Below, piece after piece: positions 1 through 33,312 of a DNA stretch of 33,312 bases. The translations under genes and the position numbers were made by a program. The notes under the pieces were generated by a model. That model had not been told where the DNA came from. It saw only the letters and a list, made by a program, of their open reading frames with translations, and did not search any database. Source of the DNA: a virus. The first letter of the stretch is position 1. The number at the start of each line of letters is the position of its first letter. The stretch covers positions 1-33,312 of IMG/VR virus record IMGVR_UViG_3300006919_000211. One strand, written 5' to 3'.

Positions 1-2
1 CA

Positions 3-488
3 TCAAAAAACCAAACTACTAAATTAGTTAATAAGTTAAAAGAAGCAGGATATGAAGTAATGATGTTATATGTTTATACTGATTTAGAAACATCTTTAAA
101 ACGTAATCAAGAACGATTTGAAAAATCAGGTGGGAAAGATAGAAGTTTACAACCTGGTGCAGTACTTAGTACTTGGAAAAGTGTAACACAAAATTTTGAA
201 GATTACCAAGATTTATTTGGAGATAATTTTGTATCTGTAACTAATACTGGTGATTCTGAAACAATGAAGGATATAAAAAATATATTAAAAACTTATGTTG
301 ATCCCTTTAAAGTTAAGGATGGTAGGCCTAAAACAGATAAAGAATTAGCTAGATCAGAAGCACAAAAGGCAAAACTAAACCAAGATATACAAGATATTTT
401 ACAATCAAACCAAACACAAAATGTTATAGATGGTTCTGTATCCAAAGAAGAAGCACAATCTAAAATTAAACAATTTTTATCTAGATGA
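3..488 (+). CDS. P-loop kinase-like protein (zeta-toxin-like), 5' end outside window
   Basis: The frame is open from the window edge, so the N-terminus (and any Walker A motif) is missing; the first in-frame ATG at 60 is internal, because the reading before it continues a typical alpha/beta core (LVNKLKEAGYEV, then MMLYVYTDLETSLKRNQER). The pattern of a helix, a beta strand ending in YVYTDLE, then an Arg-rich helix (RNQERFEKSGGKDRSL) resembles the lid and second half of zeta-toxin/nucleotide-kinase-like phage ATPases. The last 60 residues are charged and helical with no recognisable motif. The stop overlaps the next start in an ATGA junction (485-488), suggesting translational coupling. The family assignment rests on pattern memory of the C-terminal half only, and substrate cannot be given. 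Confidence 0.5.
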   Translation, partial: SKNQTTKLVNKLKEAGYEVMMLYVYTDLETSLKRNQERFEKSGGKDRSLQPGAVLSTWKSVTQNFEDYQDLFGDNFVSVTNTGDSETMKDIKNILKTYVDPFKVKDGRPKTDKELARSEAQKAKLNQDIQDILQSNQTQNVIDGSVSKEEAQSKIKQFLSR

Positions 489-3325
489 GTTTAGTTAATG
501 AACTAATTAAAGACTTGCTTCCTGAAGCAGAAAAAAAACAAACTGTAGCATTATACGCAGGTGGTTTTAAACCACCTACTTCTGGTCATTTTGAAGTAGC
601 TAAATTAGCACTTGAACAAAATCCTGAAATAGATGAACTTATTCTTTTTGTAGGAAAAAAAGATAGAGATGGTGTTAGCCAAGTAGATTCTGTAATAATT
701 TGGGAAATTTATAAAAAATATCTTCCATTTAGTATAGACTCTAAAAAAATTAAAATAGTTCCTTCTTCTGTCCCCCCTATTAAAGCGGTATATAATTATG
801 CAAAAGAAAACCCAAACCAAGAAGTATTATGGGTTATAGGAGCTAGAGAAGGTAACGAAGAAGATTTTGAAGATATTAAAAATAGAACAACAGGTATTAC
901 AAAATACCCAAATTTAGAACTTCGTACTATTATAACTAAAGGTGGAGTATCAGGTACAGCTGCAAGAAAAGCGTCTAAATATTCATTTGACCAATTTAAA
1001 GAATTTCTACCTAATCCATTAACGGATGAAGAAAGGAAAGAAATATATGATATAGTATCTAATAAAATACAAGAAGTAGGAGAAGCAAATCTTCCTCCTT
1101 ATGAATGGGAAGAAACAAGAAGAGGAAATTGGTTTATCAATTATGAATTTAAAACCGATAGTGGAGAAAAATATTTAGTTAAAAATGTTAAAGTTATTGA
1201 TGGTGATGAATTTGATTGGGAAATCAACTTTTATGTTGATATAAGTGCAGAAAAGGAGGAAGATGAAGATGATGTGCCTGTATGGAGTTCATCTATAGTA
1301 GTTAATCAGGGAGAAATATATAGAGTTATGTCTACTATAACAGACATTATCAAAAACCTAATTAAAGAATTCCCAGATAGTAGAAAACTTTCTTTTACAC
1401 CCTCACTTTCTAAAATAGGTAATATAGATAACCAAAGGGGAGAATTGTATAAAGCTTATGTAAGAAAACAAATACCACAAGCAAAAATTTCTGAAAATGG
1501 AGAGGAAATAATTATCACTTTACCTAGAAAAATATCTAATTTAGAAGAAAAAAAGGACCCTAAAAAAGGTACTGGAAAAAAACCCAAGGGATCAGGACGT
1601 AGATTATACACAGATGAAGATCCTAAAGACACAGTAGGAGTTAAGTTTAGTTCAAGACAGGATATAGTGGATACTTTAAATAAAGCATCTTTTAAATCAA
1701 AGTCACATGCTAGACAATCTCAAATTATTAATTTAATTCATCAAAGAACTAGAGCTGCCTATAATAGAGCTAAAGACCCTGCTGTAAAAAAACGTTTAAA
1801 GGCTGGTTTAGATTATATTACTAAGCGTAAGGAAGCATCTAAAAAGAAAACACAACGCTTAAAAAAGCAAAAATTAAATGAGTTTGTAAAAAGCGATTTT
1901 AATCGTGTTTTATTTTACCAAAATTATTTTACTAATGTTTCCCCTTCTACTTTTAATATAGACGTAGTAGAAGAAGATATAGTAATAAGTGGAATAAATA
2001 ATCCCTATCCTCCTGAGTTTAATAACTCAACAAATATTAGACAAACCCCAGTAAATCAAAATTTAGAAGAAGGAGACACTATAGAAAAATATTCGGCTAA
2101 GGGAAAAGCTACTGGCAAATTAAAACAAGGTACAGTTAGAAAAAGATTAAATATTCCAAAAGATAAAAAAATTCCTTTATCTTTAATTAATAAAGAATTA
2201 GCCCGTTTAAGAAAAATGGATAAGGATCCAGATAAAAAAGGTGCTCAATTAGGAGATAAAAATCAAAAATATTATAAAGCATTACAATTAGCTAAAACAT
2301 TAAAAACAACTACTAATGTAAATGAAGCTATAGATCCAAGTAAGTTTAATTTTACCCCTCATATTACTTCTCTTACGAAACATATGATAGATAATGGGTT
2401 AAAATTAGAACCTCTACCCCAAATTAATATGGTTCATGATGATTATAAAAATGGGGAGGATTTATTTGGTAAAACTGCTTATTATTCTCCTTCTGAAAAT
2501 GAAATAGTTCTTTTTACCTATGGCAGACATCCTAAAGATATTTTACGTTCATATGCTCATGAATTAATCCATGTCCACCAAAATATGGAAAATAGGTTAC
2601 AAAATATTAGTACAACCGATGTAAATGAGGATGATTATTTAGAACAATTAGAAAGAGAAGCATATGAAACTGGTAATATATTGTTTAGAAGTTGGACAGA
2701 TTCTCTTACTGGTAATAAATTAAATGAAAATAAAAAAGGAGATCCATTTGGTTTAAAAGCATATGCTCAAGAATTAGCTAGATTAAGAGAAGATGAAGAA
2801 AACGAATACATGATATATCTTGATATGGATGGTGTTATAGCTGATTTCAAAACCAGATTTAAAAATATATCAGGAAGAGATAAAGATGAGTATATAGAAA
2901 AAGAGGGTAGAGATGCTTTTTGGAACTTTATAAACACAGGTAAAAATAAAATTAGATTTTGGGTGGGTATACCCCCTATGGAAGGTGCTAAAAAATTAGT
3001 TGATTATGTTTCTAAATATGATTATGAAATATTAACTTCTCCTTCTCGTGAATCAAAAGATTCTTTTAAATTTAATAAGAATGCAATGATAGGTAAAAGT
3101 GGATGGGTTAAAAAATATATAGGAGATATATTTCCTTCTAAACCTAAAATTAATTTTAGATTTTCATCGAATAAGCATACAATTAAAACACCTTTAACAA
3201 AAAAAGATATACTTATAGACGATACACCATTTATAATTAATAATTGGAATAATGCAGGAGGAACTGGGATTTTATATAAATCATCAGATCAAGTTATTTC
3301 TGATTTAAAAAAATTAGGTTTGTAA
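485..3325 (+). CDS. Multidomain protein: nucleotidyltransferase + basic domain + zincin + HAD phosphatase
   Basis: A 946-residue fusion. Residues 20-195 form a nucleotidyltransferase Rossmann domain (NMNAT/PPAT-like): GGFKPPTSGH holds the (H/T)xGH motif at 32-35 and VSGTAARK (155-162) matches ISxTxxR. Residues about 212-345 are an alpha/beta segment of unknown role. Residues 355-460 are Lys/Arg-rich with GTGKKPKGSGRRLY, resembling the DUF5872-type basic domain. Residues 530-605 are a basic helical linker. Residues 615-740 carry AHELIHVH (HExxH at 692-696) and a downstream LEREAYE that could supply the third zinc ligand, so a zincin-like peptidase fold. Residues 774-946 are a HAD domain: DMDGV (780-784), TSPS (851-854), IDDTP (911-915), most like the 5'-nucleotidase (deoxy, NT5C) branch. 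The N-terminus (MSLVNELIKDLLPE) looks like a capsid-targeting tag, and (I/L/V)-x-E triplets lie between domains. Substrates of all four modules are undetermined. ATGA and TAATG overlaps couple it to both neighbours. Confidence 0.8.
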   Translation: MSLVNELIKDLLPEAEKKQTVALYAGGFKPPTSGHFEVAKLALEQNPEIDELILFVGKKDRDGVSQVDSVIIWEIYKKYLPFSIDSKKIKIVPSSVPPIKAVYNYAKENPNQEVLWVIGAREGNEEDFEDIKNRTTGITKYPNLELRTIITKGGVSGTAARKASKYSFDQFKEFLPNPLTDEERKEIYDIVSNKIQEVGEANLPPYEWEETRRGNWFINYEFKTDSGEKYLVKNVKVIDGDEFDWEINFYVDISAEKEEDEDDVPVWSSSIVVNQGEIYRVMSTITDIIKNLIKEFPDSRKLSFTPSLSKIGNIDNQRGELYKAYVRKQIPQAKISENGEEIIITLPRKISNLEEKKDPKKGTGKKPKGSGRRLYTDEDPKDTVGVKFSSRQDIVDTLNKASFKSKSHARQSQIINLIHQRTRAAYNRAKDPAVKKRLKAGLDYITKRKEASKKKTQRLKKQKLNEFVKSDFNRVLFYQNYFTNVSPSTFNIDVVEEDIVISGINNPYPPEFNNSTNIRQTPVNQNLEEGDTIEKYSAKGKATGKLKQGTVRKRLNIPKDKKIPLSLINKELARLRKMDKDPDKKGAQLGDKNQKYYKALQLAKTLKTTTNVNEAIDPSKFNFTPHITSLTKHMIDNGLKLEPLPQINMVHDDYKNGEDLFGKTAYYSPSENEIVLFTYGRHPKDILRSYAHELIHVHQNMENRLQNISTTDVNEDDYLEQLEREAYETGNILFRSWTDSLTGNKLNENKKGDPFGLKAYAQELARLREDEENEYMIYLDMDGVIADFKTRFKNISGRDKDEYIEKEGRDAFWNFINTGKNKIRFWVGIPPMEGAKKLVDYVSKYDYEILTSPSRESKDSFKFNKNAMIGKSGWVKKYIGDIFPSKPKINFRFSSNKHTIKTPLTKKDILIDDTPFIINNWNNAGGTGILYKSSDQVISDLKKLGL

Positions 3326-3897
3326 TGAAAGACAATGTTTTAAAAAAAGAGTTTCAAAAACAAGATGTAGAACGAGTAAGAAACCTTGTCCAAGGGAAGT
3401 ATGGTGAAAAAACACGTTCTAGTGTTGGTTTTTCTAAAAAGAAAGAATTCCATAAAGAAGGAGACATTTGGGAATCTGATGGTAGAACTTGGACTATAAA
3501 AGATGGTATTAAACAAAATATTACTAAATTAGATAAAGCTAAAAAATTACATGTTTTACCTTTATTTTGCCCTAAATGTAATAGGGTAATGAATAAAAAA
3601 ATTGATAAACAGTTTTATAACATACATAAAGTGTGTTTTGATTGTGTTATAGACTATGAAGCTGAGTTGAAAAAGAAAGGTGAATTTGAAGAGTATTCAC
3701 GTAATATAAAAAATAATGAAATAGATAATCGTGTTAAGGAATTTGAAGTTTGGGTAAAAGAAAAACTATCTGAATCTAATAATTCTTTTATTACCGAAGA
3801 TGGTACTGTTGAAAATTGGCATGGTAAAATAAATACAGAATTAGTAGATGAGTATGTTAAACAAGTTAAAGAATATCTAGAAAATTTAAAAACTTAA
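3325..3897 (+). CDS. Zinc-ribbon phage protein of unknown function
   Basis: The protein has 190 residues. Two Cys pairs, CPKC (82-85) and CFDC (104-107), are about 19 residues apart and should form a zinc ribbon; the flanks are rich in Lys and Glu and predicted helical. A conserved-looking segment HKEGDIWESDGRTWTIKDG (43-61) precedes the ribbon. I recall similar proteins in T4-like marine phages without a known function. The start overlaps the previous stop by one base (TAATG), which supports the chosen ATG. A role in nucleic-acid or protein binding is possible from the ribbon alone but is not shown. Confidence 0.75.
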   Translation: MKDNVLKKEFQKQDVERVRNLVQGKYGEKTRSSVGFSKKKEFHKEGDIWESDGRTWTIKDGIKQNITKLDKAKKLHVLPLFCPKCNRVMNKKIDKQFYNIHKVCFDCVIDYEAELKKKGEFEEYSRNIKNNEIDNRVKEFEVWVKEKLSESNNSFITEDGTVENWHGKINTELVDEYVKQVKEYLENLKT

Positions 3898-3912
3898 TAA
3901 AACAATATCCAA

Positions 3913-4530
3913 ATGGAAATGGCAATCCTAATAGCTATAATTACGGGTCTTATAGGCCCAATTTTAGTTACTAAATATAAATTTTACCTAGAATCTAGAA
4001 GAAAGAAAAAAGAAGACCCTGTAGTAGCTTCTATTAAATATCATGATCTAGTAGAGAATCAACTAGATGAAATTAAAAATGAAATAGATTGCTGTCGTAT
4101 ATGGATATCCCAGTTTCATAATGGGGGTAATTTTTACCCAACGGGCAAATCAATCCAAAAATTTTCTATTTTTTATGAAAAATTAAAACCTGGAGCATCT
4201 TCAATAAGAGAAATTTACACTAATATTCCCGTTTCTTTATTTACTAGACCTTTTATGCACATGTATGAAAATAAAGAAATTTTGATTCCAAATTATTTCA
4301 AAAAAGATAATCATGGTTTATTAAATTTTGCTGAAGGAACTCAGGCAAAATCTTCTTATTTATTTGCTCTATTTTCCCTACAGGAAGAATTTATAGGTAC
4401 TTTAGGAATTGAATATTGTGGTAGGGCAAAAACTTTAAATGATGAACAAATTGAATACTTACGTGATAAATCCATTACTATTGGAACATTACTAAGTACA
4501 TATTTATACGAAACCCAAAAAAAGAAGTAA
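3913..4530 (+). CDS. Membrane-anchored GAF-like domain protein
   Basis: Residues 3-22 form one hydrophobic segment (MAILIAIITGLIGPILVTKY) followed by a basic stretch (ESRRKKKE), as in an N-in membrane anchor with a cytoplasmic C-terminus. After a coiled linker, RIWISQFHNGGNFY and the later FIGTLGIEY / SITIGTLLSTYL segments give the beta-alpha pattern of a GAF-type sensor domain. No enzyme module follows it. It sits 16 bp after the zinc-ribbon gene and its stop directly abuts the next start (TAAATG). It lacks the (I/L)-x-E tag seen in many neighbours, so it probably acts in the infected cell membrane rather than in the head. A holin-like role cannot be excluded, but a single TM with a large soluble domain argues against a simple holin. 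Confidence 0.65.
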   Translation: MEMAILIAIITGLIGPILVTKYKFYLESRRKKKEDPVVASIKYHDLVENQLDEIKNEIDCCRIWISQFHNGGNFYPTGKSIQKFSIFYEKLKPGASSIREIYTNIPVSLFTRPFMHMYENKEILIPNYFKKDNHGLLNFAEGTQAKSSYLFALFSLQEEFIGTLGIEYCGRAKTLNDEQIEYLRDKSITIGTLLSTYLYETQKKK

Positions 4531-4806
4531 ATGGACAATTTTGATGTGTACGAGTGGAATAAAAAACGCTATCTTAATGAGGGTAAAGAAGAACTTGAAT
4601 CTATTAAAAAGGATTTAGAGGATAAAAATCCACATTTAAACTTTAGAATTAATAGGGATGAAATTAGAGTTAGTAGTCCAACTAATAACCAACAAGATTT
4701 AGCCGATTTTGGGGGAAAAATACATAATAAAGGATTTGGGCAATACAAAGGATTTCATGATGATAAAGAAGGTAGGGGAGAAATTGTCCGAATTATAAGA
4801 AAATAA
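4531..4806 (+). CDS. Small hypothetical protein with N-terminal tag-like helix
   Basis: The protein has 91 residues. The first 17 residues (MDNFDVYEWNKKRYLNE) end in L-N-E and resemble the short N-terminal tags on several neighbouring genes. The rest is charged (KKDLEDKNPHLNFRINRDEIRV) and could be one small alpha/beta fold. The start abuts the previous stop. No family is recognised. The gene ends just before a late-promoter element, so it closes its transcription unit unless there is read-through. Confidence 0.7.
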   Translation: MDNFDVYEWNKKRYLNEGKEELESIKKDLEDKNPHLNFRINRDEIRVSSPTNNQQDLADFGGKIHNKGFGQYKGFHDDKEGRGEIVRIIRK

Positions 4807-4825
4807 CATTACTAGAAAATTTTAA

Positions 4826-4837
4826 TATTTATAAATA
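4826..4837 (+). promoter_or_regulatory. Late-class promoter element TATTTATAAATA
   Basis: TATTTATAA followed by ATA forms a perfect 12-bp palindrome that contains the T4 late promoter core TATAAATA. It lies in the 44-bp gap before the acidic protein gene, 16 bp from the end of the 9-mer to the ATG. The same 9-mer recurs in the same position before most head and tail genes of this window. Confidence 0.7.
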
Positions 4838-4850
4838 AAAATATATTATC

Positions 4851-5186
4851 ATGAAAATGACAGTACTTGAATTAAAAGCTAAAATTAAAGAAGATATTAT
4901 TTCTTTATTATCTGAACAAGATGAAGAAAATGAGGATGTTGAAAATGAAGATGAAATAGAAGATGTAGAAATAGAAGACACAGAAGATGATATAGAAGAC
5001 CCAGAAATGGAATTTGATACAGATGAGGGAACCATTGCTTTAAGTGATGAAGACCAGAAACAAATTAATACTCTAAAGTCTTACCAACAGGATGCCTTAA
5101 ATGGTGGTAATCAATCATTGGCTGATCAATATGGAAGAACTATTTCTTTAATATTGAATCAAGTAAAAGGAAGAAAGAGTGAGTAA
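4851..5186 (+). CDS. Acidic protein with N-terminal capsid-targeting-like tag
   Basis: The protein has 111 residues. It begins with an amphipathic helix [22 protein letters not shown] that ends in L-S-E, then a long Glu/Asp-rich low-complexity stretch (residues 23-62), then a short helical end. This layout is what one expects of a head-core or internal head protein: a targeting helix, a protease site and an acidic body. It has its own late promoter element. Its 3' end is separated from the next ATG by one base (TAAGATG). No family is recognised; the head role is inferred from tag, composition and promoter class. Confidence 0.7.
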
Positions 5187-5187
5187 G

Positions 5188-7398
5188 ATGCTTAATGAGC
5201 GTAAACTTACAGAAAACGAATTAGAGCAAAGAAAAATTAGCATAAAAGGCATGCTAAAAAATACACGTTCTTTCATTAGAAAATATGGAAGGAATGCAGA
5301 AAAAGTTATGTATGGAACAGCCACCAACCAGGCAAAGAAAAAAGTTGAAAATATGAACTTAGACAACCTTAGATCAATGATTAAAGATGCTCTTACTGTT
5401 AAGGAAGCATCTCCTTTTGTTTTAGCCGCTGATGCAGCAAGAGATGCTGGTAAAAAAGAATTTGAATTTCCTAAAGGTAGTGGAAAAATGCATCCTGTAA
5501 CTATTAAACAAGATCTTAAAACTGAAGTAATAGATCCTAATGATATTGAATTTGAGGAAGAAGATTTTGAATATGATGATGATACAAATGAAGTAGATAA
5601 GATAGCGGCTGACATCCAAAATGCACTTAACAAACATGAGGGAGATGAATCTAAAACTTTCCAAATCCAGAGAGCTAGAAAAGCATTGAATAAAGGGGAT
5701 ATTGAAAAAGCTAAAAAAATTGTTAGTAGATACCTACAGGAAGAAATTGGAGAAGATTTAGATGTAGGACATCAAGATAATGAACCACATGCTCTTAAAA
5801 AAGACTTATATAGAATAACTAAATATTCATCTGAATTATTTAAAATGATGGATAAATATGATCAAGGTGGAGAAGTAGATTTTCCACATTGGTGGCAATC
5901 TAAAATTATTGAAGCCAAAAACCTACTATCCTCAGCTAAGCATTATTTAGATGGTGAAGAAAAAGTATCTCAAATTGATAATATGTTAGATGAAACAATT
6001 GATTATGATGAAGCTTTAACTTTAAGAGATATAAAAGCTGAAATCGAAGCTGAAATTGCTCAATTATACAAAGATATGGAGCAAGAAGCTGAACCAGAAG
6101 GTGGGCCAATTGCAAATAGATACGGTGATGAATTAAATAAACTAGAAGATCGTTTAGAGAAAATAAACAAACAACTTCGTGATTATGATATGAATGAATC
6201 TTCTTTAGAGGAGAAAACTCATCTTCCGCAGAGGATGAAAGGGAAACTGAATGGTAGAGATGTTGTAGTTATTATGAATAACCCAAATTCAGGAAATTGG
6301 TCAGTAGTGGATCTAAAAACCAAAAAAGTATTTTCTCTGCGCCAGATAATACAAAATACTAATCCTGATGAATTAGTAAAATTTCATGATTCATTAAAAA
6401 AGGTTTTCTCTATAAGCACCCTTGGAGAAGCAATAAAACCTAATTCGGCCCGTTGGTGGGATATATTAAGCAAATTAAAACCTGGTAGTAGGAATTATTT
6501 TGATTGGCTTGGTCAACTTTCAAAATCTATGGGAACTGACCAACCTTACCCAAGGAAAAAGAAATTAGGACGAAAAGATGAATCATTATCATTACAAGAA
6601 GAAATGGATGGTGGTCAATTATTCGATTATATAGATACAAACTACTATAAAGAATATCCTTTTAACCCAAATAGTTATTCTGAAGATACTACTCTAGTAA
6701 AAAGAACAAAAGATTCTAAATATGACTATGTAATATTTGATTATGATAAAGATAAAGATCAATTCAAAATCAGAGAAGTAGCAGGTCAAGGAAAAATAGA
6801 CCCAAAATTAATGGAAAAATATAAATTATTTCTTGTAAAAAGTGGGACAAGATTTGCAGGGGTAGATAAATATATAACAACTGGTAATTCTGATCCTATA
6901 CCTATTTCAACTAAAGATTTAAAAGATTTAATTGATTATATAATGGCTGGTGTAGAAAGACAAGGAAAAGATGAAGGGGACTATGTTAGATCAATAGGAA
7001 TTAAACCTGGAATAGGTGATCAATATGAAGGACTTATTAAAAAACATGTTAGAGAAGCATTAGGTAAAAAAAAGATAACTGAAGAATTTAAAGTAGGAGA
7101 TAAAGTAACATATCTAGGACATCCTGCTGAAATTACTAAAGTTGATAAAGATATAATGGATAGAGTTTACTATAATGTATCATATGATAAAGGTAATGGT
7201 AAAACTAAAGCAACAAATATCTATAATAAAGATAATGAAATAAAAGCTTTAGAGGAAAAACTTACTAAAAAATCTGATGTAGGTGATTTTGTTGATGACT
7301 TTAAAAAATCTAAAGCAAAACAATTCAAAGGAAAATCAGCAGATAAAAAACGTAAAATGGCAGTTGCCGCTTATTTAGCTAAACAAGATAAAAAATAA
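5188..7398 (+). CDS. Large modular probable virion protein (736 aa)
   Basis: I chose ATG 5188, just after the preceding stop, over an in-frame GTG at 5179. Modules seen in order: tag-like start [11 protein letters not shown]; a basic helix [21 protein letters not shown] (32-52); an [21 protein letters not shown] segment (75-95); an acidic helical region; [19 protein letters not shown] with FPHWWQ (192-237); coiled coil (270-335); a small beta module (345-400); an alpha/beta region; an SH3/KOW-like segment [15 protein letters not shown] (635-649); and a Lys-rich end with QFKGKS. I remember several of these modules as recurring in virion-associated proteins of marine myoviruses, in different combinations. 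(I/L)-x-E triplets fall between modules (LQE 183, LEE 340, LGE 412, LQE 469, ITE 630). No catalytic motif is visible. Function unknown; a processed internal head protein is a reasonable guess. Confidence 0.7.
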
Positions 7399-7850
7399 TG
7401 ACAGCAGCAGAATTAAAAGAAAAAATAAAAAGACTTGCAAAACAAGTTTATAAAGAAAAAGTAAAAAGTGATGATGCTGCCATTGCTTATGATGAATTAA
7501 CAAAATTTCCTGAATTAAAGTCAGTTATTGTTGATTTACTTACAGTTGATTTTGATAAATTCTTAGAATCAATTGATTGGGTTGCTCCTCGTCCTTCCAC
7601 TTTTAGAATAAATCTTTTAAATGGTGAAAACTTTTTATTGGAATATCATGATAGAAGTTGGGTAGCTAAAGTTCAAGGTAAAAAATATTACTTATTAAAT
7701 TTAGATGAAGAAGAAAGAGCAGCAGAATCAATAGCTAGAATTTTATCTTATGGGGGTAAAATAACTACTGGAGCTGATGTTGAAGGGGCTGAAGATATTG
7801 ATATAGGAGGTGAAACTGAATCACCTGAAACTGAAACAGAAGAATTATAA
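7398..7850 (+). CDS. Conserved hypothetical protein (150 aa)
   Basis: The protein begins with a helix [20 protein letters not shown] like the tags of its neighbours, although it ends in V-Y-K-E rather than (I/L)-x-E. The core FLESIDWVAPRPSTFRINL, then NFLLEYHDRSWVAKVQGKKYYLL, reads as a small mixed beta domain; the last 30 residues are acidic. The pattern is familiar from T4-like environmental phages but no function is known to me. It is coupled by TAATG junctions on both sides, so it is expressed together with the large modular gene before it and the Cys-rich gene after it. Confidence 0.7.
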   Translation: MTAAELKEKIKRLAKQVYKEKVKSDDAAIAYDELTKFPELKSVIVDLLTVDFDKFLESIDWVAPRPSTFRINLLNGENFLLEYHDRSWVAKVQGKKYYLLNLDEEERAAESIARILSYGGKITTGADVEGAEDIDIGGETESPETETEEL

Positions 7851-8281
7851 TGGATTTTGATTTAGTAAAATTTATACAAGAAGGGAAACTATTTGAGAAT
7901 ATGATAGATTGTCCCCTTCCTACTCAAAATTTAGAATTAAATACTAAAAATAGAAATTCTGCAATAGAGGCAGATTATATTCAATACGGACCCCTTAATT
8001 TAAATGATGAGGGGTATTGGGAAAGGGCAGCGGATCATTGGAATACAACTGTTGACGTGGCTAAAGAATCTAAATGTAAAAATTGTGTTGCTTTTGATAT
8101 CTCTGAAAGAATGTTAGAATGTATGCCTGGCTCGGTTCAAAAAGACGGGTATTTGGGTTATTGTTGGATGCATAGCTTTAAATGTCATAGTGAAAGAACT
8201 TGTTATACTTGGGCATCAGGTGGTCCTATAGATACTAATAAAGTATCTTATGAATGGCAAGAACGTAAAGGAAATAAGTAA
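7850..8281 (+). CDS. Cys-rich protein, possible metal or Fe-S binding
   Basis: The protein has 143 residues and seven Cys (21, 76, 79, 91, 105, 112, 118). The cluster CKNC (76-79), EC (91), YCWMHSFKCHSERTCYTW (104-121) also contains two His (108, 113). The spacing, with an aromatic-rich C-terminal lobe, suggests a structural zinc or an iron-sulfur site; a distant likeness to small high-potential Fe-S proteins is possible but unproved. It starts with MDFDLVKFIQEGKLFE, again tag-like. TAATG overlaps join it to both neighbours. The role is unknown. Confidence 0.7.
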   Translation: MDFDLVKFIQEGKLFENMIDCPLPTQNLELNTKNRNSAIEADYIQYGPLNLNDEGYWERAADHWNTTVDVAKESKCKNCVAFDISERMLECMPGSVQKDGYLGYCWMHSFKCHSERTCYTWASGGPIDTNKVSYEWQERKGNK

Positions 8282-9420
8282 TGGATATTTTTGATAAAAT
8301 ATTAAAAGAGTATAGCTGGAAATTTCCAAAGGGTTATCCTGATATGAATAATCCTGAAGAAAAAGAGAAGTTATTTTCAATAGTAAATAATTTAATTAAA
8401 GAAGAAGAGGAAAAAGGAAAAATAACTAAAAATGATTTAATAAAACTAATCCAAGATTTGGATTTGGATGATAACCAAGTTAGTAAATTATATAATAGAA
8501 CTAAAAATTTTACTACATATCGGCCTATTAAATCTACTTTAGATAGAAAAAATTATAACCCCCTTATTTTAAAAAAGTTCTCAAAAGAAATCCAAGATCT
8601 TATTGAAGATATTCCTAAAAATAAAGTAGACGATTTTATTAATTATCTAAATAATCCTGATAAAAAAATTAATTTCCCTACAAATTTAAATGGGAATTTA
8701 TTTAAAGCTTTAGCAAAAACTGGGGTACCAAATGAAGTAGTAGATAAAATTATTTATCATACCTCCCAAGATGAAGGTAAACGTGGTGTTGGTATGGGAG
8801 AAGTAGGGATGTCCCTTTTATTTAAAAACGTAGGAGCTTCAACATCAGGTAAAGGTGATTTATCTATTGATGGGGAAGAATTTGAAATTAAAGGTGAAGG
8901 AGCAACATTGGGAGAAAAACCAGCAGGATTTCCATTTAATGTAGGGAGACTTGAACCTTATGGTATTAAAAGATTACCAAAAGGATACATGGTTGGAGAT
9001 GAACAAATTAAACAAACTAATCAATTTGCATTAGCTTTATCTAAAGCTTATTCCCAAACAAAAGATAAAGAGGAATTTAAATCTACAGTAAAAGATAGTT
9101 TAACAGATGATGTAAAATTAGGAGCAGGAGTAGCTGCTTTGTTTAATGATATAAACTTCTCGGACCCCTCTTCAATTCAAACTAATATTGCTTTAATGAA
9201 TTTTATTCGTTATGCCGAAAAAGAAGGTTTTAACCATTTTTTAGCCCATGATTTTGGGACAAAAGGGCCAAATACTGGTGAATATATCTATGTAAAAGGT
9301 TCTCCTGAGGAAATGGCTAAACAATTAAAACAAGCTGGAGTTAAGTTCGAAAAACTAGCCTATAATAATTTAAGACCTAGAATTGGATTTGGGTCAACTA
9401 AAATACAAGAAGATGTGTAG
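8281..9420 (+). CDS. PD-(D/E)XK-type nuclease domain protein
   Basis: The protein has 379 residues. The N-terminal 160 are helical with no motif. The centre carries GMGEVGM (171-177, Glu174), then GDLSIDGEEFEIKGEGATLG: Asp193 followed by E202-I-K204, the D...ExK signature of PD-(D/E)XK nucleases, with a Gly after the Lys as is common. The C-terminal third is alpha/beta (FNHFLAHDFGTKGPNTGEYIY). It is probably a Mg2+-dependent DNase of restriction-endonuclease-like fold. The first residues MDIFDKILKE end in L-K-E like a head-targeting tag, so it may be packaged; otherwise it could act in host DNA breakdown. The start overlaps the previous stop (TAATG) and the 3' end overlaps the next gene by 8 bp. 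Confidence 0.65.
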   Translation: MDIFDKILKEYSWKFPKGYPDMNNPEEKEKLFSIVNNLIKEEEEKGKITKNDLIKLIQDLDLDDNQVSKLYNRTKNFTTYRPIKSTLDRKNYNPLILKKFSKEIQDLIEDIPKNKVDDFINYLNNPDKKINFPTNLNGNLFKALAKTGVPNEVVDKIIYHTSQDEGKRGVGMGEVGMSLLFKNVGASTSGKGDLSIDGEEFEIKGEGATLGEKPAGFPFNVGRLEPYGIKRLPKGYMVGDEQIKQTNQFALALSKAYSQTKDKEEFKSTVKDSLTDDVKLGAGVAALFNDINFSDPSSIQTNIALMNFIRYAEKEGFNHFLAHDFGTKGPNTGEYIYVKGSPEEMAKQLKQAGVKFEKLAYNNLRPRIGFGSTKIQEDV

Positions 9421-10024
9421 CTGTGGATGTAATACTTGTGAAACTAAAATTAGAGGACCTTTACTTACTGAAGGTAAAATAAAATCTTTATTATCTGAAG
9501 GTTTACAATATCATATAGACAAAAAAATTCCTTTATTTGAAACAGTATACCGTATTGGTTCAGATAAACATTTATCTTTAATTAAAGAAGCTAGAAAAAT
9601 GTATTCTAGAAATATAATTGATCTATGTGAAGAAGATGAACATTTAATTAAGACACATTTAGGTGAATTTGGTCTGTATGAAGGTGTATCTGTACCATTA
9701 GATTTACCTATGCTAAATGAAGATGAGATTGAAGAAGCTGAATTTAGAGGTAAAGATGTACCATTAAATAAACCTAAAAGAGGTGGCTCTAAAGCATATT
9801 ATGTTTATGTAAGAGACCCTAAAACCAAAAGAATTAAAAAAGTATCATTTGGTTCAGGTGGATTAAGAGCTAAAATTAAAAATAAAGAAGCTAGAAATGC
9901 TTTTGCAGCTAGACATAACTGTAAAAATAAAAAAGATAGAACCAAAGCAGGATACTGGTCTTGTAATTTACCTAGATATGCCTCGGCATTAGGTTTAGGC
10001 GCTAACATGAATACTTTTTGGTAA
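9413..10024 (+). CDS. Conserved phage protein with Cys-rich N-terminus and basic C-terminal domain
   Basis: I chose ATG 9413 (MCSCGCNTCETK), which overlaps the previous stop by 8 bp, over an in-frame ATG at 9383 deeper in the upstream gene. The four N-terminal Cys may bind metal. Next comes a tag-like LLTEGKIKSLLSEG with L-T-E and L-S-E. The C-terminal 85 residues (KRGGSKAYYVYV, KKVSFGSGG, FAARHNCKNKKD, AGYWSCNLPRYA) form a basic domain with two more Cys, which I recall as widespread in cyanophage and pelagiphage proteins of unknown function. It is likely virion-associated and possibly DNA-contacting because of its charge. This domain is distinct from the basic domain of the next gene. Confidence 0.75.
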   Translation: MCSCGCNTCETKIRGPLLTEGKIKSLLSEGLQYHIDKKIPLFETVYRIGSDKHLSLIKEARKMYSRNIIDLCEEDEHLIKTHLGEFGLYEGVSVPLDLPMLNEDEIEEAEFRGKDVPLNKPKRGGSKAYYVYVRDPKTKRIKKVSFGSGGLRAKIKNKEARNAFAARHNCKNKKDRTKAGYWSCNLPRYASALGLGANMNTFW

Positions 10025-10551
10025 TGGAAAGAGTTAGAGAAGCTATACGTAACGTTTTAAACGAAAAAAAGAAAAAATCAAAACTTTGTAAAAGGGGTAG
10101 AGATTATATCGCTGCCAGAAAAAGAGCAGGTGAAAAATCTTCAGCTTATTTGTCAGGTAGGGCAGTAAAAGTATGTAAGGGTTCTATTAAGGGGGCAGGG
10201 GGAAAAAGAAAAAAATCCTACAAAGAAAACATTGACCCTAAAGCCCAAGAAAAACATACGGGTAAATCAGGTCGTTTTGGTTCCGCTTATGAAAAAGTCC
10301 TTAGGGAATCTTTAAAAGACTGGTTTGAAAAAGAAGATTGGGTTAGAATAAATACTTCAGGTAACATAACTGGTAAATGTGGTACGATGAAAAAAGGTAA
10401 ACCCACAACCAGATGTTTACCTCGCAGAAAAGCTAAGGCACTTTCAAAAGCACAAAGAAAGGCTACTGTAGCTAAAAAAGTAAGAGGGAGTAAAAAGGGG
10501 AAACAATTTGTAAGAAATACTAAAAAAGCCACTTTCAAAAAGAAAAAATGA
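10024..10551 (+). CDS. Very basic DUF5872-like protein with tag
   Basis: ATG 10024 overlaps the previous stop (TAATG); a TTG two codons upstream is less likely. Residues 1-14 (MERVREAIRNVLNE) form an amphipathic helix ending in L-N-E. The remainder is strongly Lys/Arg-rich, with Cys at CKRGRDY and VCKGS, and a C-terminal block EDWVRINTSG, GKCGTMKKGKPTTRCLPRRKA, GSKKGKQFVRNTKKA that matches the DUF5872-type basic phage domain. Such charge suggests DNA packing inside the head or DNA binding at entry. The 3' end overlaps the next start in ATGA. No enzyme motif is seen. Confidence 0.75.
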   Translation: MERVREAIRNVLNEKKKKSKLCKRGRDYIAARKRAGEKSSAYLSGRAVKVCKGSIKGAGGKRKKSYKENIDPKAQEKHTGKSGRFGSAYEKVLRESLKDWFEKEDWVRINTSGNITGKCGTMKKGKPTTRCLPRRKAKALSKAQRKATVAKKVRGSKKGKQFVRNTKKATFKKKK

Positions 10552-10796
10552 AACCTTACCAAGATAGTTCTAATATAAGAGTTTTTTCTAAAAATGTGGA
10601 TCCAATGGAATTGGTTTGGCATCAAGATAAAGAAGATAGAAATATTGAAATATTAGAAGGAGAAGGATGGCAATTACAATTTGATAACGAATTACCTTTT
10701 GATCTTAAAAAAGGAGATTGTATATTTATAACAGAATCTAGAATACATAGAGTATTAAAAGGTTCAACAGATTTAAAAATTAGGATAGATTCATAG
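10548..10796 (+). CDS. Small cupin-like protein
   Basis: The protein has 82 residues. The pattern ELVWHQDKEDRNIEILEGEGWQLQF, LKKGDCIFI, RIHRVLKG follows the beta-strand rhythm of a single-domain cupin, with His residues (WHQDKEDR and IHRV) that could bind a metal. Similar short proteins occur in marine myoviruses in the same kind of neighbourhood; activity is unknown. The start overlaps the previous gene (ATGA). It is the last gene of the unit and is followed by an intrinsic terminator at 10823-10861. Confidence 0.7.
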   Translation: MKPYQDSSNIRVFSKNVDPMELVWHQDKEDRNIEILEGEGWQLQFDNELPFDLKKGDCIFITESRIHRVLKGSTDLKIRIDS

Positions 10797-10822
10797 CCTA
10801 TCCGCTTATAAAAAAATATAGG

Positions 10823-10861
10823 AGCTGTGGCCCAATTTATTTGGAGCCACAGCTTTTTTTT
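10823..10861 (+). terminator. Rho-independent terminator after the cargo block
   Basis: AGCTGTGGC (10823-10831) pairs with GCCACAGCT (10846-10854), a perfect 9-bp GC-rich stem with a 14-nt loop, followed by eight T (10854-10861). It closes the unit ending with the cupin-like gene. The loop contains the TTTG of the next promoter. Confidence 0.9.
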
Positions 10862-10871
10862 CGTATATTAA
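10840..10871 (+). promoter_or_regulatory. Host-type promoter TTTG-N20-TATATTAA
   Basis: TTTG at 10840-10843 and TATATTAA at 10864-10871 are separated by exactly 20 bp, with TTCG directly before the -7 box (first T shared with the terminator T-run). This fits the Bacteroidota -33/-7 pattern. ATG of the FAD oxidoreductase is 19 bp downstream of the box. Confidence 0.75.
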
Positions 10872-10890
10872 TGTGTAAAAATAAATTTGA

Positions 10891-12177
10891 ATGTCTAAAA
10901 AAGTAGTAATTGTAGGAGCAGGAGTAGCAGGTGTAAATGCCGCTACTAAATTAGTTGATAATAATTTTGATGGTGATATTACCATTATTGATATGGGTAA
11001 AAACCCATATAAAAGGCCCTATTCTGAAGTAATGACAGGATTTTTAGGTGCTGGAGGATGGTCAGATGGTAAATTAACTTATCATACGGCCATTGGTGGT
11101 CATCTTTCCAAGTATACAGGTGATGAAAAAGCAATGGAATTAATGGATCAAGTAATTGAAAACTTTAAACGATTCCACCCCAAACCAGAAGAAGTACAAT
11201 GTTCAAATCCTGTAGCTGAACCTGACTTTATTAAACCATACTTTGGGTTACGTTTATTCCCTGTATGGCACGTTGGTACTGATTATTTACACGAAATAGG
11301 TAAAAATTGGTATGACTTTTTAGTTGAAAAAGGTGTAGAATTTATATGGGAAACTAAAGTAACTGATATTGATTTTGATAATCAAATGGTTATATGTGGG
11401 GAATTTGGAAGCAAATATGATACCCTTATTTTTGGTGTAGGTAAATCAGGTATTGATTTTGGTAAACAATTAGCTGAAAAATATGATTTACCTACTGAAC
11501 CTAAACCAGTACAAATAGGTGTACGTTTTGAAGCACCTCAAAAACATTTTCAAAAGCTAATTGATGTTTCTTATGATTTTAAATTATATAGAAAATATGA
11601 AGATAAAGGTGTATCATTAAGATCATTCTGTACTAATAATAATGCTGCTTATGTTGCTGTAGAGGAAACATATGGAGATCACAGTTATAATGGTCATGCT
11701 AAAAAAGATGAAAAATATAGAAATGATATGACCAATTTTGGTATCCTAATGGAAGTTAGAGGTATTGAAAAACCATTTGATTGGTCTAGAAAAGTGGTAA
11801 ATAAACTACAGAAAAATGGTACTGGTTTATACTATAGCCCAAGTAGAGAACCATCACAAACATCTGAAGGCATAGAAGTATCAGCTATTAAAGTAGATAC
11901 ATTACATGAAATAGCTAAAGCAATGCAGCCATATTTTACTTATGTATTTGATTTTATTGAAGATATGAAAAAAGTATTCCCAACACTTAAAAATGATTGG
12001 GGTATTTATGTACCTGAAGTAAAATACCTATCACCTGAACCACTTGTTAATTATGATGATTTATCATTAACTAAATACCCTGAAATTCATTTTGTTGGTG
12101 ATGCTCTTTCAGCCAGAGGAATTACAGTAAGTGGAGCTCAAGGTACTTTAGTAGCAGAGAAAATTTTGGAAAACTAA
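10891..12177 (+). CDS. FAD-dependent oxidoreductase (COG2509-like)
   Basis: The protein has 428 residues. VVIVGAGVAGVNAATKL (5-21) is an N-terminal GxGxxG Rossmann motif for FAD; an acidic residue follows at the end of the second strand (TIIDMG). GGWSDGKLTYH resembles the GGAGxxSDGK segment of COG2509-type FAD-dependent dehydrogenases. The C-terminal HFVGDALSARGITVSGAQG is the second FAD-contact motif with the GD typical of this fold. No TM or signal peptide is seen, so it is cytosolic. The electron acceptor and substrate are unknown. It has its own host-type promoter and follows a terminator, so it is expressed apart from the late genes. It is a candidate auxiliary metabolic gene; tRNA/quinone-modifying flavoproteins of related fold are alternatives. 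Confidence 0.8.
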   Translation: MSKKVVIVGAGVAGVNAATKLVDNNFDGDITIIDMGKNPYKRPYSEVMTGFLGAGGWSDGKLTYHTAIGGHLSKYTGDEKAMELMDQVIENFKRFHPKPEEVQCSNPVAEPDFIKPYFGLRLFPVWHVGTDYLHEIGKNWYDFLVEKGVEFIWETKVTDIDFDNQMVICGEFGSKYDTLIFGVGKSGIDFGKQLAEKYDLPTEPKPVQIGVRFEAPQKHFQKLIDVSYDFKLYRKYEDKGVSLRSFCTNNNAAYVAVEETYGDHSYNGHAKKDEKYRNDMTNFGILMEVRGIEKPFDWSRKVVNKLQKNGTGLYYSPSREPSQTSEGIEVSAIKVDTLHEIAKAMQPYFTYVFDFIEDMKKVFPTLKNDWGIYVPEVKYLSPEPLVNYDDLSLTKYPEIHFVGDALSARGITVSGAQGTLVAEKILEN

Positions 12178-12196
12178 AAAAAATTTCGTATATTTA
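12165..12196 (+). promoter_or_regulatory. Host-type promoter TTTG-N20-TATATTTA
   Basis: TTTG (12165-12168) lies in the last codons of the oxidoreductase gene and TATATTTA is at 12189-12196; the spacer is exactly 20 bp and ends in TTCG. The next ATG is 18 bp downstream of the box. It matches the promoters at 10840, 29729 and 29933 in spacing and in the TTCG extension. Confidence 0.8.
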
Positions 12197-12214
12197 CACC
12201 TAAATTATTATATT

Positions 12215-12481
12215 ATGAATATTGAATCTGGTCAAAAATTTCCCCAATCAAAAAAATTAAAGAAAAAAGATGGTACCATTGCTTATGTATGGGATAATAA
12301 ACTACATAATTGGGATGGTCCTGCATTAATACCTGAGGGTAATGAAAGAAAAGCAGAATATTATCTTTATGGATATCAAAAAACTATTGAAGAGTGGAAA
12401 GAAATGAGAAAACAAAGAGAAGGTTTACCTTATTATAAAAACCAATCAATGAAATCCAAATTAGACAATCATAGAAATTAA
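12215..12481 (+). CDS. Small hypothetical protein with LHNWDGPA motif
   Basis: The protein has 88 residues. The central NKLHNWDGPALIPEGN followed by EYYLYGYQKTIEEW resembles the LHR-x-DGPA...W/YLNG repeat unit found singly or in tandem in many phage and large-virus proteins; here there is one copy. The C-terminus is basic. It is preceded by a dedicated host-type promoter and followed after 2 bp by the kinase-like gene, which is probably co-transcribed. Function unknown. Confidence 0.75.
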   Translation: MNIESGQKFPQSKKLKKKDGTIAYVWDNKLHNWDGPALIPEGNERKAEYYLYGYQKTIEEWKEMRKQREGLPYYKNQSMKSKLDNHRN

Positions 12482-12483
12482 TT

Positions 12484-13014
12484 ATGAAAATAGGTTTATG
12501 TGGCACAATGAGTGTAGGTAAAACTACACTAGTAAAAGCGTTAAAACATACTTCGGAATTTCACATGTATCATTTTGCTACAGAACGTAGTAAATATTTA
12601 AGCAACTTAGGCATTCCTTTAAATACAGATTCCACATTAAAAGGACAAACAGTATTTTTAGCTGAAAGATGTGCTGAATTAATGCATGATAATATTATTA
12701 CAGATAGAACTATTATAGATGTTATAGCCTTTACAAATTCAGCTAAATCAATTAATTATTTAGAAAAGGATTCATTTGAAAAATACGCTATAGAATTTTT
12801 AGGAGAATATGATTATATTTTTTACATATCTCCTGATGGGATTCCAATTGAAGATAATGGTATTAGAGAAACTAATGAGCATTATAGGGATATAATTGAT
12901 TTTTCTATTACAAATTTAATTGAAAAATATGACCATAGAATACAAAATATTAAAACAATCAAAGGTAGTACAGAGGAACGTATAGAACAAATATTAAATG
13001 TTATTAATTCCTAA
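12484..13014 (+). CDS. P-loop nucleotide/nucleoside kinase-like ATPase (AAA_28/NadR-kinase-like)
   Basis: The protein has 176 residues. MKIGLCGTMSVGKTTLVKAL contains a Walker A motif (GTMSVGKT, 7-14) right at the N-terminus; IITDRTIIDVIAF (71-83) holds the DR(T) motif expected after strand 2-3 in deoxynucleoside kinase and NadR-type kinases; YDYIFYIS is a core strand. Size and motif order fit a small-molecule kinase rather than a motor ATPase. The phosphate acceptor could be a nucleoside, a deoxynucleotide or nicotinamide riboside, and the sequence does not decide. It belongs to the host-type-promoter island. A late-promoter element follows its stop within 3 bp, with no terminator between. 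Confidence 0.7.
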   Translation: MKIGLCGTMSVGKTTLVKALKHTSEFHMYHFATERSKYLSNLGIPLNTDSTLKGQTVFLAERCAELMHDNIITDRTIIDVIAFTNSAKSINYLEKDSFEKYAIEFLGEYDYIFYISPDGIPIEDNGIRETNEHYRDIIDFSITNLIEKYDHRIQNIKTIKGSTEERIEQILNVINS

Positions 13015-13016
13015 CA

Positions 13017-13025
13017 TATTTATAA
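13017..13025 (+). promoter_or_regulatory. Late-class promoter element TATTTATAA
   Basis: TATTTATAA followed by TAAAA, starting 2 bp after the kinase stop, 16 bp from its end to the ATG at 13042. It marks the switch back from a non-structural island to late genes. Confidence 0.7.
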
Positions 13026-13041
13026 TAAAAACTCTATTATA

Positions 13042-13431
13042 ATGAAAAAATCTGAATTAACAGCTTTTATTAAAGAAGAAATCTTATCAATACTAGGTGA
13101 GGATGAACAAACCCAACAAGATATTGAAGATACTAAAGAATTAACCCAGGCAATAGATGATTTAGCTGATGCTAAAAAAGAAGCGGGATTAGCGGAGGAA
13201 GAAGAAGCTCCTGCTGGTGATAAGGCAATAGAAAAGAAAGCTTCTAAACAAGATAAAATTATAAGGCAGTATAATGAAAATGAAAAAGAACTGCAGAGTT
13301 ATCTTAAATCATATAAAACAGCTAAAAATGAGGAGGAGAAAAAGAAAGTTTTTGATAAAATGAAAAAGCTTTCCCAAGGTGAAGAATATCTAAAGACTAA
13401 AGACGCATACGAAAAATTAAAAAGAGTATAG
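13042..13431 (+). CDS. Acidic/charged protein with capsid-targeting-like tag
   Basis: The protein has 129 residues. It starts with MKKSELTAFIKEEILSILGE, the clearest example in the window of an amphipathic helix ending in (I/L)-x-E; next comes a Glu/Asp-rich stretch, then a Lys/Glu helical C-terminus likely to form a coiled coil. The composition is like head-core proteins of T4-type phages. It has its own late promoter and is followed after 4 bp by the membrane coiled-coil gene. No family is recognised. An internal head protein is inferred. Confidence 0.7.
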   Translation: MKKSELTAFIKEEILSILGEDEQTQQDIEDTKELTQAIDDLADAKKEAGLAEEEEAPAGDKAIEKKASKQDKIIRQYNENEKELQSYLKSYKTAKNEEEKKKVFDKMKKLSQGEEYLKTKDAYEKLKRV

Positions 13432-13435
13432 TATT

Positions 13436-13789
13436 ATGTTTAAATGGTTACAAAGAAATTCTTTTATTATATTAATACTAGGAGGTGGTGCCATAGCTGT
13501 ATCTTTTTTTCAAAATAAAGAAAATTATATAAAAGAATATAATGATAAAATAGAAGCTTTAAATATCAAAATAGATTCTTTACATACTGTAAATGAAAAA
13601 TTAGATGAAGAAAGTGTTCTATTAAGAGAAAAAATAGATGATTACAATATTAAAATTGATGAACTTAATATTCTTATAAATGTTATTAAAAATAAAACTC
13701 AACAACAAGTGGATATTGTTGATTCTTTTGGTGATGATGAACTTGAAAGGTTTTTCACAGAACGTTATCAATCCCAAATCGATAATTGA
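13436..13789 (+). CDS. Membrane coiled-coil protein, candidate inner-membrane spanin (Rz-like)
   Basis: The protein has 117 residues. It has a short N-terminal cytoplasmic segment (MFKWLQRN), one TM helix (about 8-26, SFIILILGGGAIAVSFF), then a long heptad-like coiled coil (30-90) and a hydrophilic end DELERFFTERY. This is the i-spanin plan: N-in, C-out, with a periplasmic coiled coil. Its last 110 bp overlap, in another frame, the start of a gene with a signal peptide, the arrangement known for Rz/Rz1 pairs. No endolysin or holin is seen beside it, so lysis assignment is inference; a generic membrane protein is the alternative. Confidence 0.55.
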   Translation: MFKWLQRNSFIILILGGGAIAVSFFQNKENYIKEYNDKIEALNIKIDSLHTVNEKLDEESVLLREKIDDYNIKIDELNILINVIKNKTQQQVDIVDSFGDDELERFFTERYQSQIDN

Positions 13790-14123
13790 ACCTTCAAACA
13801 TTCAAATTAGTAAACCTATTGCTAAATTAGTAGTTAAGGATTTAATTAGATACGATGGATTAAACCAAGAATTTATCACCTTAGAATCTATTCTAGATGA
13901 AACTAATGGTAAATTATCTGTGCAAGATGAATTAAATAAAAATTTAAATGCTCAAATAGATAATTTTTGCAGGATAGTTAATGAGCAAGCTACCCAAGTA
14001 GCCTTATCTAAAGAATTAACTGCTAAATTAGAAAAAGATTTAAAAAAACAAAAATTTAAAGCTAAATTTTTTGGAGGAGTTAGCTTAGTTGCACTAGTAG
14101 GAGTTGTAGTATTAGCTAACTAA
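13680..14123 (+). CDS. Secreted protein with C-terminal TM, overlapping partner of the spanin-like gene
   Basis: The protein has 147 residues. MLLKIKLNNK is basic, WILLILLVMMNLKG is hydrophobic, and FSQ gives a signal-peptidase-like end typical of flavobacterial exported proteins. A helical middle region follows (ISKPIAKLVVKDLI, coiled coil to about 125), then a C-terminal TM (FFGGVSLVALVGVVVLA, 130-146). There is no lipobox Cys, so it is not a classical o-spanin lipoprotein. The signal peptide is encoded entirely within the preceding gene in the +1 frame (13680-13789). With its partner it may span the periplasm at lysis. It ends 1 bp before the terminase start. Confidence 0.6.
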   Translation: MLLKIKLNNKWILLILLVMMNLKGFSQNVINPKSIIEPSNIQISKPIAKLVVKDLIRYDGLNQEFITLESILDETNGKLSVQDELNKNLNAQIDNFCRIVNEQATQVALSKELTAKLEKDLKKQKFKAKFFGGVSLVALVGVVVLAN

Positions 14124-14124
14124 T

Positions 14125-15690
14125 ATGCCAGATTTAAAAAAAGTAATACGCCAAGAATACCTTAAGTGTGCAAAGGATCCTGTTCATTTTATGCGTAAGT
14201 ATTGTTATATCCAACACCCACAGAGGGGTAGAATCCAATTTAATTTATTCCCTTTCCAAGAAAAAGTACTAACGTTAATGAGAGATAATCCTTATTCGAT
14301 TATCTTAAAATCTAGACAATTGGGTATTTCTACTTTAACTGCTGGTTATTCTCTTTGGATGATGTTATTTGCTAAGGATAAAAATATTCTTTGTATTGCT
14401 ACAAAACAAGAAACAGCTAAGAATATGGTTACAAAGGTAAAATTCATGTATGAAAATTTACCATCATGGCTTAAAGTAGATGCAGACGAAAATAATAAGT
14501 TAACGTTAAGGTTAAAAAACGGATCCCAAATAAAAGCCACTTCAGCAAGTTCAGATGCAGGTAGATCCGAAGCAGTATCTTTACTATTAATTGATGAGGC
14601 AGCCTTTATTGATAACATTGGAGAAATTTGGGCCTCAGCTCAACAAACATTAGCAACTGGAGGTGGGTGTATTGCTTTAAGTACACCTTATGGTACTGGA
14701 AATTGGTTTCACCAAACATGGGTAAGAGCAGAATCTTCAGAAAATGAATTTTTACCTATTAAATTACCTTGGTATGTACACCCAGAACGAGATCAATTAT
14801 GGAGGGATAGACAGGATGAATTATTAGGTGATCCTAGGATGGCAGCCCAAGAATGTGATTGTGATTTTAGTACTTCTGGTGATATAGTATTTTATCCTGA
14901 ATATATTGAATATTATGAAAAATCTTATGTTAAGGACCCATTAGAAAAAAGGGGAGCAGATCAAAATTTATGGGTTTGGGAATCCCCCGATTATACAAGA
15001 AGTTATGTAGTTGTAGCTGATGTAGCAAGAGGTGATGGAAAAGACTATTCTGCTTTTCATGTTATAGATGTAGAAAATAATGTTCAAGTAGCCGAATATA
15101 AAGGACAAATCGGAACAAAAGAATATGGACATTTACTTGTAGGAATAGCCTCAGAATATAACGAAGCACTACTTGTAATTGAAAACGCAAATATTGGATG
15201 GGCAACTATTCAAGCTGCTATTGATAGAAATTACCCAAATTTGTACTATTCCCCCAAATCAGAATCTACCGTAGATTCCTACTTTGACAAATATATGGAC
15301 ACATCTAGAATGACAGCTGGATTTACGATGTCTTCTAGAACTAGACCTATGGTAGTAGGTAAATTTCAAGAATACATTTCAGATAAGGGTGTAACATTTC
15401 AATCTAAAAGATTAATAGAAGAAATGAAAACCTTTATTTGGAAAAATGGTAGACCAGAAGCACAAACGGGATATAATGATGATTTAGTAATGGCATTTGG
15501 TATTGCTATGTACATTAGAGATACAGCTTTAAAATATAGACAAAGAGGTATTGATTTAACTAGACAGGCTTTAAATAATATAACGGTCCAAAGAAACCAA
15601 TATCAAGGAGCTTATTTTTCAAAAGGAACTGATAACCCTTATCATGTAGACACAGAACATGGTAAAGAGGATATTAGTTGGCTTTTGTAG
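14125..15690 (+). CDS. gp17: Terminase large subunit (gp17-like)
   Basis: The protein has 521 residues. The ATPase half has a Walker A-type loop LKSRQLGIST (61-70), in which the usual GK(S/T) Lys is Ile and Lys62 sits at the start of the loop, as known for some terminases; Walker B is LLLIDEAAF (153-161) and the coupling segment is LSTPYGTG (185-192). The nuclease half has VVADVARGDGKD (296-307; Asp299), IEN (352-354; Glu353) and NDDLVMAF (451-458; Asp452/453), the RNase H-like metal ligands. It is the DNA-packaging motor that docks on the portal encoded next. No small terminase subunit is recognised in the window. The start lies 1 bp after the preceding stop; a late promoter follows it. Confidence 0.95.
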   Translation: MPDLKKVIRQEYLKCAKDPVHFMRKYCYIQHPQRGRIQFNLFPFQEKVLTLMRDNPYSIILKSRQLGISTLTAGYSLWMMLFAKDKNILCIATKQETAKNMVTKVKFMYENLPSWLKVDADENNKLTLRLKNGSQIKATSASSDAGRSEAVSLLLIDEAAFIDNIGEIWASAQQTLATGGGCIALSTPYGTGNWFHQTWVRAESSENEFLPIKLPWYVHPERDQLWRDRQDELLGDPRMAAQECDCDFSTSGDIVFYPEYIEYYEKSYVKDPLEKRGADQNLWVWESPDYTRSYVVVADVARGDGKDYSAFHVIDVENNVQVAEYKGQIGTKEYGHLLVGIASEYNEALLVIENANIGWATIQAAIDRNYPNLYYSPKSESTVDSYFDKYMDTSRMTAGFTMSSRTRPMVVGKFQEYISDKGVTFQSKRLIEEMKTFIWKNGRPEAQTGYNDDLVMAFGIAMYIRDTALKYRQRGIDLTRQALNNITVQRNQYQGAYFSKGTDNPYHVDTEHGKEDISWLL

Positions 15691-15693
15691 TAA

Positions 15694-15702
15694 TATTTAT
15701 AA
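15694..15702 (+). promoter_or_regulatory. Late-class promoter element TATTTATAA
   Basis: TATTTATAA followed by CAATAA, 3 bp after the terminase stop and 18 bp before the portal ATG. Confidence 0.7.
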
Positions 15703-15720
15703 CAATAATTATATACTTAA

Positions 15721-17625
15721 ATGGCAAATAAAAGTATTTTTACTAGATTACAAAGATTATTTTCTACTGATGTTATCATAAGAAATGTAGGAGGTAACCA
15801 AGTCAAAGTAATGGATAGTAGTACTATTCAATCCACAGGTGGAATAGAGACTAATTCCCTAATAGATAGATATAATAGAGTTTTTACTAATAGTTCTACT
15901 TCACTCTATGGAGATCAATTTAATTTTAATTATCAATATTTAAGGCCCCAACTTTATTCTGAGTATGATGTAATGGATCAAGATGCAATTATTGCTTCTG
16001 CCCTTGATATAATTTCTGATGAATCTACTCTTAAAAATGACATGGGAGAAGTATTATCTATTAAATCTTCAAATGAGGACATTCAAAAAATTCTATACAA
16101 TTTATTTTATGATGTTTTAAACATTGAATTTAATTTATGGTCTTGGGTTAGACAAATGTGTAAGTATGGAGATTTCTTTTTAAAATTAGAAATTGCTGAA
16201 AAATTTGGGGTTTATAATGTAATCCCTTACACAGCTTACCATATAAGTAGAGAAGAAGGATTTAACCCTGAAAACCCATCAGATGTAAGATTTAGATTTT
16301 CCCCTGATGGTCTTGTAAATTCTAACTCAGGTATGTATAGAGTACCTGGTCAAAAACCTAATGATAATACCCCTGGAATTTATTTTGATAACTATGAAAT
16401 GGCTCATTTCAGATTAATTGCAGATGTTAATTATTTACCCTATGGTCGTTCATATATAGAGCCTGCTAGAAAATTATTTAAACAATATACGTTAATGGAA
16501 GATGCAATGCTAATCCATCGAATTGCTCGTGCCCCCGAAAAACGTATTTTTTATATGAATGTTGGATCTATTCCTCCAAATGAAGTAGATGCATTTATGC
16601 AAAAAACTATTTCAAATATGAAACGTACCCCTTATGTAGATAAAAATACTGGTGAGTATAATTTGAAATATAATATGCAGAATATGATGGAAGACTTTTT
16701 CATCCCTGTTCGTGGAAATGATACAACAACAAAAATAGAAACTACTCCCGGATTACAATATGATGGCATTCAAGATGTAGAATATTTAAGAGAAAAATTG
16801 TTTGCCGCACTTAAAATCCCAAAAGCTTTTTTAGGATATGAAAAAGATATAGAAGGTAAAGCTACATTAGCAGCTGAAGATATTAGATTTGCTCGTACTA
16901 TTGAAAGATTACAAAGAATAATGGTATCGGAGTTGAATAAAATTGCATTAGTTCATCTATATACCCAAGGATACACAAATGAATCTTTAACTAATTTTGA
17001 AATTTCACTTAATTCTCCTTCAATTATATTCGAACAAGAAAGAATTGAATTAATGAAATCAAAAGCTGAATTAGCCCAATCTTTACGAGACCAAAATTTA
17101 TTACCCTCTGATTGGGTATATGATCATATATTTAACTTCAGTGAAGATCAATATGATGAATATAGAGATTTAATGAGGGAAGATGCAAAACGTAAATTTA
17201 GATTAGCCCAAATTGAAGCAGAAGGAAATGATCCTGTTGAAACCGGTAAATCATATGGAACCCCCCACGACTTAGCCTCTTTATATGGTAAAGGAAGAAT
17301 ATATTCCGACCCAGGAAATGTACCTCCAGGATATAATAAAGACCAAGAATTAGGAAGGCCTAAAGATTCTATTTCAAAAACAGGAACTCAGGACAGTAAT
17401 TTTGGAAAAGATCCATTAGGTACTAGCAGAATGAAAGATACTGATAAGAATGATTCTTTAGATAGTAGAACGGATACAAATAAAAGTGGAATGACTTTAG
17501 AATCTGCTAAAACTACTTATATGAAAAATAAAAATATGTTTAAAAAACTAAATAAAAAACAATTAGTATTTGAAAACGATAAAGATAATACTACGTTGTT
17601 AGATGAATCCCAATTGAAGGAATAA
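15721..17625 (+). CDS. gp20: Portal protein (gp20-like)
   Basis: The protein has 634 residues, against about 520 for T4 gp20; the excess is mostly a hydrophilic C-terminal tail after residue 510. Recognisable features are YDVMDQDAIIASALDIISDES (82-102), the region following the clip/stem with PGLQYDGIQDVEYLREKL, and EDIRFARTIERLQRI (386-400), which matches the T4 portal segment with DELKFARFIxRLR. It forms the dodecameric ring at the capsid vertex where terminase docks and neck proteins attach. It lies between terminase and the head-core/protease genes as in T4. Its start is behind a late promoter. Confidence 0.93.
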   Translation: MANKSIFTRLQRLFSTDVIIRNVGGNQVKVMDSSTIQSTGGIETNSLIDRYNRVFTNSSTSLYGDQFNFNYQYLRPQLYSEYDVMDQDAIIASALDIISDESTLKNDMGEVLSIKSSNEDIQKILYNLFYDVLNIEFNLWSWVRQMCKYGDFFLKLEIAEKFGVYNVIPYTAYHISREEGFNPENPSDVRFRFSPDGLVNSNSGMYRVPGQKPNDNTPGIYFDNYEMAHFRLIADVNYLPYGRSYIEPARKLFKQYTLMEDAMLIHRIARAPEKRIFYMNVGSIPPNEVDAFMQKTISNMKRTPYVDKNTGEYNLKYNMQNMMEDFFIPVRGNDTTTKIETTPGLQYDGIQDVEYLREKLFAALKIPKAFLGYEKDIEGKATLAAEDIRFARTIERLQRIMVSELNKIALVHLYTQGYTNESLTNFEISLNSPSIIFEQERIELMKSKAELAQSLRDQNLLPSDWVYDHIFNFSEDQYDEYRDLMREDAKRKFRLAQIEAEGNDPVETGKSYGTPHDLASLYGKGRIYSDPGNVPPGYNKDQELGRPKDSISKTGTQDSNFGKDPLGTSRMKDTDKNDSLDSRTDTNKSGMTLESAKTTYMKNKNMFKKLNKKQLVFENDKDNTTLLDESQLKE

Positions 17626-17636
17626 CACTTTTTACA

Positions 17637-17648
17637 TATTTATAAATA
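17637..17648 (+). promoter_or_regulatory. Late-class promoter element TATTTATAAATA
   Basis: Perfect 12-bp palindrome containing TATAAATA, 11 bp after the portal stop; the 9-mer ends 15 bp before ATG 17661. Confidence 0.72.
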
Positions 17649-17660
17649 AATATATTTTTG

Positions 17661-18527
17661 ATGAAGATTAAACATTCAAAGTACAAAAATACGGGAATTC
17701 TTTTTGAATTGTTAGTACGTCAAATTACTGCTGATACTTTAAAAGGATCTGATTCTCCCGCAATAGATATCCTTAAAGAATACTTTGTTAAAACTGAACT
17801 AGGACGTGAATATAAATTATATGAATCAGTACTTAAGTCTCAAACTATTAATGAAAGTAAAGCTAATATAGTAATTAGTACAATTTTAGAATCTTCCCAA
17901 AAGTATAATAAAAGCTCATTAAAAAAACAAAAGTATAATTTAATTAATGAAATTAAAAAACATTATGATTTAAATGTTTTTTTTGGTTCTAAAGTTAAAA
18001 ATTATAAAGAATTAGCAGCTTTATATACTTTAATTGAGGGGTATAGTTCAAAAGAAATTACTAATACTACACAATTAGTTAATAGTAAAATTACTTTATT
18101 AGAACATTTAACTAAACAAATAGTTTCATCTCAAAATATTAAAGAAGATATTTTAGAAGAATTTTCTACTTATGATAAGGATGTAAGAACTCTTACATAT
18201 AAAATAATTCTAGAAAAATTTAATTCAAAATACCAAAACCTATCCCAGGAACAAAAACAAATCTTAAAAGAATTTATTAATTCAGTAGATTCAACCCCCG
18301 AGTTAAGAGGTTTTTACAATAAAAAAATCCAGGAACTAAAAACTACACTAAATAAAGAAGTAGAAAAAATCCAGGATAAAGCTACCCAAATTAAAATTCA
18401 AGAAGTAGTTAAATATTTAGTTGAATTAGATAAAACAGCTAAAGTTAATAATGATAATTTAGTTGACTTATTGCAGTACTGTGAATTAATAAAAGAAATC
18501 AAAGTAGCAAATGTCGTACAGGTATAA
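17661..18527 (+). CDS. Helical head-module protein in the gp67/gp68 slot
   Basis: The start is ATG 17661 (MKIKHSKYKNTGILFELLVRQ); a TTG just upstream is less likely. The protein has 288 residues, is almost wholly helical, rich in Lys, Glu, Ile and Asn, and has no catalytic motif. It lies directly between portal and prohead protease, where T4 has the prohead core genes 67 and 68. It may be a core or portal-associated protein; the N-terminal segment KNTGILFELLVRQITAD looks conserved and I recall it from far-T4 environmental genomes. It overlaps the next gene by 17 bp. Function is inferred from position only. Confidence 0.7.
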   Translation: MKIKHSKYKNTGILFELLVRQITADTLKGSDSPAIDILKEYFVKTELGREYKLYESVLKSQTINESKANIVISTILESSQKYNKSSLKKQKYNLINEIKKHYDLNVFFGSKVKNYKELAALYTLIEGYSSKEITNTTQLVNSKITLLEHLTKQIVSSQNIKEDILEEFSTYDKDVRTLTYKIILEKFNSKYQNLSQEQKQILKEFINSVDSTPELRGFYNKKIQELKTTLNKEVEKIQDKATQIKIQEVVKYLVELDKTAKVNNDNLVDLLQYCELIKEIKVANVVQV

Positions 18528-18807
18528 GCTTAAGGAAATAAAAGTAACTGAAGAAGAAATAGATGAAATATCTACTTCTGCAGGTGCTGGTTCTTATTTA
18601 ACCAAATATGCTTTTAAATTACCTAAAAAACAAAAAGAAATTGTCCCTGAAAATGTTGGTGCTACATTAGGACCTGGCCCTAAAGCATCTGAAGAAGGAG
18701 TTAAAGATAACTATTATGTTAAAAAATTTAAATATAAACTAGTACCTAAAGACAAAAATGGAAATTATGTTCAAAAAGGTAGTGGTTTGGAAGTAAAAAA
18801 TTTTTAA
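18511..18807 (+). CDS. Small basic head-module protein
   Basis: The protein has 98 residues. MSYRYKLKEIKVTEEEIDEIS is a tag-like helix, followed by TSAGAGSYLTKYAFKLPKKQ, a Gly/Ala-rich segment leading to an aromatic-basic motif that recurs in T4-like virion proteins, then a basic tail YVKKFKYKLVPK. It overlaps the preceding gene by 17 bp and is followed after 1 bp by another small ORF. It may be a prohead core component. No catalytic motif is seen. Confidence 0.6.
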   Translation: MSYRYKLKEIKVTEEEIDEISTSAGAGSYLTKYAFKLPKKQKEIVPENVGATLGPGPKASEEGVKDNYYVKKFKYKLVPKDKNGNYVQKGSGLEVKNF

Positions 18808-18808
18808 T

Positions 18809-19057
18809 ATGTATAAGTATAAATTAACTGAACAAGAAGAAAATAAAGTAAAAGAATTCCATGATAAAAGAATTATGGCGTTTGATACTTTAGAGTTTCG
18901 TTTAGAAGAAATAAAAAAATTATTAAGACAAGGAAAAATTGAAACCATAAAATATTATAGAGATAACCCTACAAAAATGTCAGTTGTTTTAGGAACAGAT
19001 ATGGTTGGGCAACTTATGGATGATATTGAAACATTACTAAAACCAGAAGAAGAATGA
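18809..19057 (+). CDS. Small helical hypothetical protein
   Basis: The protein has 82 residues. It is fully helical by appearance (EFHDKRIMAFDTLEFRLEEIKKLL, MVGQLMDDIETLLKPEEE), with a short loop KYYRDNPTKMSVVLGT. MYKYKLTEQE begins much like the preceding protein's MSYRYKLKEI, so the two N-termini may be related. It overlaps the next start in ATGA. Position suggests a head-core role; no family is known to me. Confidence 0.6.
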   Translation: MYKYKLTEQEENKVKEFHDKRIMAFDTLEFRLEEIKKLLRQGKIETIKYYRDNPTKMSVVLGTDMVGQLMDDIETLLKPEEE

Positions 19058-19998
19058 AAAATTCAGAAAAAATATTTAATTCAATAAAAAAAGAATTAAT
19101 TAATGAAAATTTAGGGTATGTAGATATGCCTTCTATTAATAATTTGGAATCTTCTCCTAAAGAGGGTTTTGAAATTAAATTTGCTAAATTTCTAGCTGAA
19201 GAAGCTAAAGTTGAAGAAAAAAAAGTAACTAAAGAAGTTGAAGAAACTCAAGAGCATAATTTTGATTATACTGATAAAAGTAATTTAGATAACCAAAGAG
19301 GTCAAGAAGTAATGAACGGTGTTTATTTTGAAGCAAAACAAAACCCGGATAAATCAATTGAAGAAATTAAAGAAATTGTAGCCAAAAATTTATCTAAAGA
19401 CTGCCAGTATTATATAAAAAATGCTGCTTTTGGTGTAGAAGGTTTAGGATATACTGAACAAAAAACAGAAGAAGTATCTGGTAAACATGCTTATAGTGGG
19501 TATTCTGATAAAATTAAAGAAATTGTTAAAGAATCTTTAATGGGAGGAATTGTAACTAGTGGTAATCCTAATTCAATTGCTGCACAACAAAACGCTGTAG
19601 TAAAGGAAATGATGGATGATGAAAAAGAAGAAAAAAAAGAAGATAAACCTAAAAAAGCAAAAAAACCTAAAAAAGAATCATTAGATAATGATCTAGCTGA
19701 AATTGATAAACAAGCCCAGGTTGTGGCTTTAGAAGCTAAATTAAATAAAATAGATGAAGTTATTGAGGGCAAAATGACTCGCATTAAAATGGTTTCTGAA
19801 GACGAAAATTTATCTGAATTAATAGATAAAACAAAAGTTAAAACCATGCAAAAAGAAGTAAAAATCTTAGAAAAAAGAAAAGCTAAGATGGAGAAAATGT
19901 ATGAAAAAATGTGTGGTAAAAGATACCAAAAAGAAGAAATTGTTGATGAAGTTGTTGGTAATGTAGAAACTGAAGAAGTTCAATTAGAAAATGAGTAA
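19054..19998 (+). CDS. Charged core-like head protein (314 aa)
   Basis: It starts MKNSEKIFNSIKKELINE, tag-like and ending in I-N-E. A central block GQEVMNGVYFEAKQNPDKS, KNLSKDCQYYIKNAAFGVEGLGYT looks like a conserved small domain seen in T4-like environmental phages. After IKEIVKESLMGG come a Lys/Glu-rich stretch (KEEKKEDKPKKAKKPKKES) and a long coiled coil. Such composition fits a scaffold or internal core protein degraded or trimmed by the protease encoded next. It overlaps the protease gene by 8 bp, which suggests coupled synthesis. Confidence 0.65.
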   Translation: MKNSEKIFNSIKKELINENLGYVDMPSINNLESSPKEGFEIKFAKFLAEEAKVEEKKVTKEVEETQEHNFDYTDKSNLDNQRGQEVMNGVYFEAKQNPDKSIEEIKEIVAKNLSKDCQYYIKNAAFGVEGLGYTEQKTEEVSGKHAYSGYSDKIKEIVKESLMGGIVTSGNPNSIAAQQNAVVKEMMDDEKEEKKEDKPKKAKKPKKESLDNDLAEIDKQAQVVALEAKLNKIDEVIEGKMTRIKMVSEDENLSELIDKTKVKTMQKEVKILEKRKAKMEKMYEKMCGKRYQKEEIVDEVVGNVETEEVQLENE

Positions 19999-20596
19999 AA
20001 CATTATTAATAGAAACTCATACTTTTAAACCTAATCCTGTTTCTTTAACTGAAAATGTTAATAAAGAAAATGGAAACTTAATAGTTGAGGGTATTTTAGC
20101 TACTGCTGAAGTCAAAAATGGCAATGGTAGATATTATTCTAAAGATTTGTGGGACCGTGAGATGGGTAAATATGATGAACTCATTAAACAAAGAAGATCC
20201 ACAGGAGAATTAGACCATCCCGAATCCCAAGTCATTAATTTAAAAAATGTATCTCATCTAATCTCAGGATATTGGTGGGATGGAGATAATATAATGGGTA
20301 AAATAGAAATTTTACCTACCCCTTCAGGTAATATTTTAAAAGCCTTAATTACTGCTGGAGTAACATGTGGGGTTTCATCTCGTGGAATGGGAACTTTAGA
20401 ACAAAATGGTAACGTAATGGAAGTACAAGATGACTTTGAATTATTATGTTGGGATTTTGTTTCTACTCCTTCTAACCCGGGTTCGTTTATGCATACTTTA
20501 CAAGAGGGAAAAAAAGTATTAAATCATGATTATATTAAAGTAAATAGTATTGTGAGAGAAATACTTTGCTCTAAAGGCTCTTGTACTATTTTTTAA
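19991..20596 (+). CDS. gp21: Prohead core protease (gp21-like)
   Basis: The protein has 201 residues, close to T4 gp21. Core motifs: GILATAEVKNGNGRYYS (34-50), TGELDHPE (71-78) with the presumed catalytic His76, and TCGVSSRGMGTL (125-136) with the presumed nucleophile Ser129 or Ser130; DFELLCWDFVSTPSNPGS (148-165) is the conserved C-terminal strand. It is a serine protease of the herpesvirus-assemblin-like fold that cleaves head proteins after (I/L)-x-E in T4. The C-terminus holds LQE and IVRE sequences that might serve self-processing. It lies between core-like genes and scaffold as in T4. Confidence 0.93.
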   Translation: MSKTLLIETHTFKPNPVSLTENVNKENGNLIVEGILATAEVKNGNGRYYSKDLWDREMGKYDELIKQRRSTGELDHPESQVINLKNVSHLISGYWWDGDNIMGKIEILPTPSGNILKALITAGVTCGVSSRGMGTLEQNGNVMEVQDDFELLCWDFVSTPSNPGSFMHTLQEGKKVLNHDYIKVNSIVREILCSKGSCTIF

Positions 20597-20632
20597 GTTT
20601 TACAAACTCCTCATATACGTATTATTGACAAT

Positions 20633-20652
20633 ATGTCATCCTTATATGACAT
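20633..20652 (+). repeat. Inverted repeat in the gp21-gp22 intergenic region
   Basis: ATGTCAT (20633-20639) and ATGACAT (20646-20652) form a perfect 7-bp stem with a 6-nt loop. There is no T-run, so it is not an intrinsic terminator; it could be a processing or regulatory hairpin. Confidence 0.5.
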
Positions 20653-20661
20653 TTATTATAG
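20651..20661 (+). promoter_or_regulatory. Variant late promoter candidate before scaffold gene
   Basis: ATTTATTATAG followed by TATAA is a one-mismatch-type variant of TATTTATAA and closely resembles the element before the baseplate gene at 30865. It lies about 58 bp before ATG 20720, farther than most others, so the leader would include the second hairpin. Confidence 0.4.
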
Positions 20662-20676
20662 TATAACTTACCCTAT

Positions 20677-20696
20677 TACGTTTTTTAATAAACGTA
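20677..20696 (+). repeat. Inverted repeat in the scaffold gene leader
   Basis: TACGTTT (20677-20683) and AAACGTA (20690-20696) form a perfect 7-bp stem with loop TTTAAT, ending 23 bp before the scaffold ATG. It may affect translation or stability of this highly expressed mRNA. Confidence 0.5.
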
Positions 20697-20719
20697 TTTC
20701 ACAAAAAAATTTTGCGATT

Positions 20720-21835
20720 ATGTTAAACAACAGAGATTTGCTTAAAGAAGCAATTGCTGATGCTAAAGCTGTAAAAGAAACTGCTATAGCCAATGCAAAA
20801 GCTGCTTTAGAAGAAGCATTTACTCCACACCTAAAATCTATGTTATCTGCTAAGTTAGAAGAAATGGATAAAGATGACGTTGAAGAAGAATACGATAACA
20901 AGTATGAAGAAGACGACATGAAAGAGGCCATGGATTCTAAATACGAAGAAGATGACACAATGGAAGGTATGGAAAAAGAAGTTGATGAGGATATCAACTT
21001 AGACGAATTACTATCAGAACTTGATGTGGACGAAGAGATAACTGAATCTGAAGAAACAACTGAATCTGAAGAAGTAACTGAATCTGAAGAAGTAACCGAA
21101 GAAGAAGAAGTTGAAGACAAAATGGAAGTTGACAACGAAGAAACTGAAGGTGAAATAGAAGGTGAAGAACTTAATTTAGATGAGATGTCTGAAGATGATC
21201 TTAAAGGCTTCATTGAAGATGTAATTAAAGACATGGTAGAATCTGGTGAATTAGAAGCTGGAGAGGAATTTGAAACTGAAGATGAAGTCGAGGACGACGA
21301 AATTGAAGTAGAAGATGACATGGAAGTGGAAGATGACATGGAAGATGCCATGATGGAAGAAAAAGAAGAGTTAGAAGAAATGGACGAAGTAAGTTGGAAT
21401 GAGAAAAACAACCCTACAAGAGGAGCTACTAAAAAAGAGCTAGATCCTAAAAAGGTTGGAAAATCAACTTCTGCTTATGCAATTAATTTAGAAGAAGCAA
21501 TGGCTGAAGTAGAGGAACTTAAGAAAGAACTTCAAGAAGTTAATTTACTAAATGCTAAACTACTTTACACTAACAAAATCTTTAAATCTAAAAGTTTATC
21601 TGAAGATAAAAAATTAAAAGTATTAAAAGCTTTTGATAATGCATCTACAGTTAAAGAGGCAAAAGTTGTTTTTGAAACATTAAACGAAGGAATAACAGAA
21701 ACTGTTAAGAAACCTATTAATGAAGTAAAAGGTAGCGCATCTAAAGCAACAGGTACAGCTCCTGCTGCTAAACAACCAATCGTTGAAAGCGATGCTATGG
21801 TTGAAAGATTTAAAAAATTAGCTGGAATTATTTAA
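20720..21835 (+). CDS. gp22: Prohead scaffold protein (gp22-like)
   Basis: I chose ATG 20720 (MLNNRDLLKEAIADAK) rather than ATG 20633, because the longer version adds 29 hydrophobic/aromatic residues and would start inside a hairpin upstream of the promoter candidate. The resulting 371 residues are an Ala/Lys/Glu helical N-terminus, an extremely acidic middle (about 45-230, with TESEEV repeats), a coiled coil (AMAEVEELKKELQEVNLLNAKLL), and a conserved end VERFKKLAGII. Order gp21-gp22-gp23, acidity and coiled coil identify the internal scaffold around which gp23 assembles and which gp21 degrades. Codon use has more C-ending codons than in the accessory genes. Confidence 0.85.
   Translation: MLNNRDLLKEAIADAKAVKETAIANAKAALEEAFTPHLKSMLSAKLEEMDKDDVEEEYDNKYEEDDMKEAMDSKYEEDDTMEGMEKEVDEDINLDELLSELDVDEEITESEETTESEEVTESEEVTEEEEVEDKMEVDNEETEGEIEGEELNLDEMSEDDLKGFIEDVIKDMVESGELEAGEEFETEDEVEDDEIEVEDDMEVEDDMEDAMMEEKEELEEMDEVSWNEKNNPTRGATKKELDPKKVGKSTSAYAINLEEAMAEVEELKKELQEVNLLNAKLLYTNKIFKSKSLSEDKKLKVLKAFDNASTVKEAKVVFETLNEGITETVKKPINEVKGSASKATGTAPAAKQPIVESDAMVERFKKLAGII
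21041..21112 (+). repeat. 18-bp tandem repeat within scaffold gene
   Basis: The unit ACTGAATCTGAAGAAGTA occurs three times (21041-21094, the first with ACA as its last codon) followed by a degenerate fourth unit, encoding TESEEV/T. It is in-frame, so length variation would change the acidic arm without disrupting the gene. Confidence 0.85.
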
Positions 21836-21861
21836 TTTTAAACTAAAAAAAACTAATAATC

Positions 21862-23463
21862 ATGAGTTTACAAACTTTATTAGAAAGTGCAAACCCATAC
21901 AACTCAGTACAGAGTGATGCAGCCAGATTAGCTGGTAAATGGGAAAGAACAGGTTTATTAGAAGGATTAAAAGGATCTCAGAAAAACAACATGGGAATCA
22001 TCCTTGAAAATCAAGCTAAACAACTTGTAGTTGAAAGCTCTCAAACTGGTGGTGGTACTTCTTCACAAGGTACTTTTACTGCTGGTGTAGGTGAGCAATG
22101 GGCTGGTGTAGCTCTTCCATTGGTACGTAAGGTATTTGGACAGATCGCAGCTCAAGAATTTGTATCAGTTCAACCAATGAACTTACCCTCAGGGCTAGTA
22201 TTCTTCTTAGATTTCCAATACGGAACTACTAAGACTCCATTCACATCAGGTAATTCATTATATGGTGATGCAGGTGATAATCCATTTGGTAACACAAACA
22301 CAGGTGGTTTTTATGGTGCTGGTAGATTTGGATATTCTATTAACAATACTTCATCAGTAGTTACTCCATCTGCTTCAGGTTCTGCTACTTGGTCAGATTT
22401 CAATTATGATTCAGATTATTCTGCTTCAGTTGGTGATTACACTAAATTATCAGTTAATACTTCTTCTCTATCTAATTTAGATTTAGAAGGAATTAGAGCA
22501 TTCCAACTTGACTCAGGTTCGGGCGCTGTTCAAGTATCTGCATTTACAAAGTTAAATGGTGGAGCTATTGAGTTCTTCTGTTTAAATTCTGATGTAGACC
22601 CAACTGGTAATGTAACAGTTACTTATCAACAACAACCAACTGATCAGTACAGAGGTGATTTTGAAGACGGTAACACTGGATTAAACGGTGAAAACAACCC
22701 AATCTCAATCCCAGAAATTAACGTACAGATGAAATCATCTGCAATCGTTGCTAAAACTAGAAAACTAAAAGCTGTATGGACTCCTGAGTTTGCTCAAGAT
22801 CTTAACGCTTACCACGCTCTAGATGCTGAAGCTGAATTAACTTCAATCTTAAGTGAGTATATTTCATTAGAAATTGACTTAGAAATCTTAGATATGTTAA
22901 TTGATTCTGCCGCTGCTGGAACAGAAGTATGGTCAGCTGTTAATAACAGATCTATTGCCCAAGATGCTAACGGTACAGTAACTGATTTAGGGTTCTACAA
23001 TAGCCAAGGACAGTGGTTCCAAACTTTAGGAACTAAAATCCAAAAATTATCTAACATCATCCACCAGAAAACTTTAAGAGGTGGTGCTAACTTTATGGTA
23101 TGTTCTCCAACTGTAGGTACTATCTTGGAATCAATTCCAGGATTTGCTGCTGATTCAGATGGTGATACATCTAAAGCTAACTATGCATTTGGTGTTCAGA
23201 AAGTAGGTAGCTTAAACAGCCGCCAGAAAGTTTATAAGAACCCATACATGACTGAAAACAAAATCTTATTAGGATTTAGAGGAGGTCAGTTCTTAGAAGC
23301 TGGTGCTGTATTTGCTCCATACATTCCATTAATCATGACTCCACTAGTATACGACCCAGATACCTTCACTCCACGTAAAGGTCTATTGACTCGTTATGCT
23401 AAGAAAATGGTACGTCCTGAATTCTATGGTATTATCGAAGTAAATGGTTTAAACTCTCTATAA
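21862..23463 (+). CDS. gp23: Major capsid protein (gp23-like)
   Basis: The protein has 533 residues (T4 gp23 521). MSLQTLLESANPYNS starts an N-terminal pro-region; candidate protease sites are IILE (46-49) and VVE (56-58), just before SSQTGGGTS, near the T4 cleavage position of 65. FVSVQPMNLPSGLVFFLDFQYG (100-121) is the gp23 signature, in the wording I associate with far-T4 sequences. KAVWTPEFAQDLNAYHALDAEAEL and the C-terminal KGLLTRYAKKMVRPEFYG are also conserved. It forms capsid hexamers after HK97-like folding and trimming. Codon use is visibly richer in AAC, TTC and ATC than surrounding genes, as for a highly expressed protein. An intrinsic terminator follows. Confidence 0.96.
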   Translation: MSLQTLLESANPYNSVQSDAARLAGKWERTGLLEGLKGSQKNNMGIILENQAKQLVVESSQTGGGTSSQGTFTAGVGEQWAGVALPLVRKVFGQIAAQEFVSVQPMNLPSGLVFFLDFQYGTTKTPFTSGNSLYGDAGDNPFGNTNTGGFYGAGRFGYSINNTSSVVTPSASGSATWSDFNYDSDYSASVGDYTKLSVNTSSLSNLDLEGIRAFQLDSGSGAVQVSAFTKLNGGAIEFFCLNSDVDPTGNVTVTYQQQPTDQYRGDFEDGNTGLNGENNPISIPEINVQMKSSAIVAKTRKLKAVWTPEFAQDLNAYHALDAEAELTSILSEYISLEIDLEILDMLIDSAAAGTEVWSAVNNRSIAQDANGTVTDLGFYNSQGQWFQTLGTKIQKLSNIIHQKTLRGGANFMVCSPTVGTILESIPGFAADSDGDTSKANYAFGVQKVGSLNSRQKVYKNPYMTENKILLGFRGGQFLEAGAVFAPYIPLIMTPLVYDPDTFTPRKGLLTRYAKKMVRPEFYGIIEVNGLNSL

Positions 23464-23491
23464 TTAGTAGTTTAAATTAATTACATAAATT

Positions 23492-23518
23492 AACCCGGTT
23501 TTTTAACCGGGTTTTTTT
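23492..23518 (+). terminator. Rho-independent terminator after major capsid gene
   Basis: AACCCGGTT (23492-23500) and AACCGGGTT (23505-23513) form a perfect 9-bp stem with a TTTT loop and a T-run to 23518. It ends the gp20-gp23 late unit before the phoH island. Confidence 0.93.
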
Positions 23519-23620
23519 ATCTTAAAATATGTATGACTAACAACGTTAATGAGTATATTATTATTTATCTTACCATATTATTATATTCAAATTTACTCGT
23601 CTTTTAACGTACTTATATTG

Positions 23621-23653
23621 TTTGCTTTAACCATTTGTCTAATCTATAATTTA
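23621..23653 (+). promoter_or_regulatory. Candidate host-type promoter for phoH
   Basis: TTTG (23621-23624), 20-bp spacer, then TATAATTTA (23645-23653), a variant of the -7 box seen elsewhere and lacking the TTCG extension. It is only 8 bp from ATG 23662, so the mRNA would be nearly leaderless. Weaker than the four matching promoters. Confidence 0.45.
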
Positions 23654-23661
23654 AAAAGTCT

Positions 23662-24399
23662 ATGGCGTCAAAACCGCACACGGATGAAGTCTACCGTCCT
23701 AAAAGGGTTCCAAAAAACCCAATTAAGTTTAAATTACAACTTAATGAAGAACAAAAACAAGCAAAACAAGTTATACTTGATAACACAATCACCTTATTAG
23801 CCGGAGGTGCAGGAAGTGGTAAAACCCTTTTAGCTTGTAATGTTGCATTAGATGGTTTATTAAGAAGAGTATATGATAAAATAATTATCACACGCCCTAC
23901 AGTCTCAAAAGAAGAAATAGGATTCCTCCCAGGAGACCTAAGAGAAAAAATGGATCCTTGGGTTCAACCTATTTACCAAAACTTTTTTACATTATATGAT
24001 AAGGTTAAAATTGAAAAACTTATAGAAGATGGTAAAATAGAGATTGTACCCGTGTCATTTATGAGAGGTAGAACATTTTTAGATTCATTAATTATAGTAG
24101 ATGAAGCACAAAATGTTACCCATGAACAAATGGAAATGATTACTTCACGTATAGGTCTAAGAAGTAAAATGATTATTTGTGGTGATGACCATCAAATTGA
24201 TCTGAAAAAACGTGATGAATCTGGATTCAAATTTTTATATAAAGCAGGAAGAAGAATTAAAAACCTTGGAGCTTTAACATTAAAAACTAATCATAGGGAT
24301 CCTATAGTTGAAGATTTATTAGAATACTACCAAGAAGCAGTAAAAAAAGGTATATCAATAATTACATCGGGTTCTTATATTTATAATAATAAAAATTAA
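23662..24399 (+). CDS. phoH: PhoH-like P-loop ATPase
   Basis: The protein has 245 residues. ITLLAGGAGSGKTLLACN has Walker A (48-55); ITRPTVSKEEIGFLPGDL and KMDPWVQPIY are PhoH hallmarks; LIIVDEAQNV is Walker B; GDDHQIDL and LKTNHRD are later helicase-like motifs. PhoH proteins are predicted ATPases/RNA helicase-like, common in marine phages; their exact role in infection is unsettled. The gene is enclosed by the capsid terminator and a late promoter, so it is a single-gene non-structural island. Its last codons contain one late promoter element (24378-24386). MASKPHTDEVYRPKR is taken as the true start. Confidence 0.93.
   Translation: MASKPHTDEVYRPKRVPKNPIKFKLQLNEEQKQAKQVILDNTITLLAGGAGSGKTLLACNVALDGLLRRVYDKIIITRPTVSKEEIGFLPGDLREKMDPWVQPIYQNFFTLYDKVKIEKLIEDGKIEIVPVSFMRGRTFLDSLIIVDEAQNVTHEQMEMITSRIGLRSKMIICGDDHQIDLKKRDESGFKFLYKAGRRIKNLGALTLKTNHRDPIVEDLLEYYQEAVKKGISIITSGSYIYNNKN
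24378..24386 (+). promoter_or_regulatory. Late-class promoter element TATTTATAA (upstream copy)
   Basis: An exact TATTTATAA followed by TAATAAA inside the last codons of phoH, 27 bp upstream of the intergenic copy at 24405. Either is usable for the neck gene; this one may be fortuitous. Confidence 0.45.
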
Positions 24400-24404
24400 T
24401 TTAA

Positions 24405-24416
24405 TATTTATAAATA
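24405..24416 (+). promoter_or_regulatory. Late-class promoter element TATTTATAAATA
   Basis: Perfect 12-bp palindrome containing TATAAATA, 5 bp after the phoH stop; the 9-mer ends 13 bp before ATG 24427. Confidence 0.72.
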
Positions 24417-24426
24417 AAACATAATT

Positions 24427-25572
24427 ATGGCAAACATTCCCATTTGGCCTGGTTCATCATCATTCTCCCCAGGAGAAACTCCTTTTGGGTTTTATGATAC
24501 TGATCAAGATTTCCAAACTGATGCTGATAAAGTATCAAATTTTTGCGCTAGAAGATTAGGATACCCTTTAGTAGATGTAGAATTACAAGATATAAGTTTT
24601 TACGCTGCTTTTGAAGAGGCAATTACTACTTATGGAAATGAATTATATGCTTATAAAATTAGAGATAATCAATTAACCCTAGAAGGTTTACCAACTGGTA
24701 GTAATGTAAACAATGCTATTATAACTCCTAACTTTGAACCTATCATTAGACTATCAGAACAATATGGAGCTGAAGCAGGTACAGGAGGAAATATAAATTG
24801 GTATTCAGGTTCAATTCCTATAACTGGAAGTGTTCAAGATTATGATTTGGAGCAATGGGCTATAGATAAAGGAATTACAGGAAGTATAGAAATTAAAAAA
24901 GTATTCTATGAAGAATCTCCTGCAATTGTTAGATATTATGATCCATATGCTGGAACGGGATTTGGGTATCAATCATTATTTGATAGTTTTGGGTTTGGTT
25001 CATTCTCCCCTGCTATTAATTTTTTAATGATGCCTTTAAATTATGATTTACAAACTATTCAAGCAATTGAATTAAATGATCAAATTAGAAGATCTAATTA
25101 TAGTTTTGAAATCCATAATAACAAATTAAGAATATTCCCAATCCCAATTTCAGGAAGCTCTAACATATGGTTCCAATACATTAAAAGAGATGAAAGAATT
25201 TCTGGTAGTGTAGACAACCAACCAGGAAAAGTATCTAATGTGTCTGATGTTCCTTATGCTAATCCAACTTATGCAAGTATAAACTCCGTAGGACGTCAAT
25301 GGATTTTTGAATATACCCTAGCATTATCTAAAGAAATGCTAGGATATGTAAGAGGAAAATATAGTAGTATACCAATCCCAAATGCGGAAGTATCTTTAAA
25401 TCAAGGAGATTTAATTACTGCGGCTACTTCTGAAAAAACATCTTTAATAGAAAGATTAAGAGGGTATTTTGATGAAACCTCTCGCAAATCATTATTAGAA
25501 AGAAGATCACAAGAAGCTGAATTTAAACAAACAGAACTTAAACAAGTTCCTTACACAATTTATATAGGATAA
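24427..25572 (+). CDS. gp13: Neck protein, gp13-like
   Basis: The protein has 381 residues (T4 gp13 about 309). FCARRLGYPLVDVELQD (39-55) and FEEAITTYGNELYAYKIRD (62-80) match the opening of gp13, which has a similar LG-x-P-(V/L)-(I/V)-(D/E)-V pattern followed by the helix of a 'Y-G' segment. The middle is rich in Gly, Ser and Tyr with SGSIPITGSV-type beta turns. The C-terminal SLIERLRGYFDETSRKSLLERR is helical. It forms the head-completion/neck ring under the portal. It starts a late unit, and gp14- and gp15-like genes follow directly, as in T4 gene order 13-14-15. Confidence 0.75.
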   Translation: MANIPIWPGSSSFSPGETPFGFYDTDQDFQTDADKVSNFCARRLGYPLVDVELQDISFYAAFEEAITTYGNELYAYKIRDNQLTLEGLPTGSNVNNAIITPNFEPIIRLSEQYGAEAGTGGNINWYSGSIPITGSVQDYDLEQWAIDKGITGSIEIKKVFYEESPAIVRYYDPYAGTGFGYQSLFDSFGFGSFSPAINFLMMPLNYDLQTIQAIELNDQIRRSNYSFEIHNNKLRIFPIPISGSSNIWFQYIKRDERISGSVDNQPGKVSNVSDVPYANPTYASINSVGRQWIFEYTLALSKEMLGYVRGKYSSIPIPNAEVSLNQGDLITAATSEKTSLIERLRGYFDETSRKSLLERRSQEAEFKQTELKQVPYTIYIG

Positions 25573-25573
25573 T

Positions 25574-26104
25574 ATGGCAATGTTTGGCGGACATAGAGAT
25601 ATAAGTTTAATCCGAGGATTAAATCGTGAATTAATGGGTGATATTATTACCCAACAGGCTGCCATTTATAAGTATAAATTAGAAGAAACAAAAGTAAATT
25701 TATATGGGGAAGCTGCTGGTGAAAAATACTATGATGGTCCCTTTTTATTTGATTGTTTAATAAATAGAGAAGACCAACAATTCCCCGAATCAGATGAAGG
25801 AGTTAATTTCGCTCAGGGCATTTCATTTGCCTTTTTAAGAGATGATTTAGTAGATGCAGATATAGTTCCTGAAGTAGGAGACATTGTTCTATACCAAAAT
25901 GGTTATTATGGTGTTCAAAGTACAGTATCTAATCAATATTTTGTAGGTAAAAACCCAGATTATCCTAATAATAGTTCAGATGGAACTCTAAATCCACTAA
26001 ATCCTGGCTTAGAAAATTTTGGAACTAATTTATCTATTATTTGTAATACTTACTATATACCAAGAGATAAAGTAAATATTTCACCTTATAAAGAAAGATT
26101 TTAA
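25574..26104 (+). CDS. gp14: Neck protein, gp14-like
   Basis: The protein has 176 residues, shorter than T4 gp14 (256). The central EVGDIVLYQNGYYGVQSTVSNQYFVGKNP (100-128) parallels the gp14 segment with E-G-D-L-I-Y-F and later F-Y-Q-L-G, and YYIPRDKVN near the end resembles the Y-V-P-R-E-Y of gp14. Together with the gp13-like product it would form the neck ring joining head and tail. It starts 1 bp after the upstream stop and overlaps the next start by one base (TAATG). The order 13-14-15 supports the assignment beyond sequence likeness. Confidence 0.72.
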   Translation: MAMFGGHRDISLIRGLNRELMGDIITQQAAIYKYKLEETKVNLYGEAAGEKYYDGPFLFDCLINREDQQFPESDEGVNFAQGISFAFLRDDLVDADIVPEVGDIVLYQNGYYGVQSTVSNQYFVGKNPDYPNNSSDGTLNPLNPGLENFGTNLSIICNTYYIPRDKVNISPYKERF

Positions 26105-27051
26105 TGTCAACTAAGTATAGAAAACCCATTCCAAAAACCCAAAGGCAAATTAGTGTAGATTTGCAAAAACCATATGACCTTGAAAGAGGTAATCCTAATA
26201 CCCAAATTGCTACTAATAAGGATGAAACTGCTACTGGTTTTAATAGATCTACTAAATTAAGTTTTAGAGATGATACCTCAAAACCTTTTTCAATTGGAAT
26301 TCAAGATTTAGATGAGGCTGTTTTTTATTACTTTAATGAAGTCATTCAACCTTTTGTTTATCAAAATGGAGAAAGAAGGAATATTCCCATAATATATTCG
26401 TCTCCTGAAAGGTGGAATTCATATCAAAAAGATGGGTATTATAGAGATAAGGGAGGAGCATTAATGTTACCTATTATTGTAATACAAAGAGATAGTATTA
26501 CAAAAGATAGAACAGTAGCAAATAAAATTGATGCAAATCAACCTAATATTTATAGCTCATTTCAAAAGTCATTTAATTCAAAAAATGCCTATTCTAACTT
26601 TTCAGCTTTAAATAATAGAATTCCTGCTAAACAATTTCATGCTATAGCAGTTCCTGATTATGTTACTTTATCATATAGCTGTATTATTCAGACTTATTAT
26701 ATGGAACAATTAAACAAAGTAATTGAATCAATAGAATATGCTTCTGATTCTTATTGGGGAGATCCAGAAAGATTTAAATTTAGAGCTAGAATAGATAGTT
26801 TTGAAACCACTACCCAATTAACAGCGGGTCAAGATCGGTTAGTCAGAGGAAATTTTAACATAAATTTAAAAGGATATATAATCCCAGATACAATACAAAA
26901 AGATATTACCGCTATTAAAAAATACAACTCAAAATCAAAAGTTATCATTAAAACAGAAACTACATCAAATTCTGATGTTTACAACCCACCATCTACTTCT
27001 AGAAGTACTTCAATAAGAGGTAGGATTTCTAATATAGAAGACGTAACTTAA
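26104..27051 (+). CDS. gp15: Tail terminator / sheath stabiliser, gp15-like
   Basis: The protein has 315 residues (T4 gp15 272). IPIIYSSPERW (94-104) parallels the V-P-I-T-Y-A-S segment of gp15; MLPIIVIQRDS (121-131) matches its I-L-P-R-I-x-L strand; VTLSYSCIIQTYYMEQLNKVIESI parallels the Y-E-L-S-I-x-T-R-Y-E-D-D-M-F-Q-I-V-E segment. The C-terminus is Ser/Thr-rich. In T4, gp15 caps the tail and stabilises the sheath at the head junction. It is translationally coupled to the gp14-like gene by TAATG. The N-terminal 60 residues are hydrophilic and extra to T4. Confidence 0.78.
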   Translation: MSTKYRKPIPKTQRQISVDLQKPYDLERGNPNTQIATNKDETATGFNRSTKLSFRDDTSKPFSIGIQDLDEAVFYYFNEVIQPFVYQNGERRNIPIIYSSPERWNSYQKDGYYRDKGGALMLPIIVIQRDSITKDRTVANKIDANQPNIYSSFQKSFNSKNAYSNFSALNNRIPAKQFHAIAVPDYVTLSYSCIIQTYYMEQLNKVIESIEYASDSYWGDPERFKFRARIDSFETTTQLTAGQDRLVRGNFNINLKGYIIPDTIQKDITAIKKYNSKSKVIIKTETTSNSDVYNPPSTSRSTSIRGRISNIEDVT

Positions 27052-27065
27052 TATAAATTAATATA

Positions 27066-27074
27066 TATTTATAA
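27066..27074 (+). promoter_or_regulatory. Late-class promoter element TATTTATAA
   Basis: TATTTATAA followed by TTAAAT, 14 bp after the gp15-like stop and 16 bp before ATG 27091. Confidence 0.68.
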
Positions 27075-27090
27075 TTAAATTTACATTATT

Positions 27091-27351
27091 ATGGTTAAAA
27101 AAGTGGGAAACACAAAGTTATCAAAATCTGAGTTGCAAAAATTAAAAGATTTTCAAATTGAAAATGATAACATAACTTATTCTTTAGGAAATGTTGAAGT
27201 TCAAAAAGCTATCCTAGAAGGTCAAAAAAATGAACTTATAAATGAATTAGCTGATCTACAAGAAAAGTCTAATTCTTTAGCAATATCCCTCCAAGAAAAA
27301 TATGGTGCTGGATCTATTAATTATGAAACAGGTGAAGTTACCGTACAGTAA
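27091..27351 (+). CDS. Small coiled-coil protein
   Basis: The protein has 86 residues. MVKKVGNTKLSKSELQKLKDFQIEND leads into an uninterrupted heptad-like helix (about 30-68), ending in LQEKYGAGSINYETGEV, a beta-turn motif I recall at the end of short phage coiled-coil proteins. It has a late promoter and lies directly before the tail sheath gene, which has its own promoter. It may be a minor tail or assembly factor; nothing shows the role. Confidence 0.7.
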   Translation: MVKKVGNTKLSKSELQKLKDFQIENDNITYSLGNVEVQKAILEGQKNELINELADLQEKSNSLAISLQEKYGAGSINYETGEVTVQ

Positions 27352-27375
27352 ATAGTTTTTTGAAAGGTTTTTAAA

Positions 27376-27384
27376 TATTTATAA
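27376..27384 (+). promoter_or_regulatory. Late-class promoter element TATTTATAA
   Basis: TATTTATAA followed by CAAAAT, 29 bp before the sheath ATG, a longer leader than the other late genes. Confidence 0.68.
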
Positions 27385-27413
27385 CAAAATAATATTAAAA
27401 ACAACATATAAAA

Positions 27414-29129
27414 ATGGCAGAAACTTTATTATCTCCAGGTGTATTAGCGAGAGAAAACGATCAATCGTTTATACAAGGACAACCAGTTGAAAGAGGTGCA
27501 GCTATCATTGGCCCTACTGCAAAAGGTCCTGTTGAAATTCCTACATTGGTTACTTCATTTAGTGAATTTACAACAGTATTTGGAGGAGAAATCGAAAGTG
27601 GATCTAATATATATTCAACTTTCACATCAATTGCGGCTAATAATTATTTTCAAAATGGTGGTAGTTCATTATTAGTAACTAGAGTAACTTCTGGTTCATT
27701 CACCCCTGCAAGTACTGCTGTCTCATCTTCCCAAAATTCAGGATCTTTTGAACTAGAAACTATTTCTGAAGGAATTATAATGAATAGTACTAGTTCTGAA
27801 GGGGACAATAAGACTTTACTTTCAGGCTCTAAGGATAATATTAGATGGGAAATCCCAACTGTAAACACAGCTTCAGGAACATTTAGTTTATTAATCCGTA
27901 GAGGTGATGATAAGGAAAATCAAAGAATAATATTAGAATCATATAATAATTTATCATTAGATCCTCTTGCATCTAATTATATTTCAAAAGTAATTGGTGA
28001 TGTAAGCTACACATTAGTAAATGATGGAGATGATTATTACATTCAGGAATCTGGATCTTATGCTAATGTCTCAAAGTACGTAAGAGTAAAATCAGTGAAT
28101 TCTACTCCTAATTATTTTGATAATAATGGTGATCCTAAATCTACTTTTGTACATCTTCTCCCAAATTCAGGATCTGGATCTTTTGGAGGAGCTACGGGTG
28201 CAAATATTCCTGCTGGGAAAGCTGCTAATTTCTATAATGAAATAGATACTACAGATAGTCAAGGATTAACAGGTTCGGATTATAATAACGCCATTTCATT
28301 AATGTCCAATGAAAATGAGTATAAATTTAATGTAATTGCTGTACCTGGATTAATTAATGAAAACGCAGGAACTGGAGCTACACAAATTACAAATTTAGTT
28401 AATAACTCAATTACAAGAGGAGATTCAATTGCCGTAGTTGATTTAGTAAATTATAACTCAACAATCAATAATATAGTAAGTGAGGCTAGTGGGTTTGATA
28501 ATAGTTATTCTGCTACTTATTGGCCTTGGGTACAAACAGTTGATCCAAATACTGGAGAGTTAGTTTGGGTACCTGCTTCAACAATGATTCCTGGAGTATA
28601 TGCTTTTACGGATGCTTCAAGTGATCCATGGTTTGCACCTGCTGGTATTACAAGAGGAGGATTAGGTCAAGTAACCAGAGCAGAAAGAAAGTTAACAGCT
28701 GGAAACAGAGATACTTTATACGAAGCAAATATTAATCCAATAGCTACATTCCCACAATCTGGAGTAGTAGTATTTGGACAGAAAACTCTACAGAAAAAAG
28801 CAAGTGCTTTAGATAGAGTAAATGTAAGAAGATTATTAATTGCTCTTAAAGGATACATTTCACAAGTATCAGATAATTTAGTATTTGAACAAAATACTAT
28901 TGCTACAAGAAATAATTTCTTAAGCCAAGTAAATCCATATTTAGAAAGTGTACAACAAAGACAAGGATTGTTTGCTTTTAAAGTAGTAATGGATGATACA
29001 AATAACACTGCGGATGTAGTAGATAGAAATGAATTAGTAGGTCAAATTTTCCTTCAACCAACTAGAACGGCTGAATTTATAATTTTAGACTTTAATGTAC
29101 TACCTACTGGAGCTACATTCCCGCAATAA
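27414..29129 (+). CDS. gp18: Tail sheath protein (gp18-like)
   Basis: The protein has 571 residues (T4 gp18 659). LLSPGVLARENDQSFI (5-20) is the sheath N-terminal signature, whose arm links neighbouring subunits, and GAAIIGPTAKGP (28-39) follows. The C-terminal third carries the conserved NPIATFPQSGVVVFGQKTL, RVNVRRLLIALKGYIS, NPYLESVQQRQGLFAFKVV and VGQIFLQPTRTAEFIILDF. These residues form the contractile sheath around the tube. The middle is a Ser/Thr/Asn-rich insertion domain exposed on the surface and likely fast-evolving. It has its own late promoter, as does the next gene. Confidence 0.96.
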   Translation: MAETLLSPGVLARENDQSFIQGQPVERGAAIIGPTAKGPVEIPTLVTSFSEFTTVFGGEIESGSNIYSTFTSIAANNYFQNGGSSLLVTRVTSGSFTPASTAVSSSQNSGSFELETISEGIIMNSTSSEGDNKTLLSGSKDNIRWEIPTVNTASGTFSLLIRRGDDKENQRIILESYNNLSLDPLASNYISKVIGDVSYTLVNDGDDYYIQESGSYANVSKYVRVKSVNSTPNYFDNNGDPKSTFVHLLPNSGSGSFGGATGANIPAGKAANFYNEIDTTDSQGLTGSDYNNAISLMSNENEYKFNVIAVPGLINENAGTGATQITNLVNNSITRGDSIAVVDLVNYNSTINNIVSEASGFDNSYSATYWPWVQTVDPNTGELVWVPASTMIPGVYAFTDASSDPWFAPAGITRGGLGQVTRAERKLTAGNRDTLYEANINPIATFPQSGVVVFGQKTLQKKASALDRVNVRRLLIALKGYISQVSDNLVFEQNTIATRNNFLSQVNPYLESVQQRQGLFAFKVVMDDTNNTADVVDRNELVGQIFLQPTRTAEFIILDFNVLPTGATFPQ

Positions 29130-29145
29130 AAATTTAAAAGTAGAA

Positions 29146-29154
29146 TATTTATAA
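29146..29154 (+). promoter_or_regulatory. Late-class promoter element TATTTATAA
   Basis: TATTTATAA followed by TAAAAT, 16 bp after the sheath stop and 18 bp before ATG 29173, giving the tube gene a separate start. Confidence 0.7.
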
Positions 29155-29172
29155 TAAAATAAAAAATACAAA

Positions 29173-29661
29173 ATGGCAGTATTAGATCCTAACGAAATAT
29201 TTTTTACAGCATTTGAGCCAAAACAGGCGAATAGATTTATAGTATACATTGATGGTATTCCATCTTATGCTGTAAAGGGAATGGGAGCTGTAACTTTAAC
29301 CCAAGGAACTGTAGCTTTAAATCACATCAACGTTCAACGTTTTGTGAAAGGTAAAACAACTTGGAATACAATTCAGTTTACATTATTTGATCCAATTACA
29401 CCTTCTGGTGCCCAGGCTGTTATGGAATGGGTCCGTTTGCATCACGAATCAGTAACTGGCCGTGATGGGTATAGTGACTTCTATAAAAAAGACTTAACAT
29501 TTAATGTATTAGGTCCTGTAGGTGATGTGGTATCAGAATGGATTGTAAAAGGAGCATTAATTACAGATGCTAATTTTGGCGATTACAATTGGGATACTGA
29601 AAATACTGCTCAACAAATTACAATGACAGTCCAACCAGATTATTGTATTTTGAATTTCTAA
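29173..29661 (+). CDS. gp19: Tail tube protein (gp19-like)
   Basis: The protein has 162 residues, the same size as T4 gp19 (163). NRFIVYIDGIPSYAVKGMG (19-37), then QRFVKGKTTWNTIQFTLFDPI, the helix AVMEWVRLHHESVTGRDGY, and LTFNVLGPVGDVVSEWIVKGALI match the tube-protein beta-barrel with its single helix. It polymerises on the baseplate hub to make the tube inside the sheath. It follows the sheath gene as in T4 and is followed by an intrinsic terminator. Codon choice includes several C-ending codons, as expected for an abundant structural protein. Confidence 0.95.
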   Translation: MAVLDPNEIFFTAFEPKQANRFIVYIDGIPSYAVKGMGAVTLTQGTVALNHINVQRFVKGKTTWNTIQFTLFDPITPSGAQAVMEWVRLHHESVTGRDGYSDFYKKDLTFNVLGPVGDVVSEWIVKGALITDANFGDYNWDTENTAQQITMTVQPDYCILNF

Positions 29662-29692
29662 AAACCCCACCCTCATATATTCTTTCAAAAAG

Positions 29693-29719
29693 AAGCTTGA
29701 CATTAGTCAAGCTTTTTTT
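29693..29719 (+). terminator. Rho-independent terminator after tail tube gene
   Basis: AAGCTTGAC (29693-29701) and GTCAAGCTT (29706-29714) form a perfect 9-bp stem with loop ATTA and a seven-T run (29713-29719). Confidence 0.93.
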
Positions 29720-29728
29720 GTGCCTAAA

Positions 29729-29760
29729 TTTGGCTACCTGGGGTAGGGTTCGTATATTTA
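29729..29760 (+). promoter_or_regulatory. Host-type promoter TTTG-N20-TATATTTA
   Basis: TTTG (29729-29732), 20-bp spacer ending in GGGTTCG, and TATATTTA (29753-29760). It starts 10 bp after the terminator T-run and lies 24 bp before the ATG of the 48-codon gene. It is nearly identical to the promoter at 29933. Confidence 0.82.
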
Positions 29761-29784
29761 GCCATAGTTAAAAAGTTAAAAGGT

Positions 29785-29931
29785 ATGTTAGTACGTATTC
29801 CAATGATTATGAAAAAAGAAGGTTTTAAACAAATCAGTTTTAATACTGGTGCTTACCAAGGAGGGCTTTATTATGTAGAACCAGGTGGTGCAGGAGTGTT
29901 GGTAAAAAAACTTGAACTTTCCCATGAGTAA
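29785..29931 (+). CDS. Short 48-residue protein of unknown function
   Basis: This small gene runs MLVRIPMIMKKEGFKQISF, a Gly-rich turn (NTGAYQGGLYYVEPGGAG), and VLVKKLELSHE. It is supported by context: a complete promoter lies 24 bp upstream, AAAAGGT precedes the ATG, and its stop codon runs straight into the next promoter. The alternation of hydrophobic residues suggests a small beta sheet. Internal ATGs (IPM, IM) are possible starts but the first fits the leader best. Similarity to any family is not recognised. It may be a small early regulator or host-takeover peptide, which is a guess from promoter class only. Confidence 0.65.
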   Translation: MLVRIPMIMKKEGFKQISFNTGAYQGGLYYVEPGGAGVLVKKLELSHE

Positions 29932-29932
29932 A

Positions 29933-29964
29933 TTTGGCTCCCCAAGATAGGGTTCGTATATTTA
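29933..29964 (+). promoter_or_regulatory. Host-type promoter TTTG-N20-TATATTTA
   Basis: TTTG (29933-29936) begins 1 bp after the 48-codon gene's stop; the 20-bp spacer ends in GGGTTCG; TATATTTA is at 29957-29964. ATG of the RadA-like gene is 30 bp downstream. Confidence 0.82.
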
Positions 29965-29994
29965 CCCTGTAAATAATTAATAATAATAAAGGTT

Positions 29995-30804
29995 ATGCAA
30001 AATTCAAAAGTTACAATTCGTAGAGGTCGTCCAAGAAAAAGTGTTGGTGCTAATGTTTCAAAAAGGTTCAAGCCTGTTGTTTCAACAATGGCAGATTTTA
30101 AATATGATAAGTCATTATTTAAGCCAATGCCTACAGGTAAGAAAATTGATTCATTATTAAGTGGTGAAGGTGGAATGATGAAAGGTACCAATTATGCCTT
30201 TGTTGGAGATCCAGGAGTTGGAAAAACTACCGTATTATTAGATATGATTGCTGATATGCAGAAAAAAGGAAGCAAAGTATTATTTGTTTCTGGTGAGATG
30301 AATAGAATTGATATGGTAGGTTATGTTAAAAGATTTCCAAAGTTTTCAAAATTACCTATCTTATTTATGGGTGATTATATTGAAAATGATCCATTAGTAG
30401 TATTAGAAAGTACATTTTCAGAAGGATATGATTGTGTGTTAGTAGATTCATTTGCTGAGATTGCAGTTGCAGTAGTAGATTATCATGGTGGTACTATGAA
30501 AAATGCAGAAACTAAAATATTAAATATGCTTGAAAGACATAATCAAGCAAAAAATAAAGAAAATAAAAATACTGCATTTATGTTGATTCAACAAGTTACT
30601 AAAGGTGGTAATTTTGCAGGTTCAAATAGATTCAAGCATATGTTGACAGGAATGGCTCACATGAAATTTGATAGTGAGGGTGGCCGTTACATATTCTTTA
30701 GCAAAAATAGAAGAGGTGGAGAAATGAATAAATTGTTCTTTAGCCTCAATCAGAAAAACCATGTTGGATGGTTGTTTACAGAGCCAATTAATTTGGCGAT
30801 TTAA
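29995..30804 (+). CDS. RadA/Sms-like RecA-superfamily ATPase with AT-hook
   Basis: The protein has 269 residues. Residues 9-15 (RRGRPRK) are an AT-hook core, so minor-groove binding to AT-rich DNA is likely. YAFVGDPGVGKTTVLLDM has Walker A (71-79), VLFVSGEMNRID resembles the RadA/DnaB 'VSGEE' strand, YDCVLVDS (145-152) is Walker B, MLIQQVTKGG (196-205) is the sensor strand, and FFSKNRRGG (234-242) matches the KNRxG motif of RadA and DnaB-type ATPases. It lacks the RadA zinc finger and Lon-like domain. It may act in recombination or as an accessory branch-migration motor. It has a host-type promoter, an AAAGG near the ATG and a terminator after it, so it is a self-contained unit among tail genes. 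A DnaB-like helicase domain is the alternative. Confidence 0.8.
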   Translation: MQNSKVTIRRGRPRKSVGANVSKRFKPVVSTMADFKYDKSLFKPMPTGKKIDSLLSGEGGMMKGTNYAFVGDPGVGKTTVLLDMIADMQKKGSKVLFVSGEMNRIDMVGYVKRFPKFSKLPILFMGDYIENDPLVVLESTFSEGYDCVLVDSFAEIAVAVVDYHGGTMKNAETKILNMLERHNQAKNKENKNTAFMLIQQVTKGGNFAGSNRFKHMLTGMAHMKFDSEGGRYIFFSKNRRGGEMNKLFFSLNQKNHVGWLFTEPINLAI

Positions 30805-30830
30805 TACCTTTATTATTTACATTTGGAAAT

Positions 30831-30854
30831 AGCTTGCCTCCGTGCAAGCTTTTT
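30831..30854 (+). terminator. Rho-independent terminator after RadA-like gene
   Basis: AGCTTGC (30831-30837) and GCAAGCT (30844-30850) form a 7-bp stem with a 6-nt loop and a five-T run ending at 30854. Confidence 0.85.
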
Positions 30855-30864
30855 CTTACTTTGA

Positions 30865-30873
30865 TATTTATTA
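30865..30873 (+). promoter_or_regulatory. Variant late promoter TATTTATTA
   Basis: TATTTATTA followed by TAGAATAAAG differs by one base from TATTTATAA and closely resembles the element at 20651. It follows the terminator by 10 bp and is 29 bp before ATG 30903. Confidence 0.5.
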
Positions 30874-30902
30874 TAGAATAAAGTTTTATTACAATAAAGA
30901 TT

Positions 30903-31631
30903 ATGGCTGAATTTGAATTACCAACTGAAATAGTAGAATTACCCTCTAAAGGTTTATTATATCCTAAAGATAATCCCTTATCTAGTGGTCAAATTGAAAT
31001 GAAATATATGACTGCTAAAGAGGAAGATATTCTTACTAATCAATCTTATATCCAAAATGGTACTGTAATTGATAAATTATTACAATCCTTAATTGTTTCA
31101 AAAATTAATTATAATGATCTATTAATTGGAGATAAAAATGCAGTATTAATTGCCTCTAGAATTTTAGGTTATGGTAAAGATTATACTTTTACTTATAATG
31201 ATAATGAAGAAACAATTGATTTAACTACTTTAGAAGATAAAGAATTAGACGAATCCCTTTATACTAAAGGAGTGAATGAATTTTCATTCACACTTCCTCA
31301 CACTGAACGTATTATAACTTTCAAATTGTTAACTCATGGGGATGAGATGAAAATCCAAAAAGAAATTAAAGGTTTACAAAAAATAAATAAAAACGATTCC
31401 TCAGCAGCTACTACAAGATTAAAATATTTAATTTTATCCGTTGATGGAAGTGAAGATAAAAAAGATATTAGGGAATTTGTAGATAAATATCTCTTAGCCC
31501 GAGATGCTCGGGCACTTAGAGAATATATTGCTAAAATCCAACCAGATGTAGATCTGACTTTTTTTCCCGATGGAGGGGGAGACCCAATTGATGTTCCAAT
31601 TGGGCTTAACTTTTTTTGGCCTGACCTCTAA
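30903..31631 (+). CDS. gp26: Baseplate protein of T4 gp26 family (T4_baseplate-like)
   Basis: The protein has 242 residues. VELPSKGLLYP (11-21), IEMKYMTAKEEDILTNQSYI (31-50) with TVIDKLLQSLIV, and a C-terminal DVDLTFFPDGGGDPIDVPIG...FFWPDL are the pattern of the T4-type baseplate hub protein family (PF12322). Related proteins in other tailed phages behave as tail assembly chaperones next to the tape-measure gene, which fits the neighbours here. The zinc-finger Cys that I remember in some relatives are absent. The 3' end overlaps another ORF in the +1 frame, across a seven-T run, which allows either re-initiation or frameshifting. Confidence 0.75.
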   Translation: MAEFELPTEIVELPSKGLLYPKDNPLSSGQIEMKYMTAKEEDILTNQSYIQNGTVIDKLLQSLIVSKINYNDLLIGDKNAVLIASRILGYGKDYTFTYNDNEETIDLTTLEDKELDESLYTKGVNEFSFTLPHTERIITFKLLTHGDEMKIQKEIKGLQKINKNDSSAATTRLKYLILSVDGSEDKKDIREFVDKYLLARDARALREYIAKIQPDVDLTFFPDGGGDPIDVPIGLNFFWPDL

Positions 31632-31893
31632 AACTGCCCCACAGTTTAGAAAATATGTTTTTGATCAAATCCACGAAATAGTTTTCCATGGTAAAGGTGG
31701 ATATGATTGGGGGACTGTATATAATATGCCTCTTTGGCTTCGTAAATACACTTATAATTTAATAAAAGATTACTACGAAAAAGAAAAAGAAAATATTGAA
31801 AATAGCCAAAAAAATAATAAACAACAAACCATAATAGATCCCTCAGGAAAGATAACCCCAGCTCAATTCCAAAATAAAACTAGCTATAAATAG
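31591..31893 (+). CDS. Small ORF overlapping gp26-like gene, possible frameshift extension
   Basis: The convincing coding part starts near 31620: KTAPQFRKYVFDQIHEIVFHGKGGYDWGTVYNMPLWLRKYTYNLIKDYYEKEKE, helical, with a W-x-(R/K) and Pro-Leu-Trp motif. The part before that merely re-reads the upstream gene. It could begin at ATG 31591 (or ATG 31570), or be reached by a +1 shift at the TTTTTTT (31611-31617). A GGAGGGGGAG lies upstream of ATG 31591, but such sites are little used in Bacteroidota and it lies inside coding sequence. The position before the tape measure is that of the T half of tail assembly chaperone pairs. The start is uncertain. Confidence 0.6.
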   Translation: MFQLGLTFFGLTSKTAPQFRKYVFDQIHEIVFHGKGGYDWGTVYNMPLWLRKYTYNLIKDYYEKEKENIENSQKNNKQQTIIDPSGKITPAQFQNKTSYK

Positions 31894-31909
31894 GAGTTAT
31901 ATATTTCAA

Positions 31910-31918
31910 TATTTATAA
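31910..31918 (+). promoter_or_regulatory. Late-class promoter element TATTTATAA
   Basis: TATTTATAA followed by CAAAAT, 16 bp after the preceding stop and 12 bp before ATG 31931. Confidence 0.7.
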
Positions 31919-31930
31919 CAAAATATCTTT

Positions 31931-33312
31931 ATGGCAAACCAAGATCCACAAGACCCGGCTCAGGAATTTAAAGATTTAGTTCAAAAACTACAAGAAGAAA
32001 TAAAGAACACTGGAATTATTTCTAAAGAAAGCATTGATGATTTCTCTTCTAATTTTGGTTCAGCTATCAATGTTCTAGTAAGGGATTTGAATAGTTTTAT
32101 ACCAACTGCCGAACTACTAGGTGATCAAGTTGCAGGTGTAGCTAAAAAGTTTTCAAACGATATAAAAAGGGCTATTAAAAAAATTGAAAACGATAATGAT
32201 GAATTAACCAGATTACAATTAAAATTAGCTGAAGGAGAAGATTTAACTTATAAAGAGCAACAACGATTAACAACATTACAGGAACGTCAAGATAGAGCCG
32301 TAATTGCTATTGATCAAGCAATTATTGGACTCCTTAGGGAAGGTATAGATCTTGATGAAGAAGTACTTGCTGGAATTTCAGAACAACTTCTAACCCGGCA
32401 ACAAATACTTGATGTAGTTGAGCAGACAAACCAGCAACAAATAGAAAATCAAGGTATAACACAAAGTTTACTCAAGACTGTTAAAAACATAGCACTTAAA
32501 TTTGATGAAACTGGTTTAGTAGCTAAATTACTTAATAATGATTTAAAGGAGGGTCAAAAAGCAGTATTAGAGCTTGGAGCGGTTTTAGGTTTATTTGTGA
32601 CTGCTACTTTAAAAGCTAGTGATAACATATCTAACATAGCAAAAAACACTGGGTTGTCTGCTAATGAGGCTCAAAGATTACAATATAATTTTGCTGCGAT
32701 TGCTATTGATAGTGGGAAAGTTTTCATTACTAGTCAAAGATTAAATGAGGCATTTGTTGAACTAACCAGACAATCAGGTTTAATAGCCGATTTTGGGGGA
32801 GATATTTTAGTAACTCAAGCCACATTAACCAAACAATTAGGCTTATCTGCAGAACAAGCTGGAAATCTATCTTTACTCTCTAGAATACAAAGTAAAGATA
32901 CAGAAGGGATTTTAGAAAACACTATATCTACTGTTGGGGCTATATCTTCTCAAAATAGAGTAGCATTAGATGCTAAAGGAATTTTAGCAGAAATAGCTTC
33001 TACAAGTGCTGCTATAGCAGTTTCATTAAGTATGAACCCAGTTGAACTTGCTGAAGCTGTATCCCAAGCTAAATTATTAGGTTTAAGTTTATCTGAAGTA
33101 GATGCTATTGCCTCGAGTTTATTAGATTTTGAATCATCCATTACTGCTGAATTAGAAGCTGAAGTATTACTTGGTAAGGATCTTAATTTAGAAAGAGCTA
33201 GGCTATTAGCTTTAAATAATGATCTAGCTGGATTAGGTGAAGAAATAAGAAACCAAGAAGAAATTAGATTGGCATTTGCTACAGGAAATAGAATCCAACA
33301 AGAAGCAGCTGC
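31931..33312 (+). CDS. Probable tail tape-measure protein, 3' end outside window
   Basis: The frame is open from ATG 31931 to the window edge (460 codons seen). It is rich in Ala, Leu, Gln and Glu, mostly helical, with a hydrophobic stretch near 212-232 (AVLELGAVLGLFVTATLKAS) and Ala/Ser-rich helices after it (ASTSAAIAVSLSMNPVELAEAVSQAK). A late promoter precedes it. Length, composition and position after a chaperone-like pair and the baseplate gene fit a tape measure, which sets tail length and is extruded through the tube. A different long baseplate or injected protein is possible, as no diagnostic motif is visible in this part. Confidence 0.6.
   Translation, partial: MANQDPQDPAQEFKDLVQKLQEEIKNTGIISKESIDDFSSNFGSAINVLVRDLNSFIPTAELLGDQVAGVAKKFSNDIKRAIKKIENDNDELTRLQLKLAEGEDLTYKEQQRLTTLQERQDRAVIAIDQAIIGLLREGIDLDEEVLAGISEQLLTRQQILDVVEQTNQQQIENQGITQSLLKTVKNIALKFDETGLVAKLLNNDLKEGQKAVLELGAVLGLFVTATLKASDNISNIAKNTGLSANEAQRLQYNFAAIAIDSGKVFITSQRLNEAFVELTRQSGLIADFGGDILVTQATLTKQLGLSAEQAGNLSLLSRIQSKDTEGILENTISTVGAISSQNRVALDAKGILAEIASTSAAIAVSLSMNPVELAEAVSQAKLLGLSLSEVDAIASSLLDFESSITAELEAEVLLGKDLNLERARLLALNNDLAGLGEEIRNQEEIRLAFATGNRIQQEAA

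Follow-up and report, generated by a model that had tools for sequence, protein, structure and literature searches.

The virus record analysed here (33.3 kb, the whole of which is referred to as the window) comes from a marine relative of phage T4 and encodes a 946-residue chain in which several unrelated enzymes are joined end to end, and the joints between them carry a [LIV]xE triplet. This triplet is the signal at which the head protease of the virus would cut, so we are probably dealing with a polyprotein that is loaded into the head and cut into enzymes. The explanation that we judge probable is that of head cargo of the T4 type: the polyprotein would be directed into the prohead, processed in trans by a gp21-like protease and delivered together with the DNA. 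The first-pass annotation of this DNA had proposed a single packaged cargo cut by gp21, and sequence comparison lends strong support to that proposal, with joins falling on [LIV]xE in about 120 chains and the pattern repeated in an independent set.

Module composition of the chain

The reading frame begins with an ATG, and the position and length first reported for it are borne out by the sequence, as are the enzyme motifs GGFKPPTSGH, VSGTAARK, HELIH (an HExxH motif), DMDGV, TSPS and IDDTP. Four units had been described. The enzymes are indeed present, but comparison with relatives resolves no fewer than seven separable modules and one short recurrent peptide (Table 1); the single 'basic domain' is basic but is actually two different basic modules (KGTG and GDT), and the module at residues 198-337 had been overlooked.

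Table 1. Modules of the chain and other features of the window, in window coordinates; a slash marks a predicted cut position.
Feature	Coordinates	Strand	Basis or remarks
Proposed cargo polyprotein gene	485..3325	+	946 aa ORF and relatives
N-terminal peptide, residues 1-14, MSLVNE/LIKDLLPE/	485..526	+	capsid-targeting-like
Nucleotidyltransferase (NTase), adenylyltransferase fold, residues 15-197, ending KIQE/	527..1075	+	Foldseek; CTP_transf_like in relatives
YEF module, residues 198-337, ending KISE/	1076..1495	+	DUF6934-like in relatives
18-residue linker, residues 338-355, ending NLEE/	1496..1549	+	pLDDT <50 from residue 346; sequence
Basic module KGTG, residues 356-466, ending KLNE/	1550..1882	+	recurrent in IMG/VR
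FVKS module, residues 467-529, ending NLEE/	1883..2071	+	mobile unit in relatives
Basic module GDT, residues 530-614, ending NVNE/	2072..2326	+	99 loci
Zincin (HExxH) module Zn1, residues 615-748, ending KLNE/	2327..2728	+	HELIHVHQ
Short recurrent peptide DPFG, residues 749-769, ending RLRE/	2729..2791	+	recurs in relatives
HAD 5'-nucleotidase (NT5C-like), residues 770-946 and stop	2792..3325	+	PF06941, phrog_2643
Gene block starting with short peptides ending [LIV]xE	4531..10551	+	
Terminase large subunit	14125-15690		T4-like head gene
Portal	15721-17625		T4-like head gene
gp21-family prohead protease (S77), MSKTLLIE/T near N terminus	19991..20596	+	PF03420 E 1.6e-26; phrog_207
Major capsid protein, gp23-like	21862..23463	+	phrog_138

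The NTase matches NadD and phosphopantetheine adenylyltransferase (PPAT) structures by Foldseek (E about 1e-5), and with this Rossmann-fold match it carries the T/HxGH and (I/V)S(S/G)TxxR motifs of the NadD/NMNAT/PPAT group as PPTSGH and VSGTAAR. The HAD domain matches phrog_2643 (E 1.7e-22) and PF06941 (E 4e-5, at 24.0 bits slightly below the Pfam cut-off of 24.8 bits), and has the DxDGV, S/T and DD motifs of NT5C 5'(3')-deoxyribonucleotidases together with similarity to NT5C. Assignment of Zn1 is supported by a match to metallo-protease phrog_87 in one relative (L024) and by an IrrE-like entry among the viral fold neighbours of the whole-chain model. A sequence search of solved structures with the whole chain as query gave weak HAD and adenylyltransferase matches and nothing else. 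The smaller modules are recognised by their recurrence: there are 573 KGTG-related loci in IMG/VR, and KGTG also occurs as a stand-alone 96-aa gene, gp40 of Pelagibacter phage HTVC033P; FVKS shifts position as one unit in four relatives (L009, L010, L132 and L133); and DPFG-type peptides of 20-25 aa recur between many other module pairs.

The eight triplets originally listed are at the residues given for them (LPE14, IQE197, LEE355, LNE466, LEE529, VNE614, LNE748 and LRE769). Three unlisted ones also lie between modules (VNE6, VGE200 and ISE337) and six, likewise unlisted, lie inside modules (51, 74, 295, 496, 497 and 715), giving 17 in the chain against 15.2 expected from composition. An excess by number is therefore ruled out for the window protein, and the non-random part is location. 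The original claim that the triplets cluster near borders stands in that 11 of the 17 fall between module cores, but the total count is only at the level of composition. In all distinct multi-module chains, the density of [LIV]xE is 3.5 per 100 aa outside the cores versus 0.73 inside.

An AlphaFold2 model of the chain (mean pLDDT 73, pTM 0.34) contains the NTase, the zincin and the HAD domain as well-predicted units, and its low pTM means that it holds little information on relative domain placement, as expected of beads on a string. When the model was checked for burial of LxE triplets in folded domains, seven join sites (197, 200, 355, 529, 614, 748 and 769) were found in linkers with pLDDT <50, and join site 466 was found inside a predicted long helix. 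Of the sites within modules, 51 and 74 fall where the structure is predicted well, and 496 and 497 are in a low-confidence stretch.

Mosaic relatives and the motif at module joins

Scanning IMG/VR gave 42 relatives, and about 150 loci were added by using only the two basic modules as queries; the comparison set comprises about 120 related chains, 91 of which are complete and multi-module. The module order is mosaic, with 73 distinct orders among these 91 chains as modules are reordered, lost and added. Most chains start with the NTase (82 of 91), and five start with a polymerase-beta-like domain followed by the NTase. Modules gained in relatives include a second zincin, a zinc ribbon, DUF5661, DUF6934 and a plastocyanin-like domain. 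Superoxide dismutase is normally a stand-alone enzyme; a complete Fe/Mn form with the metal-ligand signature MDVWEHAYY lies inside two of the chains, with LxE in the flanking residues. In relatives that encode HAD on its own, the gene in most cases has an N-terminal peptide of its own ending in LxE (L013, L023, L026, L032, L034, L038 and L039), and in L151 a leader is joined directly to the GDT module (MKKLDRIIRKILQE/GDTYEK). The head-gene stretch of cyanophage S-RIM2, examined because of a fold match to that phage, contains no cytidyltransferase chain and does contain a stand-alone plastocyanin gene.

Module cores were located with 32 seed sequences for 27 module families, and because these seeds were picked by eye with the motif already known, the test was redone on 68 further chains that include no near-duplicates of the first set. 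The first 30 chains have the motif in 145 of 161 joins, compared with nulls of 45±5, from randomly placed segments of equal length in the respective chain, and 59±5, from shuffling of residues within the linkers. The 68 further chains gave 224 of 239 joins, with corresponding nulls of 80±7 and 100±7. Many of these sequences share ancestry and the counts are thus not independent events, such that distinct join types provide the more cautious figure: 68 of 76 carry [LIV]xE in the first set, as do 35 of the 36 new join types in the further chains.

A breakpoint test, which is independent of the cores chosen by eye, used 375 positions at which BLAST homology between non-redundant chains ends inside both proteins. 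[LIV]xE is present within 6 residues of 154 of these breakpoints versus 76±8 at shifted positions (z 10), and the distances from motif to breakpoint peak at zero. The control patterns [LIV]E, [LIV]xxE, [LIV]xD, [LIV]xK, Ex[LIV] and [AGS]xE each have z <2. After the Glu, the residues Gly, Asn, Lys and Ala are favoured near breakpoints, and mostly Ile or Leu is found elsewhere. Biased linker composition as a cause of the enrichment is ruled out by the within-linker shuffles together with these spacing and residue controls.

Columns upstream of modules were also read without conditioning on the motif. Directly before GDT[YI]EK there is Glu at P1 in 52 of 52 sequences and Leu, Ile or Val at P3 in 49 of 52, with P2 free (Lys, Asp, Glu, Gly, Asn or Ser). 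Glu precedes GRYD in all 18 cases and A[TS]YS in all 31, the latter with Leu, Val or Ile at P3 in 31 of 31. A few joins retain Glu alone (QKNE, QKSE, QKTNE) or have no motif altogether.

These patterns bear on two other explanations. The chain could be one multifunctional protein that is never cut, in which the LxE triplets are exposed biased linkers or old fusion scars, as might be suggested by the compositional total in the window protein and by a literature search that found neither virion proteomes nor cleavage reports on relatives. However, shuffling within the linkers abolishes the enrichment in both sets of chains, patterns with other spacings show no such signal, P2 varies between a constant P1 and P3, and a superoxide dismutase is embedded mid-chain in two chains, all of which make an uncut chain quite improbable. 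Still less likely is that the joins arise from a short recombination-promoting DNA sequence, with the protein motif as a by-product. Asn is common at P2 of the joins and its codon is AAT in 92% of cases versus 80% elsewhere, but the other codons are near background (GAA for Glu 0.91 vs 0.88, and TTA for P3 Leu 0.79 vs 0.68), P3 is freely Leu, Val or Ile, and the leaders of separate head genes carry the same residues.

Head protease and proposed route of delivery

T4 gp21 cuts after L/I-X-E and itself has such a site, LIE-9; Asp in place of Glu at P1 prevents processing in T4 (PMC9026906). The join motif matches that of T4 gp21, with Val at P3 also common in these chains. The S77 protease gene of the window is located 17 kb downstream of the cargo gene, and its product has LLIE/T at residue 8; an S77 protease is also encoded in those records of relatives that reach far enough (L002, L004, L011 and L028), and weakly detected in the truncated L038. 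In the capsid protein, the N-terminal region contains LLE/S, LLE/G, ILE/N and VVE/S, of which the last is aligned with LRE/S of T4 gp24 and adjoins the LTE/A site of T4 gp23. Within the first 25 residues, [LIV]xE is found in the gene block upstream of the terminase, in several head genes, in the protease and capsid protein and in two ORFs near the window end, and is absent from the terminase, portal, sheath and tube proteins of the window; the T4 portal is likewise unprocessed (PMC5694885). Judged by its leader peptides, this gene block is probable further head cargo.

A different protease could in principle be responsible. Were it a polyvalent protein of the Iyer/Aravind type, the chain would process itself, its joints being cut by an embedded zincin either ahead of packaging or once injected. 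No other domain is as common as the zincin in polyvalent proteins, which zincins have been proposed to process (PMC5512222), and an HExxH or zincin module is present in all but 4 of the 91 complete multi-module chains. However, the motif at the joints belongs to the serine protease of T4-type phages (PMC9026906) and is also found in the capsid protein and near the protease N terminus of the window, LxE joints occur in zincin-free chains (L088, L203, L114 and L157), and separate HAD genes, which are zincin-free, have the same motif in their leaders. We therefore consider processing by the zincin unlikely, albeit the least unlikely of the alternatives.

For the head cargo polyprotein, we infer targeting, packaging, cleavage, injection and enzyme roles as follows. 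The short, helix-like N-terminal peptide would carry the full chain into the prohead core. [LIV]xE lies ahead of the NTase core in 74 of 107 NTase-first chains (for example MNQLTKFLVDGILNE and MNHLTRSLLEGLLEE), and the remaining 33 have no LxE peptide in this position (for example MKIALLPGGFKPP), such that N-terminal targeting cannot be universal. On completion of the shell, the gp21-like serine protease would cut the joints after Leu/Ile/Val-x-Glu, freeing the adenylyltransferase-type NTase, the DUF6934-like domain, two small basic proteins, the zincin, the 5'-nucleotidase and short peptides; the six LxE triplets within modules would need to be protected by folding. The freed enzymes would remain in the head until they pass into the host together with the DNA, and may there act on nucleotide or NAD pools and on host proteins before phage genes are expressed. 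Phage NAD reconstitution pathways restore NAD where host defence depletes it (PMC12774641), and a NAD-type adenylyltransferase could presumably do likewise; the deoxyribonucleotidase would adjust nucleotide pools at the start of infection, and the basic modules may associate with the DNA inside the head. A plausible explanation for the shuffling is that, as every module ends in a cut site, modules can be swapped without harm to their neighbours.

Relation to known systems

The T4 internal head proteins (IPI-III and Alt) are similar in being encoded in the late head region, in having L/I-X-E sites, and in the short N-terminal targeting peptide, packaging and injection that we propose for the present chain; in Alt both termini are processed (PMC5694885, PMC9026906), at ITE-6 and LTE-619 (PMC5694885). 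They differ in that each has one cargo domain, whereas the present chain has several unrelated enzymes, almost every one of which is separated from the next by a cut motif, in an order that is shuffled among relatives. Several prohead protease sites per chain, cut after x-Glu, also occur in the T4 core proteins gp22, gp67 and gp68 and in the ejection proteins of phiKZ and SPN3US, but there the protease removes or breaks up propeptides or core proteins, whereas the pieces expected from the present chain are whole enzymes.

Polyvalent proteins (Iyer et al. 2017, PMC5512222) likewise have many unrelated domains per chain and frequent zincins, occur in portal-terminase phages, and were likened by their describers to RNA-virus polyproteins. 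They are characterised by 2-15 biochemically disparate domains in variable architecture, a description that the 91 complete chains fit with their 73 orders. Among polyvalent hub domains, zincins are present and a pol-beta-like NTase is found in L027, L081 and the cultured phage immuto; general domain annotation with Pfam, covering 23 relatives besides the window chain, named no ArdC-N, RadC or ART. Processing of polyvalent proteins is attributed mainly to embedded zincins or to a C-terminal assemblin-like domain (PMC5512222), whereas the motif at the joints described here is that of an S77 head protease with a gene of its own, and most of the modules are different ones.

The first-pass annotation knew of no described phage protein with this combination of enzymes; this holds for the exact combination in the material searched, but multi-enzyme cargo has been published (PMC5512222). 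Both the T4 internal-protein route and the polyvalent idea of many enzymes in one chain (PMC5512222) are thus known already, and what appears to be new is the shuffled joints that bear the cleavage signal predicted for a head maturation protease encoded separately. In the literature searched, which covered few subscription journals, we found no phage polyprotein cut by a prohead protease beyond the polyvalent-protein paper, and no precedent in DNA phages for an evolvable protein delivery cassette.

More broadly, we lean towards the view that a large marine T4-like group uses its head maturation protease for polyprotein processing, with cut sites serving as universal cargo connectors. If so, an in-frame insertion between two LxE sites would add any protein to the injected cargo, and we propose superoxide dismutase, plastocyanin-like protein, nucleotidase, NAD-type adenylyltransferase, zincins and basic DNA-binding-like proteins as such insertable cargo. 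The polyprotein logic of RNA viruses, here with cutting in trans by a maturation protease, would then also drive cargo delivery in DNA phages of a widespread group. The [LIV]xE rule, with P1 and P3 conserved and P2 free, would predict head cargo and cut positions from genomes alone, yielding a catalogue of enzymes that marine phages may inject at the start of infection, superoxide dismutase and NAD-type adenylyltransferases among them, and a principle by which T4-type heads could be designed to take up several proteins together.

Cultured relatives beyond Flavobacterium phage vB_FspM_immuto_2-6A (immuto) gave HAD matches alone, save for the stand-alone KGTG gene of HTVC033P. No bacterial relatives were found by tblastn in a scan of GTDB contigs, which is weak evidence given that the scan was built on six short peptide patterns. 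The host, judged by analogy with the cultured relative, may be a marine member of the Bacteroidota. Synteny of the cargo gene with head genes is conserved: in the portal-bearing records (L002, L004, L011, L025, L028 and L038) the gene is about 12-16 kb upstream of the portal on the same strand, and the distance is 12.4 kb in the window and 10.8 kb in immuto. The idea can be tested directly on immuto, the genes of which lie upstream of terminase and portal as in the window. Its gp088 shares the NTase and zincin, being composed of a pol-beta-like domain, an NTase and two zincins, but is without the KGTG or GDT module; HAD, which sits inside the chain in the window, is a separate protein in immuto (gp087) with its own LxE leader. 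The matched parts of gp088 and the window chain are 36% identical.

Genes with leader peptides

Short N-terminal peptides ending in [LIV]xE, such as MKKSELTAFIKEEILSILGE and MERVREAIRNVLNE, begin the products of a set of genes in the window, and LxE is also found between segments in several of these products (9413-10024, 10024-10551 and 5188-7398). The products of this set are probably further head cargo. For the scaffold-like protein, which ends in VERFKKLAGII at its C-terminus, the true start codon is probably an ATG further along (MLNNRDLLKEAIADAK); translated from there, this protein would likewise carry a leader with LxE at its end.

Modules and the joins between them

The basic modules GDT and KGTG also exist apart from the polyprotein, in the related loci L151 and L087 and in Pelagibacter phage HTVC033P. 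Two related loci, L017 and L136, have LxE in the residues flanking an embedded superoxide dismutase. The L017 polyprotein additionally contains a plastocyanin-like cupredoxin.

Two recurrent peptides of 20-25 residues, KDPFGLNAYARELARGLEE and DGKAAPYGSGYEKVNE, are placed between modules, the former with LxE on either side in most cases, and both may serve as signals for internal targeting or as spacers. At P2 the joins are enriched in Asn (33%), an excess that the protease motif does not explain; because Asn-Glu is mostly coded AAT GAA, ATGA occurs across frames at these positions.

Features in the window and related loci
Feature	Location	Residues
Scaffold-like protein	window 20633-21835	
Genes with [LIV]xE leaders	window 4531-10551, 13042-13431	
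Recurrent inter-module peptide	window 2729-2791; also many relatives	
GDT module immediately after leader	L151:27-1049	
GDT or KGTG module after leader and LEE	L087:3890-4684	
KGTG module as 96-aa gene (HTVC033P gp40)	L047:3941-4231	
Complete Fe/Mn superoxide dismutase in polyprotein	L017:3071-6832	486-690
Complete Fe/Mn superoxide dismutase in polyprotein	L136:2183-5227	377-565
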